64,000 nucleotides of DNA from Slackia piriformis YIT 12062 (GTDB lineage Bacteria; Actinomycetota; Coriobacteriia; Coriobacteriales; Eggerthellaceae), in assembly GCF_000296445.1 (NCBI RefSeq), contig NZ_JH815198.1:1489114-1553113 (forward strand), written 5' to 3'. Made by a program: the position numbers and the translations under genes. Of this stretch, positions 1 to 64,000 are shown one piece after another (position 1 is the first letter of the stretch; each line of letters starts with the position of its first letter). The notes beneath the pieces were generated by a model. It was not told the origin of the DNA. It was given only the letters and a program-made list of their open reading frames with translations, and ran no database searches.

Positions 1-694
1 CCACGCCCTCTGCGCGGGCAACCGCCATGGTCTCGCGCATGGCGGCGACGAGGCTGCGATTCTGCTCCCCCTCGGCGGTAACCGTGCCGTAAGTCCCTTC
101 ATACACCATGCAGGTCTGGTTCAGTCCCACGTTCATCATGAGCTTCGTCCACATACGGTGGCGAATGTCGTCCTCAACGACGAAATCGATACCCGCCCTC
201 GCAAAGAAGTCGGCGATTTCGTCCACGACCCCTTCGTCGGTATGAGGAGCTGCGCCGAACCTGATCTGACCAGGATGCGTGTACGTATGCTCCGTGCCGA
301 TATACACCGCGTCCATCCCCTGGGCAACACTGAGCACGAGATTGCCCCAACCGAACACCTCGGCGATGCGCTCTTCACTTGTGATGCCGTTCAAAAGCGA
401 AATGATTCGAGTTTCCGGACCGACGCAGGATTTCATGGTTCGCAACGCGGTTTCCATGCCGGTGGCCTTGATGGCGAGTATCAAAAGATCGACAGGCTGC
501 GCTTCGGAAGCGGGGACGGTCCTGATCTCGCACGGATCGCCGTTGATGCGGATTTTGTCGTCAGAATGCCGCCTAAAACGTTGGTCGTCCATGACGAACT
601 CGACCGCGTCGGGTCCGATATTGCTCGCGATAAGGCTTCCGTACAAAAGGCCGACGGCGCCTTTGCCGATGATGGCCGCTTTCTCTATCCGCAC
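1..694 (-). CDS. panE: Ketopantoate reductase family protein (PanE/ApbA), C-terminus beyond the left edge
   Basis: The gene runs off the left edge; about 231 N-terminal codons are visible. The protein opens with a Rossmann dinucleotide motif (IIGKGAVGLLYG), has the LILAIKATGMETAL stretch with the conserved Lys after the second strand, the SLLNGITSEE segment typical of ketopantoate reductases, and the helical-domain motif WTKLMMNVGLNQ with the catalytic Lys and Asn. The family reduces 2-dehydropantoate to pantoate with NADPH in pantothenate synthesis, but many members act on other 2-keto acids, so the substrate is inferred. The start is a GTG at 694 with an AAAGGCAGG ribosome site just upstream; a TTG two codons earlier is an alternative. 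About 70 bases separate it from the aminopeptidase upstream. Confidence 0.8.
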   Translation of the reverse strand, partial: MRIEKAAIIGKGAVGLLYGSLIASNIGPDAVEFVMDDQRFRRHSDDKIRINGDPCEIRTVPASEAQPVDLLILAIKATGMETALRTMKSCVGPETRIISLLNGITSEERIAEVFGWGNLVLSVAQGMDAVYIGTEHTYTHPGQIRFGAAPHTDEGVVDEIADFFARAGIDFVVEDDIRHRMWTKLMMNVGLNQTCMVYEGTYGTVTAEGEQNRSLVAAMRETMAVARAEGV

Positions 695-764
695 CGACAA
701 ACCTGCCTTTCCCGTTCTGAACACACCGCGCACGTGCGCGCAACCGACTCTAATGCAAGAACGC

Positions 765-2138
765 CTACGCCTCCTGCGGCGAAACCAGTGTCGCAGACGA
801 CGCCCCGTCTATGCGAATGTCCGTTTCGAAAAACGCCTCCAGCGCCCGGCGCGCATAAAGCGCATCGAGCACGCCCGCCGTCTCGTACGAGGAATGCATA
901 GCGATCTGCGGGCAGCCTATGTCCACAGCGTGCATGCTCGCTTGAATGTTCGAGAGATTGCCGAGCGTGGAACCGCCCGCCATATTGCTTTTGTTCGCAA
1001 AGCGCTGCACGGGCACGCCCGCATCGGCGCAAATCCCCGTGAAGACCGCTCGGCTGAAAGCATCCGTGCAATATGCCTGGTTGGCGGCCTCTTTGACCAC
1101 GATGCCGCCGTTGAGAAAGCACCTGTTGCCTTCGTCGGCTTTTTCGGGATGGTTGGGATGCACCGCATGGGCGTTGTCGCAACTTGCCATCATGCTCGCC
1201 GCAAGAGCGCGGCGCAGGTCTTGCCAACTGAAGCCGAGAGCGTCGTTTATGCGTTCAAGGACGTCGCGCAGCATGGTTGACATGGCCCCCTGTTTGGTGT
1301 TCGACCCCACCTCTTCGTTGTCGAAGCAGCAATACACCGAAACGCAACCGTTCTGCTTTGCGGAAAGGAACGCCTCGAGCGAAGCGTGCGCACACATGAG
1401 GTCGTCGAGCCGCGGCGCCGAGACGAATTCGTCCGCCGCTCCCCAAATACGCGCGGCTTCCAAGCTCACCAGGAAAACATCGCGACCGACGATCTGCGCG
1501 GGATCAACGCCGAGTTCGCCCGCAAGAAACGCGTCGAACGAACCCGCCCCAAGCGCTCCGGCGGAAAAAAGCGGGCAGGCATCCACCTGCCTATCAGGCG
1601 CAAACCCTTTATTGACCTCGCGGTTCATATGGATGGCGACGCTTGGTATAAGAGCGACGGGGCGATCGATAAACAACAGGCGGCTTTCGATACGAGAGTC
1701 GTCACGCACCATAACGCGCCCCGCAAGGCCGAGAGGACGGTCGAACCAGGTGTAGTCGATCATGCCCCCATACGCTTCCACATTGAGACGAAGCGCATTT
1801 CCCGGAGCCGAAAGCTCGGCGGCGTCTTTGACCTTGAACGCCGGGGAGTCGCTATGCGATGCGGCAATTTGGAAGTGATAGCCGTCTTCGGGCATATTGT
1901 CGCCAATGCGCCATGTAATAACGCTCGAGGCATTACGCGTGGTGAAATAGCAGCCGCCCGGCTCCATGCTCCACGCGGCGTTTTCAGGAAGATAGCGAAA
2001 ACCCACGTCACGAAGACGAGACGTTATCTCGTCAACGGCATGAAACGCGCTCGGAGAAGCCTGAATGAACGAGCAGAGTCGTCGAGCTTGGCTGCAGGCG
2101 TCCTCCGACGGCGCGCCGAACACTTCGCAATCTGGCAT
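765..2138 (-). CDS. apeB: M18 family aminopeptidase (aspartyl aminopeptidase type)
   Basis: A 457-residue cytosolic metallopeptidase of family M18, which removes N-terminal residues, often acidic ones, from peptides. Metal-ligand motifs are visible in the expected order: AASHSDSPAF (His, Asp), CFDNEEVGS (the Asn-Glu-Glu catalytic pair), HPNHPEK and the C-terminal MHSSYETAG His. Length matches the family. The reading frame is open to 2177, but the ATG at 2138 has a GAAAGGA ribosome site seven to eight bases upstream, so the shorter start is preferred. It is followed by panE on the same strand. It probably serves peptide catabolism, which fits an amino-acid-fermenting organism (inference). Confidence 0.92.
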   Translation of the reverse strand: MPDCEVFGAPSEDACSQARRLCSFIQASPSAFHAVDEITSRLRDVGFRYLPENAAWSMEPGGCYFTTRNASSVITWRIGDNMPEDGYHFQIAASHSDSPAFKVKDAAELSAPGNALRLNVEAYGGMIDYTWFDRPLGLAGRVMVRDDSRIESRLLFIDRPVALIPSVAIHMNREVNKGFAPDRQVDACPLFSAGALGAGSFDAFLAGELGVDPAQIVGRDVFLVSLEAARIWGAADEFVSAPRLDDLMCAHASLEAFLSAKQNGCVSVYCCFDNEEVGSNTKQGAMSTMLRDVLERINDALGFSWQDLRRALAASMMASCDNAHAVHPNHPEKADEGNRCFLNGGIVVKEAANQAYCTDAFSRAVFTGICADAGVPVQRFANKSNMAGGSTLGNLSNIQASMHAVDIGCPQIAMHSSYETAGVLDALYARRALEAFFETDIRIDGASSATLVSPQEA

Positions 2139-2451
2139 AGAGCCGTCCTTTCTCGCATGCGCCGCATCATGCGCCAACGAGAAGCGAATGCCTCGGACGT
2201 TCAGCGGCCTTCTTCGGATAAGCCGTATTTTCGCCGAATTCGAACGAACTTACGATACCGGCAAGCATAAAGCACAAGAAGAAACATCGCGATTGCCCTG
2301 CATGCCGGGATGCGTTCCTTTGCGCTAGACTACAAAGCCGCACAACAGACGAAACAAAGCGCGCAGATTTCGCCATCGATGCCTTCGTTGAATTCAAACG
2401 CGACGTGCTTGAGAGAACGGCGTTTTGCACATGAACGACAGGGGGGGAGCA
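2139..2451. other. Divergent intergenic region between aminopeptidase and pth2
   Basis: About 310 bases separate the two divergent genes and must hold both promoters. I see no strong sigma-70 pair, repeat or RNA structure. The only clear signal is the G-rich ribosome site at 2441-2447 of the plus-strand gene. Confidence 0.5.
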
Positions 2452-2874
2452 ATGTATAACGCAAAGCAAGTCATCGTCGTGAGACGCGACCTCAAAATGC
2501 GCAAAGGAAAGATTGCCGCGCAATCGGGGCACGCCTGCGTTGAGGCGGTGCTTCTGGCCCTTGCGAAGGAAGACCGTTTGAACGACGTGAATGCGACCAA
2601 TGGGTGGATATCCCTCGAGAACAAAGACCGCGAAGCAACGCCTCTTTCCGAATGGTTTGCAAACGGCGTCGCGAAAATATGCGTATACGTAGACTCCGAA
2701 GAAGCACTGCTCGACCTTGATCGCCGAGGAAGAGAACTCGGCTTCGTCACCGCGCTCATCCAGGATGCAGGACACACCGAGTTCCACGGCGAACCCACCT
2801 ACACCTGCATGGCGTTCGAACCCCTGTATCCCGAGCAAATCGACCCGCTCACCGGCGATTTGCCGCTGTATTAA
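2452..2874 (+). CDS. pth2: Peptidyl-tRNA hydrolase, PTH2 family
   Basis: A small protein (140 residues from the chosen start) that should release peptides from peptidyl-tRNA dropped by the ribosome. It has the PTH2 hallmarks: an N-terminal QVIVVRRDLKMRKGKIAAQ segment followed by SGHACVEAV, a central VAKICVYVDSEEAL strand-helix, then IQDAGHTEF with the catalytic Asp, and a terminal LTGDLPLY. PTH2 is the archaeal and eukaryotic fold, sporadic in bacteria, so this is either an extra enzyme or a PTH2-like domain of other use. The frame is open from 2425 with a TTG; the ATG at 2452 follows a run of seven Gs and GGAG and is preferred. It stops nine bases from the convergent phosphoesterase. Confidence 0.85.
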   Translation: MYNAKQVIVVRRDLKMRKGKIAAQSGHACVEAVLLALAKEDRLNDVNATNGWISLENKDREATPLSEWFANGVAKICVYVDSEEALLDLDRRGRELGFVTALIQDAGHTEFHGEPTYTCMAFEPLYPEQIDPLTGDLPLY

Positions 2875-2882
2875 CCTGCGCC

Positions 2883-3623
2883 TTATTGCGCTCGAAAGCC
2901 GTCAGGAACGCGACGCAGATCGTCTCCGTCGGCGGAAGGAACAATTTCCACCACGTCGTTATAGATGACAGTCTGGCGATCGCCAATGCCACGATCTTCA
3001 TGATAGTGCCCGAAAAACCAGTGGCGGTAATCAAGCTTTCGCTCCACATCAAAGAGAAAGCGCGTAAGCTCGTCGTTTTCGTATGTCGGGTTCAGCCGAT
3101 ACTGAACGTTGCTCGCCGCACAATGCGTGAGCACGTAGTCGGTTTTCCAGCTCAATGCATCGAGCGTATCCAGCGCCTGAGCATATTCTTCAGACGAAGG
3201 CATTTCCTGGGGCCACCAGCTTTTATGCGGCGTGCGCCATGCCTTGTCGACCGAACGGGCGCCTCCCATGCAGAAGAAGGAGCGACCAGATATCGTGAAC
3301 GCCTGCCCTCTCATGAGATGAAGGATTGAAGGTCTGACGCGGTGGACCAATCCGCCATGCCACTCTTCCGTCTCCATGGACTCGAGCATGTCGAAATTCT
3401 CGTGGTTTCCATCCACGAACAATGTTGTAAAAGGCTTTTTCTCAAGCCAACGTAACCAGTAGTTGCTTTCGGAATTATCGGCCCAAACCAGGCCGAAATC
3501 TCCGCAGACTATTACGTAATCTTGTTTATCGAGCTCGCAGCCTGTCGAAAAGAAACCAGAACCGAGCCTGCGCAGGTCCATCGACCCGTGCGTATCGCCC
3601 GTGATGAAAATACGATTCGCCAC
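2883..3623 (-). CDS. Calcineurin-like metallophosphoesterase
   Basis: A 246-residue soluble phosphoesterase. The dinuclear metal motifs are present in order: FITGDTHGS (D-x-H), VIVCGDFG (GD-x-G), FVDGNHENF (GNHE), VLTHCAAS and WFFGHYHED (GHxH). The family hydrolyses phosphomono- or diesters; the substrate here is unknown. The start is a GTG at 3623 with AAGGAGA five to six bases upstream; the frame extends to 3653 without a better site. It lies 37 bases upstream-of-strand from mntP's end and is convergent with pth2, and no conserved partner suggests its role. Confidence 0.85.
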   Translation of the reverse strand: MANRIFITGDTHGSMDLRRLGSGFFSTGCELDKQDYVIVCGDFGLVWADNSESNYWLRWLEKKPFTTLFVDGNHENFDMLESMETEEWHGGLVHRVRPSILHLMRGQAFTISGRSFFCMGGARSVDKAWRTPHKSWWPQEMPSSEEYAQALDTLDALSWKTDYVLTHCAASNVQYRLNPTYENDELTRFLFDVERKLDYRHWFFGHYHEDRGIGDRQTVIYNDVVEIVPSADGDDLRRVPDGFRAQ

Positions 3624-3660
3624 AGCATCTCCTTTCCGTCCGACCGAAAGCAAAGGACGC

Positions 3661-4224
3661 CTAGAAAAACATCGCCTTTAACCCGATAAGTACCAGCACA
3701 ACGCCGCCCACAATCTGCGCCCTGTCGCCCAAGACGTTGCCGAACCTTTTACCAAGCGCCAAAGCGACAAAGCAGCACGCGCACGTAGTCAGGGCGATAA
3801 TTGCCGCCGATAACGCAATATCCACGTTGACGGCGCGCAAGCTCACACCGACAGCGAACGCATCAATGCTCGTGGCCACAGATTGCATCAAAATGAGCCC
3901 GGCCGTAAGCCGCTGCGCCTCAATGGAGCACGATTCCTCTGGATTACGCAGTGCCGACACGCCTTCCTTAATCATGGTGCCGCCGATAATGCCCAGAATA
4001 ACCAGCGTCACAATGCCTGCGTACGCCTCGATGATATTTCCGATGATTCCCCCGAGAAAAAAGCCCAGCAAAGGCATGAGCCCCTGAAAGACGCCGAAGG
4101 CAATCGGCAACACGAACAGACGCGCTCGCGATGCGCCCCGATAGCAAAACGCATTGGAAATTGTGACGGCAAAGGCATCCATCGCCAACGCCACACCCAG
4201 CACGATGATTTCGACCATGCTCAT
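3661..4224 (-). CDS. mntP: Putative manganese efflux pump MntP
   Basis: A 187-residue integral membrane protein with six predicted helices in two repeated halves. Each half carries the acidic motif of the family: ALAMDAFAVTISNA near the N-terminus and SVATSIDAFAVGVSL in the second half, with the membrane-buried Asp residues that bind Mn2+. MntP exports excess manganese. The start ATG at 4224 overlaps the stop of the upstream DUF554 gene (ATGA), and a GGGGG ribosome site lies within that gene's end, so the two are translationally coupled. No yybP-ykoY riboswitch is recognisable upstream of the pair. Confidence 0.9.
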   Translation of the reverse strand: MSMVEIIVLGVALAMDAFAVTISNAFCYRGASRARLFVLPIAFGVFQGLMPLLGFFLGGIIGNIIEAYAGIVTLVILGIIGGTMIKEGVSALRNPEESCSIEAQRLTAGLILMQSVATSIDAFAVGVSLRAVNVDIALSAAIIALTTCACCFVALALGKRFGNVLGDRAQIVGGVVLVLIGLKAMFF

Positions 4225-4943
4225 ACCAAAACCCCCTGTATGTATTGCATGGCGGCGCATACTGCGATGGGCATAAACGCCGCTGGAAGATAATTCGCCA
4301 CCTTAATATCGGTGAGTTTGAGCATGTTCAGCCCGATAGCCAAAAGGAGCAGGCTGCCGGCGCACACCATTTCGTTAATGACCGCATCGGTCAAAAGCGG
4401 CGCAATTAGACTTGCCCCCAAACTCAAAGCCGCCTCGTACGCAAACACCGCAATGCCCGAAAACGGCACGCCTACGCCAAGCGTGGTGGCCATAACCATG
4501 ACAACCACCATATCGATTACTGCCTTGGCGAACAGCGTGGAATGATCGAGCTGCAAGCCGCTTTGCAACGACCCCAACACCGCCATAGATCCGATGCAGA
4601 TGAATAATGATGAGGAAACGAAGCCGTCGGAGAAATTGCCCAATGCCGTGGAGCCGCGAAACACTCGGTCTATCTTCGCCTGCACCCAATCGCCAAAACG
4701 ATGAATCCACCCGTCGATGTCGATGGCAAAGCCGAGCATTCCGCCGATCACGACCGAAAGCACCGTGACCACCACGTCCCCGCCTTTGACCATACCCTGC
4801 ACAGCCACGAGGATGACGCACAGCCCCAAGCCTTTCATAAGGAAATCGCCCAGGTCGTTCGGCATGCGGCGCTTGAACAGCAGACCGAGCACGCCACCGA
4901 ACACCGTCGCGATGCCGTTGACCAGCGACCCGAGTATAACCAT
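4221..4943 (-). CDS. DUF554 family membrane protein (YqgA/YdfK type)
   Basis: A 240-residue protein with about seven hydrophobic segments and the DUF554 signature: GSLVNGIATVFGGVLGLLFKRRMP at the N-terminus, followed by LGLCVILVAVQGM and the central FVSSSLFICIGSMAVLGSLQSG. The function of the family is not established; transport or regulation of transport at the cytoplasmic membrane is likely. It shares a four-base ATGA overlap with mntP, which hints at a metal-related role (inference). The start ATG at 4943 follows a GGAAGGGG ribosome site. Confidence 0.85.
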   Translation of the reverse strand: MVILGSLVNGIATVFGGVLGLLFKRRMPNDLGDFLMKGLGLCVILVAVQGMVKGGDVVVTVLSVVIGGMLGFAIDIDGWIHRFGDWVQAKIDRVFRGSTALGNFSDGFVSSSLFICIGSMAVLGSLQSGLQLDHSTLFAKAVIDMVVVMVMATTLGVGVPFSGIAVFAYEAALSLGASLIAPLLTDAVINEMVCAGSLLLLAIGLNMLKLTDIKVANYLPAAFMPIAVCAAMQYIQGVLV

Positions 4944-5045
4944 CGAAGCCCCTTCCTGCCCCCATCCTTACCGCCGCCCCGAACTCCGATTCGCAGCAAT
5001 TCAGCATGAAAGCATGGCCATGAACATGCGTGCAAGGCGAAGCGC

Positions 5046-5071
5046 AAAAAAGGCACGGCGTACGCCGTGCC
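5046..5071 (-). terminator. Rho-independent terminator of the MFS gene
   Basis: A perfect 20-base palindrome GGCACGGCGTACGCCGTGCC at 5052-5071 is followed on the minus strand by six Ts. It lies just downstream of the MFS stop codon and separates that gene from the DUF554-mntP pair. Confidence 0.85.
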
Positions 5072-5080
5072 TTTCGCATT

Positions 5081-6472
5081 TTACTCCTTAGCAGCCGCGT
5101 TCGACCCTTCCGAACGTAGCTCGACCTTGCGTTTAACGACCTTCGCGTCGTCGAACGTGGCGGCCACTTCTTTATCGAGCTTGCGCAGAATAGGCAGCGT
5201 GCCTAGCAAGATGCCGCCAATCGACACCACGACGCCCGCGATGACGAACCAGTTGGCAACGCCGGTGAATTCCGCGCAGGTTCCCGCCAGCGCAAGGCCG
5301 ATCGGTGACGAAAGAGCCGTCACCGTGGTGAAAAGCCCCATGACGCGACCCATTTTCTCGGGCGGCACGCGCTTTTGGAACACCGCCAGCAAGGGGCCGT
5401 TGAAAAACGCCTCTACCACGCCCGAAATGCCCGTCAGAATGACGAAGAACACGAACATGTCAGGCGTGAGCAAGCCCGTCAGAACCAAAATGACACCTGC
5501 GCCGAAACCCGACAGGGCAACCAGGCGCAACAGACGGCGCCCGCCGCCCCATACGAACAGAATGCCCATGCCCACAAGCGAGGCCACGCCGTAGGCCGCC
5601 TCGACGGTCGAGGCCATATAGCCGTCGCCGTTGAACTGATCATAGGTCATCAGCGGGAACAGTGAATTGATGCCCGCGTACATGGAGATGACCACCATGA
5701 CGATTCCCGCCATGACCAAAAGGCCGCGGTCGGCGTTGAGCGTGGCAAAGCCCGCCTTGAGGCTTTTGATCGGATGGCGCGCCTCGTCGCTCGTATCGTG
5801 GAAATCGGGGATCTTCGCTGTGGCGATAGTAAGCACCGCCGCCGCGCAGCCAAGCGTGTTGAGGAACAGTACCATCTGAAAACCGATGACGGTATAGAGG
5901 AAGATGCCGAACACGGGTCCGACAATCAGCGCCAAAGACCACAGACTCTGATTGAGGGTGTTGATGCGTACCAAGTGGCGCTTCGGAACAAGCAAAGGCA
6001 TGGTAGATTCCATCGCCGGGATATGAAACGCCTGTCCCACGCTGCGCAACGCGCTCATGATGAGCACCAGCTCGACCGACACGTGGCCCATCATGATAAT
6101 CATGCCCATGATCAGCGCCATGGCCCCGACGAACGCATCGGCCGCCATGAGCACGTATTTCCTGTTGAAGCGGTCAGCTATCACGCCGCCGATCGGAGAG
6201 AGCAGACCTTGCGGCAGCATCGAGCACAGCGAGGCAACCGCCAGCATGAACGCCGAATCGGTGGTTTCGGTGACGTACCACACGCCTGCATACATGGACG
6301 AATACGCCGTCAGGATGGAAAACGCCTGACCAATCCAAATTGTCACGATGATGCGTTTCCAGCTGTGTGAGAGCTCGGGCGCTTGGGCCTGGACTTTTAC
6401 CGCAATGTCGGATTTCGTTTGTTTAGAAGAGACCGATCCCGCCTTTTTCCCATGCTCTTGGTAGTCACTCAT
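5081..6472 (-). CDS. Major facilitator superfamily exporter
   Basis: A 463-residue transporter with about 12 predicted membrane helices after a hydrophilic N-terminus of some 37 residues. The loop motif GGVIADRFNRKYVL between helices 2 and 3 is the MFS motif A, and the overall pattern (ATTDSAFMLAV, QGLLSPIGG) resembles the EntS/macrolide-efflux branch of proton-driven drug exporters. Substrate is unknown. A strong terminator follows the stop codon, and 230 bases without recognisable signals separate it from uvrB upstream, so it is probably a single-gene unit. Confidence 0.85.
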   Translation of the reverse strand: MSDYQEHGKKAGSVSSKQTKSDIAVKVQAQAPELSHSWKRIIVTIWIGQAFSILTAYSSMYAGVWYVTETTDSAFMLAVASLCSMLPQGLLSPIGGVIADRFNRKYVLMAADAFVGAMALIMGMIIMMGHVSVELVLIMSALRSVGQAFHIPAMESTMPLLVPKRHLVRINTLNQSLWSLALIVGPVFGIFLYTVIGFQMVLFLNTLGCAAAVLTIATAKIPDFHDTSDEARHPIKSLKAGFATLNADRGLLVMAGIVMVVISMYAGINSLFPLMTYDQFNGDGYMASTVEAAYGVASLVGMGILFVWGGGRRLLRLVALSGFGAGVILVLTGLLTPDMFVFFVILTGISGVVEAFFNGPLLAVFQKRVPPEKMGRVMGLFTTVTALSSPIGLALAGTCAEFTGVANWFVIAGVVVSIGGILLGTLPILRKLDKEVAATFDDAKVVKRKVELRSEGSNAAAKE

Positions 6473-6703
6473 GCAAACCGTCCGTTTTCAATTGCTGTGT
6501 CTTTCGAACGACGATAGTATCAAGGCGTACGTAGCACCGCTAGAGCCATCACGAAGCGTAAAGAAAATGTTTCGAACATTCTTACGCGCGCAAGGGCACA
6601 GTGTCGACCAAACCTGCACGAAACAAGAGAGCCAAAAGCCCGATTCGGCCCGAAGCCCAATCTGTCTTATAGCCCAAGATTCCAACGATTAAGCGCTGCG
6701 CGC

Positions 6704-8863
6704 TTACGACCTCCGTCCTCCGCCATAGGAGCTTTTGCGGCCGGCGGCGAAAGCGCTGCCTTTGCGCGCCGTTTTCTTCAAATCGGCCAAAACGTCCTTC
6801 TCAGCAGAGCCTTCAAGCTGCGCCTTCAGCTTGACCACCTGGTCGCGCAGACGGGCAGCCTCTTCGAAGTCCATATTCGCGGATGCGGCGATCATTTCGT
6901 CTTCCATGCTCGAAATGACGCGCATGACCTCCGAACGCGAAAGTTCCGCTAAGGTCTTGTTCACGTCTTCGGCACTGCCCACCTCTTCGCCGTCTCCGTC
7001 CGACATAAAGCCCATGACGTCGTTAATCGCCTTGCGCACGGTCTGAGGCGTAATACCATGTTCTTCGTTGTATTGCATCTGGATTTCACGACGACGCCGC
7101 GTTTCCGAAATGGCCGTTTCCATGGAATCGGTCATTTTATCGGCATACATGATGACCTGACCCGATGCATTACGCGCCGCACGACCTATCGTCTGGATAA
7201 GGCTTCTGTGGTTGCGCAAGAACCCCTCTTTGTCCGCATCAAGGATGGCAACGAGGCTTACCTCGGGAAGATCGAGACCCTCACGCAGCAGGTTAATGCC
7301 CACCAAGACATCGAACTCCCCCTTGCGCAACGCGCTTAGAATCTCGACACGCTCGAGCGTGGCAATGTCGGAATGCATATACCGCGCACGCACCCCTTGA
7401 TCAAGCAGGTGGTCGGTCAAATCTTCGGCCATCTTCTTCGTCAACGTGGTGATAAGCACGCGCTCGTCGCGCTCGGCACGCTCCTTCGCTTCGTCGATGA
7501 TGTCGTCGATTTGGCTTGCTATGGGACGCACGATGATTTCCGGGTCAAGCAGGCCCGTGGGACGAATAATCTGTTCCACCTGGTTCTGCGTGACCTTTTC
7601 TTCATAATCGCCCGGCGTAGCGGACACGTAGATGAACTGCGGAATGCGCTCTTCGAATTCGTCGAAACGCAACGGACGATTGTCCAAGCAGCTTGGAAGA
7701 CGAAAGCCGTGCTCGGCAAGCGTGACTTTGCGGCTACGGTCGCCCTCATGCATGCCGCGAATCTGCGGCACGGTCACATGACTCTCGTCGATGATGCAAA
7801 GGAAGTCATCGGGGAAGTAATCGAGCAGCGTATACGCAGGCTCGCCCGGTTCCCGGCCGTCAAGGTGACGCGAGTAGTTCTCGATTCCGCTGCAGAACCC
7901 CATGGTCTCGAGCATTTCGAGGTCGTAGTTCACGCGCATCTCAAGACGCTGCGCCTCGAGCAGCTTGCCTTCTTCCTTGAATTGCGTCAGGCGGTCGCGC
8001 AGCTCTTCTTGAATGCTCTTGATGGCGCGGTCCATCTTGGGGCGGGCAGTCACATAATGCGAAGCAGGCCAGATGGGAAGCGCCTCGTATTCGTTCAAGA
8101 CCTCGCCCGTCACGTTGTCTATCTCCTGGATGCTCTCGACCTCGTCTCCCCAGAACTCTATGCGCACGGGATTGTCCGCGTAAGGAGGAAACACGTCGAG
8201 CGCATCGCCGCGCACGCGGAACGTGCCGCGCTTGAGCTCGTAATCGTTACGGTCATACTGGATGTCTATCAGTTCGTGAATGACATCGTCGCGCTCGGCC
8301 GGCTTTTCCTTATCCACGAACACGGCCATGCCCGCGTAATCCATGGGCGAGCCGATGCCGTAAATGCAGCTCACCGACGCAACCACGATAATATCGCGAC
8401 GCGAAAGCAGGCTCGACGTTGCCGCATGACGGAGCTTTTCGACCTCCTCATTAATGGAAGCGTCTTTTTCTATGAACGTATCCGTAGAAGGAACGTAGGC
8501 TTCGGGCTGGTAATAGTCGTAGTAGCTCACGAAATAGACCACGGCGTTGTGCGGGAAGAACTCCTTGAGCTCGGCAGCAAGCTGCGCAGCAAGCGTTTTA
8601 TTGGGTGCCATGACCAGCGTGGGCTTCTGAACGGCCTCTATTACCTTGGCCATAGTGAAAGTCTTGCCAGACCCCGTGACGCCGAGAAGATTCTGATAGC
8701 GAAGCCCTCGGCGCACGCCATCAGCAAGAGCCTCGATGGCCTGGGGCTGATCGCCCGCAGGTTCGTACGGGCTTTCCACCTTGAGCGGCGTAGAAGCAAG
8801 ACGCACCTCGGGCAGCTTTCCTTTCATGGAAACGCCTTCTATGTTTTGCAGGTGAGAAGACAT
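6704..8863 (-). CDS. uvrB: Excinuclease ABC subunit UvrB
   Basis: A 719-residue nucleotide excision repair helicase-like ATPase that receives damaged DNA from UvrA and recruits UvrC. The Walker A motif GVTGSGKTF, the damage-probing beta-hairpin region [17 protein letters not shown], the [10 protein letters not shown] Walker B segment, the helicase motifs near [11 protein letters not shown] and QTIGRAARN, and the C-terminal UVR motif ([20 protein letters not shown]) are all visible. The terminal 25 residues are basic and Gly/Ser rich. The start ATG at 8863 follows GGAGC by about eight bases. The large antisense frame across it is a composition artefact. Confidence 0.98.
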
Positions 8864-9084
8864 GAGCCCGCTCCTTCACTCCAAGCATTTCTCAGCGCGC
8901 ATACGCAATCGCGCGGATTCGTGATATGCAACCAGAATATCACATGCCAATATTTATCGAACATATATTCGTAATTCAAGAAACGCCCGTGAATCCACCG
9001 GCAGCCGCGGCGCAGGTCCGCAAAAAGACAATTCCTAAAGCGTGGACAGCAAACCGCGTTTCAGGACGCTTTTTTAGCAAAGCC

Positions 9085-11490
9085 TCATCGACCCATGTTC
9101 AAGACGCGCGCAAGACCCTTTGCCCAATGCCCGTTCAAAACGTCAACCAATCCTTCCACAACGCCGAACGGAACACCCGCAGACGTGAATGAACGCAACG
9201 GCATATCGGCCGCCATCTCGTCCATCATGGCCTTCATATCGTCGCTCATGTGCTTCGACTGCCCTGCCATCAGGAAATCAACGATACGAAACGCCTGCCG
9301 TCCGAGAAACGTCGTGCCAAGATCGCTCACGGGAGAATCGGGCGTGAAAGGCTTCACCGGCCTTCGCGGCGGAAGCGGAGCGCCGTAAAGCGCCGCGAAG
9401 GCCGCATCGGAAAACCCTCCTGGCACAACTTCGTAATACGACGCAGTCGCCTTGTGCTTGGGCGCGCAAGAACGCGCAGAATCGACGGGAAACGGACTTT
9501 GGCCCTCGCCCGCACCAAGAAAAACATCGCACGTCAGGCGCACATCGCGACTGGAGGCGCAGAATAAAACGTCGTAGCAGCCTTCGTCGATGCGCCAGCG
9601 ATGCTCGTGCGTATCCCACAAGCGAAACGCGCGTTCGTCGACGCACATGGAAACACGCACACTTTCACCGGGCGCAAGCTTCGCTTTCGAGAACGCAACC
9701 AACCGACGCCTCTCCCCGAATGTCGTACGCGCGCAAGGTTCCACGTACAGCTGCACCGTTTCCGCACCTTCGCACGCACCCGTGTTCGCCACCGTGCACG
9801 ATGCCTCGATACCGCCCTCGATGAACGACACAGTCGGATCGCTATAGGAGAACGATGTGTATGACCTGCCGAAACCAAACGGATACGCAGGTTCGACGCC
9901 CGCCGCATCGAAATACCGATAGCCTGTATAGATGCTCTCGCGATACAAGACCTCCCTGTCGGTATCGGGAAAACTTCGCCCGAGCGCCGTGTCTTGCAAA
10001 TGCTCGGGCCAGGTTTCGGCAAGCTTCCCACTTGGATTCACCCGTCCGGTCAGGATATCGACCGTCGCATGGCCACCGCGGCATCCCGATAGATACATCA
10101 GAAGAATTGCCGCGGGTTTCGTGCGCCACGGCATTTCCATGGGCGATCCGCCCTGCAAAACCACAACGGTTTTCGAATTGGCCGCGCAAACACGCTCGAT
10201 AAGAGAAACATGGCCTTTCGGCATCACCATGAGCTTGCGATCGAAGCCCTCGGATTCGAACCGGTCGGGAAGCCCCGCGAATACCACCGCAACGTCGTTT
10301 TGCGCCGCCAGCGCGGCCGCTTCGTCAAGCAGCTCTTCGGAAGAATCGCCCGATGCAGCATCGTAGCCCTGGGCGTACCCCATGTCGATGCCCGCATCAA
10401 GAAACGCGCTCCATGGATCGTCTAGGCGAGCAGGGTCGATCTTCGAAGAGCCCGCCCCCTGATAGCGCGGAAGCAGAGCGAACGCCCCTATGACAGCCAC
10501 CTTCTCCGTGCCCTGAAGCGGCAGGATGCCGTCATTCTCGAGCAGGACGGCGCTTTCACTTGCGGCACGATAGGCTATTTCAGCATGGCGCGCATAATCG
10601 CATTCGAAAGGAAGGGCTCTTCCCCGCCGGGCTTTTTGTTCCAGGCCAACTACACGGCAGGCCGCTTCGTCAAGGGCGTCGAGGGAAAGACTTCCCGATA
10701 AGACGGCCTCTTCAACCGCTTGGGAGTGGTCCGCTCGCGGACCCGGCATGCACACGTCAAGCCCCGCCGCAACCGATGCGACGCTTTCGCTCATAGCGCC
10801 CCAATCCGACACCACGGCCCCATCAAAGCCCCACTCGCCACGCAGTACGTCGCGCAAAAGCCACGGATGCTGTGAGCAGTACACGCCGTTAAGACGGTTG
10901 TAGCCCGTCATGACCGCCCACGGCCTCGCCTCGCGCACCACGCGCTCGAACGGCGCAAGGTAGATTTCGCGCAAAGCCCTCTCATCGATGACGGAATCGC
11001 CAATCATGCGTGCATGCTCTTGGTTGTTTCCCGCCAGATGCTTCACGCACGCCCCCACGCCGCGACTCTGGATGCCGCGTACCATAGCCGAGCCAAGCGC
11101 GCCCGAAAGCAACGGGTCTTCGCTGAAATACTCGAAATTGCGGCCGCATAAGGGGCTGCGCTTCATGTTGACGCCCGGACCCAACACCACATCGACCTTC
11201 TGGTCGCGGGCTTCTTCGCCAATAGCCGCACCGACCTCTTCGATCAACGCTTCGTCGAACGAACAGGCCAAAGCGCTCGCCGTAGGAAAGCACGTCGCAG
11301 GGTTGCTTTTATGAATGCCCAAGTGGTCGGAACCGTTTTCCTGCTTTCGCAAGCCATGGGGGCCGTCGGAAAACACCACGGAGGAAACCCCGCGATCTTC
11401 CAAGGGATTCGTTTTCCAATGAGAAGCGCCCGCTAGAAGCGACGCTTTCTCAGCCGTCGTCAAAGAAGACACAACGCTTGCGACATCCAT
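9085..11490 (-). CDS. Glycoside hydrolase family 3 beta-glycosidase
   Basis: An 801-residue enzyme, probably cytoplasmic since no signal peptide is seen. The GH3 N-terminal barrel includes SDGPHGLRKQ, VKHLAGNNQEHAR (the conserved KH motif) and the nucleophile Asp in GAVVSDWGAMSES. The GH3 C-terminal sandwich (VAVIGAFALLPRYQGAGSS, then VVLQGGSPMEMPW) follows, then a fibronectin-III-like domain (VQLYVEPCART, LVAFSKAKLAPGESVRVSM). The last hundred residues are an extra helical tail found in some GH3 enzymes. The sugar specificity is not determinable; beta-glucosidase is the usual activity. Start at 11490 is preferred over upstream in-frame codons because homology begins there; its ribosome site (GGAACGGGG) is moderate. 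Confidence 0.9.
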   Translation of the reverse strand: MDVASVVSSLTTAEKASLLAGASHWKTNPLEDRGVSSVVFSDGPHGLRKQENGSDHLGIHKSNPATCFPTASALACSFDEALIEEVGAAIGEEARDQKVDVVLGPGVNMKRSPLCGRNFEYFSEDPLLSGALGSAMVRGIQSRGVGACVKHLAGNNQEHARMIGDSVIDERALREIYLAPFERVVREARPWAVMTGYNRLNGVYCSQHPWLLRDVLRGEWGFDGAVVSDWGAMSESVASVAAGLDVCMPGPRADHSQAVEEAVLSGSLSLDALDEAACRVVGLEQKARRGRALPFECDYARHAEIAYRAASESAVLLENDGILPLQGTEKVAVIGAFALLPRYQGAGSSKIDPARLDDPWSAFLDAGIDMGYAQGYDAASGDSSEELLDEAAALAAQNDVAVVFAGLPDRFESEGFDRKLMVMPKGHVSLIERVCAANSKTVVVLQGGSPMEMPWRTKPAAILLMYLSGCRGGHATVDILTGRVNPSGKLAETWPEHLQDTALGRSFPDTDREVLYRESIYTGYRYFDAAGVEPAYPFGFGRSYTSFSYSDPTVSFIEGGIEASCTVANTGACEGAETVQLYVEPCARTTFGERRRLVAFSKAKLAPGESVRVSMCVDERAFRLWDTHEHRWRIDEGCYDVLFCASSRDVRLTCDVFLGAGEGQSPFPVDSARSCAPKHKATASYYEVVPGGFSDAAFAALYGAPLPPRRPVKPFTPDSPVSDLGTTFLGRQAFRIVDFLMAGQSKHMSDDMKAMMDEMAADMPLRSFTSAGVPFGVVEGLVDVLNGHWAKGLARVLNMGR

Positions 11491-11644
11491 GCTGACCCCG
11501 TTCCGCATGCCGCTGCGCACTATGGGCATGCACGTCGATTTTTCCGAAAACGACTCTGGAGGCATTGTATACGCGACCATCTTGAGAAAACCCAAATCGC
11601 GCAGACGTTGCCGAACGGAGAGAAATCACGCACGAAACTTCCAA

Positions 11645-12235
11645 TCAGCGTGCGAGAGCGCTCCATACAGTCTGAACCGCATGGTCCATCTGCTGAACAG
11701 ATCCGCCGTTGTCGATTACGTAATCAGCAATGGACGCCCGCTGCTCATCACTTGGCTGCTGCGCCATACGCGCACGAACATCGGATTCGCTTTGTCCGCC
11801 CCGAGCGCACGCGCGAGCAAGACGCACTTCTTCGGGAGCGCTCACCGCAACAACCGCATCGGCCCATGAAAACGCCTCGCGCGTCATCTCGCCCGATGTA
11901 ACCTCCACAACGACGATATCATGCGCCTCTCCCAGCATGTCCACGCGTCGGAAGCACTCGTCCATAATGGCAGGATGCGTAATCGAATTGAGCAGTTGCG
12001 TATGCTCGGCCGAATCGAAGGCGGCGGCGGCAAGACGAGAACGCACGACATCTCCCCCGTCATCGAAAATCGCATTGCCGAACGCTTGGCGCAACGCCGC
12101 CTTGGTTGCCGGGAACGACAACACCTCATGACCTATATCGTCAAGCTTCACCACGCCCGCCCCAAGACGCTCAAGCGCCTCGCATACGCTAGACTTTCCC
12201 GATCCTATTCCGCCGATTAAAACAATCTTCTTCAT
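11645..12235 (-). CDS. coaE: Dephospho-CoA kinase
   Basis: A 196-residue kinase catalysing the last step of coenzyme A synthesis, phosphorylation of dephospho-CoA. The P-loop GGIGSGKSS is followed by VVKLDDIGHEVL, which takes the place of the usual DAD motif, then NSITHPAI, conserved in CoaE. The start ATG at 12235 has GGGGGCAGG upstream; the longer frame to 12298 lacks support. The gene ends 155 bases before the GH3 gene and begins 73 bases after the DAHP synthase. Confidence 0.93.
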   Translation of the reverse strand: MKKIVLIGGIGSGKSSVCEALERLGAGVVKLDDIGHEVLSFPATKAALRQAFGNAIFDDGGDVVRSRLAAAAFDSAEHTQLLNSITHPAIMDECFRRVDMLGEAHDIVVVEVTSGEMTREAFSWADAVVAVSAPEEVRLARACARGGQSESDVRARMAQQPSDEQRASIADYVIDNGGSVQQMDHAVQTVWSALAR

Positions 12236-12307
12236 ATCCTGCCCCCTTGCCCACGACGCACCCTTCTGACGCGACGAAGCTCCGACCTGCGTCGGCAAGC
12301 GATTGTG

Positions 12308-13339
12308 CTAGCAACGCTCCGCGATTTCGCGAATGAGACGCACCGTGTCATCCCACCCAATGCACGGGTCGGTGATAGATTGGCCGTAGGTCATGTTATC
12401 GCTTATGTTCTGGCGCCCTTCCACCAGATAGCTTTCAATCATCACGCCTTTGATGAGCTTGCGCAGATCGGCGCTGTGTTTGCGTGTATGGGTAATCTCG
12501 CCCACGATGCGAATCTGCTCCTTGAACTGTTTTCCGGAATTCGAATGGTTTGCATCGATGATAACGGCAGGATTGGCCAAGCCCTGCTTTTGGTACATCT
12601 CCCATAAGCGCATGCAGTCTTCGTAATGATAGTTGGGGATGGTGGTTCCGTATTTGTCCACACCGCCGCGAAGGATGGCGTGCGCAAGCGGGTTGCCGTC
12701 GGTAGACACGTCCTGCGTGCGATAGATGAACTGCTGCGGGCTTTGGGCGGCAACAACGGAGTTCAGCATGACGGAAAGATCGCCGCTTGTGGGGTTCTTC
12801 ATACCGACAGGCGTATCCATGCCCGAAGCCGTCAGACGATGCTGCTGGTTTTCGACAGAACGAGCTCCTACGGCTTCATACGAAAGAACATCATCCAGAT
12901 AAGTGCGGTTTTCCGGATACAGCATCTCATCCGCCGCCGTCAATCCGCTTTCTTCCATGGCGCCAATATGCATGCGACGAATAGCCCTGATGCCCTCCAA
13001 CAGGTCAGGAGCGGCTTCGGGGTCGGGCTGGTGAAGCATTCCTTTGTAGCCCACGCCCGTCGTACGGGGCTTGTTCGTGTAAATACGGGGGATGAGAATG
13101 AGTTTGTCGGAAACAAGCGGGGCCAAGGCGCCAAGCCTGCTTACATATTCGCATACGGAATCTTCGTTATCGGCGGAGCAAGGGCCGATGATAACGATGA
13201 ACTTGTCGGACTCGCCCGTGAACACATCACGAATCTCGGCGTCGCGGCGAGCCTTGAGAGCCGCCAAATCGCTTGACAGGGGGTATTCCGCCTTCAGCTC
13301 CGACGGCTCGGGCAAAATCCTGTTGACCTTCATTCCCAT
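12308..13339 (-). CDS. aroF: 3-deoxy-7-phosphoheptulonate synthase (class I DAHP synthase)
   Basis: A 343-residue enzyme condensing phosphoenolpyruvate and erythrose 4-phosphate at the entry to aromatic amino acid synthesis. Diagnostic motifs are IIGPCSADN (metal and PEP site), PRIYTNKPRTTGVGYKG, GMKNPTSGD and DANHSNSGK. It belongs to the AroF/G/H class; which isozyme, and so which aromatic end product inhibits it, cannot be told from the sequence. The start ATG at 13339 follows GGAGAGGA. No T-box or aromatic-codon leader was found in the 158 bases upstream, unlike the Trp transporters at the other end of the window. Confidence 0.95.
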   Translation of the reverse strand: MGMKVNRILPEPSELKAEYPLSSDLAALKARRDAEIRDVFTGESDKFIVIIGPCSADNEDSVCEYVSRLGALAPLVSDKLILIPRIYTNKPRTTGVGYKGMLHQPDPEAAPDLLEGIRAIRRMHIGAMEESGLTAADEMLYPENRTYLDDVLSYEAVGARSVENQQHRLTASGMDTPVGMKNPTSGDLSVMLNSVVAAQSPQQFIYRTQDVSTDGNPLAHAILRGGVDKYGTTIPNYHYEDCMRLWEMYQKQGLANPAVIIDANHSNSGKQFKEQIRIVGEITHTRKHSADLRKLIKGVMIESYLVEGRQNISDNMTYGQSITDPCIGWDDTVRLIREIAERC

Positions 13340-13497
13340 TTGTTCGTCCTCTCCTCAAAGCGCCTAGCCGCATTGATGTCCTCACATCAGTTTGCCAAGA
13401 TGCCGCTTCGCCGGGCCGCCTCGACCGCGTCAAGCATCCCGCTTCGACTCCGCCAACCGGGCACCTAAAGCGCCGTTTCGCCCTCACGGGCCAAACC

Positions 13498-14619
13498 TCA
13501 ATCGCGCATAGTCTGCTCTATAACGCCGCCGCCAATCACAACCCCTTCGTCATAGAACACGGCATACTGCCCTGGCGCAGTGGTGGCTTGGGGGCTATCA
13601 AGCACGACACGCACGGAGTCAGGTGTGCCAAGAGCAAGGCGACACGGAACAGCCGCTTGGCGGTACCTCAGCTTGACCGAACACGAGAAAGATCCCTGTT
13701 CATCACAGCGCCGCGCGTTTTCTTCCGGCGCAACCGACTGCCACACCATATGGGAAACACACGCGGAACCAATCATCGCCTCCGAAGCAAACGCCACAAC
13801 CAATTCGTTAGCATGGGGCCGCTTTTCAACGACGTAATACGGCTCGGGGGCTCCGCCGATATTGAGACCCTTGCGCTGGCCGATGGTGTAACGATGCAGC
13901 CCCTCGTGACGGCCGAGAACCCTACCGTCCAATGAAACAATGCGACCAGGTTCTTCAGCCAATCCCCTATCTGCAAGAAAGTCCAGGTGAGAACCATGAA
14001 TGAAGCATATGTCCTGGCTGTCCGACTTCGACGCTACGGGAAGTCCCCATTCTCTCGCCAACGCCCGAACAGCCGTCTTGCCCTCCTCGAAAGCGCCCAA
14101 GGGAAGCAAGAGACGTTTGAGCTGGTCTTGAGCAAGCAGGGCAAGCATGTACGACTGGTCTTTCGGTTCGTACGCCGCATGAGCAATGGCAAAACGGCCC
14201 CGACGGCGCACGACGTTGGCATAATGACCTGTTGCCACAAAATCGCATCCGAGGCTGTCGGCCGCCTCTATAAGCGCGGGAATCTTGCACGTTCTATTGC
14301 AGACAACGCATGGGCTCGGCGTGCGACCTGCAGCGTATTCGCTCACGAACGCGTCTATTACCTGACATGAAAAAACCGCTGTGCAATCTTTCACCTCGTG
14401 CTGGATTCCCAGCATTTCGGCAACGCAGCGAGCGTCTTCGATTGCCTTGCGAGAGGCATCGTCGTCAACGAACACGCACGTAACGCCGATTACCTCCAGC
14501 CCCGCATCCATAAGCAAGCGCGCCGCAACAGACGAATCGACGCCGCCGCTCATCCCCAGGACGACACGCGCACCTGGGTGTAATTCTGTATGTTCTTCAA
14601 ACGAAATCATGGGCGCCAT
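13498..14619 (-). CDS. mnmA: tRNA-specific 2-thiouridylase MnmA
   Basis: A 373-residue enzyme that thiolates the wobble uridine of tRNAs for Lys, Glu and Gln. The PP-loop SGGVDSSVA, the catalytic Cys in PSPCVVCNR, the second Cys in SDSQDICFI and the C-terminal YTIGQRKGLNIGG region are present. Two starts are possible, ATG at 14619 or ATG at 14610; neither has a recognisable ribosome site, and the upstream DNA is the repeat block. The mRNA may have a very short leader (inference). Confidence 0.95.
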   Translation of the reverse strand: MAPMISFEEHTELHPGARVVLGMSGGVDSSVAARLLMDAGLEVIGVTCVFVDDDASRKAIEDARCVAEMLGIQHEVKDCTAVFSCQVIDAFVSEYAAGRTPSPCVVCNRTCKIPALIEAADSLGCDFVATGHYANVVRRRGRFAIAHAAYEPKDQSYMLALLAQDQLKRLLLPLGAFEEGKTAVRALAREWGLPVASKSDSQDICFIHGSHLDFLADRGLAEEPGRIVSLDGRVLGRHEGLHRYTIGQRKGLNIGGAPEPYYVVEKRPHANELVVAFASEAMIGSACVSHMVWQSVAPEENARRCDEQGSFSCSVKLRYRQAAVPCRLALGTPDSVRVVLDSPQATTAPGQYAVFYDEGVVIGGGVIEQTMRD

Positions 14620-14734
14620 TTTAGACGAATAATCGTCGCTTTAGCGTGCGATAGCGATTTTTATTCGAAACCATCAATCGGCCGCGATTCTTTTGCATGC
14701 AGGCAAGCCTCCGCGCTCGCGCCGCCCGGCCACG

Positions 14735-14925
14735 AGCCCCTGGGCGCAGCATCTCGCCTGCTTCGTCGCTCCACGCGACCTCCCCCGGACGCGGCACCTC
14801 GTCCGCTTCAGTCCCTCCATGCAATCTTTCACTCGATTCAGTCCCTCCGACGCGACATTTCGTCCGCTTCGTCTCTCCGACGCGACCTTCGCCCCCCCGG
14901 ATGAGGCATTTCATCTGCCTTCGAC
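14735..14925. repeat. Degenerate tandem repeat, about 30-bp unit
   Basis: The clearest units are 14814-14843 and 14844-14873, each exactly 30 bases, of the form CCTCCGACGCGACATTTCGT followed by CCGCTTCGTC. The units before and after carry an extra G/C-rich segment of about 15-20 bases after the GCGAC(C) core. At least four units are recognisable. Identity between units is about 65-80 percent by eye. Confidence 0.7.
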
Positions 14926-15079
14926 CCTTCATCTATACTATCTCGTTCGTTTGCGCACGCGTTTTGGCAGTTTTTACGAAATAGCATGGATGAGCCATGG
15001 ATTCCGACAGCGGCTGTTTCAAAACTCCAGGTCAGAAAGGCAATGAATTTCCCCGGGCCCGAAAATGCGGCGCGAGGGC

Positions 15080-15132
15080 ATGCTATTTCGTCGATACTGC
15101 CACGGACGGTGCACGAAACGACGAAATAGCAT
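15080..15132. repeat. 14-bp perfect inverted repeat with 25-base loop
   Basis: ATGCTATTTCGTCG at 15080-15093 is the exact reverse complement of CGACGAAATAGCAT at 15119-15132. A third copy of the core, ACGAAATAGCATG, lies at 14976-14988 in direct orientation. Neither arm is followed by a T tract, so it is not a normal terminator. Confidence 0.75.
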
Positions 15133-15190
15133 AGCGACCCCCCTTCGTCGCACAAAGCGATGGCTTCGAGGATGCAGCATGCGGTCGACG

Positions 15191-15356
15191 ACGCAAGGCG
15201 ACAAACTTACGGACGCAGCGCGCGACACAAGACGCCATCCTCGGAGACACAGCGTGCTCTTCGCAACGCAAGGCTGCTTCCCCGGAGGCGCGGTGCGCCC
15301 TTCGCCACGCAAGGCGACCCCTTCGGGGGGGCGCAGCGTGCTCTTCGCAACGCAGC
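15191..15356. repeat. Degenerate tandem repeat, about 41-43-bp unit
   Basis: Units begin ACGCAAGGC at 15191, 15266 and 15307, with a more diverged unit at 15232 and a partial one at 15350. The last full unit (15307-15349) includes GCGCAGCGTGCTCTTCGCA, which is repeated at 15247-15265. Unit length is 41-43 bases apart from the shortened second unit. Confidence 0.7.
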
Positions 15357-15360
15357 CCCA

Positions 15361-15391
15361 CATAAAAAGCGACCCCCGAAGGGGTCGCTTT
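15361..15391 (-). terminator. Rho-independent terminator of rpsA
   Basis: An 11-bp stem (AAAGCGACCCC with GGGGTCGCTTT) closed by a four-base loop is followed on the minus strand by a T run. It lies 63 bases after the rpsA stop codon. Confidence 0.88.
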
Positions 15392-15453
15392 CAAGTGCGA
15401 TATTTCGCATAAAGAACCGATGCGCCGAAACGCATCAGTCAGGCAATGCTTTG

Positions 15454-16644
15454 CTATTCAGCGTCAGCAGCCTTCTCAGCCTTCTTCTTGGGCTGACGGG
15501 GCTCGGGAGCCTGGATGGTCTCGTCAACTTCGATCTCGAAGCCGAGCTCATCGGCAGCAGCCTTCATGGACAGGCTGATGCGACGACGGTCGGGGTTGAT
15601 CTCCATGACCTTGACCTTGACTTCCTGGCCGACCTTGACGACCTGAGCCGGGGTGTCGATGTGCTTGGCAGCCATCTCGGAGATGTGAACCAGACCCTCG
15701 ACGTTGTTGCCGAGCTCGATGAACGCACCGAAGGGAACGATCTTGGTGACCTTGCCGTCAACGATGGAGCCCACGGGATAGGACTCGACGAGCTTCAGCC
15801 AGGGATCCTCGGTGGTCTGCTTCAAGCCGAGAGAGATGCGCTCGCGCTGCAGGTCGACGTCGAGAACCTCAACCTCAACCTCGTCGCCGACTTTAACGAC
15901 CTCGGAGGGATGGTTGACATGGTTCCAAGAAAGCTCGGAGATGTGAACCAGACCGTCGATGCCGCCCAGGTCAACGAATGCACCGAAGTCGACGATGGAG
16001 GAAACGGTGCCCTTGAGGCGCATGCCCTTGGCGAGCTTGGAAAGAATCTCTGCACGCTCGTTCTTGCGGCCCTCTTCGAGGAGAACGCGACGAGAAAGAA
16101 CAACGTTGTTGCGGTTGCGGTCCATCTCGATGACGCGTGCTTCGATTTCGGTGCCGAGGTACATATCCAGATCCTTGACGCGACGAAGGTCGACCAAGGA
16201 TGCAGGCAGGAAGCCGCGCAGACCGATGTCGAGGATGAGGCCGCCCTTGACGACTTCGATGACCTCGCCGGTGACAACTTCGCCAGCCTTGAACTTCTCT
16301 TCGACCTGAATCCAGGCGCGCTCGTACTCAGCACGCTTCTTGGACAGGATCAGACGACCGTCTTTGTCTTCCTTCTGCAGCACCAGAGCTTCGATTTCGT
16401 CGCCGAGAGCAACGATATCGGAAGGATCGGCATCCTTGCGGATGGAGAGTTCGCGGGAAGGAATGACGCCTTCGCTCTTGAACCCGATGTCGAGCAGAAC
16501 TTCGTCATGCTCGAGCTTCACGACAGTGCCCTTGACCAGGTCGCCTTCGTCGAAGTTGGTCAGGGTGCCATCGATCATCTCGTTCATCTGGTCGTCGGAG
16601 ATGTCCTCGAAGTCGATGACGGACGTGTTCTTGATTTCGGTCAA
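15454..16644 (-). CDS. rpsA: 30S ribosomal protein S1
   Basis: A 396-residue RNA-binding protein with four S1 (OB-fold) domains, beginning near residues 35, 120, 205 and 290, typical of high-GC Gram-positive S1. Repeated motifs include VKGTVVKLEHDEVLLDIGFK, FGAFVDLGGIDGLVHISELS and FGAFIELGNNVEGLVHISEM. A Lys/Glu/Ala-rich tail follows. It helps the ribosome bind and unfold mRNA. The start is a TTG at 16644 (Thr-Glu-Ile-Lys next), with GAAAGGGG six bases upstream; no ATG or GTG lies nearby in frame, so a rare start codon is used in a highly expressed gene. Confidence 0.96.
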   Translation of the reverse strand: MTEIKNTSVIDFEDISDDQMNEMIDGTLTNFDEGDLVKGTVVKLEHDEVLLDIGFKSEGVIPSRELSIRKDADPSDIVALGDEIEALVLQKEDKDGRLILSKKRAEYERAWIQVEEKFKAGEVVTGEVIEVVKGGLILDIGLRGFLPASLVDLRRVKDLDMYLGTEIEARVIEMDRNRNNVVLSRRVLLEEGRKNERAEILSKLAKGMRLKGTVSSIVDFGAFVDLGGIDGLVHISELSWNHVNHPSEVVKVGDEVEVEVLDVDLQRERISLGLKQTTEDPWLKLVESYPVGSIVDGKVTKIVPFGAFIELGNNVEGLVHISEMAAKHIDTPAQVVKVGQEVKVKVMEINPDRRRISLSMKAAADELGFEIEVDETIQAPEPRQPKKKAEKAADAE

Positions 16645-16986
16645 AACGGACCCCTTTCAAGCACGGGGACCCTTCGTCATGGTGGTTAAATCAACATGTC
16701 TCGGGGGCCTACAGTTATCTACCCGCTCGCCTATTCGAGACGGGGCTCGCCAACCGTCGCTGACAAGCTGTTGCATTGTATCACAGAGCACGTATCGACC
16801 TGCTGAAAAATATGCCCTCATAAGCCATTTCACGGTTTTTGCAAGAAATCTAAAAGGGGTCTTGGTTTCTAAAAGTTACCTTGTTTAAAAGAGCATGTAG
16901 AAAAAGCGGATTCACGCCCCTGCCGCTAAGGCGTGATATTCTGCCGACCAACGCCTCGTTCGCAATGCCAAACCGAAGGGAACGCC
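16645..16986. other. Divergent promoter region of rpsA and mscS
   Basis: On the minus strand a TACAAT -10 element is visible (reverse complement at 16775-16780) about 130 bases before rpsA; its -35 match is poor. The segment 16800-16905 is A/T-richer than its surroundings and probably holds the mscS promoter, but no clear pair is seen. Confidence 0.4.
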
Positions 16987-17748
16987 ATGGATGAGCTTTT
17001 CGCACACGTTGTCGAATTCATCTCCCAGGAATGGGTGAGGGACATCTTCTGGGCTGTTGCCCTGGCCGCCGTCACGGCCGCCGTATCGCACATCGTCGCC
17101 AAAGGACTGCGCGCTTTTCTCAACCGAGACGATAACCCCCTGCCCTCAAGCAGCATTTTCGTGAACATCGTACGCGCCGTCATCTGGATCATAGGCGGCA
17201 GCACCATCCTCGACTCTTGCTTCGGCATCAACCCCAACGCACTCGTGACCGCCCTTGGCGTAGGCGGCATCGCCATTTCCCTCGGCTTCCAAGACACGCT
17301 GTCGAACCTCATCGGCGGCGTGCAGATGACCATCATGCGCATCGTGAAGCCGGGAGACAACATCGAGGTGGGAACGGAAACCGGCGTTGTGCAGGATGTA
17401 AGTTGGCGCCATACCACCATCACCAACGCGCGAGGCGAAACCGTCATCATTCCCAATTCGATTATATCCAAGACGTCCCTGGTCCAGCTCCCCCCGGTAA
17501 ACCAGATCAGCATTCCTTTCGCCGTCACGAGCGAACGACCCATGGACGACGTCAAGGCCGACCTGCTCGTAGCCGCCAAAGACGCCGCCGCGAAAATATC
17601 CCCCATCACCCAAGATCCCAAGATCTTTTTCTCCGAGGTAACCGAATACGGGTTCAAAGGCAAGATAATCATGCGCATCGAGGACGGAAGCCTGGCAGGC
17701 TCGGCCGTAGACGCGGTTGTCAGGGCCATCGCCCCTATCACTCGCTAG
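16987..17748 (+). CDS. mscS: Small-conductance mechanosensitive channel, MscS family
   Basis: A 253-residue membrane channel that opens under membrane tension to release solutes during hypo-osmotic shock. Three membrane helices are predicted; the pore-lining third helix is ALGVGGIAISLGFQDTLSNL with the Gly/Ala packing pattern, followed by GGVQMTIMRIVKPGDNIEVG, the hallmark start of the beta domain. The ATG at 16987 has AAGGGAA upstream and is preferred over the longer frame. It converges with the nuclease gene, whose stop is only three bases away. Confidence 0.93.
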   Translation: MDELFAHVVEFISQEWVRDIFWAVALAAVTAAVSHIVAKGLRAFLNRDDNPLPSSSIFVNIVRAVIWIIGGSTILDSCFGINPNALVTALGVGGIAISLGFQDTLSNLIGGVQMTIMRIVKPGDNIEVGTETGVVQDVSWRHTTITNARGETVIIPNSIISKTSLVQLPPVNQISIPFAVTSERPMDDVKADLLVAAKDAAAKISPITQDPKIFFSEVTEYGFKGKIIMRIEDGSLAGSAVDAVVRAIAPITR

Positions 17749-17750
17749 CT

Positions 17751-18524
17751 CTACCGATAGTCCAATTCGTTGTCGCCCGTAGCGTAATCAATTGATATGC
17801 CAGGCTGCACATTGGGGCAGAACACGTTGAACGAGACACCCTCGCCGCCGTCTTCGATGGAAAACGCCTCCATTTGGACCCCTCGGCAAAGCAGCTCGTC
17901 TTCGCTGAAGACAGGCACCACCCTGTAGAGAACGTGGTTTCCCGTGCGCTCGATATAACGAATGACCTCCTCTTCAAAAGGCAGCATCCCCTCGGCGTTC
18001 ATGAAGCGCGTCCCCGTCACCAAATTGCGATCGTTCGCGTTTTCGCTTCCGAGCTTCCAGGCGATAAGGTGCGACCTGTTGTACAGGGACTCCCCGTCAA
18101 TGAACCCATAGCGGACCGAATGCCACCCGCTTGGATGAATGCTGCTAATGCTGCCGCGCTTCTCTCCTTTCTTGGGCATGGTCTCTTCACCCAAGCACGC
18201 AACCGCACCCGTGCATCGACCCTGCCAATCGAGGGGTGCGTAATATTCGAATCCTTCGTTTTCCCGAGCATAGGCGACGTCCGCTTCGTTGAACGAAGGG
18301 ACGTTTCCGTTCACCTCTTCAAAGGTTATACCGCTCGAAGCATATGCCGCGGAATCGAGAGCTTCCGATTCCGGCACCGTTGTCTCAAGGGACACGGGAG
18401 ATTCCCGAGAAGAAGCCGCTTCTTCAAGAAATGTACACCCCGCGCACGATAAGGCGGCCGCAAGAACAATGCCTGCAAACAACGAAGCCAGACCGCGAGC
18501 GCGATCCGCAAAAAGCTTTCTCAT
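17751..18524 (-). CDS. DNA-entry-type nuclease (EndA/NucA-like), probable lipoprotein
   Basis: A 257-residue exported nuclease of the DNA/RNA non-specific beta-beta-alpha-metal group. The N-terminus has a basic start, a hydrophobic stretch (LASLFAGIVLAAAL) and Cys residues at SCAGC that suggest lipid anchoring, though the lipobox is imperfect. The catalytic region reads ESLYNRSHLIAWKLG, then NDRNLVTGTRFMNAEGMLPFEEEV, as in streptococcal EndA-type nucleases, with NRSH where classic family members have DRGH. It could degrade DNA outside the cell for uptake or feeding. Start ATG at 18524 (GGGAG upstream) or 18539 are both possible. Confidence 0.85.
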   Translation of the reverse strand: MRKLFADRARGLASLFAGIVLAAALSCAGCTFLEEAASSRESPVSLETTVPESEALDSAAYASSGITFEEVNGNVPSFNEADVAYARENEGFEYYAPLDWQGRCTGAVACLGEETMPKKGEKRGSISSIHPSGWHSVRYGFIDGESLYNRSHLIAWKLGSENANDRNLVTGTRFMNAEGMLPFEEEVIRYIERTGNHVLYRVVPVFSEDELLCRGVQMEAFSIEDGGEGVSFNVFCPNVQPGISIDYATGDNELDYR

Positions 18525-18681
18525 GATTCTCCCATCCATACCGCCCCCGCCGGATGCGACGGCCGAATATCTCGATACAGTCAAAGCGGCATGGTAGCCA
18601 AACCCGCCCCGAACCGTGCCTTGAACTCTTCGAAATCGCATAGTAGCCTTATATGCATGCACACAGGAACGGGGGCTGCGC

Positions 18682-19338
18682 ATGGAGCCATGCCATATCG
18701 AACTCATGAAAGCCGGCAGCGCCAACTGCTTTTTAATCCATCGCAACGGTGAAGCGGTGCTCGTAGACACCGGAAAAAGCGCCTACCGCGACCGCATTCT
18801 TGAAGCATGCCGCAATTTCGACATGCGCGCCATAGCGCTTACGCACGGACATTACGATCATGCGCAAAACGCTGCTTTCCTCTCGAACGAACTCAACGTC
18901 CCCATCGTGATGAGTGAAAAAGACCTCCCCCTTATCCAGGACAATTGCGCCGAGGCCATGCAGGCCGACACCGCCATAGGCAGGGCTGTTCTCTCGGTCT
19001 CGCAACGCGGATTCGAAAACGAGACGATAGAGGATTTCCGCCCGGCAAAATTCCTCGAAGAAGGCACGACCCTCGTGGACTTCGGCTTTCCCGACATCTA
19101 TGTCATCGAACTTCCGGGCCATACGAAAGGCTCCATAGGATTCGTAACGCAGGGACAATCGGGACACCCCGCCCTTTTCGTGGGAGATGCGCTTATGAAT
19201 CTGGTCTACCCGTCAAGCGCCATGTTCTACGGCAACGGTGAAGACGCCAGGACAAGCGCGCAACGCATCGCGTCGTTCGGGGAAGCAACCATCCACTTCG
19301 GACACGGCCGTTCGCTTCCGAATAAAGAGAACTGGTAA
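18682..19338 (+). CDS. MBL-fold metallo-hydrolase
   Basis: A 218-residue hydrolase of the metallo-beta-lactamase fold. The zinc-binding motif is ALTHGHYDHAQN (HxHxDH), with later ligands in ELPGHTKGS and a buried Asp in FVGDALMN; the terminal FGHGRSLP supplies the last His. The family includes glyoxalase II-like thioesterases and other hydrolases; substrate unknown. The start ATG at 18682 follows GGGGG by six bases. It is divergent from the nuclease gene, sharing about 150 bases of promoter region. Confidence 0.85.
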   Translation: MEPCHIELMKAGSANCFLIHRNGEAVLVDTGKSAYRDRILEACRNFDMRAIALTHGHYDHAQNAAFLSNELNVPIVMSEKDLPLIQDNCAEAMQADTAIGRAVLSVSQRGFENETIEDFRPAKFLEEGTTLVDFGFPDIYVIELPGHTKGSIGFVTQGQSGHPALFVGDALMNLVYPSSAMFYGNGEDARTSAQRIASFGEATIHFGHGRSLPNKENW

Positions 19339-19512
19339 AAAAGGCGTCGGCCGGCCTTGGACCGGCGAATCGACGGAACCGACAGCGCGCCAGACAAATG
19401 CACTGGGACCGGCAGTACGCGCGCCAAACTCAGCAACACGCGTGACAATCCACCGAACGCGCAAAGCCTTCAGAACGCAACGGGTCAGACAACGCACGGC
19501 CTTTGACACGCG

Positions 19513-20808
19513 CTATTCCGTGGCGGCCTCTCCGAGATGAATGACGGATTCACGCAAAGCGGGGCAGGCCTTGAAGACAAATGCCTTCCCCTCGTGCTCT
19601 CTCACCAGGCACCCATGACGCTCTAGGTCAAGAAAATCCGCGCGAGCCGTTGCATAGGCAACGGCAAACGTACGCTGATGCGGGCCTATGCGCAATGCCG
19701 CATTCGGCTCCTTGCAAAGCGCCGAGATGATCGATTTTTGCCGGTCGTTCATAGGGAAATCGAACATGGCACCAATACGGTCGTTCAGGTTCTTAAGCTG
19801 GTAGAGCGTCTTCTCCAAACGATCGACCTCTTTGAGGTAGAACCTCGTGTACATAATGAAATACGACGTGAAGTCGAATCCGAAGCCGTAGTCGACCGAC
19901 CAGCTTTTAAAGACGGACTCCATCAGGGGGGTGTTAAGGTCTCCGAACGGATAGTACCCAACCGGAACCCAGCTCAGCACGGGATACCCCCATTTGATGG
20001 CAATGACGTTTCGCAGGAGCACTCCGACGAGGGAGTTCAGGCACGGGAATATGTCGAAGTTCCAGAAGTACCACGTTATGCTGATGATGCGCTGGATGGG
20101 ACCGAACCTCATCTCCCCTTCGTTTCCCATCCGAGCCCTGCGGCATATGGCATCGATGCATGAGGCGCTATCGGGAGGCTGAATCCGCTCATCGAGCGGA
20201 CAGACTTTTTCGCGACGCGGAATATTCTCCACGTCAACGCCCTCTATGAGTCGGTAATAAATCGTCTCGATAAGGCCGTAGGTAATCTCTCTCATGGCAA
20301 GCTCGTCGGCATTGCTGCTGATTTCGATATAGTTGCTGATAACACGGTCAAGCGGAGAGCGGGGAGTTCGTCTGCCGGCGAAAATATCGTGGATTCGCTC
20401 GTCTGAGACAAGCGCCCCTTCGGCTTCGAGGGCGCGGGCAAGCGTTCTTTCGATCGAACGCGTCAAAAAAGGAGAGCCCTTGAGGGCATCGATATCTCTA
20501 TCGAGCGGATAGCCCGTTTTGCAGCGAATCTCGAGCATCTTCGAATCGAGGGCAAGCGAAGTCGTGGTAACGAACCAGCAATCGGCCGATCGGTAGGGAT
20601 CATCGGGCAGAAACACGGCCGCCTGTTTGCGAATCGCGCTTAAAAGCCTCCACATGCTTTCTTTGTCGTAGCCTTCGGGAAGTTCATAGTCGTCTAAATC
20701 TTCGTAAAGCAGCAAGCCGACATCGGCCGCGGACCTCAGGCGACGAAGTCTCTCATCGTCCATAAGCGCCAAGATGTCTTCTTTTGCGCATTGCGGTCGC
20801 TCCTCCAT
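19513..20808 (-). CDS. Fic-fold protein with degenerate catalytic motif and C-terminal winged helix
   Basis: A 431-residue soluble protein. I read it as a Fic-family homologue. The part around residues 115-160 (SIERTLARALEAEG, then DRVISNYIEIS) resembles the N-terminal inhibitory region of Fic proteins, the middle (QRIISITWYFWNFDIFPCLN, then VGVLLRN and KWGYPVLSWVPVG) aligns with the region HPFxDGNGRxxRLL and the following helix, and the C-terminus (NDRQKSIISALC ... FLDLERHGCLV) looks like the winged-helix domain found behind many Fic domains. The catalytic His and the DGNGR loop are missing (FPCLNSLVG in their place), so AMP transfer is not expected. A DNA- or peptide-binding regulator is more likely. 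It is divergent from the small ORF at 20974, across an AT-rich region. Start ATG 20808 follows AGGGGGA. Confidence 0.6.
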   Translation of the reverse strand: MEERPQCAKEDILALMDDERLRRLRSAADVGLLLYEDLDDYELPEGYDKESMWRLLSAIRKQAAVFLPDDPYRSADCWFVTTTSLALDSKMLEIRCKTGYPLDRDIDALKGSPFLTRSIERTLARALEAEGALVSDERIHDIFAGRRTPRSPLDRVISNYIEISSNADELAMREITYGLIETIYYRLIEGVDVENIPRREKVCPLDERIQPPDSASCIDAICRRARMGNEGEMRFGPIQRIISITWYFWNFDIFPCLNSLVGVLLRNVIAIKWGYPVLSWVPVGYYPFGDLNTPLMESVFKSWSVDYGFGFDFTSYFIMYTRFYLKEVDRLEKTLYQLKNLNDRIGAMFDFPMNDRQKSIISALCKEPNAALRIGPHQRTFAVAYATARADFLDLERHGCLVREHEGKAFVFKACPALRESVIHLGEAATE

Positions 20809-20882
20809 TGCTTCCCCCTATCGACCACTTCCCCAAGGCCATAGCTCGAAAACAAACGCTCATCAGCGCATATCTTCATAAT

Positions 20883-20953
20883 GTACTATCAATCTCCATT
20901 AGAAGCATTATCAAATTAAATTATAGTACTTATCAATTTTTTAGATATTGATA
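20883..20953 (+). promoter_or_regulatory. Promoter and operator-like repeats in front of the small ORF
   Basis: On the plus strand a -35-like TTAGAA (20899-20904) lies 17 bases before a -10 TATAGT (20922-20927). Across the expected start site is an inverted repeat TATCAAT (20931-20937), nine bases, ATTGATA (20947-20953). The related sequences GTACTATCAAT (20883-20893) and GTACTTATCAAT (20926-20937) form a direct repeat. The segment is about 75 percent A+T, unlike its surroundings. It also lies upstream of the divergent Fic-like gene. Confidence 0.5.
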
Positions 20954-20973
20954 TAAGAAATGAGGAGGGTATA

Positions 20974-21126
20974 GTGAAGAGGTGCAGAGACAAGCTAGCT
21001 CCCAAGAAGGAGAAAGATATGAAGTCAAGCACCACCAACACCCATCACGAATCGGCGTTTTTCCACATTCTGGAAGCCATGGGCCTCGAAGGAAATAATT
21101 CCTGCTGGCCGGTAACGCTGCGCTAA
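20974..21126 (+). CDS. Small ORF of 50 (or 35) codons, unknown peptide
   Basis: The frame starts with a GTG at 20974, five bases after a perfect AGGAGG ribosome site. An internal ATG at 21019 also has an excellent site (AAGGAG, six bases), giving a 35-residue form. The long form begins MKRCRDKLAPKKEKD and is strongly basic; the shared part begins MKSSTTNTHHESAFFHILEA, continues MGLEGN and ends NSCWPVTLR with the only Trp near the end. It has no signal peptide and no recognisable domain. It has its own promoter-like region and is followed by a strong hairpin. It may be a secreted or processed signal peptide, a RiPP precursor or a small protein partner of the divergent Fic-like protein; none of this is shown. 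Confidence 0.5.
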   Translation: MKRCRDKLAPKKEKDMKSSTTNTHHESAFFHILEAMGLEGNNSCWPVTLR

Positions 21127-21163
21127 TTCGCCTCCTTAAAACCCAGGCGCAAGCCCGGTAAGC

Positions 21164-21207
21164 AGAAGCCCCTCGATCCGAAGCGACACACGGATCGAGG
21201 GGCTTCT
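21164..21207 (+). terminator. Perfect 17-bp hairpin after the small ORF
   Basis: AGAAGCCCCTCGATCCG (21164-21180) pairs without mismatch with 21191-21207 around a 10-base loop. No T tract follows on either strand, so it may be a strong pause or processing hairpin rather than a classical terminator. It lies 37 bases after the small ORF. Confidence 0.55.
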
Positions 21208-21323
21208 CGCATATCGAAAGCATGCCAAGGGCCTTGAGCAAGCGTATGCGACCACAGCAGCATCGTTAACACGGGGGACAGTCCACAAGCCATCAAAGGT
21301 TTGCCGTCCGCCGTCCTTCGGCG

Positions 21324-22475
21324 CTATCCAGCCAACGCGTTTGTTTCTTTCGCCGCTTCGGCGTCTTCACGCTCAAGAACCTTGCGCATAGCGGCGATTG
21401 CGCATTCGATCTGACCGTCATCAGGCTCACGCGTCGTAAGCTTCTGCATCTGCATACCAGGCCACAGAATAACCTTGACCAGGGGGTTTTCTGGATGGCT
21501 GCCCGCCCACTTCACCGTAATCTCATAGCTGATTCCAGCAATCACCGGCATCAAGGCGATGCGCACTGCGATGACAAGAGCAAGTTTGACAGGGCCGTCG
21601 GGCACGCCCCATGCCGCGATAAGCGCATTGAGGGGCGTGATTGTGTAGACCAGGATGGCAATAATCATGACCATGATAAGAAACGCCGTGCCGCACCGCA
21701 CATGAAGACGAGGGAAGCTTCTTGCGTTTTCCGGCGTAAGCGCAAGGCCGTGCTCGAAGCAATGGATGGTCTTATGCTCCGCACCGTGATAGCCGAACAT
21801 GCGCTTGATGTCCTCCATACGACCGATCAGCCATATGTAGAACACGAAAATGGCCACGCGCACGATGCCGTCTACGATATTCCAAGCAAGCGTGTTGCTG
21901 TCATACTCCCCCACGATGAAATTGGCTATGAGCGCCGGAGCGACAATGAAGAGCACCACGCCGAGCACTAGGCCGAGCACCATGGAAACGGCCATTTCCT
22001 TCTTGCCGAACTCGAGGGCAGCGTCTTCGGACGTCGCATCTTGCGATGCGACGTTACGGCTATCATCAGCAGAAACCCGGGAACGAGACGACGCCTCGCC
22101 TTCTGCAGAAAGCTCCAGGCGGTCTTCGCCATCCTGAACTTGACGCCGCGACGGCTCATCCTCCGAAGAGTCGGGCACGGCGTCGTCGTTAAACGCGTGG
22201 AGCGCGGCAATTTCGAGAGCCTTGTAGCCTAGAACCAAGCTCTCCACGAACGCGCGGCATCCGCGAACGATGGGCCAGTACAGCCAGCCGTTCTTTTTCT
22301 TACCGCTTGCAAGGTCGTGCTCCTCGACGTAGATCGAGCCGCTCGGCTCGCGCACGGCGGCAGCCCAGTTGTACTTGCCGCGCATCATCACGCCTTCAAT
22401 CAGAGCTTGACCGCCCACATGGGTCTTATGCGCGCCGTCTTCGGAGAAGGCGCGCTTCGTTTCGCTTTTCCTCAC
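21324..22475 (-). CDS. DUF1385 membrane protein
   Basis: A 383-residue protein with the DUF1385 signature: HVGGQALIEGVMMRGKYNWA near the start, a membrane part of about five helices and the conserved FGYHGAEHKTIHCFEHG with its His residues and SFPRLHVRCGTAFL. Biochemical function is unknown; the conserved His and Glu suggest a metal site. Between the N-terminal domain and the membrane part is a charged, low-complexity insert of about 60 residues (Ser/Asp/Glu/Arg). The likely start is a GTG at 22475 whose G is the last base of the thyX stop codon (TAGTG), pointing to coupled translation. Confidence 0.82.
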   Translation of the reverse strand: MRKSETKRAFSEDGAHKTHVGGQALIEGVMMRGKYNWAAAVREPSGSIYVEEHDLASGKKKNGWLYWPIVRGCRAFVESLVLGYKALEIAALHAFNDDAVPDSSEDEPSRRQVQDGEDRLELSAEGEASSRSRVSADDSRNVASQDATSEDAALEFGKKEMAVSMVLGLVLGVVLFIVAPALIANFIVGEYDSNTLAWNIVDGIVRVAIFVFYIWLIGRMEDIKRMFGYHGAEHKTIHCFEHGLALTPENARSFPRLHVRCGTAFLIMVMIIAILVYTITPLNALIAAWGVPDGPVKLALVIAVRIALMPVIAGISYEITVKWAGSHPENPLVKVILWPGMQMQKLTTREPDDGQIECAIAAMRKVLEREDAEAAKETNALAG

Positions 22476-23155
22476 TACGAACGCACCGCTTTCGGGTACG
22501 GTCTTCCGCAGGTCATCTTGCCTTCGCTGCAAGCACCGCGCACGCACGACGGGCCGGCGTCAAAAAACACATAGGGGGCCGTAGGGCGAACCAGCTCGAG
22601 CATCTTGTGGGCAAGTTCGCGGATTTCCCATTGGGCGCGATTGCAGCAGCGCAGCTCGAAGAAATGAAGGAGCTCGCGCACGTTCATGGTGACCACGATC
22701 TTCGTCTCGGCAGCGTTGGGAAGCAGATAGCGCGCATCCTCGGCGGGAACGCCGGCATCAAGAAGCTTCTGGTACGCTTCGACCGCAGCGTCCACAGCCT
22801 CGTCGAACAGCGCGCTCGCCTCTTCGTTTTCGGCGACGCTTGCCGGCTTTATCGTATTCAGCCCGTCCTTGAACTTCACATAGCGCTGCGACTGCTGATT
22901 GAAGCTTGCCAACCTGTGACGCACCAGCTGATGCGTCATCGCGCGGGAGACGCCGTCGATCGCAAACGTGTAGCTTACATGCTCAAGCGTCGAAAAATGA
23001 CCGCTCTTCATAATGGTAGAGAGCACGCTCTGAATTCTTTCGGGAGGCATGGTCTCCATGAGTTCGGATGCGCCGACGGGGGCATAGCACAGACGCGCCG
23101 CCGTGGCAATGGCGCGCTCGGGATCGGGAGTATGGTAAAGAAGTTCTACCTGCAT
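22475..23155 (-). CDS. thyX: Flavin-dependent thymidylate synthase ThyX
   Basis: A 226-residue FAD enzyme that makes dTMP from dUMP using methylenetetrahydrofolate and NADPH. The ThyX motif RHRLASFNQQSQRY matches RHRxxSxNxxSxRY, and HFSTLEHVSYTF and NVRELLHFFELRC are also typical. The start ATG at 23155 has GGAG eight bases upstream. The C-terminus is Cys-containing (PSCVRGACSEGKMTCG), a feature of some actinobacterial ThyX. No thyA is seen in the window. Confidence 0.95.
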   Translation of the reverse strand: MQVELLYHTPDPERAIATAARLCYAPVGASELMETMPPERIQSVLSTIMKSGHFSTLEHVSYTFAIDGVSRAMTHQLVRHRLASFNQQSQRYVKFKDGLNTIKPASVAENEEASALFDEAVDAAVEAYQKLLDAGVPAEDARYLLPNAAETKIVVTMNVRELLHFFELRCCNRAQWEIRELAHKMLELVRPTAPYVFFDAGPSCVRGACSEGKMTCGRPYPKAVRS

Positions 23156-23251
23156 AGATACGACTCCTGTTCTCATCGGGTTTTCGCATCATGATAGCCC
23201 ACGAAAGCCGAGGGGAAAGACGGCTCGCAACGTTTCCGCAAAAGACACGTC

Positions 23252-23284
23252 GGCCCGCTTTCGCATTCAACGCGAAAGCGGGCC
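23252..23284 (-). terminator. Perfect 13-bp hairpin downstream of the DtxR-family gene
   Basis: GGCCCGCTTTCGC at 23252-23264 and its reverse complement at 23272-23284 are separated by seven bases. A short T run (TCTTTT) follows only after a gap on the minus strand. It lies between the regulator and thyX and may end the regulator transcript. Confidence 0.5.
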
Positions 23285-23372
23285 GCTCCACAGCTCAAAC
23301 CATCAGAGGCCTTCATCGAGCGCTCTCGAAAAACGCCCGAGCCACGGCGCCTTTCGGCGAACGGAACAGGCC

Positions 23373-23807
23373 CTACGCCTTCTTGGACTCGATGCCAACA
23401 GAGGAAAAGTACTTCTCCCATTTTTCGAACGAATCCTCGCTGATAGCATGCTCCATCTGACACGCTTCGTAATTCGCCGTTTGCTGGTCTATGCCGACGA
23501 TTTCCGCAAGAAAACGATACAGCAGGTTGTGGCGACGCCATAAGGCCTCGCCATAAGAGCGGCCCTTTTCCGTCAAGGTTATATCGCCATAATAGGGCTG
23601 CTCCACGTAGCCTTTTTCCTTAAGGTTCGATATGGCCTTCGAAACCGACGCCTTCGAAACACCCAGCTTGTTCGCCACGTCGACGGCGCGAACGGAAGAG
23701 CCTGTCGCCTCCGTCAAATCGACCATGGCCTCGAGGTAATCCTCAAGCGAATGGCTCAGCGTTTCACTACGAGACTCCAAGACGGTCATCGTTTTCGCTT
23801 CAGACAT
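23373..23807 (-). CDS. DtxR/MntR-family metal-dependent transcriptional regulator
   Basis: A 144-residue regulator with an N-terminal winged helix (SLEDYLEAMVDLTEATGSSVRA, then ANKLGVSKASVSKAISNLKEKGYV) and a dimerisation domain carrying metal ligands of the family: RHNLLYRFLAEIVG and the CQMEHAISED motif with Cys, Glu and His. Such proteins repress iron or manganese uptake genes when metal is bound. It is short and lacks the C-terminal SH3 domain of DtxR proper, so it is closer to MntR in build. It lies downstream of the feo operon but behind a terminator, which suggests a separate unit. Control of feo is inferred from position. Confidence 0.88.
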   Translation of the reverse strand: MSEAKTMTVLESRSETLSHSLEDYLEAMVDLTEATGSSVRAVDVANKLGVSKASVSKAISNLKEKGYVEQPYYGDITLTEKGRSYGEALWRRHNLLYRFLAEIVGIDQQTANYEACQMEHAISEDSFEKWEKYFSSVGIESKKA

Positions 23808-23867
23808 TGGGGGCCTCGCTCTCAGGATCGATACACGGTTCGTTCGCTACACCATATCACATTGCAC

Positions 23868-23903
23868 GAAAAAGCCCGCTTCCCAATAGACGGGAGGCGG
23901 GCT
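23868..23903 (-). terminator. Rho-independent terminator of the feo operon
   Basis: A 12-bp stem (AGCCCGCTTCCC with GGGAGGCGGGCT, one G-T pair) with a seven-base loop is followed by five Ts on the minus strand. It lies about 100 bases after the Cys-rich gene. Confidence 0.85.
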
Positions 23904-24000
23904 CACGAATTGCGAACCGGCTGCGCAGACAAAGCGCGCATCGCAAAATTGCTCCGAACGAATCCGAATCGCGGGCGAACCGAAACGGTTCGTCTGAAAT

Positions 24001-24255
24001 CTACGACAAGATCTTCGAGTCGCCCTCCACGTCGCGCTTCATGGCCTCGACCATGGAGTACGCGGGGCACGATTCGGAAGAAGACGCCGAATGCGAAGCG
24101 GAGGCGCATGCCGAGCACGAACCCGATCCGCACGAGCCTGAACAGTGCTCTTTACATCCGCACATGCCTTTCTTGCGAAAGGAACGGATGGAAAGACACA
24201 CGCACGCAATAACGACGGCTAGAACCAAAGCGGTAGACACGTTCACGAGGTTCAC
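24001..24255 (-). CDS. FeoB-associated Cys-rich membrane protein
   Basis: An 84-residue protein with one N-terminal membrane helix (STALVLAVVIACVCLSI), a basic junction (RSFRKKG) and a Cys-rich soluble part (MCGCKEHCSGSCGSGSCSAC, later SESCPAY). Small proteins of this design follow feoB in many anaerobes and may pass or sense ferrous iron; direct evidence is limited. The GTG start at 24255 overlaps the feoB stop (GTGA), with AAAGGAG upstream, so the two are coupled. Confidence 0.85.
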   Translation of the reverse strand: MNLVNVSTALVLAVVIACVCLSIRSFRKKGMCGCKEHCSGSCGSGSCSACASASHSASSSESCPAYSMVEAMKRDVEGDSKILS

Positions 24256-26606
24256 TGCTCCTTTCCATAAGCGAAAACAAGGCGGTCGTTCTTCTGGCGC
24301 TTATCCTCGAAGCGCGGCATGGGCCTGAAAATCTGGAATAACATGCCCGCCAGAACAATTACAGCGAATGCCGTAGCGACGGTAAAGCTGCCCGTGGAGA
24401 AGAACATCCCGAACTGATAAATCATCAGAGCAACAGCATACGCGAACACGGTCATGTACCCGATGGCGAACCAGGTCCATTTGGCAGACGCCATCTGGCG
24501 ACGAATGGTGCCGATGGCGGCAAAGCACGGAGCGCACAGCAGGTTGAACGCGCAGAACGCCATAATCGCCGGGGCGCTACCGCCCATCATGGCGCCGAAC
24601 GCCTCCCACATGCCGGGGTCGGCCTCGCCCGCGTCCCCGAGGCTGGTAATGATGCCTACCGTAGCGACGACGTTCTCTTTAGCGACAAGCCCCGTGACCG
24701 ACGTGGCAACAGATTGCCAATCGCCGAATCCGAGAGGCGCGAAAAGCGGAGCCAGAATGCTTCCAAGCATCGCCATGAAGCTGTACTGGATGTAATCGTC
24801 CATCTCGGAATCAAGCAGGGTGAAAGAACCCTCGTAGAAGCCGAAATTCATCAGGAACCAAATGACAATCGTGGACAGGAAGATGATCGTACCGGCTTTG
24901 ATGATGTAGCTGCGGACGCGCTCCCACATGGCCATCAATACCGAGCGAACCGTAGGAAGGTGATACTGGGGCAGCTCCATGATGAACGGGGTCGCCTCTC
25001 CAGCAAACATCCTCGTCTTGCGCAGCATGATTCCCGAAACAATGATGGCGGCGACGCCCATGAAGTAGAACATCGGCGCGACCCACCACACGTCATCGGA
25101 AACCTGACCGGCCAAAGCACCGAAGACAAGAGCGATGATGGGAAGCTTCGCGCCGCACGGAATCATCGTGGTGGTCATGATGGTCATACGGCGGTCTTTC
25201 TCGTTTTCGATGGTCTTGGTGGCCATGACGGCGGGAACACCGCAGCCCGATGCGATAAGCATGGGGATAAAGCTTTTGCCGGAAAGTCCGAATTTGCGGA
25301 AAATGCGATCCATAATGAAGGCGACGCGCGCCATGTAACCGCACCCCTCGAGGAAGGACAGCATCACGAAGAGGATGACCATCTGGGGAATGAAGCCAAT
25401 AACAGCGCCGACACCGGCCACGATGCCGTCAACGACAAGGCTCTGCAGCCAGGCTGCGCACCCTATGGACTCGAGCGCACCCGAAACGATCGGCGTTAAG
25501 CCGGGAATCCACAAACCGAATGCCGAGGGGTCGGGCTCTTCCTCCGACAGCTGGTCGACAAGGGCGCCGTCACCAGCCGCCTCGGCCTCCGCGATGCTTT
25601 CCTCCCACGAGGCGACCGCCTCCTCGTATGCGGCGCCGCCCGTATAAAGCCATCCATCACCCGAAATGCCGTCATTGGCCCAATCGGTCACAACGCCGCC
25701 TCCCACGGATACGGCAAGGTAATACACGAGCGTCATCACCAGAACGAAAATGGGCAATCCGAGCCAACGGTTTGTAACCACGCGATCGATCTTCTGCGTC
25801 AGCGTCATACCTTTCGCAGATTTCTTCAGGGCGCCGTCGACAATATGAGCTATGGCGTCGTAGCGCTCCGAGGTCATGATGCTTTCCGCGTCATCGTCGA
25901 AATGCTCTTCGGCAAGAGTTCTGACCTTCGAAACGCGATCGAGCGCATCGGGCGGAAGCGAAAGCGCATCGATCGTTCGCTCTTCTCCCTCGAAAACCTT
26001 GATGGCATTCCAACGAAGCAAATGTTTGGGAGAGAACTCCCCGATGCATTCCTCGATTTCGCTCAGAGCATCCTCTACTTCTGCATCAAAGGAGAAGGAC
26101 GGGGTCGCAGGCCGCTTTTCCTTTGCAAGGGAAACGGCGACGTCGACTAAGTGCTCCAAACCTTCGTTTTTCAGCGCACTCGTTTCCACAACAGGACATC
26201 CAAGCTGTTCGGAAAGCTTCTCTGGATAGACGACATTGCCGTTTTTCTTCACAAGATCAGACATGTTCAGGGCGACGACAACGGGCAAGCCCAGGTTGAC
26301 TATCTGCGTGGTCAAATACAGGTTGCGTTCAAGGTTCGTTGCATCCACCAGATTGACAATGACATCGGGGCGTTCCTCGATCAGGTAATCCCTACTCACT
26401 ATTTCCTCGGGAGAATACGGAGAGAGGGAGTACACGCCGGGCAGGTCGGTGATGACGATGCTTTTGTCGCCCTTGCAATACCCTTCCTTCTTCTCCACCG
26501 TCACACCCGGCCAATTGCCGACATACTGAGCCGACCCCGTCAAAACGTTGAACATGGTGGTCTTGCCGCAATTGGGATTGCCCGCAAGCGCTATTCGTAT
26601 CTGCAT
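24252..26606 (-). CDS. feoB: Ferrous iron transport protein B
   Basis: A 784-residue Fe2+ transporter. The N-terminal G domain has GNPNCGKTTMFN (G1), the T of WPGVTVEKKEG (G2), DLPGVYSLSPYS (G3) and NMSD (G4), followed by the GDI-like helical domain. About nine to ten membrane helices follow in two Gate-type halves (ASGCGVPAVMATKTIENEKD and TMIPCGAKLPI carry the conserved Cys residues). Between the first and second helix is an acidic, low-complexity loop of about 60 residues. The start ATG at 26606 has AAAGGGA upstream. It lies in an operon with two feoA genes before and a Cys-rich gene after. Confidence 0.97.
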   Translation of the reverse strand: MQIRIALAGNPNCGKTTMFNVLTGSAQYVGNWPGVTVEKKEGYCKGDKSIVITDLPGVYSLSPYSPEEIVSRDYLIEERPDVIVNLVDATNLERNLYLTTQIVNLGLPVVVALNMSDLVKKNGNVVYPEKLSEQLGCPVVETSALKNEGLEHLVDVAVSLAKEKRPATPSFSFDAEVEDALSEIEECIGEFSPKHLLRWNAIKVFEGEERTIDALSLPPDALDRVSKVRTLAEEHFDDDAESIMTSERYDAIAHIVDGALKKSAKGMTLTQKIDRVVTNRWLGLPIFVLVMTLVYYLAVSVGGGVVTDWANDGISGDGWLYTGGAAYEEAVASWEESIAEAEAAGDGALVDQLSEEEPDPSAFGLWIPGLTPIVSGALESIGCAAWLQSLVVDGIVAGVGAVIGFIPQMVILFVMLSFLEGCGYMARVAFIMDRIFRKFGLSGKSFIPMLIASGCGVPAVMATKTIENEKDRRMTIMTTTMIPCGAKLPIIALVFGALAGQVSDDVWWVAPMFYFMGVAAIIVSGIMLRKTRMFAGEATPFIMELPQYHLPTVRSVLMAMWERVRSYIIKAGTIIFLSTIVIWFLMNFGFYEGSFTLLDSEMDDYIQYSFMAMLGSILAPLFAPLGFGDWQSVATSVTGLVAKENVVATVGIITSLGDAGEADPGMWEAFGAMMGGSAPAIMAFCAFNLLCAPCFAAIGTIRRQMASAKWTWFAIGYMTVFAYAVALMIYQFGMFFSTGSFTVATAFAVIVLAGMLFQIFRPMPRFEDKRQKNDRLVFAYGKEQ

Positions 26607-26623
26607 GCTTTGTCCCTTTCTTT

Positions 26624-26643
26624 AAGTTGCTCTTAGCTAACTT
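26624..26643 (+). promoter_or_regulatory. Candidate metal-regulator site in front of feoB
   Basis: AAGTTGCTCTTAGCTAACTT contains the palindrome TTAGCTAA, which resembles the core of DtxR/IdeR operators. It matches at 15 of 20 positions a site in front of the first feoA gene (27635-27654, opposite strand). Binding is inferred from the shared sequence and position. Confidence 0.35.
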
Positions 26644-26753
26644 ATGTCTTGAAAAAATGCCACATCCGTGGCTAGCGGGTCGGCGAATGTGCTTTCTACG
26701 AAATATGCATCCGCCAATAAACCCGAAAGTGAAAACGCTATGCGATACGCCCT

Positions 26754-26999
26754 CTACGCGATACGCTCTACAAGCACGTTCTCCGCCTCGCTTTTCCGAA
26801 GCGACAACTCATACCCCCGCACGGTGACCTCCAGCGGATCGCCCAGCGGAGCAACCTTTCGAACGAAGACTTCAACGCCCTTCGTGATTCCCATATCCAT
26901 GATGTGGCGTTTGACGGCGCCTTCCCCCGAAAGCTTCTTCACACGGGCGCGTTCGCCAACCGGCACGTCGCGCAACGTCATCGTCTGTCCCTGCTCCAT
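26754..26999 (-). CDS. feoA: FeoA domain protein (short form)
   Basis: An 81-residue protein, nearly all of it one FeoA (SH3-like) domain: MTLRDVPVGERARVKKL, then HIMDMGITKGVEVFVRKVAP and the final strand LEVTVRGYELSLRKSEAENV. FeoA assists FeoB at the cytoplasmic face of the membrane. The ATG at 26999 has AAGGGAACG upstream; an ATG at 27032 with a similar site would add 11 residues. It lies between the longer feoA and feoB. Confidence 0.93.
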   Translation of the reverse strand: MEQGQTMTLRDVPVGERARVKKLSGEGAVKRHIMDMGITKGVEVFVRKVAPLGDPLEVTVRGYELSLRKSEAENVLVERIA

Positions 27000-27163
27000 C
27001 TTCGTTCCCTTCTTTTCGTGCGGGCCGCTCATGCAACCCTTCTACCAACCGCATCCAAAACACCTTCGCGCCTCAAACAAACGCAGCGCGTCCGTTTCCG
27101 TGAAAAACAATCGCTCTCGGTAATCGTCGATTCCCAACTCGTCAAACGCAGCGCCCCTCCGCG

Positions 27164-27568
27164 CTAGAGAGACATCTTTATCTTCAGCGCCACATGACGG
27201 TCCAAAGCGACCTGCGCCCCTTTGACCTCGACGATGAGATTTCCCGCCGTCTCGCTCACAACCTTTACGAAAGCACCCTCGACAAAGCCAAGGTTTTCCA
27301 GGTGGTGATGCATTTGCTCGCTTCCGCATACCTTCTCGATTCGGGCCTTATTGCCCGCACCCACGAATGCGAGCGGCAGCGAAGACGCCGCCTTGCGCCC
27401 AACAGCCCGTTCTTCGCCCCGCTCGGAGGAAAGATCCAAAACGTCCGCAGATGCTTCTGGGCGCCGAGAAACCGGACCGGACGCCTCTTTCGATTCCGCA
27501 TCCGCACGAAACCTCGGCTTTGAGGCGCGCAGGGAGAAAATGGCATTTCTCGCGGCAGCAATTCCCAT
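27164..27568 (-). CDS. feoA: FeoA domain protein with N-terminal extension
   Basis: A 134-residue protein. The C-terminal 75 residues form a FeoA domain (LPLAFVGAGNKARIEKVCGS, HLENLGFVEGAFVKVVSE, VEVKGAQVALDRHVALKI). The first 55-60 residues are Ala/Ser/Arg/Glu-rich and look disordered. The start ATG at 27568 is chosen because the next upstream codons lack a ribosome site; GGAAG lies slightly far away. It is the first gene of the feo operon. Two FeoA proteins next to FeoB suggest a hetero-oligomeric complex (inference). Confidence 0.88.
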   Translation of the reverse strand: MGIAAARNAIFSLRASKPRFRADAESKEASGPVSRRPEASADVLDLSSERGEERAVGRKAASSLPLAFVGAGNKARIEKVCGSEQMHHHLENLGFVEGAFVKVVSETAGNLIVEVKGAQVALDRHVALKIKMSL

Positions 27569-27634
27569 GTTTCTTTCACTTCCTAATGTAAGACGAAGAT
27601 AACAATACGACACTGTACCACTTCATCGGAAGAA

Positions 27635-27654
27635 AAGAAAGCCTAGAGTAACTT
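27635..27654 (-). promoter_or_regulatory. Candidate metal-regulator site in front of the feo operon
   Basis: On the minus strand AAGTTACTCTAGGCTTTCTT lies 67 bases before the first feoA start and matches the feoB-proximal site at 15 of 20 positions. It may be an operator for the DtxR-family protein at 23.4 kb. Confidence 0.35.
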
Positions 27655-27771
27655 TTAATGAATCCTTAATACGACACCGTCTTGCAGGAACCGCTGAGGG
27701 TGCGGCGCCGAAAGCGAAGGGAAACGGGAGCTCCGAAACGCAGGGCGGCACCCAGGAACAATTCTGAAAGA

Positions 27772-28449
27772 CTATGCGACAGAAATAGTGACGCAGCATG
27801 CAGCACGCTCTTGCCCCGATGCAGGGCCGCCCTCGCCAGAACACCCTTCGAACGAAACGAGATCCGCCTCTCGACCGTCGCTCGCCCCAACAACAGCGAC
27901 ACCATCCTTATTTTTCGCGACACCGTCTCGCGCAACCCATTCGCTTTCCTCATCGGTTTTCCCGACGACGGTCAGCATGGGGATTCCCACGGCATGCCGC
28001 AAAAACCCGCAACTCGTTTCCGCATTGCGGCCCGAGCATGCCTTGCCAGAATCGAGTTCTATCCTTATCGTTACCTCCCTTCTCTCTTTCCCTAACCCTG
28101 AGGCCTCCTCCGCCGATTCGCCGATCGAACCTTCCCCACTTTTGACGCGCTCTTCCAGCGGAGATGGCAGCGCGCGTCTATCCAGCAGACGACCCGAATC
28201 GTCGCATGACTTCTCGATTCCCGTTCTTCGGTCAGGCGCGCAATCGAATTCGAGGCGCTCCTCTATATCCAAGTCTTGCTCGGTATCCCGATCTCGTTCG
28301 AAAAACGAGCCTTTCTGGTCGCTTGCTGCCGCAGCGGCCTGGCCGTTCGTCGCTGCAGCGGCGAAATGCTTGCTGAAATCATGAAGACACCCGTAGCAAA
28401 GCTCCATATCATCAAAACAACGGGCGCTACAGGTCGGACATATTTTCAT
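27772..28449 (-). CDS. Zinc-ribbon protein of unknown function at the end of the Tad operon
   Basis: A 225-residue protein. The N-terminus has a four-Cys zinc ribbon (CPTCSARCFDDMELCYGC). The rest is rich in charged and small residues, with no membrane segment and no domain I recognise. It starts with an ATG at 28449 behind a perfect GGAAGGAG ribosome site and overlaps the DUF192 gene by 23 bases in another frame, which supports that it is translated. It is the last gene of the pilus operon. The role is unknown; zinc ribbons of this type often sit at the start of regulatory or assembly proteins. Confidence 0.65.
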   Translation of the reverse strand: MKICPTCSARCFDDMELCYGCLHDFSKHFAAAATNGQAAAAASDQKGSFFERDRDTEQDLDIEERLEFDCAPDRRTGIEKSCDDSGRLLDRRALPSPLEERVKSGEGSIGESAEEASGLGKERREVTIRIELDSGKACSGRNAETSCGFLRHAVGIPMLTVVGKTDEESEWVARDGVAKNKDGVAVVGASDGREADLVSFEGCSGEGGPASGQERAACCVTISVA

Positions 28450-28816
28450 GGTCTTCTCCTTCCAACCCCTGTTCTAAAGACTCCGATGACGGAAGGGCAA
28501 GCGCCCTATCACCTATTTCGTACCATTTTCCTGGCCTTGACGCCCTTTCGATTGTCAGCTTCGCGCGAATGCACCTCAAGCGCCTCCCGGGAGGAACGCT
28601 TCGATGAACGCCCACGACGACCCCTCCCTTATCGACGAAGGCGACATCGACAGCCTCGGCCATGCCCACAGTGTGGATGTCGCGGCAGGGCGCAAGAACG
28701 ACCGTCGTTCCCGCCCGAAGCGCCGGGTCTTTCAGCCCCCTCATCCGCTCAAACAAGCCCGTCAGGATTGCGAAACCCCTCTGACAATCCAGCATCAATT
28801 CCTTATTACGAGTCAT
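28427..28816 (-). CDS. DUF192 family protein in the Tad operon
   Basis: A 129-residue protein matching DUF192 (COG1430): TVVLAPCRDIHTVGMAEAVDVAFVD, then GVVVGVHRSVPPGRRLRC. DUF192 proteins are small beta-rich domains, often secreted; this one has no signal peptide. The ATG at 28816 overlaps the stop of the upstream TadE-like gene (TGATG). The family appears next to Tad genes in other actinobacteria, which suggests a link to pilus assembly, but its job is not known. Confidence 0.75.
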   Translation of the reverse strand: MTRNKELMLDCQRGFAILTGLFERMRGLKDPALRAGTTVVLAPCRDIHTVGMAEAVDVAFVDKGGVVVGVHRSVPPGRRLRCIRAKLTIERASRPGKWYEIGDRALALPSSESLEQGLEGEDHENMSDL

Positions 28817-29295
28817 CACGCCACCACTCCTTTTCTATACGGACTCACCGTAAAACCGATTTCGTGCGTCAAAGCCGGAACTCGCGCCCCGAACACCGTC
28901 GCCCCCGATAGAAACGGAGGCCTGTACGATGCCGTTGCCCTATACCGGATATGTCCCATAGCCCTGTTTTCGGCCACAACACTCACTTCAATGTGGTCTT
29001 TATTCAGACGTTCTACGACGCGCGCCCTGACTTCAGTGGCTCCCGAGTCTTCCCGCCCGTCATCGGCCTGCATGCAAACCGCCTCGCGCACAATCTGGTC
29101 GAAAGCCGCACAATCCCCCGCAAACACCAGAGCATTCGCCACAATGAACGCAATAACGGCCACAACCGGAAAGACAAAAGCGCACTCGACGGCCATTTGA
29201 CCGCGACAATGCCACCGATGCCTCTGCATTTTCTCCGCCCCCTGCTCCACCGAAACCCGTTCACGCGCATGCGCCAAACAGCCCATTGACATCAT
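28816..29295 (-). CDS. TadE-like pseudopilin (second copy)
   Basis: A 159-residue protein with the TadE-type N-terminus: a short basic stretch, then CRGQMAVECAFVFPVVAVIA, the conserved Glu at position 5 of the hydrophobic helix, and a soluble C-terminal part. TadE-like pseudopilins prime or regulate Flp pilus assembly. It begins with ATG at 29295 behind GGGGGAGG and ends with a TGATG overlap with the DUF192 gene. It lacks the length of TadF/G. Confidence 0.75.
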   Translation of the reverse strand: MMSMGCLAHARERVSVEQGAEKMQRHRWHCRGQMAVECAFVFPVVAVIAFIVANALVFAGDCAAFDQIVREAVCMQADDGREDSGATEVRARVVERLNKDHIEVSVVAENRAMGHIRYRATASYRPPFLSGATVFGARVPALTHEIGFTVSPYRKGVVA

Positions 29296-29403
29296 GCCTC
29301 CCCCAATCTTCGAAGACGCTCCGCCTACGCTCCAAGCCCATTCGAACATCCCCTTTTCGCGAATCACGCATAGAAAGACGCCCGCCACTGGACAAGAACC
29401 GCC

Positions 29404-31275
29404 TCATCCTCCTTTTGCGGCAAGAATAGCCTGGGCGATGACCCCGTCCCCCCGCTGCGCGACATGGACGGTATTCGAGACGAACGGTTTCGCCGACAAC
29501 GTATTGGCAGGCTCAAGCCCCGCAGATTCGATTCCGTCCTTCAAGGCGCCGGACGCCCACGTACCCAAGCCCGTTGACCCGATGAGCGGAATGCTGCCAA
29601 TGAGCTTCTCCACGGCGCCGAGCAATCCGTCGGTACCTGCCGCGTATGCCTCGAGCATGGAATTCCAAAGCGACAGCACCGCAGGAGCAGCGTCCGACAG
29701 AGGAGGGCCCACTTCATCCGCAATGCCGTCAAGAAGAGATGAAAGCACGTCTTCTTCCTGGTCTTCGGCAAGAACCGCCGCAGAGACGGCAGCGAACGAG
29801 CCCGTCTGCTGCACGACGGAAACGAAAGGGACATCGCCTTCTTTTTCGGCATCGAACGCAATCGCCGCTAAAGCGCCGAATCTTCCAGGCGGATACGCCT
29901 CTATCCTGCTTCCCGCAAGCTCTCCAAGAGCCTCTGATATCTTGTCGAAAACTCCCTGCGCTCCTTCTTTGGCCTCATGCTCCGCGACGAAAGCCTCTCC
30001 CGCCGCCTCTTCGTAATCCCGAGCAGCTTTCGCCACCTTTTCGTAGTGGTATTCGAAGCCGTTTTCTATCGACGTCGATGCGGCTGCAACCTTCCCAAGC
30101 GAGACCGCGTCGAAATCGCATGTCGGACACACCCCGTACAAACCTTCATCCTGCTGGGCAAGAGAGCCCAGGCCGCCAGACCCCGCTGCTTCGGGGCAAC
30201 CGCTCCAAGCGTGAAGATTCCCGTTTGCAACCGGATATGCGACTTCGGTATAAAGGCTGGTTTCCTTCATCTCCGACGTATTCGACGGCAACAAGGGAAG
30301 CTCGATATCGGGTGCACTTCCCTCTCCTTCGCGCACATACCCCTTGTCCAGCTCCGCGGAAGCGAATTCGTAGAATCGAACTCTCAGCGCGCTTTTTGCC
30401 TGCTCCTCCAGGCTTTCCCCTTCAGGCGTTTCATGCACGGACCTGAAGCGGTAGTATGCCTTGGCTCTTTCGAGAGCGACGGAGAACGACCACGTATTAA
30501 CGCTGTGAAACATCGGGTTCTCAGACGACGGGAGCATTGCGAGCTTATCCGCCCGCTCGTACATGCAATACCCCGGAGCGTTTCCGCAATCGTGCAGATA
30601 GCCTTCGTTCAAGGCCTCGTCAGCACGATCTTGCGCCTCTGACGCCTTTTGGGCCGCTTCGGTAATCTGGTCGCTTTTATCCTGCGCCTCCTCGGCGGCT
30701 AAACGAGCGGACTGAACATCCCCTATGGATATCTCCTCCCCCGTCGAAGGAACAAGCTCCGCATACGCCACCGCGTTGCCTCCAAGCTCTTCGGCATTTT
30801 CTTGCACAAGGGTCTCCGCCTGAAGAAGAGCGGCGGCAGGCAATGCATCCTGCATTGCCGAGAGCGTCTTTCTGGCGGTTTCGGCAACGTCGTCGCGCTT
30901 CTCGAGAATTCGAGTTCCGGTGTCTATCAGGGTTTTCCCCGCCGAAGCGGCAGGCGGAACGCAGCAGCAGATCGTGCCGACGCCAACAAGCGTAAGCCCC
31001 GTCAACGACATGCTCAGCAATGTCGCATCAGCAACGCGTACGGCTATAACGAACTCGGCCACTTCGTTTTCCGCCGCAAGAGCGGCAGCGTCGGCAACCG
31101 CCTGAACCCCTGCCGCTCTTGAATAGCTGCGCGAGAACCACGCGCAAAAAAACGCGAGCGAGCAAGCCGCCAGAATCGCGCAAGCGGCCCCGAGCGTCGT
31201 ATACCCCGATTCGCCCCGAAACCATTCGGTCGGATACCGTCTTGTCCCGTTTTCTTTCACGCGCCCCCTTGTCAC
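29404..31275 (-). CDS. TadG-like pilus assembly protein
   Basis: A 623-residue protein with one N-terminal membrane helix (LGAACAILAACSLAFFCAW) and the Flp/TadG-type sequence AGVQAVADAAALAAENEVAE, in which small residues follow the helix. The large exterior part has a Glu/Ala-rich coiled-coil-like stretch (AARLAAEEAQDKSDQITEAA) and several Cys pairs (HDCGNAPGYC, GVCPTCDF), which suggests disulphides outside the membrane. It is the largest gene of the operon. The GTG start at 31275 is preceded by GAAGGGAAGGGGG. Confidence 0.72.
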   Translation of the reverse strand: MTRGRVKENGTRRYPTEWFRGESGYTTLGAACAILAACSLAFFCAWFSRSYSRAAGVQAVADAAALAAENEVAEFVIAVRVADATLLSMSLTGLTLVGVGTICCCVPPAASAGKTLIDTGTRILEKRDDVAETARKTLSAMQDALPAAALLQAETLVQENAEELGGNAVAYAELVPSTGEEISIGDVQSARLAAEEAQDKSDQITEAAQKASEAQDRADEALNEGYLHDCGNAPGYCMYERADKLAMLPSSENPMFHSVNTWSFSVALERAKAYYRFRSVHETPEGESLEEQAKSALRVRFYEFASAELDKGYVREGEGSAPDIELPLLPSNTSEMKETSLYTEVAYPVANGNLHAWSGCPEAAGSGGLGSLAQQDEGLYGVCPTCDFDAVSLGKVAAASTSIENGFEYHYEKVAKAARDYEEAAGEAFVAEHEAKEGAQGVFDKISEALGELAGSRIEAYPPGRFGALAAIAFDAEKEGDVPFVSVVQQTGSFAAVSAAVLAEDQEEDVLSSLLDGIADEVGPPLSDAAPAVLSLWNSMLEAYAAGTDGLLGAVEKLIGSIPLIGSTGLGTWASGALKDGIESAGLEPANTLSAKPFVSNTVHVAQRGDGVIAQAILAAKGG

Positions 31276-31296
31276 GTCGGCACCCCCTTCCCTTCT

Positions 31297-31803
31297 TCAC
31301 GCCTTTTCTTCCCATCTGCTCGACCACGCAGACGGATCTACACCGAATTCGGAACCAACGAGCCAATCGTCGTGCGGCGACATTTCCGCACGAACTTTCT
31401 GGCGGTACAGCCCCGTCCCGTCCGTAAGCCCGAGAAACCCCATTGCCGCGCCCACGAGCGGAAGCGGACGCAATCCGTGCTCGATACGGACGCGGACGTA
31501 TTCAGACCCCTCGCCCCCTTCGACCTCGATTTCCCACTCGCCCCCATGAAACACATCAACCTGCGGAATTGCGTCCAAACGACGCTCGATGTATTCCCGA
31601 GAAGCGCTCGCGTCGTCAGGGTGCAGCGTCTTCAGAAGCCGACACGCCTCAAACGCAGCCGACTCCATGACCATTCGGTCGTAAAGAACAATCGCAGGCT
31701 GGACGAGCATCAAGACCCCCAGAAGAACGACAGGGGCCAAAAAGGCGGCCTCGACCGTAGCCTGGCCCGCATCCGAACTCTTTCGAATTCCCCTTCCGCG
31801 CAT
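31297..31803 (-). CDS. tadE: TadE-like pseudopilin
   Basis: A 168-residue protein with the TadE motif SDAGQATVEAAFLAPVVLLG: a Gly, the invariant Glu and a hydrophobic helix, preceded by a basic N-terminus. The C-terminal soluble domain is acidic. Its ATG at 31803 has a GGAGG site. It sits between the second pilin gene and tadG-like gene, as in other tad loci. Confidence 0.85.
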   Translation of the reverse strand: MRGRGIRKSSDAGQATVEAAFLAPVVLLGVLMLVQPAIVLYDRMVMESAAFEACRLLKTLHPDDASASREYIERRLDAIPQVDVFHGGEWEIEVEGGEGSEYVRVRIEHGLRPLPLVGAAMGFLGLTDGTGLYRQKVRAEMSPHDDWLVGSEFGVDPSAWSSRWEEKA

Positions 31804-31818
31804 ATCAGCCTCCGATGA

Positions 31819-32025
31819 TCAGAACAACAATACGTCGGACACACCCCAGGGAATGCGATGGGTCAAAGCCTCCGCCGCATCTTGCGCGAAGTTTCCCTCC
31901 GAGACGAAATGCCACAAGACTCCCAGTGCGATCGCCACGGCAAGAAACGCAATGATTGCCAGCGCATACTCGACGCTTCCCTGCCCCTCTCGCCGAAAGC
32001 GACGCTGCTCAACATTGCAACCCAT
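31819..32025 (-). CDS. Flp-like small pilin or pseudopilin
   Basis: A 68-residue protein from the chosen start. The core is RREGQGSVEYALAIIAFLAV, the Flp/DUF4244-type helix with a Glu-Tyr pair after a processing site (G before QGSVEY), then a short soluble tail. The start is uncertain: ATG at 32025 is chosen for length, but its ribosome site (AGG) is weak, and ATG at 32094 would start inside the preceding flp gene. It is a plausible minor pilin. Confidence 0.62.
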   Translation of the reverse strand: MGCNVEQRRFRREGQGSVEYALAIIAFLAVAIALGVLWHFVSEGNFAQDAAEALTHRIPWGVSDVLLF

Positions 32026-32074
32026 GCGCCGGCAGGGACCTGGCCCTTGCTCGTTCCGCCGAAAGAACAATCGT

Positions 32075-32353
32075 TCAAAGACCGTTGATTCCATCCGCGA
32101 TAGCATTCCAAAGCTCCTCGATTTTGGGACGGAACAACGTGATGGCGACAATCGCTATCACCACCAAAACGCCCACCAGAATTGCGTATTCCGTCGTACC
32201 CTGCCCCTTCTTGCACGCAAGAAAGCCGTGCATTCTCGCTGCACGACAACGCATGCGTGCGCGCATGCGGTCAAGCGCGTCACGAACGCCTCGCGCGCGC
32301 CCGTTCGCTTCGCTTCCCGCCGCAAAGCATTTGTTAACAACCATGTTTTCCAT
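32075..32353 (-). CDS. flp: Flp type IVb pilin
   Basis: A 92-residue protein. The processing region and helix read KKGQGTTEYAILVGVLVVIA, the classical Flp prepilin pattern with Glu5 and Tyr6 after the cleaved Gly. The leader is long and basic (about 48 residues) compared with the usual 15-25. A prepilin peptidase should cut it, but no such gene is in the window. The ATG at 32353 lies behind a very strong AAGGAG site, fitting the major pilin. Confidence 0.85.
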   Translation of the reverse strand: MENMVVNKCFAAGSEANGRARGVRDALDRMRARMRCRAARMHGFLACKKGQGTTEYAILVGVLVVIAIVAITLFRPKIEELWNAIADGINGL

Positions 32354-32382
32354 CGTCTTCTCCTTGATCCGTCGAATTCCAC

Positions 32383-33054
32383 CTATACGAATTCCAACAA
32401 CACAGGGCCCATGACAACAATGAGCATGGCCGGAAGAATGAGGCCCGCCGTCGGCATGAGCATCTTCACCGGAGCCTTTGCCACCACCTCCTCCATCTGG
32501 GATCGATAGCAGCTTCTTGCCTCGCTTGCCACCGATTCGAAAACCCGCGACATGGGACTTCCATAGCGAAGACAGCGAATAACGTTTCCCACGAACCTCG
32601 TCATCACCGGAACGTCTACCTCTTCGGCCAAGGCTCGCAGGGCCGCATCGCGCGAAACAAGGCCGCTTTCCCAACATGCATGCGCCCGACGGCACTTGCG
32701 CGACAAAACATCGTCGAAACGCTCGCAATACAGCTCGAACGCGCTTTCGAACGAAAGGCCCGCCCGCATCCCCAGCGCAACAGCATCGACCATTTCCGGA
32801 ATATGCCTCTGAATCTCCAGGCGCTCCTTGGTACGCTGTCTTTGGGACAAGGCCGATTTCCCGCGCAAGACTCTTGAGAAACGGCCCGCTTCCTTCGGCG
32901 TCGATTCCACGAAGCGACTGTTGTCGTCATTTCCCGGCAACAGGTGCACCAACTTATCTACACGCTTTCTCTCCTCAAGCCTCTCAAGCACTGCCGCGCA
33001 GACAATCCAGCCGAAAGCCGATGCCCCTATGGTCGCCATTACCATCCAAGCCAC
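32383..33054 (-). CDS. tadC: TadC-like platform protein (type II secretion F domain)
   Basis: A 223-residue membrane protein with the GspF/T2SSF domain: LEIQRHIPEMVDAVALGMRAGLSFESAF, then PVMTRFVGNVIRCLRYGSPM, and a C-terminal pair of helices (LPTAGLILPAMLIVVMGPVLL). It forms the inner-membrane platform with TadB. The GTG start at 33054 follows GGGGAGG by six bases. Confidence 0.87.
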   Translation of the reverse strand: MAWMVMATIGASAFGWIVCAAVLERLEERKRVDKLVHLLPGNDDNSRFVESTPKEAGRFSRVLRGKSALSQRQRTKERLEIQRHIPEMVDAVALGMRAGLSFESAFELYCERFDDVLSRKCRRAHACWESGLVSRDAALRALAEEVDVPVMTRFVGNVIRCLRYGSPMSRVFESVASEARSCYRSQMEEVVAKAPVKMLMPTAGLILPAMLIVVMGPVLLEFV

Positions 33055-33090
33055 GCGCCACCTCCCCTCATCGACAAGCCGTTCTTCTCG

Positions 33091-34089
33091 TTACACCTCT
33101 ATCTCCAGCGTCCGCTTCACCAGCAATATCCCCACCACCTGCATTCCCGCAGCAACAACGAGTAGGGCAAGGCCCGCGGCGCTTTCGAAAAACGGATTGA
33201 GAAACCCGGGGCTCACGACGGACACGATTGCCAGCAAGAACATGGGCATCACGCTGACAATCTGGGCCGAGAAACGCGCTTGCGCCGTTTGGACTCGCAG
33301 CAGCCGCCGAAGATCGAGAGACCGAGCAATGGAATCTTCCGCCGATTGCAGAACCGGTTTTGCGTTCCCTCCGCATACGTACTGCACGTCGAGCGCCATG
33401 GCCACAAACGCAAGTTCTTCTATTTCGGAGCTATCCCGAAATCGAGACAACGACTGTTCGACGGAAAATCCCAGGTCAAGGTCGCGAGAAACGCGGGAAA
33501 ACAGCTCTTTCGCGGGCGCTTCCATCTCTTCGGCAACCTCGGCAAAAGCCTGCGGCAGCGATAGTCCCGCATGAAGGCACGCTTCCATGCACCTCAAGGC
33601 GTCTGGTACCTGGTCGCGGAGAAGGTCTTGCTCGCGAACGCGTTCCCTGGACAGGTAAACCGCGGCGGCAAGAAACACGCACGAAGGAACCAGCAGAGCC
33701 GCGACGAAAGAGCGTGCGGTAAAAAACACGGCCGCCGTCATGAAAAGAAACGATGCCGCGAAAAGGGTTCCCGCACTCTCTGGCCCAGACGCCCATCCCC
33801 GCCGCCTCAAAAAAGAGGCCGCATTTGAAAACGTCCTTTCCAGCCATCGAGCGCGCCCGAGAAAACGAACCAAGGGAACAAGCGACGGCACTCCATTGCG
33901 AGCGTAGTGTCGCGCCATGAGACGAAGCGTTCTCCCCGCCCCATCCCGTTCAAGGGCGTCTGAGCGCTCTTCGTTGGCCTTCGAGGCCAAAAAAGCAAAA
34001 TGGACCCCTTCATACATTCCTTTCCCCAAAAGGGCAGCGCAGAAAAAACCCGATGTGCACCCTACGAACAACATGGCACTTGCCTCCAT
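33091..34089 (-). CDS. tadB: TadB-like platform protein (type II secretion F domain)
   Basis: A 332-residue membrane protein. After an N-terminal helix and two more hydrophobic stretches it has the T2SSF domain LLRDQVPDALRCMEACLHAG, SLPQAFAEVAEEM, and a C-terminal helix pair. It partners TadC under the TadA ATPase. The ATG at 34089 overlaps the end of the ATPase gene by 28 bases and has GAGGTGAAG upstream. Confidence 0.87.
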   Translation of the reverse strand: MEASAMLFVGCTSGFFCAALLGKGMYEGVHFAFLASKANEERSDALERDGAGRTLRLMARHYARNGVPSLVPLVRFLGRARWLERTFSNAASFLRRRGWASGPESAGTLFAASFLFMTAAVFFTARSFVAALLVPSCVFLAAAVYLSRERVREQDLLRDQVPDALRCMEACLHAGLSLPQAFAEVAEEMEAPAKELFSRVSRDLDLGFSVEQSLSRFRDSSEIEELAFVAMALDVQYVCGGNAKPVLQSAEDSIARSLDLRRLLRVQTAQARFSAQIVSVMPMFLLAIVSVVSPGFLNPFFESAAGLALLVVAAGMQVVGILLVKRTLEIEV

Positions 34090-35384
34090 CGCTTCACCTC
34101 GCTTTCCTTTACGAGCCCCTGAGCAACCGACTCTTCCACCCATGCAGGCAACGCGTGCCACGTGCCGCACGCATCAAGACCGCTGCGTTCGAAAAGAGGC
34201 CGCGTTGCGCACGGCTCGAGTCCATCCTGTTCGATAACGGATATTTCGCTTACAAAGCGCCTGCCGTCTTTGTATCGAGCCACCTGAATCACCAGGTCAA
34301 TTGCGGATGCTATATTGCGTTCGATAACGTCCACAGGCAGGTCTACGCCGTAACGGACCATCGTCACCAAGCGCATAATCATGTCCTTCGGCGAATTAGC
34401 ATGAAGGGTGGTAAGAGAACCGTCGTGACCCGTATTCATGGCCTGGAGCATATCGAGAGCTTCCGCGCCCCGGCATTCCCCCACGATGATTCTGTCCGGC
34501 CTCATTCGAAGCGCATTGCGCACAAGATCTCGAATGGAGACTTCTCCGACCCCCTCTGCGTTGCGAGCGCGCGATTCGAGCCGCACGACATGAGGATGCT
34601 CGGTGAACCGCAATTCGGCCGAATCCTCAATCGTGACAATTCGTTCCTCTTTTGCGATGATGCACGACAGCGCATTCAGAAGCGTCGTCTTGCCGCTGCC
34701 CGTTCCTCCGCACACGGCGATGTTCTTGCGCGCTTTCACCGCCCAGGCGAATAAAAGACTCACCCTTTCGTCGAAGGACCCTTTGCTCTCCATTTCCTCA
34801 AGAGACATGACCTTGTCGGTGAATTTGCGAATAGTAATCGTCGGACCATCGAGCGCTATCGGCGGAATGACGATGTTCACGCGGTGACCGTTCGGAAGGC
34901 GAGCATCGACCATGGGGCTGCTCTCGTCAACGCGTCTGCCAAGCGGAGCAAGAATCCTGTCGATAAGCGCTCTGAGCTGAGCAGGGTTCGAAAAAAGCGG
35001 CCCGCATGGCTCTATTTTTCCTTCGCGTTCGATGAATATCGATTTCGTTCCGTTCACCATGATCTCGGTCACCGATTCGTCTTCCACGAGCGACTGCAGC
35101 GGACCCAGCCCGAAAACAACATCGACCAAATCGGAGAATATGCGGTCTTTCGTATCGGATGGACGCGATGCCCATTTCGGCCGGGCGTATATGCTCTGGA
35201 CCGCCCTTCTTAGCTCGCTTCGCGCACGCTTAGGATTCTCAACAGAAAGCGAGGCCAGGACATCTCCCGGAATAACGGCGCCGACTTCGTCTTTCAGCTC
35301 ATCAAGCATCCACGCATCCCTGCTAACCGAAGTGATGCTTCCGCATTCCGCCTCCGCAACTTTCACACGCTCCATAAGCGTCAT
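34062..35384 (-). CDS. tadA: Pilus assembly ATPase TadA/CpaF
   Basis: A 440-residue secretion ATPase. The Walker A motif is [18 protein letters not shown], the Asp box and Walker B lie in [10 protein letters not shown] and [19 protein letters not shown], and the His box is [11 protein letters not shown]. It powers pilus extension and probably retraction from the cytoplasmic face. The ATG at 35384 shares four bases (ATGA) with the upstream TadZ-like gene and follows GAGGAGG. Confidence 0.96.
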
Positions 35385-36712
35385 GGCCGTCCTCCTCTCG
35401 AGAAAAATGACCTCTTCTTCCTTGTTCTTCTCCCCCTCCCAACCACTTCCCTCTTCTTGTCGGGAAGAAGGTTCTCCAGCAAATCCGCCATCGCCTCGAC
35501 GAACGAATTCTTCGAAGCAATCAGTTCTTCGGGATATCCAGCACCAAGCAGCTCATCCACATCGCGCCCTCCATAAGGAGCCTCGGACGCTTTTACCCCA
35601 TGAAGCGCGCATGCGACATCAACCGCTGAAAGCAAGCTCGTTTTCTCATGCTTGTTCACCACAAAAGTGAAACCCGTCGTGGCAACCCCCAAGCGCACAC
35701 ACAGCTCCATGGCATGGGCGGTTGCGCGCAACGAGGACGGACGAGCGTCCATGACGAACACGACCGAATCTGCTGATTCAAGAACCATGGCCTGAGAGTC
35801 CGACCAGAATGCGCCGGTATTGACGATCACGACATCGAACATGCTCTTCAGCGTTTCGAGTATTCTCGGAATCTCCGAGACAACGACTTCCGATGTCTCG
35901 ATTCTCCTTGGCGCCGCAACAAGAGCCGGCCTTTCCTTTGCACCCTGGCCCGCAAGGTTTCGCAGCCTTCCTCCATCTTCCGCAATGTCCTCTATGCGAA
36001 TCGGCTCTTGAACGCCAAGTAGATAGTCCATATCACCGAACTGCAGGTCAGCATCAAGAACCGCGGTTGACAAGCCTGCATTCTTCGAAAGGAGCGAAAG
36101 AACCGCCGCTATAGTGCTTTTCCCAGACCCGCCGCTTCCCGATACAACCGCAATCGTAGTTGCCTTCGGCTCCTTTGCCGAAATCGGGGATCTTGGCAAA
36201 GGATCGCGCAGGGCTTGCGGCTCAGTTATCGCGCGCGAAGGAGAGACGCCACATTCCGCTTGGAGGCAACCCGTCCCCTTCGCGCCCTTTGCCCCCTGCC
36301 CAGAAAACTCCTCGTCACTTTGCAGGCTCAGTGTTTTTCCCTGAATGCCACAGGCCCGTTTCACCTGTTCGTAGCGCTTCACGAACAGCAGCTCATTCAG
36401 CACGCCATCGAGCTTCGCAGCGGCGGCCCTGCTCGCAAGAGAGCCGTTATTTCCGAAAGAGACGAGATAGACCCGCTTTTCGGGATCGTCCCTCTTCAGC
36501 GCAGCCGCAACATTGATTGGGTCCATGTCGTCGCAAGACACAACCCAGAGCTCCTCGAGAGAACTTGTCGCATGCGCGGTTCTCCTGCACGATTCGGCGG
36601 ACGAGACGCAAGCGAGCCAGGAAATGGAATCCAGTCGCTCGTCATCAAGCCCCAGAAGCGTCGGATTGGCCAGCGATTGACCGTCCGCGCAAAGCAGCAC
36701 TCGCTTCGTCAT
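35381..36712 (-). CDS. tadZ: TadZ/CpaE-like MinD-family ATPase
   Basis: A 443-residue protein with an N-terminal receiver-like region (about residues 1-120), a Gly/Lys-rich linker and a ParA/MinD ATPase domain: IAVVSGSGGSGKSTIAAVLS (deviant Walker A), DADLQFGDMDYLLG and VVIVNTGAFWS. TadZ proteins mark the pole or site where the pilus is built. The C-terminus is strongly basic (KKREVVGRGRRTRKKR). The ATG at 36712 overlaps the upstream SAF gene by four bases. Confidence 0.87.
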   Translation of the reverse strand: MTKRVLLCADGQSLANPTLLGLDDERLDSISWLACVSSAESCRRTAHATSSLEELWVVSCDDMDPINVAAALKRDDPEKRVYLVSFGNNGSLASRAAAAKLDGVLNELLFVKRYEQVKRACGIQGKTLSLQSDEEFSGQGAKGAKGTGCLQAECGVSPSRAITEPQALRDPLPRSPISAKEPKATTIAVVSGSGGSGKSTIAAVLSLLSKNAGLSTAVLDADLQFGDMDYLLGVQEPIRIEDIAEDGGRLRNLAGQGAKERPALVAAPRRIETSEVVVSEIPRILETLKSMFDVVIVNTGAFWSDSQAMVLESADSVVFVMDARPSSLRATAHAMELCVRLGVATTGFTFVVNKHEKTSLLSAVDVACALHGVKASEAPYGGRDVDELLGAGYPEELIASKNSFVEAMADLLENLLPDKKREVVGRGRRTRKKRSFFSRGGRP

Positions 36713-37569
36713 TGCTCACCGTCCTCCGTTGTTTTCTCCTCCGTATGCCCTACTCCCGTCTTGGCCTCTCCTCCGTCCGACCCGCTTTGGTCAACACCTG
36801 ATTCGCTTCGCTCGACGCTCGATTCGCTTTGCTCACTGTCCGCTTCGCTTCGATCGGCATCCGCCCCAACCCGCTCTCCATCCGTTTTCACCCGCTCGTC
36901 GTCTGCCTCTGCCCGGTTGGCGCTCACTTCGTCGTCAGCGGGAAGCACGAAGTACAGCTCGCTTTTCTGCGCTGCGGTAATGACCTCTTTGACAAGATCA
37001 GGTTCTACGGCAAGCGTCACCCACGCAATATCCTCGTCCGATTTCGACTGCTCTTCCGTGGAGCTTGTGGACAAGACGAGAACACCCGACGCAATGCAGT
37101 CGGTGGCTGCCCCCGATACGGCATACACATCCACGTAAGAGCCCGCTTCGACCGAGCCTCCCACTGCCGAAACGGATTTAGCTGGCACACTCACCGCACA
37201 TAGTCCATCAGGAACTTGGAGGGCCACATGTTCGCTCTTCTCAAAACGTCGCTCCGTGATCACTTCCCCTTGGTATATCGGGCTTGATACGGGCTTGCCC
37301 TGCATATCCTCGACGCTAAACACAGCATCCTCTGGAAGCAGCTCCCCCAGCCAGAGACGCTTCTCTGTATTGGCGCTTCCCAAAACGTCTCCAACCTCTA
37401 TATCCTCCGTGGCCACGCACACCTCGACTTGTTCGCCCCCATAGCGCTCAAGAACCTCGGCGCGCTCTTTCTCAAACGAGTTCTGCACCTCTGCGCCGTA
37501 GGCGAGCACACTTGAGACGCATAGCGCGCCGCATACGGCTCCCGCAATTAGATTCGCTTTCCGACGCAT
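36709..37569 (-). CDS. cpaB: CpaB/RcpC-type SAF domain protein
   Basis: A 286-residue protein that starts the pilus operon. An N-terminal signal or anchor helix (LIAGAVCGALCVSSVLAYGA) is followed by a SAF domain (VCVATEDIEVGDVLG) and the CpaB-type ending up to about residue 215. The last 70 residues are a low-complexity tail of Ser, Glu, Asp and Arg, with repeats of the type SEADSEQSESSVERSESGVD, that may reach into the wall. The ATG at 37569 has a perfect AGGAGG site. Confidence 0.85.
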   Translation of the reverse strand: MRRKANLIAGAVCGALCVSSVLAYGAEVQNSFEKERAEVLERYGGEQVEVCVATEDIEVGDVLGSANTEKRLWLGELLPEDAVFSVEDMQGKPVSSPIYQGEVITERRFEKSEHVALQVPDGLCAVSVPAKSVSAVGGSVEAGSYVDVYAVSGAATDCIASGVLVLSTSSTEEQSKSDEDIAWVTLAVEPDLVKEVITAAQKSELYFVLPADDEVSANRAEADDERVKTDGERVGADADRSEADSEQSESSVERSESGVDQSGSDGGEAKTGVGHTEEKTTEDGEQ

Positions 37570-37939
37570 GGAACCTCCTGTTGTTCACCTCGTGTACTGC
37601 GGCCGATGCGATTGCCTTCGACTTGCAGACATCATGATGAACGCCCGTGCTTCACTTTCTCCGCCAGCGCAGCCCTTTGCTTCTTACCGGCTACTCTGCG
37701 TTTTCTGCCAAGCTCTTCACTCATCTCAGCCCATCTCTTATCCTTTCTGTAGATCAGGAAAGGTCCTAGGTGCTAGAAATCCACACAGGCGAAACGAACA
37801 GGCAAGACGGGCGCTACAGCAACCGTGCCGCAACTTTGCCCTCGCCTGCAAGCGAGCACATTGGAATGCATCGAGCCTTGAGTTCTCGCAAACTTTTCCC
37901 GTGACATTTCCTCAATAATGTGAGATACTTCTTGCTCAC
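37570..37939. other. Intergenic region between the Tad operon and tRNA-Val
   Basis: About 370 bases. It must contain the Tad promoter (minus strand) and the tRNA promoter (plus strand). I see no convincing -35/-10 pair, no repeat and no reading frame with coding character. Confidence 0.4.
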
Positions 37940-38014
37940 GGGCGATTGGCGCAGCGGGAGCGCAGGTGCCTTACAAGCACAAGGTCGGGGGTTCAAATCC
38001 CTCATCGCCCACCA
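37940..38014 (+). tRNA. tRNA-Val (UAC anticodon)
   Basis: A 75-base cloverleaf with CCA encoded. The acceptor stem GGGCGAT/ATCGCCC, D stem GCGC/GCGC, the anticodon loop CTTACAA (anticodon TAC) and a T arm with TTCAAAT loop are complete. The anticodon stem GGTGC/GCACA has a G-A pair at its outer end. A strong terminator follows. Confidence 0.96.
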
Positions 38015-38021
38015 TCGAATT

Positions 38022-38051
38022 AAAAAAAGCTGCCATTGGCAGCTTTTTTTG
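38022..38051 (+). terminator. Rho-independent terminator of tRNA-Val
   Basis: AGCTGCC and GGCAGCT flank a three-base loop; seven Ts follow on the plus strand, and a run of As precedes the stem, so it could also work on the other strand. Confidence 0.9.
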
Positions 38052-38238
38052 TGCAACCATTCTCAGGGAGGAATCCAGAACTATAGGGCTTTGGGACAAA
38101 AAGGGCTTCTACCTGTTTCTTGCACGAGACGTTTCTTACGCAAAACGAATGCCAAGCCGATCAGCTCCCGTTTGCAAAATTGCCCCACCGTCCGCTGCCC
38201 GTCCTGCGAACATGTTTGCGCCTTTCTGATCGCGTCAG
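38052..38238. other. Spacer between tRNA-Val terminator and the insertion sequence
   Basis: No gene is supported. Together with the left end of the IS up to the transposase start, this makes 335 bases without a gene. No sign of an interrupted reading frame was found when the two flanks of the element were joined by eye. Confidence 0.4.
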
Positions 38239-39750
38239 AAATGTTGGTGTAAGCGCAGCAAATTGAGATGGCTTTGAGGGAAAGCGGCCCTCGCCTTAGA
38301 ATCCGGAATAGCTGACATAACAGATTCGAGAGAAAGGTCGGGGGCCGCAATGGAAAGTCTAGCAGAAAGCATGTCCGCGCAAGCCGCGATGCCGAGGTTC
38401 GAGGACGGTTCGATCAACCTGCGGGAATTGATAAGGACGCTCGCCGAGGACGTGGTCAACGCGATAATGGACGCCGAGGCCGACCAGCTGTGCGCAGGAG
38501 GCGCCAACAGCCGCAACGGCTACCGCGAGCGCAACCTCGTGACGTGCGTCGGCGACATCACGCTTCGCATACCCAAGCTGCGCAGCGGCAGCTTCTTCCC
38601 CGAGGATATCGTCGAGCGCTACCAGCGCGTCGACCGCGCAGTGGTGGCGGCGGTTGCCGAGATGTACGCCACGGGCACGTCGACGCGCAAAGTGCAGCGG
38701 GTCGCCGAGAAGCTCGGCATCTCCAAATTGTCGAAGGACCAGGTCAGCGCGATAGCGAAGAACCTCGATGCCGACGTGGCCGAGCTGCTCGGGCGGGATC
38801 TGGGCGAATCGCGCACGCCGTATCTGTGGCTCGACGCCACATACGTGAAGCGCCGCCGGGGCGGAAGGGTCTGCTCCACCGCGGTGGTGACCGCGATAGG
38901 CTGCGACGAGGGCGGCTGGCGGCGCGTCCTCGGCCTGTCGGTGGTGGACACGGAGTCGTACGACTCGTGGCTCGGTTTCCTGCGCTCGATCAAGGACCGC
39001 GGCGCGCGCGGCGTGCAGCTCGTGACCTCCGACGCCCATAAAGGCCTGGTCAGGGCGATCGAAGAGGTGTTCCAGGGCGCTTCCTGGCAGAGATGCGTCG
39101 TCCACCTGATGCGCGACTGCATGCGCGAGGCGGGGTCGCGCCAGCTCAAGAGGAGGGTCGGCCGCATGCTCTCGCCGGTGTTTCGCGCCAAAGACGCCGC
39201 GACGGCGCAGGCCATGTACCACGTGGCCTGCGACATGCTGCGCGACTGCTGCCCCAAGGCCGCCGTCGTGGCCGGGGAGGCCGAGCCCGACGCGCTCGCC
39301 TATCTGGGATTCCCGCCTTCGCATTGGAAGCGCCTGCGCACGAACAACGTGCAGGAGCGCGCCAACCGCGAGATAAAGCGCCGCAGCCGCGTCGTGCAGG
39401 TGTTCCCGTCGGAGGAGTCGTTGGAACGCCTGGTCGGGGCCGCGATGTGCGAGCAGGACGAGATCTGGTCGGAATCGCGCTACTTCGCGCTCGACAAGAT
39501 GCAGGAGCTCTACGACGAAGGGCGCGCCGCGTCGCCGTCCGCCCCTGAAAAGTCCGCGGCCGAGCTCATGGAAGAGGCGAGAAAGATGATCCTCGCGAGC
39601 CTCGAGCTTGCGGAAAGGGTCGAGGCGGCGTAGCATATCCAGCCAGATTCCAGGTCAAGGCGAGGGCCAAAGCCCCTCCCTGTCTCGAATTGCCGTTCGC
39701 TCGGGCCGCCTTCGGCGGCTCCTCGCTGGAACGGCTTACACCAGCATCCG
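38239..39750 (+). mobile_element. IS256-family insertion sequence, apparently intact
   Basis: About 1.5 kb. The terminal inverted repeats are AAATGTTGGTGTAAGC (38239-38254) and, on the other end, the reverse complement of GCTTACACCAGCATCC (39735-39750), 13-14 of 16 matching. The flanks CGCGTCAG and CGCGACAC match at six of eight positions, so a target duplication may have decayed or never been perfect. A GC-rich hairpin (39705-39719) lies near the right end. The coding region has a higher GC content than its neighbours. Confidence 0.82.
38350..39633 (+). CDS. IS256-family (mutator type) transposase
   Basis: A 427-residue transposase without frameshift. The DDE triad is visible: Asp in YLWLDATYVKRR, Asp in LVTSDAHKGL, and Glu in RTNNVQERANREIKRRSR, the family signature around the last residue. 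The Cys-His stretch WQRCVVHLMRD is also typical of the mutator group. The N-terminal region has the DNA-binding helices. The ATG at 38350 lies 110 bases inside the left end. The long antisense frame on the opposite strand is a GC artefact. Confidence 0.95.
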   Translation: MESLAESMSAQAAMPRFEDGSINLRELIRTLAEDVVNAIMDAEADQLCAGGANSRNGYRERNLVTCVGDITLRIPKLRSGSFFPEDIVERYQRVDRAVVAAVAEMYATGTSTRKVQRVAEKLGISKLSKDQVSAIAKNLDADVAELLGRDLGESRTPYLWLDATYVKRRRGGRVCSTAVVTAIGCDEGGWRRVLGLSVVDTESYDSWLGFLRSIKDRGARGVQLVTSDAHKGLVRAIEEVFQGASWQRCVVHLMRDCMREAGSRQLKRRVGRMLSPVFRAKDAATAQAMYHVACDMLRDCCPKAAVVAGEAEPDALAYLGFPPSHWKRLRTNNVQERANREIKRRSRVVQVFPSEESLERLVGAAMCEQDEIWSESRYFALDKMQELYDEGRAASPSAPEKSAAELMEEARKMILASLELAERVEAA

Positions 39751-39873
39751 CGACACTACCGCCTTTCTGCTGAAAGACCACCTATTGCCCAAAGCTTTCC
39801 TACCATCTTGTCCGCTGGGCCTCTTATGCCCCCATAGGAAAACCGGACTATAGCCCCAAAACCGAATCCAGAC
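39751..39873. other. Spacer between the IS and the antiporter terminator
   Basis: No gene, repeat or promoter is recognisable. Confidence 0.3.
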
Positions 39874-39904
39874 AAAAAAGAAGCAACCCGAAGGTTGCTT
39901 CTTT
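39874..39904 (-). terminator. Rho-independent terminator of the arginine deiminase operon
   Basis: A 12-bp stem (AAAGAAGCAACC with GGTTGCTTCTTT) with a four-base loop is followed by a T run on the minus strand. It lies just after the antiporter stop codon. Confidence 0.9.
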
Positions 39905-39926
39905 GAAGTCCGAAAAAATGACTTGC

Positions 39927-41405
39927 TTACAGAATCATCATAGCGGTCGTGACCACAACCAGGCAGACAACGGCCAGAATGACCAGAAGCTTCCAGACCC
40001 ATTTAAGCCACGTTCCATACTGAACCTTTGCAATTGCAAGACCACCCATGATGGCTCCGCATGTAGGAGTGAACAGATTCACCAAGCCATTGGCGGAGCT
40101 GAAAATCATAACCATAGTCTCGACGGAGAAACCAAGGTTAGCAGCCAAGGGACCCATGATGGGCATAGAAACGGTAGCCATGCCGGAGCTGGAGGGAATC
40201 AGGAAAGACAGAACGACGTACAGCAGCCAAGAGACCGGCGCAAAAACAATCGCGGATACACCCTGGAGCGCGTTGGACGCATTCAGCAGAATCCAGTCAG
40301 ACATTCCGGTTTCAGCCATGAGAATGGAAACGCCACGAGCCAAAGCAATAATCATGACAACGCTCATCATGTCGGCGCAACCGTCGATGAACGCCTTGAC
40401 GGTTTCGGATTCAGACAATCCGCCAATAACAGCGATGATGATGGCCAGCACGAAGAACCAGCACGCGGCCTCAAGGAAGTACCACTGTCCCAACGGAAGA
40501 CCCGTAACGACGGCAGACCATCCGGTGAAGATGTTGATGCCGAAGTCCTCCCAGGGAATGAAGCTGATAACCATGATGACGAAGGCGATTGCGAAAACGA
40601 CAAGCGCGCCCTTCTGACGACCGGTCAGCGTAATCTCGTCCTGAGCATCGCCGTCCTTGCCGAAGTGGGCCTTCTCGTCAGCCTGCTCCTGCAGGGAAAG
40701 AATCGTGGAACCGCGGTCTTTTTTGACTTTCGCCGCATACTTCATAACGTAGATGATGGAAATCGCCGTAGTGGCAATCCAGAGAATAGCGCCGAGGGCA
40801 ATGATGATACCCTGGTTGACCTCGATACCCGCATCGATAAGAGAAGAAACGGCAGCACCGACCGCAAACGGGTTAACGGTAGAACCGATAACACCGCATC
40901 CTGCGCCGAGCAGAACCACGGCCGATCCGACCATGACGTCAAAGCCGGCCGCATACATCGTAGCGGCAAGCAGGACGTAGAACGGAACGGTTTCCTCGCA
41001 CATACCGTACGTCGTACCGCCGATCGAAAACAGAATCATCAGAATCGGAATAAGAACAAGCTCGTTGCCATGAAGCTTCTTGACGAGCACTCCGATGCCG
41101 TTATCGAGCGCACCGGTCTTGGTCATAACGCCCAAGAAACCGCCCAGAATCATGACGAAGAAGCAGACTTCGAGAGCGCCACCCGGAAACGTTTCGGGAT
41201 TGACGGAGCTTTCGACGATACTCTCAGGAGCACCTGCGAAACCATAAATGGGAGCAGTCAGAATATTAGAAAGAGATGCGCCGGTAACGACGCCACCAGT
41301 AGCCGCTGCCGCGATCCAAGAAGCGACGGCAAGAACGACCAGCAAAATAAGGAGGATACTGAAGGAACTGATAGGGTCCTTCTTCTTTTTAACTTTGTCA
41401 GCCAT
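39927..41405 (-). CDS. YfcC-family transporter, probable arginine/ornithine antiporter
   Basis: A 492-residue membrane protein with about 12 helices of the YfcC/AitC-like group within the C4-dicarboxylate and basic amino acid transporter superfamily. Recognisable parts are CFFVMILGGFLGVMTKTGAL, IGGTTYGMCEETVPFY, GCGVIGSTVNPFAVG and SFLIPSSSGMATVSMPIMGP. Related genes sit next to arc genes and exchange arginine for ornithine, so this use is inferred from context. The ATG at 41405 follows AAAGGGA. It is separated from arcC by 300 bases that include a strong hairpin. Confidence 0.82.
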   Translation of the reverse strand: MADKVKKKKDPISSFSILLILLVVLAVASWIAAAATGGVVTGASLSNILTAPIYGFAGAPESIVESSVNPETFPGGALEVCFFVMILGGFLGVMTKTGALDNGIGVLVKKLHGNELVLIPILMILFSIGGTTYGMCEETVPFYVLLAATMYAAGFDVMVGSAVVLLGAGCGVIGSTVNPFAVGAAVSSLIDAGIEVNQGIIIALGAILWIATTAISIIYVMKYAAKVKKDRGSTILSLQEQADEKAHFGKDGDAQDEITLTGRQKGALVVFAIAFVIMVISFIPWEDFGINIFTGWSAVVTGLPLGQWYFLEAACWFFVLAIIIAVIGGLSESETVKAFIDGCADMMSVVMIIALARGVSILMAETGMSDWILLNASNALQGVSAIVFAPVSWLLYVVLSFLIPSSSGMATVSMPIMGPLAANLGFSVETMVMIFSSANGLVNLFTPTCGAIMGGLAIAKVQYGTWLKWVWKLLVILAVVCLVVVTTAMMIL

Positions 41406-41650
41406 GTTGTCCCTTTCAAATGGGCTAACGAGCATCGTTTAGACGAAGCACGTATGAATGTGCATGCAAGTGCGCATACCCATGAGACGAGCACCCCTAC
41501 TACATCCCATGGAATCGAGATTCTCCGCAATCACCCCTGATGCGTCGAATCCCGACAGTCGGTGTCACCATACCCAACTGATTCAACGAGCCCACCAGGC
41601 ACCCCTACCTGAAAAGCTCGCATTGACGGCAAGATGTGCCATCCAATAAT

Positions 41651-41677
41651 CTGCCGAGGGCACAATGCCCTCGGCAG
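41651..41677 (-). terminator. Intercistronic hairpin between arcC and the antiporter
   Basis: CTGCCGAGGGC and GCCCTCGGCAG flank a five-base loop. On the minus strand ATTATT follows rather than a T tract, so it probably weakens or stabilises the transcript rather than ending it. The rest of the 300-base gap (41406-41705) holds nothing else I can recognise. Confidence 0.55.
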
Positions 41678-41705
41678 ACAAGAAAGAACAAAATCCGAAG
41701 GAGAC

Positions 41706-42644
41706 TTAAGCGGTGATAACCGTACCAGTCTCGCCAGCAAGAGCTTCCTTAGCACGCTCGAGAGAGGTGATCAGGGCCTTACCGTTCGGGTTTGCCTTGA
41801 CGAAGGAGAGACACGCCTCAACCTTGGGCAGCATGGAACCCTTGGCGAACTGACCTTCCTCCATGTACTTCTCAGCTTCGGCAATCGTCATGGAAGCGAG
41901 TTCCTGCTGATCCGGCTTGTTGAAGTTGATGCAAACGCGATCGACAGCGGTCAGGATGACCAGCATATCAGCGTTAGCTTCGCCAGCGAGCAGTGCAGCG
42001 GAGCGGTCCTTGTCGATAACGGCAGGAACGCCCTTGTAGCCGCCGTCCTCCTCGATGACGGGAATGCCGCCGCCACCGGTGGAGATGACGCACATGCCAG
42101 CCTCGACGAGGTTGTTGATCAGCGGAAGCTCGACGATGCGAACCGGTGCGGGAGAAGCGACAACCCAGCGCCAGCCACGGCCAGCATCCTCAACATACTT
42201 GTTGCCGGTTTCCTCCATGAGCTTGGCAGCCTCTTCCTCGGTGAAGAAAGCGCCAACGGGCTTGGTGGGATCCTGGAAAGCAGGATCGGCTGCGTCGACG
42301 ACGGTCTGCGTCACGATGGAAGCGCAAGCCTTGTCCATGCCGCGACGAGCGAACTCGCGCTGCATAGCCTGCTGCAGGTGATAGCCGATATAACCCTGGC
42401 TCATAGCACCGCACTCGGGGAACGGGATGGACGGGGTGCCGCCCACCTTCGTCGCAGAGTTGTCGGTTGCAACCTTGATCATGCCGACCTGGGGACCGTT
42501 ACCGTGGGTAACGATGACGTCGAAGCCCTCTTCGATGAGGTCAACGATGGGAGCAGCGGTGTTGGAAACCAGCTCGAGCTGCTCCTCGGGGGTATTGCCG
42601 AGAGCGTTACCGCCCAGGGCAATAACGAGACGCTTGTTTGCCAT
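41706..42644 (-). CDS. arcC: Carbamate kinase
   Basis: A 312-residue enzyme that makes ATP from carbamoyl phosphate, the energy-yielding step of the arginine deiminase pathway. Motifs are VIALGGNALG, VTHGNGPQVG, CVISTGGGGIPV and VPAVIDKDRSAALLAG, in family order, and the C-terminal FAKGSMLPKVEACLSF. The ATG at 42644 follows GAGGTAA at a slightly long spacing. It follows the carbamoyltransferase by 31 bases. Confidence 0.97.
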   Translation of the reverse strand: MANKRLVIALGGNALGNTPEEQLELVSNTAAPIVDLIEEGFDVIVTHGNGPQVGMIKVATDNSATKVGGTPSIPFPECGAMSQGYIGYHLQQAMQREFARRGMDKACASIVTQTVVDAADPAFQDPTKPVGAFFTEEEAAKLMEETGNKYVEDAGRGWRWVVASPAPVRIVELPLINNLVEAGMCVISTGGGGIPVIEEDGGYKGVPAVIDKDRSAALLAGEANADMLVILTAVDRVCINFNKPDQQELASMTIAEAEKYMEEGQFAKGSMLPKVEACLSFVKANPNGKALITSLERAKEALAGETGTVITA

Positions 42645-42675
42645 AGCTAATTTACCTCTTAATACTCAGAAGACT

Positions 42676-43671
42676 TTACTTCAAGGTAGCGTACATGACA
42701 GCCTTGATGGTGTGCATGCGGTTCTCAGCCTCGTCGAAGACCTTGGACTGCTTGGACTCGAAGACCTCGTCGGAAACTTCCATCTCGGTGAGACCGAACT
42801 GCTCAGCCTTCTCAGCGCCAATGACGGTGTTGGTGTCATGGAATGCGGGGAGGCAGTGCAGGAAGATAGCGTCATCATTAGCGTAGGACATGACTTCCTT
42901 GGTAACGCGATACGGCTCGAGGTTCTTGATGCGCTCAGCCCAAACCTCGTCGGGATCGCCCATGGAAACCCAAACGTCAGCGTAGATGACGTCAGCGCCG
43001 GTGCAAGCTTCCTTCACGTCAGCGGTCAGCTTGACGGTTGCGCCGTGCTCAGCAGCGATAGCCTTGCACTCTTCGACGAGCTCAGCGTCGGGCCAGTTGG
43101 TCTCGGGAGCGCAGCCGACGAAGTTCATGCCAAGCTTAGCGCAGACAACCATCATGGAACGAGCAACGTTGTTAGCAGCGTCAGCCATGAAGACGACAGT
43201 GCGGCCCTTGAGATCGTAGTTGAAGTTCTCCTGCATGGTGAGAACGTCAGCGAGCATCTGAGTGGGATGCCATGCGTCGGTCAGACCATTCCAGACAGGA
43301 ACGCCAGCGTTTGCGCCGAGCTCCTCGACGTCAGCCTGAGCGAAGCCGCGGAACTCGATGCCGTCATACATGCGGCCAAGAACGCGAGCGGTGTCCTCGA
43401 TGGACTCCTTCTTGCCCATCTGGGAGCTGCCGGGATCGAGATAGGTCACGCCCATGCCGAGATCCATGCCGCCAACCTCAAATGCGCAGCGGGTACGGGT
43501 AGAGGTCTTCTGGAACAGAAGAACGATGTTCTTGCCCTCGAGGTAACGATGGGGAACACCAGCACGCTTCATGTCCTTGAAGTTCTTGGAGAGCTTGAGC
43601 AGGTACTCAATCTCTTCCGTGGTGAAGTCAAGGAGACGAATGAAGTTGCGACCGCTAAGATTGACACCCAT
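42676..43671 (-). CDS. arcB: Ornithine carbamoyltransferase, catabolic
   Basis: A 331-residue enzyme. The carbamoyl phosphate motif FQKTSTRTR, the HPTQMLADVLT motif and the ornithine-site HCLPAFHD are all intact. In this operon it runs toward carbamoyl phosphate formation from citrulline. Of two possible starts, ATG at 43671 has AAAGGATGG at a good distance; the ATG at 43680 touches the ribosome site. It lies between arcA and arcC. Another argF for synthesis is not in the window. Confidence 0.96.
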   Translation of the reverse strand: MGVNLSGRNFIRLLDFTTEEIEYLLKLSKNFKDMKRAGVPHRYLEGKNIVLLFQKTSTRTRCAFEVGGMDLGMGVTYLDPGSSQMGKKESIEDTARVLGRMYDGIEFRGFAQADVEELGANAGVPVWNGLTDAWHPTQMLADVLTMQENFNYDLKGRTVVFMADAANNVARSMMVVCAKLGMNFVGCAPETNWPDAELVEECKAIAAEHGATVKLTADVKEACTGADVIYADVWVSMGDPDEVWAERIKNLEPYRVTKEVMSYANDDAIFLHCLPAFHDTNTVIGAEKAEQFGLTEMEVSDEVFESKQSKVFDEAENRMHTIKAVMYATLK

Positions 43672-43739
43672 TTTGTCCATCCTTTCTTACTAGAGACCTC
43701 CCATATAGGTCTCTAAAACGGCAAAGTAAAGAGAATAAT

Positions 43740-43768
43740 GCGACCCCGCTATTCACGGGCGGGGTCGC
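43740..43768 (-). terminator. Intercistronic hairpin between arcA and arcB
   Basis: GCGACCCCGC pairs with GCGGGGTCGC around a nine-base loop. On the minus strand the stem is followed by ATTATTC, the same base pattern as after the arcC hairpin, not by a T tract. Partial termination or mRNA protection would give more arcA than downstream product. Confidence 0.6.
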
Positions 43769-43776
43769 GATAATTG

Positions 43777-45015
43777 TTAGAGGTCCTCGCGCTGGAACGG
43801 CATGCTCATGCAACGCGGGCCGCCACGACCACGGGACAGCTCAGCGGAAGGCATAACCAGAAGATCCAGACCCTCTTTGTAGAGAACGTCGTTCGTGACG
43901 TTGTTGCGCTGGTAGACAACGATCTGACCAGGCTGGATGCAAAGCGTGTTGGAACCGTCGTTCCACTGCTCGCGAGCAGCTGCGATCGGGTCGCCACCGC
44001 CGCAGGGAATCAGCTTGACGCCGTCAACGCCGAGAGCGTAGTCGAGAATCTTCTCGAGAGAATCGGTGTGCTCTTTGACCTCGATTTCGCCCTCGTGTGC
44101 GCCCTTGGTGATTTCAAAGACGCGCAGCGTGCCCATGATTGCGGGATGGATGGTGAATTTATCCATATCAATCTGGGTAAAGACGGTGTCAAGGTGCATC
44201 ATTGCACGGTTGTTAGGAATGTCGAAGGCGAAGATTTTCTCAATCAGGCAGCCCTCGGTCTTCCAGAAGATGTTCTGAGCAATCTGCTCAATAGCAGCAG
44301 CCTGGGTACGCTGAGAGATACCGATGGCCAAAGCCGTCTTGCTCAGGTTCAGGATATCGCCACCTTCGATGCTGAACTTGGCATCGCGGTTGTACCACAA
44401 TGCGGTTCCTGCATACTCGGGATGACGGGTAAAGACATACTTGCCGTACAGCGTCTCGCGGTTACGAGTGACGGAGTACATATGGTTCAGGCTGACGCCC
44501 TCACCGACAGTCGCGAACGGGTCGCGGGTGAAGTACAGGTTCGGCATGGGGTCGATGACCAGATCGGACTGCTCACCGGAGAATGCCATGGATTCGAAGT
44601 CGAGCGCCGTGGGCATGTCGATTTCGGATTTGGCGATACCAGCCATGGTCTTCTTGACGAACTCGAAGTTATCTTCGATGGATTCCAGGTATTCGCGAAC
44701 AACCTGAACCATTGCCTTGCCGCCCTTGATGTCGGCCTCGGCGAGATACTCCTCCAAGAAATCCTGGCGAGCGGTCGGGTCGGCATCGAAAGCCTCGGCA
44801 ACCAGCTTCTCGAGGTAGAGAACCTCGACACCCTGCTCGCGCATAAGCTCGGCAAAGCGGTCATGCTCAGCCTGAGCAACTTCCAAGAACGGCACGTCGT
44901 CAAACAGCAGACGCTCGAGCTCGAACGGCGGAAGGTTCAGCAATTCATCACCAGGACGGTGAAGGCAAACCTGCTTAAGCTTGCCAATTTCGCTCGTTAC
45001 ATGAATACCCTTCAT
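43777..45015 (-). CDS. arcA: Arginine deiminase
   Basis: A 412-residue enzyme that converts arginine to citrulline and ammonia, the first step of the pathway. The catalytic Cys is in GRGGPRCMSMPFQRED near the C-terminus; YFTRDPFATVG, IEGGDILNLS and MMHLDTVFTQID carry the other active-site residues (Asp, Glu, His). The ATG at 45015 has an AAGGAGG site. It is the first gene of the operon. Upstream lies a long AT-rich region that probably holds the control sites. Confidence 0.97.
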   Translation of the reverse strand: MKGIHVTSEIGKLKQVCLHRPGDELLNLPPFELERLLFDDVPFLEVAQAEHDRFAELMREQGVEVLYLEKLVAEAFDADPTARQDFLEEYLAEADIKGGKAMVQVVREYLESIEDNFEFVKKTMAGIAKSEIDMPTALDFESMAFSGEQSDLVIDPMPNLYFTRDPFATVGEGVSLNHMYSVTRNRETLYGKYVFTRHPEYAGTALWYNRDAKFSIEGGDILNLSKTALAIGISQRTQAAAIEQIAQNIFWKTEGCLIEKIFAFDIPNNRAMMHLDTVFTQIDMDKFTIHPAIMGTLRVFEITKGAHEGEIEVKEHTDSLEKILDYALGVDGVKLIPCGGGDPIAAAREQWNDGSNTLCIQPGQIVVYQRNNVTNDVLYKEGLDLLVMPSAELSRGRGGPRCMSMPFQREDL

Positions 45016-45707
45016 GTGAGCCTCCTTTTTTCCTCTCTCTTGTCGGTCTTCCCAAATCCGACTAAGTCATCATCGCCCCCATCGCACAAAATTGCAAGTC
45101 TTTTTTTTACCTCATTGAACTGGGGAAACTCACTTTTTTGTATCTTATTTGACATTTATCCAAAACTTAATATTTTCAAACGCCTTATTGAGGCTAATTC
45201 GCGCTAATTTGAATCAAATTTTTTGCTATTCACTAAATTCCGTCGATACATCTAAAATTAATCAACAGTTTTACGTGATGAGTGATTTTCGGTTTTACAC
45301 AACTCATGCATATATGCATTTTTTTACGGATAATTCTCTTTTGTCTGCCATACTATTCATTTTATGCTGGTTTTTCTGCATATTGTTTTTATATAATGCA
45401 TATATTTACTTTAGTATGCATTTACATATAAATGAAGCCGGGATCTTCGCAATCGAAAAAAGACCGACTCAGAAAATGCGAAATGGCCTCTTTTCTCTTC
45501 GCGATGTCCCTTTGCCGTCGCAAGGCAAAACCCTTTGCGAAGATGATGAAAAGAATTTCTTTTATTCATTTATGTGCGAAAGAGAGGGATTCGGCAAACG
45601 GTTATATATACCTTGCTCGGTGCAGACGACCCGCAAGCATGTGTACGGACAGAAGAAGGAGCCACACGCTGCTGCAATATCCGACCACGCTGCATCAACG
45701 TAAAAGA
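45016..45707. promoter_or_regulatory. AT-rich region upstream of arcA with TGCAT motifs
   Basis: About 690 bases; 45090-45440 is markedly A+T rich. It includes a perfect 14-base palindrome ATGCATATATGCAT (45306-45319) and further TGCAT copies near 45377, 45398 and 45416. These could be sites for a transcription factor such as ArgR or a Crp/Fnr-type protein, but they do not match a consensus I can be sure of. A plus-strand open frame of up to 184 codons crosses it; it has no ribosome site and changes base composition midway, so I do not call it a gene. Confidence 0.4.
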
Positions 45708-45791
45708 CCGCCTGGGACAAACCGCGTCTTTCGAGTCTGGGTTTTCATTTCTAAATCCAGACTCGAAAGACGCGGCTCAAAGCCCAGGCGG
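45708..45791. repeat. Nested perfect inverted repeat (84 bases)
   Basis: The inner arms CCGCGTCTTTCGAGTCTGG (45722-45740) and 45757-45775 are exact reverse complements over 19 bases around a 16-base A/T-rich loop. Outer arms CCGCCTGGG (45708-45716) and CCCAGGCGG (45783-45791) extend the stem after small internal loops. No T tract follows on either strand. Confidence 0.8.
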
Positions 45792-45849
45792 CCCTGACGT
45801 GCGATATCGTGCATAAATCAAGCTTGCGAATGCGCCCGATACAAAGACA

Positions 45850-45884
45850 GAGGGTTCTGTTCCCCTCCTATTAACAGAACCCTC
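45850..45884 (-). terminator. Perfect 12-bp hairpin downstream of recR
   Basis: GAGGGTTCTGTT (45850-45861) pairs with AACAGAACCCTC (45873-45884) around an 11-base loop. On the minus strand TGTCTTTG follows, a weak T tract. It is the likely end of the dnaX-ybaB-recR transcript. Between it and the recR stop there is nothing else recognisable. Confidence 0.6.
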
Positions 45885-46044
45885 ATCCTTACCGAAGCTA
45901 TTTCGCCTCTGTAATATACAAGCATTGTACTCTTTCGCCTGGGAAAAAGATACCAATTCTCCCCGGCAGAAGACGCCTTCCTTGCCCCGAATACTACGCG
46001 AGACCGTTTTCAATAAAGGACGCCGGAAACTTCGGACGCCATCC

Positions 46045-46641
46045 TTACAAGACGCGCCGGCTTTCTATAGCCCTGCCCAGCGTGATCTCGTCCGCGAACT
46101 CAAGATCGCCCCCGACGGGCAAACCGCTTGCGAGCCTTGTCACCTCGACTCCCAGAGGCTTGATAAGTCGCGCCAAATACGCCGCGGTAGTCTCCCCTTC
46201 AACATTGGGATTCGTCGCAATCAGGACCTCCTTTACCTCCCCGCTTGCGAGGCGCTGCATGAGTTCGGCAATATGAAGGTCATCAGGGCCGATGCCGTCC
46301 ATAGGAGACAAAGCGCCTCCTAGCACATGGTATGTGCCGAAAAAAACCGCCGTCCGTTCTATAGCCGCAATATCGCGCGGCTCGCTTACCACGCATATGG
46401 CCGAAGCGTCCCTTTTCGCCGAAGAGCATATTTCGCATAGCTCGTCTTCGGCGTAGTTGAAACATCTCGAGCAAAAATGCACCGTTTCCTTCACTTCGAC
46501 GATGGCCTCGGCAAGACGCAGCACGGTCTCTCGATCGGAATTAAGCATCCAATACGCAATTCGCTGAGCGCTTTTCGGGCCTATGCCCGGCATGCGTTCG
46601 AGCTCGTCGAGCAGCCTCTGGATGGCGGGAGCAGATTCCAC
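46045..46641 (-). CDS. recR: Recombination mediator RecR
   Basis: A 198-residue protein that works with RecO/RecF to load RecA at gaps. It has the N-terminal helix-hairpin-helix (LERMPGIGPKSAQRIAYWML), the four-Cys zinc finger CSRCFNYAEDELCEIC, the Toprim domain (ICVVSEPRDIAAIERT) and the ending GLPVGGDLEFADEITLGRA. The GTG start at 46641 has AGGA upstream, overlapping the ybaB stop region. dnaX-ybaB-recR is a widely conserved gene order. Confidence 0.97.
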   Translation of the reverse strand: MESAPAIQRLLDELERMPGIGPKSAQRIAYWMLNSDRETVLRLAEAIVEVKETVHFCSRCFNYAEDELCEICSSAKRDASAICVVSEPRDIAAIERTAVFFGTYHVLGGALSPMDGIGPDDLHIAELMQRLASGEVKEVLIATNPNVEGETTAAYLARLIKPLGVEVTRLASGLPVGGDLEFADEITLGRAIESRRVL

Positions 46642-46651
46642 GAACCGATTC

Positions 46652-46960
46652 CTACATCAAGCCCGGGATGTTCATGCCACCGGTCGCAGCATTAATGCGA
46701 GCAGAGCCCTGCGCGGAAACGGCGCGAAGAGCCTCGTTCACCGCAGCGGTGACAATGTCCTGCAGCATTTCGGTGTCTTCGGGATCGACGGCCGCAGGGT
46801 CGATGACGATGGACTGAATGGTCATGTCGCCCTGAGCAACGACCTTCACCATGCCGCCGCCAGCGGTTGCCTCGGCGGTCATGCTCTTGATCTCTTCCTG
46901 CGCTTTTGCAAGCTCGACCTGCATTTTCTGAGCTTGGCGCATCATTGCCTTCATATCCAT
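46652..46960 (-). CDS. ybaB: YbaB/EbfC family nucleoid-associated protein
   Basis: A 102-residue DNA-binding protein. It begins MDMKAMMRQAQKMQVELAKA, continues with the Gly-rich loop TAGGGMVKVVAQG and ends GGMNIPGLM, all typical of the family. The ATG at 46960 lies behind a strong AAAGGAG. It sits between dnaX and recR as in most bacteria. Confidence 0.96.
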   Translation of the reverse strand: MDMKAMMRQAQKMQVELAKAQEEIKSMTAEATAGGGMVKVVAQGDMTIQSIVIDPAAVDPEDTEMLQDIVTAAVNEALRAVSAQGSARINAATGGMNIPGLM

Positions 46961-47100
46961 GGCAAATCTCCTTTTCCATGTGCCGAGCGGCACGCATTTT
47001 TCTTCTCTCACCGCAGCGCACAGCACGCTGCGACCGAAAGCCTATCATACCGAAGAGGTCAAACGCACCGCTCGCCCGCGATGACGAATAATAAATCGAA

Positions 47101-50100
47101 TTACTCCTCCTGCACGCTGTCGAACGAAACGCCGAACGAGCCGAATATGTCAGCGACGTCCATTTCGTTGCCGTGCGAGAGACCGCTTGCAGAAAACACC
47201 TGCTCGTCAGGTTTTTGAGCTCCGATTCCTGCAGGCATGGGACGTGAGGCGAACGGATTTGGTCGCGCAGGCACGGCACCAAACGAAGCGACAGCAACGG
47301 TATCCGCCGATTCGGCGCCCGCTCCCATGGGGGACGCTGCGGCACCCGCCTCTCTCGGAGAAGAGAACGCCGTGCCCGCTGCATCGCGTTCCGCAGCGCC
47401 ATCTTGGCCTGAAGCTTCTGCCCCTGCATCAGCGTTTTCGGCAACGCCGCGCGAATACGCGGCATCCGTTGCATTCTGCGATGAAGAGCCGCCCGCGCAA
47501 ACAACTTGAGAACCAGCCGGCTCCTGGGAAAGAGCGGGCGTGTTCGATTGCGAAGCATCAACGCCTCGCTCGGGCCAGCCCTTCGGATCGATCATCCCCT
47601 TATGCCGCTTTTTCGGTTGAGGCATCGAATCGAACCCGAGTTTTTTGCCCACAATGTACGGGTCAACAGGCTCAGGACCTGCTACGCCCAAAACGACACG
47701 ACCATCCGAGCCGGATGGAACCTCAAAGGCGGCATCCGTCGATTCGGCCGAACCGAAAGACGCAGAAGATGCCGGAGAGGCTGGCTCTTTCTGAGGTACT
47801 TCTTGAGACGCATCGAGCGAGTCTGCAGCATCCCATGGTGCGCGATATGCAGGAGCAGGCGATTCGGCCAGCGCGACGCCCTCTTCCGGTGCCTCCTGTT
47901 CACCATACGAAAACGCGTCCGCATCATCGTAGGGAACCACGTCGTCTGCGTACGAGGCAACATCTGCGTCCGTATACGGAACCCGATCGTCGTCTTCATA
48001 CGAAGGAGCGCCGCCGAACGATGTCGGCGCAGAAGAAGCCGGCGCCTGGCCGCCCTGCCCAAACCCCTGGCCACCTGCAGCGCGAGGAGCGAAGGCCGAA
48101 GCTGCCTGGATGACCTCGAAGGGAACGAAGCCGCCGAACGCCGCCTGCAAAGCCGCCGATGCCGCCTGGGCGAAATCAGGCTTTTGCGCAGCCGAGAAGG
48201 CGAACGTGTTCTCCTGGGAGAATTCTATGAGAAGCTTGGCACCGTCGGGAGAGACGCTCGCACGCGCGGAAAGAAGCAGGGCTCCATAAGCTGCCCGTTG
48301 ACGCTTAAGATCGGCTATGGCCGCCTTCCAGCAGCGCTGAAGCGCCGACGGGTCGGACAGTTTTGCCCTCACATCCGCAGAAGCCTCCCCGGAAGAAATC
48401 GGCGCATTCTGAGACAAGGCGGCAGCAGAAGCGTCCGAGCCTTCTCGGGAAAGCGCGGCCGACGAAGCGTCCCGAGCCCCATCGAAATGAGGCATGGAAA
48501 CGTCGCCGCCGCGAGCATCCGCGCGCAGAGCAAACTCCGGCGCAGAAACCGCCGTCGAGGAAGCCGCATACGCGCCCTCGGAAAACGCCGGAGGACGCGA
48601 CGCGGTCGCACCCGCCTGTCGAGCTGCCGCATTCGCAGCCCTGCGCTCTTCAAGCTTCGCCCGAAACGCCGCCGCCCTATCCATTGCCGCAGCAGCATGC
48701 ATCACCGTTGCGGGAGGAACGACCGCGGGCGATGCCTGAGATGGAACAGGACGCTGCTCGGGAGAGCGGAACCCCCCTGATACGGGGGGAACCGACGCCT
48801 GCATCTGCGGCGTCGTCTGAGGCTGCGAAATCTCGCGTCGAGCAGGCCCGCTCGACGCGGAGGCCGAAGAAGCGCGCATCATCATGGGATTGGGACCCTC
48901 TTCCTCGAAAGGACGAGACGCGTCACTGATCGATTTCTGGTCGCGAATGGGAGAAGCCGAACCCGCAGAAGACCGGACCGAAAGGCTCCCTGCAGATTCA
49001 TGGGGCCGCGAAGCCTCAACGCTGGTTGCGGCCGAGGAGGACAGCGAACCAGACGCAACAAGCTGTTCAAGAGCAGCAATACGCGCCGCGAGCGCTTCGA
49101 GAGTCAGGTCGCTTTCGGGACGGACCATGCGCGTGAGGGCGATTTCGAAAGAAAGACGAGGATTGGTCGATGTGCGCAATTCGTTGTTCAAATCCCCCAG
49201 AACGCGCAATACATACGACAGTCTGTCGGCTCCGAAAGCCTGGGCTTCCGCAGCCATGGAAGCGCGCGAAGCCTGAGGGGCATCCACCGCAAGGGCGCCA
49301 TCGGTCAGGCACAGCACATAGAGATCGCGTATATAGGCGGCCAGATCGCGGGCGAATCGCGCAAGATCGGCCCCGGTTTCAACGTACTCGGAAAGCCAGG
49401 TGAAGCACATGGCGGCATCGCGTTTCACGATGCCGTTCACGACCGTCGAAATATCGGTTGCATCAATGGAGCCAAGAACGCTTTGCGCGACCTCAAGCGT
49501 CACTTTTCCGCCGCCGAAGGCGATCAACTGTTCAAGGGTCGTGAGAGCGTCGCGCATTCCGCCCTGCGCGCGATGCGCGGCAAGGTCGAGCGCATCGCCT
49601 TCGAACTCCACTCCTTCGGCCATGCACACCGCACCAAGACGCGACACGATCTCGTCGTTGGAAAGACGATGGAAGTCGAAGCGCTGGCAACGCGAGTGAA
49701 TGGTTTCGGGAACCTTCTGGGGATCTGTGGTGCACAGGACGAAAACAACATGGCTCGGCGGCTCTTCGAGCGTCTTGAGAAGCGCATTGAACGCCGCCGT
49801 TGACAGCATGTGGACCTCGTCGATGATGTAGATCTTATAGCGCCCACGCGTGGGAGCGTATTGAACGCGCCCGATGATTTCTTCGCGCACGTTCTCTACA
49901 CCCGTACGGCTTGCGGCGTCGAGTTCGTTGACATCGGGGTGGTTCCCCTCGGCGATGGCAAGGCACTGTTCACACGTACCGTCGGGAGAAGGCGTGGGAC
50001 CGTGCTCGCACAGAAGCGCCTTGGCCAGCAAGCGAGCCGTGGTTGTTTTGCCCGTGCCTCGCGGCCCGCAAAACAGATACGCATGGCTGACCTTATCGGA

Positions 50101-50196
50101 CTCGATGGCGTTTTTCAGCGTGCGTTCGATATGGGTCTGCCCCACCACGTCCTCGAACGTCTGCGGACGATACTTTCTATACAATGCCTCTGCCAT
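47101..50196 (-). CDS. dnaX: DNA polymerase III subunits gamma and tau
   Basis: A 1031-residue clamp-loader subunit. The AAA+ part has the Walker A motif GPRGTGKTTTAR, the zinc-binding Cys set ending in GTCEQCLAI, the Walker B IIDEVHMLS and the sensor CTTDPQKVPETI. The clamp-loader core ends near residue 370. About 650 residues of Ala/Ser/Pro/Glu-rich sequence follow, with one ordered island near residues 660-740 (LQRCWKAAIADLKRQRAAYG), probably the tau domain that meets the polymerase. This is long for a dnaX product. No slippery A-rich frameshift site is evident. Start ATG 50196 follows GGAG at 10 bases. Confidence 0.96.
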   Translation of the reverse strand: MAEALYRKYRPQTFEDVVGQTHIERTLKNAIESDKVSHAYLFCGPRGTGKTTTARLLAKALLCEHGPTPSPDGTCEQCLAIAEGNHPDVNELDAASRTGVENVREEIIGRVQYAPTRGRYKIYIIDEVHMLSTAAFNALLKTLEEPPSHVVFVLCTTDPQKVPETIHSRCQRFDFHRLSNDEIVSRLGAVCMAEGVEFEGDALDLAAHRAQGGMRDALTTLEQLIAFGGGKVTLEVAQSVLGSIDATDISTVVNGIVKRDAAMCFTWLSEYVETGADLARFARDLAAYIRDLYVLCLTDGALAVDAPQASRASMAAEAQAFGADRLSYVLRVLGDLNNELRTSTNPRLSFEIALTRMVRPESDLTLEALAARIAALEQLVASGSLSSSAATSVEASRPHESAGSLSVRSSAGSASPIRDQKSISDASRPFEEEGPNPMMMRASSASASSGPARREISQPQTTPQMQASVPPVSGGFRSPEQRPVPSQASPAVVPPATVMHAAAAMDRAAAFRAKLEERRAANAAARQAGATASRPPAFSEGAYAASSTAVSAPEFALRADARGGDVSMPHFDGARDASSAALSREGSDASAAALSQNAPISSGEASADVRAKLSDPSALQRCWKAAIADLKRQRAAYGALLLSARASVSPDGAKLLIEFSQENTFAFSAAQKPDFAQAASAALQAAFGGFVPFEVIQAASAFAPRAAGGQGFGQGGQAPASSAPTSFGGAPSYEDDDRVPYTDADVASYADDVVPYDDADAFSYGEQEAPEEGVALAESPAPAYRAPWDAADSLDASQEVPQKEPASPASSASFGSAESTDAAFEVPSGSDGRVVLGVAGPEPVDPYIVGKKLGFDSMPQPKKRHKGMIDPKGWPERGVDASQSNTPALSQEPAGSQVVCAGGSSSQNATDAAYSRGVAENADAGAEASGQDGAAERDAAGTAFSSPREAGAAASPMGAGAESADTVAVASFGAVPARPNPFASRPMPAGIGAQKPDEQVFSASGLSHGNEMDVADIFGSFGVSFDSVQEE

Positions 50197-50452
50197 AGCG
50201 TTGCGTCTCCGATTTCCCTCGTTCGCACAAGTGTTTCACGACATTATAAGAGATAGAAAACGGCGTCGCGCATTCGCCACAGAACCGCTTGAAGCCGCCC
50301 GTCGGGCCTTGCACACCGCATGCACGGCCCACTTTCCGCACCGCGCATGCCGCCATCTGCGCCGGAAAGCTCATACGCCGCAACAGAAAAAGCCGCCGCG
50401 CATCATCGAGCGCAACGGCTTCGTCAGTCGTTTTAATCGGAAAGAACGCGAA

Positions 50453-51121
50453 CTACGCCTGTTCCTTTTTTTTCTTACGCGAGTTCATCGCAGCCTTGAT
50501 GGCACCGATAATCGCCGGCGCAACGGAAACAGCCACGATACCGAGCACAATGACCTCAAAGTGCTCTTGCACGAACGAAATGCCGCCGAAGAAGTATCCC
50601 ACCAAAACGAACGAAGTGACCCACGAAACGCCGCCTATAACGTTGAACAGGGTGAACTTGGCGAAGTTCATATGGCCGGTACCGGCAATAAACGGCGCGA
50701 ACGTGCGGAAAAACGGCATAAAGCGCGTAATGATGATGGTCAGGCCGCCGTATTTTGCGAAGAAATGATCGAGCTTGGCCATGCGCTCGGGGGTCAGGGC
50801 CTTCACCTTGCCCGAGTCGATGATGCGCGATCCGAAGAATCGAGCAATCCAGTAATTGGACGTATTACCCAAAATTGCTGCTGCGTAGAAGATGAACAGA
50901 GTGGCCCATATATTCAGGCCGCCGCCATCGGCAGAAAACACACCGGCCGCGAACAGCAGCGAGTCGCCAGGCAGAAACGGAAAGAACACTAAGCCCGTTT
51001 CAACGAAGACGATCAGGAAGAGGGGGCTGTAAACCCAAAACGGGCCCAAAGCCACAATCCATCCCGCAATGGCGCCACGGGGATCGGAAAGAAGGTTCAT
51101 GAAAAACTGAATGATTTCCAA
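50453..51121 (-). CDS. DedA family membrane protein
   Basis: A 222-residue protein of the DedA/SNARE-associated family with about five helices, needed for membrane homeostasis and, in some members, lipid carrier recycling. Characteristic are VETGLVFFPFLPGDSLLFAAG, GNTSNYWIARFFG and TRFMPFFRTFAPFIAG with the conserved Arg residues. The start is a TTG at 51121 (Leu-Glu-Ile-Ile) with AAAGG six bases upstream; an ATG eight codons later lacks such a site. Confidence 0.88.
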   Translation of the reverse strand: MEIIQFFMNLLSDPRGAIAGWIVALGPFWVYSPLFLIVFVETGLVFFPFLPGDSLLFAAGVFSADGGGLNIWATLFIFYAAAILGNTSNYWIARFFGSRIIDSGKVKALTPERMAKLDHFFAKYGGLTIIITRFMPFFRTFAPFIAGTGHMNFAKFTLFNVIGGVSWVTSFVLVGYFFGGISFVQEHFEVIVLGIVAVSVAPAIIGAIKAAMNSRKKKKEQA

Positions 51122-51325
51122 GGCAGACCTTTCGACTGGAAAGACACGAAGGCAACCGTACGAAGGAGAGCGCAACCAACCGAAACGAAACGATTGCGTG
51201 CTTCGTTGCATCATGAAAACAGCCCGAGGTCCCGAACGTGCAGCCGTACGCATAGCGCACGGCTGCGATGAAAACGGGACGCCTCAGGCCGTTGCGGTGT
51301 CGAGTTGCATTGCCGTAAAGGCTCA

Positions 51326-51430
51326 GTGCTACGGATAGGCATGGGCGCTCGTCAGCGGTCCCTTATGGCTGCTTCCTCCCGGACCTGACCAGGTTCGAAA
51401 CTTGGCGCCGCCCAAGCCCATCCGTAGCAC
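51326..51430 (-). ncRNA. ffs: Small signal recognition particle RNA (4.5S type)
   Basis: About 105 bases. On the minus strand the conserved apical part reads GGTCAGGTCCGGGAGGAAGC, followed by AGCC, the Ffh-binding domain. The ends GTGCTACGGATGGGC and GCCCATGCCTATCCGTAGCAC close the long hairpin. The exact ends are taken from that stem and may be off by a few bases. It lies just downstream of the last kinase gene. Confidence 0.95.
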
Positions 51431-51539
51431 TGGTTTTCGACATGGGAAGTATACCCGAAATATGCTCCGCTCCAAAAGCCGTCACGAAACCGTCACGTAT
51501 CGACGAAAGCGAGCCGAGCCGCAATAAACCATCGCCCGA

Positions 51540-52427
51540 TCAAACGATTCCGCAGTGGTTCGCAACCAGATGCCACTCCATAGCGCGCCGAAGCGAAGGA
51601 GAGCACGACCAACGCAGCAGAGGTCTTTTCGACAGCGCCACCTCAAGGCACGAGACGGCCTCCGCGCATGACGAGAAGCGCATCTTCGGCTCGAGCTGGA
51701 CGCAACGCGCAAGCCAACGCCCGAGAACCGTGTCAGGGATATCCTCGGGAGAGGCGAAGAGGCGGCCCCATCGCGCACGAATCACCGTGCGAGCAATGGC
51801 GTACACGTCGCTCGCTTTGCTCCATAAGCCCCCTACGCATGCCTCGGGAGGCTCATATCCGCTGGTCAGACATAGGGCATCTCCCCTTTCCGCAGCTTCG
51901 ACGGTGCATGCGGTGCCGAAATCTATCAGATAGACCCCTCCGCTGCCAAGAAGCACGTTGCCAGGATGAACGTCGCGGTGAAGCACCCCGCAATGCTGTA
52001 CCTGAGCCCCCGCGCGCATGACTTCGTACGCAAGATACGCCGCTTGAAATTCGCTCAGGGTCTTTTCGCGGGCCTCGAGCGCATCGGCGAGCGTGGTCCC
52101 TTCGAGGCGCTGCATCTCGAGGCATGCGCGCTCGTGAATCTCCGTTCGCCTCGGAGCGTACACCGTGCGCAGCGCATACGGCTTCGGCACGCACGAACAT
52201 CCTCGCATAGCAAGCAGCGTGAGAAAATCGTATTCGGAGCGCAGCATAGCATCGGGAGAGCACGGGGCCGCCTCGGTAGACTTCGTGCATCCTTCCTCAC
52301 GTAAGACGCCCTTGCGTTCGTCTGAGACCTTCAACACCACCGTTGAGAGGCGTTCGTCGTCATAGGCCCTGTACACGCTCGCATTCCCACCTTTGACGGC
52401 ACCCGCCGCATCATCCATATAAAGCAT
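51540..52427 (-). CDS. Serine/threonine protein kinase domain protein
   Basis: A 295-residue protein, essentially one eukaryotic-like kinase domain. A Gly loop (VKGGNASVYRAYD) is followed by the Lys strand (TVVLKVSD), the catalytic loop VLHRDVHPGNVLL and the DFG motif YLIDFGTACT, all intact. No membrane segment or sensor domain. It is the last gene of the six-gene phosphosignalling operon, 12 bases after the membrane kinase, with GAGGAG at its ATG. Confidence 0.87.
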   Translation of the reverse strand: MLYMDDAAGAVKGGNASVYRAYDDERLSTVVLKVSDERKGVLREEGCTKSTEAAPCSPDAMLRSEYDFLTLLAMRGCSCVPKPYALRTVYAPRRTEIHERACLEMQRLEGTTLADALEAREKTLSEFQAAYLAYEVMRAGAQVQHCGVLHRDVHPGNVLLGSGGVYLIDFGTACTVEAAERGDALCLTSGYEPPEACVGGLWSKASDVYAIARTVIRARWGRLFASPEDIPDTVLGRWLARCVQLEPKMRFSSCAEAVSCLEVALSKRPLLRWSCSPSLRRAMEWHLVANHCGIV

Positions 52428-52439
52428 GGTCTAGCTCCT

Positions 52440-53657
52440 CTACAGAAGAAGGCTGGCGTCCTCGAAGGCGCCGTCCGCGTATTTGGCCCCGGCGCAAAAT
52501 ATCGCCTGCACCGTATCCGGGGCGGTGTAGACGGCATACATTGCAGCGTCGGAATATCCCAGCAACAAAGCGGTCGCCGCAATGCTCGCACACGAGAACC
52601 ACCGTCCGAACAGGGCAGATCCCGCAGCCAGAGCGCAGCAGACCAGCGCGCATCCTTTCAAATCGGCCGTCTCAACGAACAGGACGGTGCTATCGAACGC
52701 AAGGACGCAAAGACAGAGCAGCGCCACCACGGCAGGAAAAACCACGCCGACAATCCTCGCCAATCCAGCCAAAGCCCTCACCATGAAAGACCCTCCCCCG
52801 TCATACAGCTCGTCATACAGTTCGTCCAACAGGTCGCCAAGCGCCAAAGCGTACTCCGAGGCTGCGGGAACAACCTTTCCATCGCCCGCAAACGACCTCA
52901 TGAAAAGCGCCTCCAGGTCCTTGCCGACAGACGAAAGCTCCGCACCCGGACGCTCGAGGAAGGCGAACGTGCGGCTTTTCGCGTTTTGCTGACGACACTG
53001 CGTCGGAGAAACATCCGACCGCCCGTCATCGAGGGGATGCACGCCGAAAAGCAGCTCGAACACCGCACATGCCAGCAGGAAATCATCGCTGCGCGACGTG
53101 AGAAAATACGTCCCAAGATTGCCGCGATCGATCATTTCAAGCGACTTCTCGCGACTCTCCGTTGTGGGGTAGCACACGCCTTCCTCGTCGTCTTTGACCT
53201 GAAAGGAATCGGGGTCTATAGCAACCACCTTGCTGCGGCGCCCCCAGGAAGCAACGAAGTTGGATAAGGAGAGGTCCCCCATCACGATGCCGCTTTTATG
53301 CAAATCGTCGACAATGATGCAGACTTCGAGCGCATACCTGACGCGATCGACGAACGAAACGTCCTCGTCGTGGCTCACTTCGTCAAGGCCGCGCCCGATA
53401 ATGCGATTCATGGTATAACCCGCCCACGACCCATCTTCGAACACATCGTCGAGAGGCCAGGCAACCGACGCCTCGCATGTCTTGGCGAGCTTTCGCTCGC
53501 ATGCCACCTTCTTGCGGCGGCGCTCCGTGCGGGATTGGCCCTTGAAAACCTTCACGGCCTTTTTCCCTCCGAACGCCGCATACACCGACCCGCGTCCGCC
53601 GCGGCCGATTTCTTCCCCCAGGGCAACCGAAGCGCCCGTCTCCGTCTTCAGCTCCAT
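52440..53657 (-). CDS. Membrane-anchored protein kinase-like protein with altered catalytic motifs
   Basis: A 405-residue protein. The N-terminal kinase-like domain has the Gly loop EEIGRGGRGSVYAAF and the Lys in KKAVKVFKG. The catalytic loop reads GIVMGDLSLSNFV (Met-Gly-Asp instead of His-Arg-Asp) and the metal loop AIDPDSFQ instead of DFG, as in bacterial kinases that bind nucleotide differently. About four membrane helices follow from residue 300 on. The ATG at 53657 overlaps the phosphatase gene by 10 bases and has AAGGGGG upstream. Confidence 0.82.
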   Translation of the reverse strand: MELKTETGASVALGEEIGRGGRGSVYAAFGGKKAVKVFKGQSRTERRRKKVACERKLAKTCEASVAWPLDDVFEDGSWAGYTMNRIIGRGLDEVSHDEDVSFVDRVRYALEVCIIVDDLHKSGIVMGDLSLSNFVASWGRRSKVVAIDPDSFQVKDDEEGVCYPTTESREKSLEMIDRGNLGTYFLTSRSDDFLLACAVFELLFGVHPLDDGRSDVSPTQCRQQNAKSRTFAFLERPGAELSSVGKDLEALFMRSFAGDGKVVPAASEYALALGDLLDELYDELYDGGGSFMVRALAGLARIVGVVFPAVVALLCLCVLAFDSTVLFVETADLKGCALVCCALAAGSALFGRWFSCASIAATALLLGYSDAAMYAVYTAPDTVQAIFCAGAKYADGAFEDASLLL

Positions 53658-54616
53658 GGCAATGCCCCCTTCTTCGCAGCCCGTCGCATGACCGTCCTCT
53701 TCCCGCGCGATGAACGACAAAGCGGAAGCGGGACATATTCACTCCAAGCATCGCCCCCTGCGACCGATTCATCGCACAAAGGCTCGGCTGCATCGTCTTT
53801 GCAAAACGGTCTTTCGCAATCGGGGCGGAAAGAGGCGAGCCGAAGCGCCGAAAGCCGCACATCCTCCGACGCCGCAACGCAGACCGTCCTATCGTCGGAA
53901 ACCGTGGAAAACGGCGTTGATTCTGCAGCATCTAACGAGGCGAACAGGGCATCAGCATTGCAGTAGGCGCCGCTCTGAGCACCGGAAAACGCGGCGGCGA
54001 ACGCCCGAAGCGCCTCCAACGTCGCAATGACGCGCCCGCTGCCGTCGACCTTCGACATGCGATCGAACAATCCGTCGGTCGCCATCATGAAACCCGCCAC
54101 GTTCTCAAGCCTTCCGAACGTCCACGAGTCGCAGTCCAGAACGCCGTTTGTCAGGTTGACGTTTTCGCCCTTCTGGGGCTGAGCGGCCACGGCGAACGAA
54201 CCGTCCTTGAGGCAGACGAAAAGCCCGCCGTCGCCGCAATAGCCAAATCGGAGCACGCCCGTTCGAGCGTCGAAGGCGACCGCCATGAACGTCGTCTGCA
54301 GCTCGGCAAGCGGATGGTTTGCGAGAACGGAATCCTTCTGCAGCTCGTTGAAGGCCGCCAGAAACGCGGCCTTCACCGCCACGGCCCCCGATTCGTCGCT
54401 CATCAGCTCATGGGGAGCGAACGCCGCGCATGCCACCCTGCTTCCAACATCGACGCACAACCGCGCGGCATCTCCCCCGAACGCTGCCGAGCCCATGCCG
54501 TCCGCCATGAAAGCGAGCACGGTGTCGCCGCGGTGCGCAAGCAGGCAGGCGTCTTCGTTGCCCCCGCCCCGAAGCGCATGGGCGGCGCCTGTCTGGGTGA
54601 ACCTGTAGCACCTCAC
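53648..54616 (-). CDS. PP2C-family serine/threonine phosphatase
   Basis: A 322-residue phosphatase. Metal-binding motifs are GGGNEDACLL, AFMADGMGSAAFGG, FGYCGDGGLFVC, MMATDGLFDRMS and the last Asp pair in STVSDDRTVCVA. It should reverse the action of the kinases in the operon. The start is GTG at 54616 (GAGGTG upstream) or GTG at 54625, which overlaps the VWA stop; both lie in a coupled arrangement. The C-terminal 70 residues are an unassigned extension. Confidence 0.9.
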   Translation of the reverse strand: MRCYRFTQTGAAHALRGGGNEDACLLAHRGDTVLAFMADGMGSAAFGGDAARLCVDVGSRVACAAFAPHELMSDESGAVAVKAAFLAAFNELQKDSVLANHPLAELQTTFMAVAFDARTGVLRFGYCGDGGLFVCLKDGSFAVAAQPQKGENVNLTNGVLDCDSWTFGRLENVAGFMMATDGLFDRMSKVDGSGRVIATLEALRAFAAAFSGAQSGAYCNADALFASLDAAESTPFSTVSDDRTVCVAASEDVRLSALRLASFRPDCERPFCKDDAAEPLCDESVAGGDAWSEYVPLPLCRSSRGKRTVMRRAAKKGALPWS

Positions 54617-54621
54617 CGCTA

Positions 54622-55584
54622 TCACCTCACGATCGCATAGCGTTCTGGGTCTATTTCGACAACGTCTTCGCAGGCCACAGGGTCAATGCTTCCTCGGTAG
54701 ACGATTGAAGGAGAGCCCGACCGGCTCGACGAGGCGCTGCCAATGATGTCGCAGGCGGTCCTCCAGCAGGCTACATCGTCGTAGGTCTCCCCCTTGTAGC
54801 GAATCGCGTGGGGCACTTCGCGGTACGAACCCTGCTCGAACAAAAAACTCGTCGGACCCAGCTCTTTGAGAATATCGTCGTGGGCGTTGCCCATGCCTAT
54901 GGCGAACGTGGTGGTCTTGCGCGTCTCATTGCGTTCGGCTATTTCGCGAACCAAGGCGCGAGAGAGCGGCTGGCGATTACCGTGGCAATCGGTAGGACGG
55001 CCGTCGGTCACCACCACAACCAGGCTGCCGACGCGAGGACGTCGGGGATAGGCGCCATCCTGCTCGCGCTTCAGCTCGTCAGTCTTGCCAAAAACGTCGC
55101 GCATGGCCTCTTCGAGCATAGTCACGCCCGCAGCCTGGGGCGCTCGATAGCGCAGTTTTTTCGCCTCTTCGAGGGAAGTGAAGGGAAGAATCTCTTTCAC
55201 GCCGCTCGAAAAGGCCGCGATTCGGAGGTTGTAGCGATAGCCCGCCGATGCCTGCGTGGCGGAAAGAGCGGAGAATATGGCCTGCAATCCCTCCGAGAAT
55301 ACGTAGTCAAGGGCGCTTTGCGGCATGGATTTCGACGCATCGAAAAGAAGCGTCACGTTCGCCTCCCAAGGAAGCACTCCGAAACGCGAGTCGCGCGAAT
55401 TAATCGTTTCCCGACCGTCTTCTCGGGAGGTTCCTGCCGCAAACGACGAGCTCGAGGCAGCGTTTCCCCTCGACATGACCCGAGTCTTTGAGAAAGCGCG
55501 CGTCGGCATATCCGAAAAACCGCCGCGGCGCGCACGGCCGCCCGACCCCGAAAACGCCCTCGTAACCCTATCGGCGAACATCAT
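54622..55584 (-). CDS. TerY-like von Willebrand factor A domain protein
   Basis: A 320-residue protein. After about 70 basic, Ser/Gly-rich residues it has a VWA domain with a complete MIDAS: VTLLFDASKSMPQSALDYV (DxSxS), the Thr of AAGVTMLEEAM and the Asp of VVVTDGRPTDCHG. The sequence around TDGRPTD is like TerY. In TerY-P systems such proteins sit between a PP2C phosphatase and a kinase, as here. The ATG at 55584 has AAAGGAAG upstream; 87 bases separate it from the kinase gene before it. Confidence 0.85.
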   Translation of the reverse strand: MMFADRVTRAFSGSGGRARRGGFSDMPTRAFSKTRVMSRGNAASSSSFAAGTSREDGRETINSRDSRFGVLPWEANVTLLFDASKSMPQSALDYVFSEGLQAIFSALSATQASAGYRYNLRIAAFSSGVKEILPFTSLEEAKKLRYRAPQAAGVTMLEEAMRDVFGKTDELKREQDGAYPRRPRVGSLVVVVTDGRPTDCHGNRQPLSRALVREIAERNETRKTTTFAIGMGNAHDDILKELGPTSFLFEQGSYREVPHAIRYKGETYDDVACWRTACDIIGSASSSRSGSPSIVYRGSIDPVACEDVVEIDPERYAIVR

Positions 55585-55671
55585 GGCTCTTCCTTTCTTC
55601 GAAATCCGCCTTGCTGGCGCATATCGTAAAAGGAGAGAAAGAAAGCGAATTGCGCAATGGCGCACGCCGTT

Positions 55672-57219
55672 TTACGCTTGGCTTGAAATTGAGCGGGAGG
55701 CAAGCCATTCCTTCGCAGGAGCGAATCCGCATCGACCCGATGCGGCGTCGTCGCGCGCGGCGGCGCGAATCCATTGCTCCCCAAGCCTTTCGTTCTTCGG
55801 CACGCCGCGTCCTTCGTAGAGCATGCGGCCGAGGGCGTTTTGGGCGAGCATATTGCCCGCCTCCGCCGCCTCGGAGAAAAGCCATGCCGCCTGCTGCAAA
55901 TCGCATCCATCGACGCCGAGCCCGTCCCTCACGCACACGCCCAGGTAGTAGGTTGCCGCAGCATTGCCTTTCGCCGCCTGCGCGCGCAGGATGGGAACGG
56001 CCTCGCCGTAACGCCCCGCATTGAACGCATCCAAGGCGTCGATGAAATCGCGACCCGATTCGTCGGCCAGAACATGATCGGCAAATGCGCCGCATTCGCA
56101 TGCCAAGCGAAGACACTCTTGCACAGCTTCGCTGACTAACCGATATTCGTATTCGTCGCGATCGAGCGGAAGAAGGCGTTCGAGCTTCGCGGGATCGGGG
56201 CGGTCGGCCTGATGCAAGGCCAAGCCCCTCGTCAAGGCGTCGCGCACGCGTTCGTCCATATGGGAAAACGCGGCATTGCACGCTCTTTCGATCGAATCCG
56301 GGGCCATCTCGACAGAAAAGCGTTCCTCCGCCATACGCGCAGTCTTCTTGACAACGGCCGCACGCATGGCATCGTCATGGAGAAACGGACGTCCCAACGC
56401 GCGGGAATTCGCGGCATAAGAAGGAGGCTCGCCTTCACCCAGCGTAAGAGCGTACAGCGTCGCAGCGATGCCATATGAATCGACGCGCGCATCGTCGGGA
56501 TCGCCCTGGCTCCGTTCGGGAAAGCGAATCTCCGGCGCGGCGAAGAACTCCGTACCGCGCGCACGACGGCCGCCGCGCGCGTTGGAGGCGATCCCGAAAT
56601 CAAGAAGACGGGTTGTCTGGTTCACATCGATCACGATATTCGACGGCTTTATATCGCGATGAACGTCCACGCGGCGCGAATGACAGCAATTCGCCGCGAA
56701 CCGCACGATGGGGGCCATGATGCGCAGAGCGTCTTCCAGGAACATGCCGCGCCCGGTTCGGCGCCGGGCATCCTTCATGAGCTCGGACAGGCTGGTTCCC
56801 TCGACGAATTCCATGAGTATGGCCCAGCGCTGCACGCCTTCATGCTCTACCAAGCCCACCGCGTAAGGAGAAGGAACCGTCAGGTCGTCTTCGTGGGCCA
56901 CGAGCATATCCCATTCCGTATAGGCGTCCTCCCGTGTGGAGAAAACCTTCAGAGCGCACGGTGCCGAATACGAAGAATCGTCCAAAAACGCCGAGGCTCG
57001 AAAAACCTCCCCCTGCCCTCCACATGCGACCGAGTACTCCACAGACAAACAGACCATGCCGCTCAGCAGGGAAAACGGTGCTTCTCGCATGCGATCGACC
57101 CTGAAACGGACCAATGAGCCGTTCAGCGCCGCCAACGTGCGGCGGCTTTCTTTCGCGGCGTTTGCATCTGTCCGCTCCGTCCAACCGCACGAGTTGCCCG
57201 AACTAGCCGCAGAGGCCAT
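55672..57219 (-). CDS. Serine/threonine kinase with Sel1-like repeats
   Basis: A 515-residue protein. The kinase domain (about residues 50-330) has GGQGEVFRASA, CALKVFSTRED, DVHRDIKPSNIVI and RLLDFGIAS, an intact catalytic set. The C-terminus holds two to three Sel1-type repeats (ATYYLGVCVRDGLGVDGCDL, AQNALGRMLYEGRGVPKNER), which usually bind partner proteins. No membrane helix. The ATG at 57219 overlaps the FHA gene by 17 bases and follows GGGGGCGG. Confidence 0.88.
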   Translation of the reverse strand: MASAASSGNSCGWTERTDANAAKESRRTLAALNGSLVRFRVDRMREAPFSLLSGMVCLSVEYSVACGGQGEVFRASAFLDDSSYSAPCALKVFSTREDAYTEWDMLVAHEDDLTVPSPYAVGLVEHEGVQRWAILMEFVEGTSLSELMKDARRRTGRGMFLEDALRIMAPIVRFAANCCHSRRVDVHRDIKPSNIVIDVNQTTRLLDFGIASNARGGRRARGTEFFAAPEIRFPERSQGDPDDARVDSYGIAATLYALTLGEGEPPSYAANSRALGRPFLHDDAMRAAVVKKTARMAEERFSVEMAPDSIERACNAAFSHMDERVRDALTRGLALHQADRPDPAKLERLLPLDRDEYEYRLVSEAVQECLRLACECGAFADHVLADESGRDFIDALDAFNAGRYGEAVPILRAQAAKGNAAATYYLGVCVRDGLGVDGCDLQQAAWLFSEAAEAGNMLAQNALGRMLYEGRGVPKNERLGEQWIRAAARDDAASGRCGFAPAKEWLASRSISSQA

Positions 57220-58288
57220 GACCGCCCCCGTTCTCCTCGGCCCCGAACGAGCGAACATGCTCGGCGACTTTCAGCAATGCACCACGCCCCGATTCCGCGA
57301 CGCCTTTCGCCTCCGAAGCCGATGCACCCAACCATAAGAAATCGCCCGGCTTGACCATGACCGCAGGGTTCACATCGACCATAGAGCCTTCGTCGCCCGC
57401 CGCGGTTCCGTTCGTTGACCCAAGATCGTAATACATCCAGCGTCCGCCCGTCTCAACCAGCACGCCATGGCATGCCGACACGCGACGAAAAGACTCCGTA
57501 AGATGAAAAAGCTCCCGTTTTTTGCCGCCCAGCACGTCGGACAGATCAGACGCCGCTTCTTCATAGCGTTCCATGCGGGCAGAACGGCCGATGAACACCG
57601 CGGTATCGCTGCCCACCATGCGAACGTCGCGCACGCGCGCGACCGACGGATCTTCAACCTGCATGAGAACGACCCCTTGCGATTCGAACGCATCGCCAGA
57701 CGACCCCTGCGTCCCAACCGCCAAATCCGTGCGCGCGCGGCCGGATGAAAGCGCCAACGTATGCAAAGGTCCGTACACGGCCGCCGAGACAAAGCGCACC
57801 AGCAAGGTCCCTGCCGCATCTTCGTCAAAGCAATCGAACGCGGCCACGAGCGAGCGCGCGTCGTCGGAAAAGGCGCGAATCGCGTAATCGGGATACCGCT
57901 CCGTGGTAAAGCCGCTTTCCATAGCCGGCAAGATTTCATCCTTCACGATGGAAACCGCATCCGCAACGTCGCAGAGAGCCTCGCGCAGCAGGAAAGACTC
58001 CTCGGAAGCGCGCAGGTGTGCCACACAAGCAAGCACCGCACGCACGTCGTCCGAAGCCCGGACCGAACGTCCCATAGAGGCCCATCGCTCCTCGAACATA
58101 CGGGCGCGACGCGCGGAAGAAAGCCTCCACGTGCGCGAAACGTTCGATGCGCTGTCGAAGCGACTATCGTCGTTGAAAAGCTCTCGAGCGAGAAGCGCCG
58201 AAGCCGAAGCGCTTCCGTCAAAGGCCGAGGAATGCTTGGACAAAGACACGCACAAACCCTGAAGCCCCGAGTAATACCATTCCTTCAT
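57203..58288 (-). CDS. FHA domain protein
   Basis: A 361-residue protein that opens the operon. The C-terminal third is an FHA domain, which binds phosphothreonine: AVFIGRSARM, the VSACHGVLVE loop and YYDLGSTNGTAAG. The first 240 residues are helical with no domain I recognise. It would link phosphorylated partners. The ATG at 58288 is chosen because the sequence fits; its AAAGG site is 11 bases away, and further upstream codons are less likely. Confidence 0.82.
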   Translation of the reverse strand: MKEWYYSGLQGLCVSLSKHSSAFDGSASASALLARELFNDDSRFDSASNVSRTWRLSSARRARMFEERWASMGRSVRASDDVRAVLACVAHLRASEESFLLREALCDVADAVSIVKDEILPAMESGFTTERYPDYAIRAFSDDARSLVAAFDCFDEDAAGTLLVRFVSAAVYGPLHTLALSSGRARTDLAVGTQGSSGDAFESQGVVLMQVEDPSVARVRDVRMVGSDTAVFIGRSARMERYEEAASDLSDVLGGKKRELFHLTESFRRVSACHGVLVETGGRWMYYDLGSTNGTAAGDEGSMVDVNPAVMVKPGDFLWLGASASEAKGVAESGRGALLKVAEHVRSFGAEENGGGHGLCG

Positions 58289-58466
58289 AGCAGCAACGCC
58301 TTTCCGCTTCGTACACGATGCCATTGTATCGCTATAAGAACGCAGCAAGAGAAGCGCGCTTCGTCGCCCGCCGCCCTCAGGTCGGAAAAGGCACACTCTG
58401 ACCCGGTTCGCATTCGCTTTGATAAACCCGGCCGAGACGTCTCATCCGGCTACAAGGGCAAGGCGA

Positions 58467-59237
58467 TTAGAAAAGAACGTTTACGGCAAGAGCCGCCGCA
58501 AGCAAAAACACGCAGGCCGCCACAGCCATGCCGTCGCAAAGCGCCATGGGATACTCCCGATACCCGCTCTTCGCATTGCGAAGGCTGAATCCACGCACCT
58601 CCGCGGCTATGGCCGCGCTGTTGACCTTGCGCACCGAAGACACCAGAAGCGGCACGCACAAAGGCACGGTCAAACGCACCCTGCTCACTATGCCCCCTTG
58701 GTCGAATTGCACGCCACGAGCTGTCTGGGCCTCTATGATGGCGGCCATGTCATTGAGGAAAGCGGGGATAAATCGGATCGTGGACGTGAACGTAAATGCG
58801 TATTTGTACGGAAGACGCACGTTTTTCACCAGCGCATTCGCAAGGTCTGTCATCCGCGTCACGTACAGCGTCAAGAACAACGGGACGGCCGCCGCAAGCA
58901 GACGAGCTACCGTGGTGAACGCGGCCACAAGGCCCGCCGTTCCGATATGCCCCCATGGCAGCATGACAAGGGAGGCGCCGCCCGACGTCGTGAGAATCTG
59001 CACGATGGCAAGGATCAGGGAAAACATGAAGACCGCCTTCGCAAGTCCCACGACCTGACGGGCCATTCCGCAGGAAACGGCAAGGAGAAAACCGCCAACA
59101 AGCACCGCGAACAGGAAAGGCAGGTTCGACGTGCAGAAGCACGCTATACAGGTCAAAAACGAGCAAACGAGCTTTGCAACAGGATTCATTCGGTGAAGCA
59201 CGCTCGTGCCATCGACATACTCGAGAAAACCCTTCAT
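58467..59237 (-). CDS. ecfT: ECF transporter T component
   Basis: A 256-residue membrane protein with about five helices that couples the ATPases to the substrate-binding S subunit. The two coupling-helix motifs are visible: EAQTARGVQF and AIAAEVRGFSLR. The ATG at 59237 overlaps the ATPase gene stop (ATGA). It is the last gene of the ECF operon; its stop lies 178 bases from the FHA gene, with no recognised terminator between. Confidence 0.88.
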   Translation of the reverse strand: MKGFLEYVDGTSVLHRMNPVAKLVCSFLTCIACFCTSNLPFLFAVLVGGFLLAVSCGMARQVVGLAKAVFMFSLILAIVQILTTSGGASLVMLPWGHIGTAGLVAAFTTVARLLAAAVPLFLTLYVTRMTDLANALVKNVRLPYKYAFTFTSTIRFIPAFLNDMAAIIEAQTARGVQFDQGGIVSRVRLTVPLCVPLLVSSVRKVNSAAIAAEVRGFSLRNAKSGYREYPMALCDGMAVAACVFLLAAALAVNVLF

Positions 59238-61117
59238 CGCAGTTCCCCTTCCGTGCGAACGCGGCATTTACCACCGGCGGCGCGTCCAGGTAAAAGGTCG
59301 TGGACCGCCGAAGATGCCGAAGCGCCGCCGGCCAGAGCATCGCCCAAGACGATGCTCAATTCTTCCAATGTGTTAGAGGACAAGACGCGTTCGCGAAGCC
59401 CTCCCGACAGACCTTTCCCGAGAAGCATCGAAAGCGCCGTCATCTGAGAAGGTTCTATCGAAGCCTTCGCCAGCACTTCTTCGTCGCGCATGACCTCGAA
59501 AATAGGGCCGTCGGCCACTACGCACCCCGCCGTCATGACGATAACGCGACCGGCGAAGTCGGCAACGACCTCCATATCGTGGCAAACCATGACGACCGTC
59601 GTTCCGTTTTCGTGCAAGCGGCTCACACATTGCATGATCTTCTCGCATTCGCGGTAATCGAGACCCGTCGTAGGCTCGTCCAAGACAACCACGCGCGGAG
59701 CGCTCACCGCGATGGAGGCCAAAGCGAGAAGCTGCCTCGACCCTCGGCTCAGCAGAAACGGATCGGCCGAAGCGTCGAGCCCGAACTTCTCTATGGCCTC
59801 ATCGACCGCACGTTGCGCCCGGGCGTCAACGCGCCCCGTGGCCTCGAACCCGAACAGAAGCTCCTCGCGCACCGTCGTCTTGCAGATCTGACGATCGGGG
59901 TTTTGGAACAGAAACCCTACCGTGCGCGCAAGCTCGCTCGTCGGGCATGACGCCGTCGAGGTGCCGAACACCGAAACTTTGCCCGCACTGGGTTTGATCA
60001 AGCCGTTCATCAGGCGCATCGTCGTAGATTTTCCCGCCCCGTTCGCTCCCACGAACGCCACGAACTCGCCTTCTTGAATAGCGAAATCCACGCCTTTCAA
60101 GACCGCCAGCTCTCCTTCGTAGCCTGCATAGACATCATGGAACTCAAGGGCGGCAAGCCCGGCTTTCCCGTTTCTCCTTGTCCGCTCTTCGCCTTTCCCT
60201 GCCTCCTTTTCGCATGAAGCGACGCATTCGGCAAAAGAACCGCCCGGTGCAGCATCCGGCGGGATGGCTTGGCCCTTCGCCCGCAGAGACTGCGCTATAT
60301 GCAACGCACCCTGCGAGACGGTGCGACACACCGGCCCCTCATAGACGCCCTTGTCACGCAGCGACCTCGTCAGAGACGTCACGCGAGGAACGTTCACGCC
60401 CATGGCATAGAGCTCGGGGGCGCGCACGAGAACCTCGTCGGGCGTTCCCGAAACGCGGACAGAACCCTCTTCCATGACCACGATCATGTCGGCATAGTCG
60501 CACAGCAGGGCAATCTTCTGCTCAACCGCCACCACAGTGATCTTATGCTCTCGAGAGTATTGCTTCAAAAGGTCGAATACGCCGCGGGAAGCCGCCGGAT
60601 CGAGCTCGGCCGTAGGCTCGTCAAGAACGAGCACACGCGGGCGCAAAGCCAAAATGGAAGCTATGGCCACTTTCTGCTTCTGTCCGCCCGAAAGCGACGA
60701 TATCTCGCATGAACGCAGCTCCTCTATGCCCATTGCGCCAAGAACATCCTCCATGCGCGCAACGCCCTCGTCGCGCGCAACGCCGAAGTTTTCAAGGCCG
60801 TAGAGAATCTCGTCTTCCACAAGCGGGGTAACGATCTGGCTTTCGATATCTTGGCAGACGCTTCCTACCAGGCGGGATATCTCCGTCAGGCTCGCCTCCA
60901 CCGTATCGACGCCGTCAATGACGACGCTACCGTAAAAATCCCCGGAATAGCAATGCGGGATGATCCCGTTCAGCGCATAGGTCAGGGTGGATTTCCCCGA
61001 GGCCGCCGCGCCCGTGATGCCGACGAACGCTCCCTCTGGAATGTCCAAGTTCACATCATGTATCGCGCACTCCGCATGCTCGCGATAGCGAAAACCGAAA
61101 TCTCGTAGCTGTATCAT
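59234..61117 (-). CDS. ECF transporter ATPase, two nucleotide-binding domains fused
   Basis: A 627-residue protein with two ABC ATPase domains. The first has GAAASGKSTLTY (Walker A), SLSGGQKQKVAIASIL (signature) and LVLDEPTAELD. After a linker near residues 270-330 rich in Ala/Glu, the second has GANGAGKSTTMRL, LSRGSRQLLALASIAV and VVVLDEPTTGLD. The fused form replaces separate EcfA1 and EcfA2. The ATG at 61117 follows GGGGAG by six bases; a TTG six bases earlier is not needed. It lies between the S and T component genes. Confidence 0.92.
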   Translation of the reverse strand: MIQLRDFGFRYREHAECAIHDVNLDIPEGAFVGITGAAASGKSTLTYALNGIIPHCYSGDFYGSVVIDGVDTVEASLTEISRLVGSVCQDIESQIVTPLVEDEILYGLENFGVARDEGVARMEDVLGAMGIEELRSCEISSLSGGQKQKVAIASILALRPRVLVLDEPTAELDPAASRGVFDLLKQYSREHKITVVAVEQKIALLCDYADMIVVMEEGSVRVSGTPDEVLVRAPELYAMGVNVPRVTSLTRSLRDKGVYEGPVCRTVSQGALHIAQSLRAKGQAIPPDAAPGGSFAECVASCEKEAGKGEERTRRNGKAGLAALEFHDVYAGYEGELAVLKGVDFAIQEGEFVAFVGANGAGKSTTMRLMNGLIKPSAGKVSVFGTSTASCPTSELARTVGFLFQNPDRQICKTTVREELLFGFEATGRVDARAQRAVDEAIEKFGLDASADPFLLSRGSRQLLALASIAVSAPRVVVLDEPTTGLDYRECEKIMQCVSRLHENGTTVVMVCHDMEVVADFAGRVIVMTAGCVVADGPIFEVMRDEEVLAKASIEPSQMTALSMLLGKGLSGGLRERVLSSNTLEELSIVLGDALAGGASASSAVHDLLPGRAAGGKCRVRTEGELR

Positions 61118-61147
61118 CTCCAACTCCCCGCGGTCTGCATTCCAACG

Positions 61148-61744
61148 CTATTTCTTCAGGACCTTGCGCAACGGCACGACAAGGATCTGAACGATCACGG
61201 CATTGAACGTAGCCGTGCCGAGAACAATCGCCGCGTATGCCGCAAATGCGACGAAAATGTCGCCGCCTGTGGAAACGACGTTGATGCAGATGGAAAGCGC
61301 CGCAAACACGCCGCCGGAGATGAGGGTCGAAACGAACGTGGTCGCCAAGGGGTTCAAATCGAGCTTGCCGCCAATGTTCATAGGAACCTTGATGAGAAGA
61401 CCGCACGCAAGCGCACCGAGCAATTCGGAAGGAATATTCAGAAGAGGCGTTGCGTTGAGCATGGGAATCTGACACAAGACACCGGCGAGCAATCCGACAA
61501 TCACGGCCTGTCCCACTTTCGGCCTCACTAGAATGATGGCCAGGCAGTACATGGCGATGATGAAGTTGGGCTTCATTCCCATTGAAGCAAGAAGAGAACC
61601 CACCGTCAGCTTGAGAACAGCGCCTGCTGCAAGCAGGATGGCAATAAGAACAAGCGCAGATATGTCGAGCGTGCCGTTCTTTTTCTCGACGGAAGAAACG
61701 ACACGAGGCTGAGAAGCGCGAACGGAGGCGGTTTCCTGAGACAT
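61148..61744 (-). CDS. ECF transporter S component, probably for tryptophan
   Basis: A 198-residue membrane protein with about six helices. The sequence VLKLTVGSLLASMGMKPNFI, then IGGKLDLNPLATTFVSTL resembles TrpP-type substrate subunits. Strong support for tryptophan comes from the upstream attenuator with three Trp codons (61942-62028). The ATG at 61744 follows AAAGGA. It stands in an operon with the fused ATPase and T component, so this is a dedicated ECF transporter. Confidence 0.78.
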   Translation of the reverse strand: MSQETASVRASQPRVVSSVEKKNGTLDISALVLIAILLAAGAVLKLTVGSLLASMGMKPNFIIAMYCLAIILVRPKVGQAVIVGLLAGVLCQIPMLNATPLLNIPSELLGALACGLLIKVPMNIGGKLDLNPLATTFVSTLISGGVFAALSICINVVSTGGDIFVAFAAYAAIVLGTATFNAVIVQILVVPLRKVLKK

Positions 61745-61880
61745 GGTTGTTTTCCTTTCGGTATTGCGGCGTCATGCCGCGCGTATCCTTGCAACGGAGG
61801 CGCGCAATGCCGAAACGGTCGGAAGCAGCTTCGCGCCACCGAGCACATATGAAAACAACGAACGAACCAGGATGCAGGCA

Positions 61881-61911
61881 AAGAAAAAGGCTCCCGGTTC
61901 GCCCGGGAGCC
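61881..61911 (-). terminator. Terminator (attenuator) between Trp leader peptide and ECF genes
   Basis: GGCTCCCGG (61889-61897) pairs with CCGGGAGCC (61903-61911) around a five-base loop; five Ts, then CTTT, follow on the minus strand. It lies 31 bases after the leader stop codon and well before the S component start. Confidence 0.9.
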
Positions 61912-61941
61912 TTCACCTGCGAAATCAGAGGCGCGAAAAGC

Positions 61942-62028
61942 TCACGATCGGACGACCGTTTCAGCATTGCGCCACCACCAGCTCATGGAGAAAGAAAACG
62001 CCGTGGTGCTGTTTGCAATGCGAGCCAT
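61942..62028 (-). CDS. Tryptophan leader peptide of the ECF operon (28 residues)
   Basis: The ATG at 62028 has an AAAGGAG site. The peptide begins MARIANSTTAFSFSM and then reads SWWWRNAE, with three consecutive Trp codons (TGG) at residues 17-19. A terminator hairpin follows. When charged tRNA-Trp is scarce, the ribosome should stall at the Trp codons and prevent the terminator from forming, so the transporter is made. The stall mechanism is established for trp leaders; its use here is inferred from layout. Confidence 0.85.
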   Translation of the reverse strand: MARIANSTTAFSFSMSWWWRNAETVVRS

Positions 62029-62087
62029 TTCGCACTCCTTTCTGAAGAATCGTGCTTCGCTTCGCAGCGAAGCTCTTGTGTACAACT

Positions 62088-62096
62088 ACTTTATCA
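62088..62096 (-). promoter_or_regulatory. Extended -10 promoter for the ECF leader
   Basis: On the minus strand TGATAAAGT fits an extended -10 element (TGN then TAAAGT). The 20 bases around it match the corresponding place before the second Trp leader at 15 of 20 positions. The -35 region is not clear. The expected transcript starts about 50 bases before the leader ATG. Confidence 0.45.
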
Positions 62097-62147
62097 CAGC
62101 AGAGTGTAACAGCGATGTTAATTCGAACTAAAAACAACGAGGCAGAA

Positions 62148-63485
62148 TTATCCAATGCCACCGTAGAAAATTCCCAAAACAATAACCACTGCGGTAATGC
62201 CGACGAAAAGATACTTCGTCATAGGTTCGAACCATGCGCCGATCTTCTTGTCACGGCCGAGCTGCGCCTGTTCTTTGGCGAAATGCTTCGGACACACCCA
62301 GAAGAACATAATGGCCGCCAGCAGCGCGCCAAGCGGAATAGCGTAGATGGACACGGCGTCCATCCAGGCGCTCACCGCGTCGCCGCTTTCGATGAACACG
62401 CCCACGCCGAACGCAACGGCCGCAACAATGGCAACCGCGCCCCAACGGGGAAGATGCAGCTGCTCCTGCAGCGCTTCAATGGGGGTTTCGAACAAGTTCA
62501 CCAGGCTTGTAATGGCGGCACAGGCGACGGCCAGGAAGAACACGAAGCAGAAGATGCCACCCGCGGGCATTTCCTGAAACACCTGAGGCAGCGCAATGAA
62601 CATCAGCGGAGGGCCGGACTGCGTATCCAAGCCGAACGCGAACACGGCGGGCACCACGATCATGGCGGAAAGCACCGCCGCCAACGTGGAGAAAACCACG
62701 ACGTTTTTCGCAGAAGATACCACGTCAACGTCTTTCTTCAGGTAGCTGCCATAGACGAGCGTTCCGCTGCCGGCAAGAGAGAGTCCGAAGAATGCCTGAC
62801 CGAGCGCGAACACCCACGTCTGGGGGTTGGCAAGCGCGCTCCAGTCGGGAACGAAGAGATATTTATATCCCTCAAGAGCACCCGGAAGCATGGCAACGCG
62901 AACGAGCATGATGACGAACAGGACGAAAAAGAGGGGCATCATAATCTTGTTCAGGCGCTCGATGCCACGCGAGATTCCCAGCAACATGACGGCAAACGTG
63001 ATAGCCAGCGCAGCCACGTGATACCCCACGCTGCCGAAATCGCTTGCCAGGGTGCCGAAATACGCGCCCATGTCGGGAACCTGCAAAAGAGAACCCGTTC
63101 CCGCAGCAAGCAGATACTTCAAAAACCAGCCCAAAACCACCGAATACCCGATAGCAATGCCGAGCGAGCCGAGCGTGGGAACGGCGCCGATAACCTTGCC
63201 CAAGGGGCCGGCATGGTTGACCCCGCGCTTTTCAAGCGCCTTCGAGAATGCGCCCATAGGACCAGTGCCCATAGCTCGCCCAAACGCCATCTCCCCGATA
63301 ACGCCCGTCAGGCCAAGCAGGACGACGAAGATGAGATACGGGATAAGAAACGCCGCACCGCCCATTTCGGCAACGCGATACGGAAAAAGCCAGATGGCGC
63401 TCATGCCCACGGCCGAGCCGATACAGGCAATGATAAACGCCGTGCGCGAAGTGAACGAGTCGCGCGATGAGGTAGAGGTTGCCAT
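62148..63485 (-). CDS. Sodium-dependent transporter of the NSS family, probably for tryptophan
   Basis: A 445-residue membrane protein with about 11-12 helices of the neurotransmitter:sodium symporter family. The first helix has the unwound Na+ site ACIGSAVGMSAIWLFPYRVA and the family also shows GGAAFLIPYLIFVVLLG and GQAFFGLSLAGSGTLVYGSY. TnaT-type members carry tryptophan. The leader peptide with three Trp codons upstream supports tryptophan. The ATG at 63485 follows AAGGAAG. Confidence 0.88.
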   Translation of the reverse strand: MATSTSSRDSFTSRTAFIIACIGSAVGMSAIWLFPYRVAEMGGAAFLIPYLIFVVLLGLTGVIGEMAFGRAMGTGPMGAFSKALEKRGVNHAGPLGKVIGAVPTLGSLGIAIGYSVVLGWFLKYLLAAGTGSLLQVPDMGAYFGTLASDFGSVGYHVAALAITFAVMLLGISRGIERLNKIMMPLFFVLFVIMLVRVAMLPGALEGYKYLFVPDWSALANPQTWVFALGQAFFGLSLAGSGTLVYGSYLKKDVDVVSSAKNVVVFSTLAAVLSAMIVVPAVFAFGLDTQSGPPLMFIALPQVFQEMPAGGIFCFVFFLAVACAAITSLVNLFETPIEALQEQLHLPRWGAVAIVAAVAFGVGVFIESGDAVSAWMDAVSIYAIPLGALLAAIMFFWVCPKHFAKEQAQLGRDKKIGAWFEPMTKYLFVGITAVVIVLGIFYGGIG

Positions 63486-63543
63486 GCGTTCTTCCTTCCA
63501 AAAAGTCCCGAAGAGAGGCGGCTTGCCTCAAGGATTCCATAAG

Positions 63544-63571
63544 AAAAGGCCCCGGTCGCCCGAAGCCTTTT
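63544..63571 (-). terminator. Terminator (attenuator) between Trp leader peptide and NSS gene
   Basis: A 12-bp stem (minus strand AAAAGGCTTCGG with CCGGGGCCTTTT, two G-T pairs) with a four-base loop ends in four Ts and CTT. It lies 45 bases after the leader stop codon and 58 before the transporter start. Confidence 0.85.
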
Positions 63572-63615
63572 ATTCCACGTTTTTGCGTGACGAAAGCTCT
63601 CGATCGACCGAGTGA

Positions 63616-63684
63616 TTAGGAGCTTCGCCACCACCATGCCCGAGAAGGAGCAATAGTCACGAACATGGAAAACGTCTGGTTCAT
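63616..63684 (-). CDS. Tryptophan leader peptide of the NSS transporter (22 residues)
   Basis: The ATG at 63684 lies behind AAAGGAGTTGTA, an excellent ribosome site. The peptide starts MNQTFSMFVTIAP and ends SRAWWWRSS, with Trp at residues 17-19 as in the other leader, followed by Arg. The same design at two transporters in one region suggests common attenuation control by charged tRNA-Trp. Confidence 0.85.
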   Translation of the reverse strand: MNQTFSMFVTIAPSRAWWWRSS

Positions 63685-63776
63685 TACAACTCCTTTCGGA
63701 CCGAAGCGCACCGGCGAACCGCGTGCAGCCTGCATGCAAAACGGCACCATGCCGTGCCGCTTTCCGTATGGCGGTC

Positions 63777-63785
63777 ACTTTACCA
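63777..63785 (-). promoter_or_regulatory. Extended -10 promoter for the NSS leader
   Basis: On the minus strand TGGTAAAGT is an extended -10 element. The surrounding 20 bases (ACACTTTCTTATGGTAAAGT) match the ECF leader promoter at 15 of 20 positions. A clear -35 is missing. Confidence 0.45.
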
Positions 63786-63894
63786 TAAGAAAGTGTTAGG
63801 AGCCACTGCAGAATACAAGAGTCGGCAGACGGAGATGCGGGCGGCACGACGCGGCTTCCCGCGCAATCTTGAAAGGTAACGATACGGTGGCGTA

Positions 63895-63936
63895 TTAGCA
63901 CTCTCACTTGCAGAGTGCTAATAACGGGCTTATAGT
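63895..63936 (+). promoter_or_regulatory. CIRCE operator and promoter of a heat-shock operon
   Basis: TTAGCACTC (63895-63903), nine bases, GAGTGCTAA (63913-63921) is a perfect CIRCE element, bound by HrcA. It overlaps a plus-strand promoter: -35-like TTGCAG (63908-63913), 17 bases, -10 TATAGT (63931-63936). The controlled gene, probably groES/groEL or another chaperone, lies beyond the right edge; no start codon is seen by position 64000. Confidence 0.85.
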
Positions 63937-64000
63937 ACGAGACGTAATCAAGCAAGTCGAGCGAATGCAGAGCACATCCCGCAACGAAGAACCCTACGAG

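Follow-up and report, generated by a model that had tools for sequence, protein, structure and literature searches.

What role could be played by a Fic-like protein that lacks the catalytic residues of its kind and faces, across an AT-rich divergent region, a gene for a very small peptide? The locus that raises this question lies in a 64,000-nucleotide stretch of Slackia DNA, referred to here as the window. A preliminary description had pointed to a former enzyme with a DNA-binding domain, a shared operator, and a tiny ORF with its own promoter and a hairpin behind it, and had proposed a peptide-sensing switch or a toxin-antitoxin-like pair. The regulator and the intergenic elements beside it are the following:

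19513 to 20808, (−) strand: Fic-derived, catalytically degenerate winged-helix regulator of 431 amino acids, from profile comparisons and the orthologue alignment
20887 to 20893, no strand: additional TATCAAT half-site between the operator and the regulator gene, with similar extras at orthologues
20931 to 20953, no strand: candidate operator TATCAAT-TTTTTAGAT-ATTGATA, conserved and unique in the genome, with the −35 box in its right arm
20948 to 20975, (+) strand: promoter of the divergent RNA, with −35 TTGATA, a 16-nt spacer, and −10 TATAGT, and an expected start at about 20982

Judged by profile comparison, the regulator is a Fic-derived protein that has lost its active site and kept a C-terminal winged helix. 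A profile built from 22 relatives matched the Fido structure 8uqu with an E value of 2.4e-5, and FICD chains were matched in the same register. When hhalign was used to compare the regulator family with catalytically active Fic proteins from its own order, the result was 97.7% (E = 1.4e-12, 342 columns), and 95.7% for the Fic core alone, while reversed or shuffled controls gave 0.1 to 0.2%, with none above 0.2%. In the profile-profile alignment, residues 254 to 262 (FPCLNSLVG), which stand in place of HPFxDGNGR, lie opposite FxDGNGRTG of the active proteins, and the motif His and GNGR are absent from all 39 aligned family members. Orthologues alone did not match Fic significantly (5.1%), but paralogues did (98.0%, E = 3e-13) and the orthologues matched the paralogues (E = 1e-67), so that the Fic link of the orthologues is carried by the paralogues. 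The Pfam Fic model matched none of the 22 members. Pfam and NCBIfam searches with the regulator returned DeoR/AgaR-type winged-helix matches only, weak but in register, with the HTH_DeoR-like domain at residues 355 to 417, approximately; a similarly weak HTH_DeoR match was found in 11 of the 22 members, and hhalign placed the winged-helix columns of the family against those of Fic-winged-helix proteins. Because the AlphaFold model failed (pLDDT 36, pTM 0.25, with an alignment of the window and four Slackia loci), the fold is supported by profiles and not by structure. Both parts of the earlier reading of this protein, a Fic fold stripped of its catalytic residues and a winged helix at the C terminus, were borne out.

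Fic proteins that act on DNA have been described. CccR, a Fic-HTH effector of Yersinia pseudotuberculosis, is an autorepressor that acts at an AT-rich palindrome in its promoter, and an H192A active-site mutant still represses, such that the catalytic His is dispensable for repression (PMC9755527). CccR resembles the window regulator in joining a Fic fold to a C-terminal HTH, but it has retained the Fic motif, as HPFGNGNGR, and acts as a secreted AMPylating toxin, whereas the motif has been lost throughout the window family and the partner of the window regulator is a small RNA/peptide gene. The class II Fic-winged-helix proteins CbFic2 and SoFic likewise combine a Fic domain with a DeoR-type winged helix; they are active enzymes, however, and CbFic2 binds DNA, with no dedicated operator shown for it (PMC10628234).

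Orthologues of the regulator, with 50 to 81% identity, were found in 21 of 138 genomes of the bacterial family, spread over six genera, and in no further genome among 397 of the order, although these counts are inflated by closely related genomes and some of the genomes are drafts. The 21 orthologues form one clade, and the gene is single copy in its own 2.1-Mb genome. Collections of plasmids, phages, and viral contigs held no relatives of it. Open-access papers yielded no account of this locus or of small RNAs from the family, and we could not find a description of a dead-Fic regulator paired with a divergent small RNA or micropeptide gene.

The repeats noted in the divergent region are present and recur: in each of the 21 genomes, the divergent promoter has its −35 box overlapped by an operator of the TATCAAT-n9-ATTGATA type, and its −10 box, usually TATAGT, lies at a nearly constant distance from the ATTGATA arm. 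The promoter-like elements ascribed to the small ORF are present as well. Operator and promoter together occur once in the 2.1-Mb genome, and a whole-genome search placed the operator and −10 box at the regulator in 21/21 genomes, with 0 to 2 matches to the reversed control pattern; the combination is therefore more than chance. A strict operator pattern matched in 14 of the 397 genomes of the order, every time at the orthologous locus, with 0 control matches. Leaving aside chance matches in likely coding sequence, such as the operator-like extras of G003 and G158, the regulator locus is the sole intergenic site in 19 of the 21 genomes. The other two, G159 and G160, have a second operator site, 21 and 32 kb from the regulator, which drives an unlinked mini-ORF. 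The conserved and unique palindrome is a candidate site of DNA binding by the regulator.

Downstream of the divergent promoter lie the following:

20982 to 21212, (+) strand: predicted stand-alone RNA of ~230 nt with a dual function (ORF, anti-Shine-Dalgarno element, terminator), from the promoter and locus comparison
21007 to 21012, (+) strand: Shine-Dalgarno sequence AAGGAG of the small ORF, conserved in L002 and L047
21019 to 21126, (+) strand: 35-codon ORF from the ATG at 21019, encoding MKSSTTNTHHESAFFHILEAMGLEGNNSCWPVTLR and a stop, from the ORF list and dN/dS
21106 to 21126, (+) strand: conserved C terminus W-P-V-T-L-R-stop, present as WP[VI]xxR-stop in 13 genomes
21130 to 21137, (+) strand: anti-Shine-Dalgarno element GCCTCCTT, its CTCCTT predicted to be unpaired (0.96), from locus comparison and folding
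21164 to 21207, no strand: terminator-like perfect 17-bp hairpin (21164 to 21180 with 21191 to 21207) with loop AAGCGACACA and equivalents in L047 to L050

Two ORFs had been considered in this region. The shorter one, of 35 codons, stands with its near-ideal ribosome site, as does the hairpin behind it. The 50-codon version has to be discarded because its GTG (20974 to 20976) sits in the −10 box (20970 to 20975), upstream of the expected start, and so cannot come from this promoter.

On codon-level comparison, the tiny peptide is genuinely conserved at the amino acid level. The window ORF ends in CWPVTLR-stop and the ORF of L047 in SWPVTMR-stop; dN/dS between the window ORF and its one long homologue, in Slackia, is about 0.26, an approximate value only, since the ORFs are short. 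A WP[VI]xxR-stop peptide lies under the operator in 13 of the 21 genomes: two are Slackia, that of the window included, nine belong to g6, and two to g66. All nine g6 genomes carry AAGGAGG or GAGGAGG and then M(S/G)DWP[VI][IV]IR-stop beside the regulator, while in the two g66 genomes the peptide site is under the same operator but unlinked from the regulator. In G159 and G160 this second site has the Shine-Dalgarno sequence GAGGAGG followed by ATGGACTGGCCCATCATCATTCGC-stop (MDWPIIIR-stop), and no regulator adjoins it (L125 at G159:C12:49462 and L126 at G160:C1:90479). Across the D-W-P-x-x-x-R-stop codons of the 11 mini-ORFs, 2, 0, and 6 sites vary at the first, second, and third codon positions, respectively, and the variable first positions are V/I differences. 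Of 396 genomes sampled from the phylum, only 2 matched the mini-ORF pattern, both of them g6 and carriers of the unit; in viral contigs, the pattern matched only stretches inside longer frames. A recognisable WPxxxR ORF was not found in the remaining eight genomes (three Slackia, g4, g8, g24, and G158). In the peptide-less Slackia the orthologue is 80% identical and the operator is kept.

The predicted RNA is about 80 to 230 nt long across the loci. In the window, the 35-codon ORF is followed by GCCTCCTT and then the terminator. CTCCTT occurs in all 12 non-g6 RNAs, against a chance expectation of 2 to 7% each, and in 11 of them its mean predicted unpaired probability is 0.58 to 1.00; in L047 the element is predicted to be paired (0.12). 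The g6 RNAs have the ORF and lack the element. In g4, g8, g24, and g66, CTCCTT forms a 3′ bulge past a small hairpin and inside an outer stem of 5 pairs, which is intact in 6/6 core sequences and whose paired bases vary in a compensatory manner (CCCAU/AUGGG, CCCGA/UCGGG, UUCAA/UUGAG, and CGCCG/CGGCG); in the inner hairpin, UGCC/GGCA gives way to CACC/GGUG. The Slackia RNAs have a weak hairpin between GCCTCCTT and the terminator. When the g6 RNAs were folded to a consensus, covariation was slight, with two compensatory pairs only, both in the terminator. The possibility that CCTCCTT is a Shine-Dalgarno sequence of the reverse strand was rejected because no start codon lies at a consistent spacing. 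Thus, no single product is universal, since g6 lacks the anti-Shine-Dalgarno element and eight genomes lack the peptide, yet at least one is present at 21/21 loci, and both are present in the window, G003, G159, and G160. A DUF1385 gene (21324 to 22547, (−) strand) converges on the RNA in the window and also occurs close to the unit in L048, as it probably does in L050; the terminator hairpin is probably bidirectional and common to the RNA and this gene.

On the genomic evidence, a regulator whose dedicated output is a small RNA/micropeptide is the favoured reading, and we put at about 0.62 the probability that the locus is a self-contained unit of the SgrR/SgrS/SgrT kind, a dead-Fic regulator with a divergent dual-function RNA, assembled from unrelated parts. 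The regulator, a descendant of Fic AMP-transferases without their active site, would bind the palindromic operator, perhaps as a dimer, through its C-terminal winged helix and would most likely repress both its own gene and the divergent promoter, whose −35 box sits in the operator. Arrival of a signal, possibly a ligand sensed by the dead Fic domain, would lift repression, and the divergent promoter would then yield a small stable RNA. The exposed anti-Shine-Dalgarno segment of this RNA (GCCUCCUU) could pair with the ribosome-binding sites of target mRNAs, and the ORF upstream of it in the window genome would be translated into a peptide ending in WPVTLR. In the SgrR-SgrS-SgrT system of E. 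coli, the regulator, SgrR, is an activator and lies divergent from a dual-function RNA that holds an ORF, a Shine-Dalgarno-blocking segment, and a terminator. The layout in the window and L047 is the same, but we claim no homology: regulator, peptide, and RNA are unrelated, and the targets are known in E. coli. The 6C RNA and other C-rich actinobacterial small RNAs also have an exposed run of C-rich sequence capable of pairing with ribosome-binding sites; the window RNA differs from them in structure and in having a dedicated regulator, and the divergent RNA matched no Rfam family above the gathering score.

The same observations could be read differently. If the WPxxxR peptide were the ligand of the dead Fic protein, bound in a Fic groove that had been kept, it would control the operator by induction or feedback. 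We consider this unlikely, although the peptide is conserved, always lies under the regulator's own operator, even where it is unlinked, and is restricted to the same genomes as the regulator. The peptide has no export signal, no gene of this kind was seen beside the reductase-linked relatives described below, within the stretches examined, and the eight genomes without a recognisable WPxxxR ORF nevertheless keep the orthologue and the operator. Peptide sensing is therefore possible but not required. The expected co-occurrence of regulator and small ORF holds in 13 of the 21 genomes and fails in 8, which does not support the peptide as the obligatory partner first envisaged. What 12 of the 21 loci, the window among them, have kept is a structured RNA with the anti-Shine-Dalgarno motif, a feature absent from the preliminary description.

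We also doubt that the small RNA is the sole product, a mimic of the 16S 3′ end that blocks ribosome-binding sites, with the window ORF a chance or decaying passenger. The element does occur in 12 of the 21 loci, three of them Slackia loci that lack the ORF, and in L051 to L053 it reads CACCUCCUU / CACCTCCTT, which matches the 16S rRNA tail. However, conservation in g6 and g66 is at the level of the peptide, as is the dN/dS value in Slackia, and g6 carries the ORF without the anti-Shine-Dalgarno element.

A type I toxin-antitoxin-like arrangement, in which base pairing between the anti-Shine-Dalgarno and Shine-Dalgarno sequences restrains synthesis of a toxic or ribosome-stalling mini-ORF peptide, seems very unlikely to us. 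AAGGAG and CUCCUU of the window are parts of a single RNA and can form a duplex (−8.8 kcal/mol), both RNAs of G159 and G160 are under one operator, and a paper on a type I toxin mRNA of H. pylori (PMC6733600) is a lead in this direction. On the other hand, neither a separate antisense RNA nor a hydrophobic toxin is apparent, nothing matched an Rfam RNA antitoxin, g6 again has the ORF alone, and the reading is further weakened because the collections searched gave no sign of the regulator unit on mobile elements. A protein toxin-antitoxin pair (Fic/Phd-Doc, FicTA) was rejected as well, no adjoining partner protein being kept across genera. Finally, it is barely credible that the ORF arose by chance and that the regulator is an ordinary autoregulated transcription factor whose neighbour has decayed: the full 35-codon ORF has one homologue only, but operator, promoter, and product are kept over six genera with controls near zero.

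The preferred reading, a dead-Fic regulator with a divergent dual-function RNA, also has a wider family setting. Paralogues with 25 to 31% identity, from the same lineage and with the same degenerate Fic-winged-helix architecture, are mostly divergent to genes for Tat-signal FAD-binding reductases (L010, L011, L015, L018 to L021, L026, and L098 to L102), and PF00890 was found in 6/6 of the reductases tested. At many of these paralogues a related operator, AACTATCAAT..ATATTGACAGTT, covers the −35 box of the reductase promoter; their target differs in being the reductase gene. The window unit is a branch of this family with a small RNA/peptide gene in the reductase's place. Little is known about how respiratory reductases are controlled; degenerate-Fic winged-helix proteins may be a family of their regulators, with the reductase-divergent paralogues as candidates.

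More tentatively, and at somewhat less than even odds, dead Fic enzymes may be signal-sensing repressors of an undescribed class of gut-bacterial regulons, one branch of which would use as alternative outputs a 16S-tail-mimicking RNA and an unprocessed, leaderless peptide of 8 or 9 residues, M(S)DWP[VI][IV]IR, which corresponds to the C terminus of the 35-residue peptide in the window. If so, an enzyme fold would have been turned into a dedicated family of transcription factors across a gut lineage of medical relevance. A defined unit of one operator, a small RNA, and a tiny peptide would then allow a conserved peptide of this size, which has no known role, to be tested directly.

Some smaller observations were made at these loci. 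The flavoprotein leader of L010 begins with GCCACCTCC and could pair with its own Shine-Dalgarno sequence, GGAGGC; a link between the anti-Shine-Dalgarno RNA and reductase leaders is possible. A frame in L025 (571 to 2046, (+) strand) contains RPFHVGNIYMAR, which is midway between the Fic motif and its counterpart in the degenerate family, and has a weak Pfam Fic match. A PLP-aminotransferase-like gene (MxNExMxGLGxEPSAIRELFAYG) lies 3′ of the regulator in several g4, g24, and g6 loci (L053, L054, L059, L062, and L064); because it is absent after the regulator in Slackia, we do not count it as a member of the unit. Elsewhere in the window, Rfam identified a bacterial small SRP RNA (51330 to 51423, (−) strand) and a tRNA gene (37940 to 38011, (+) strand).
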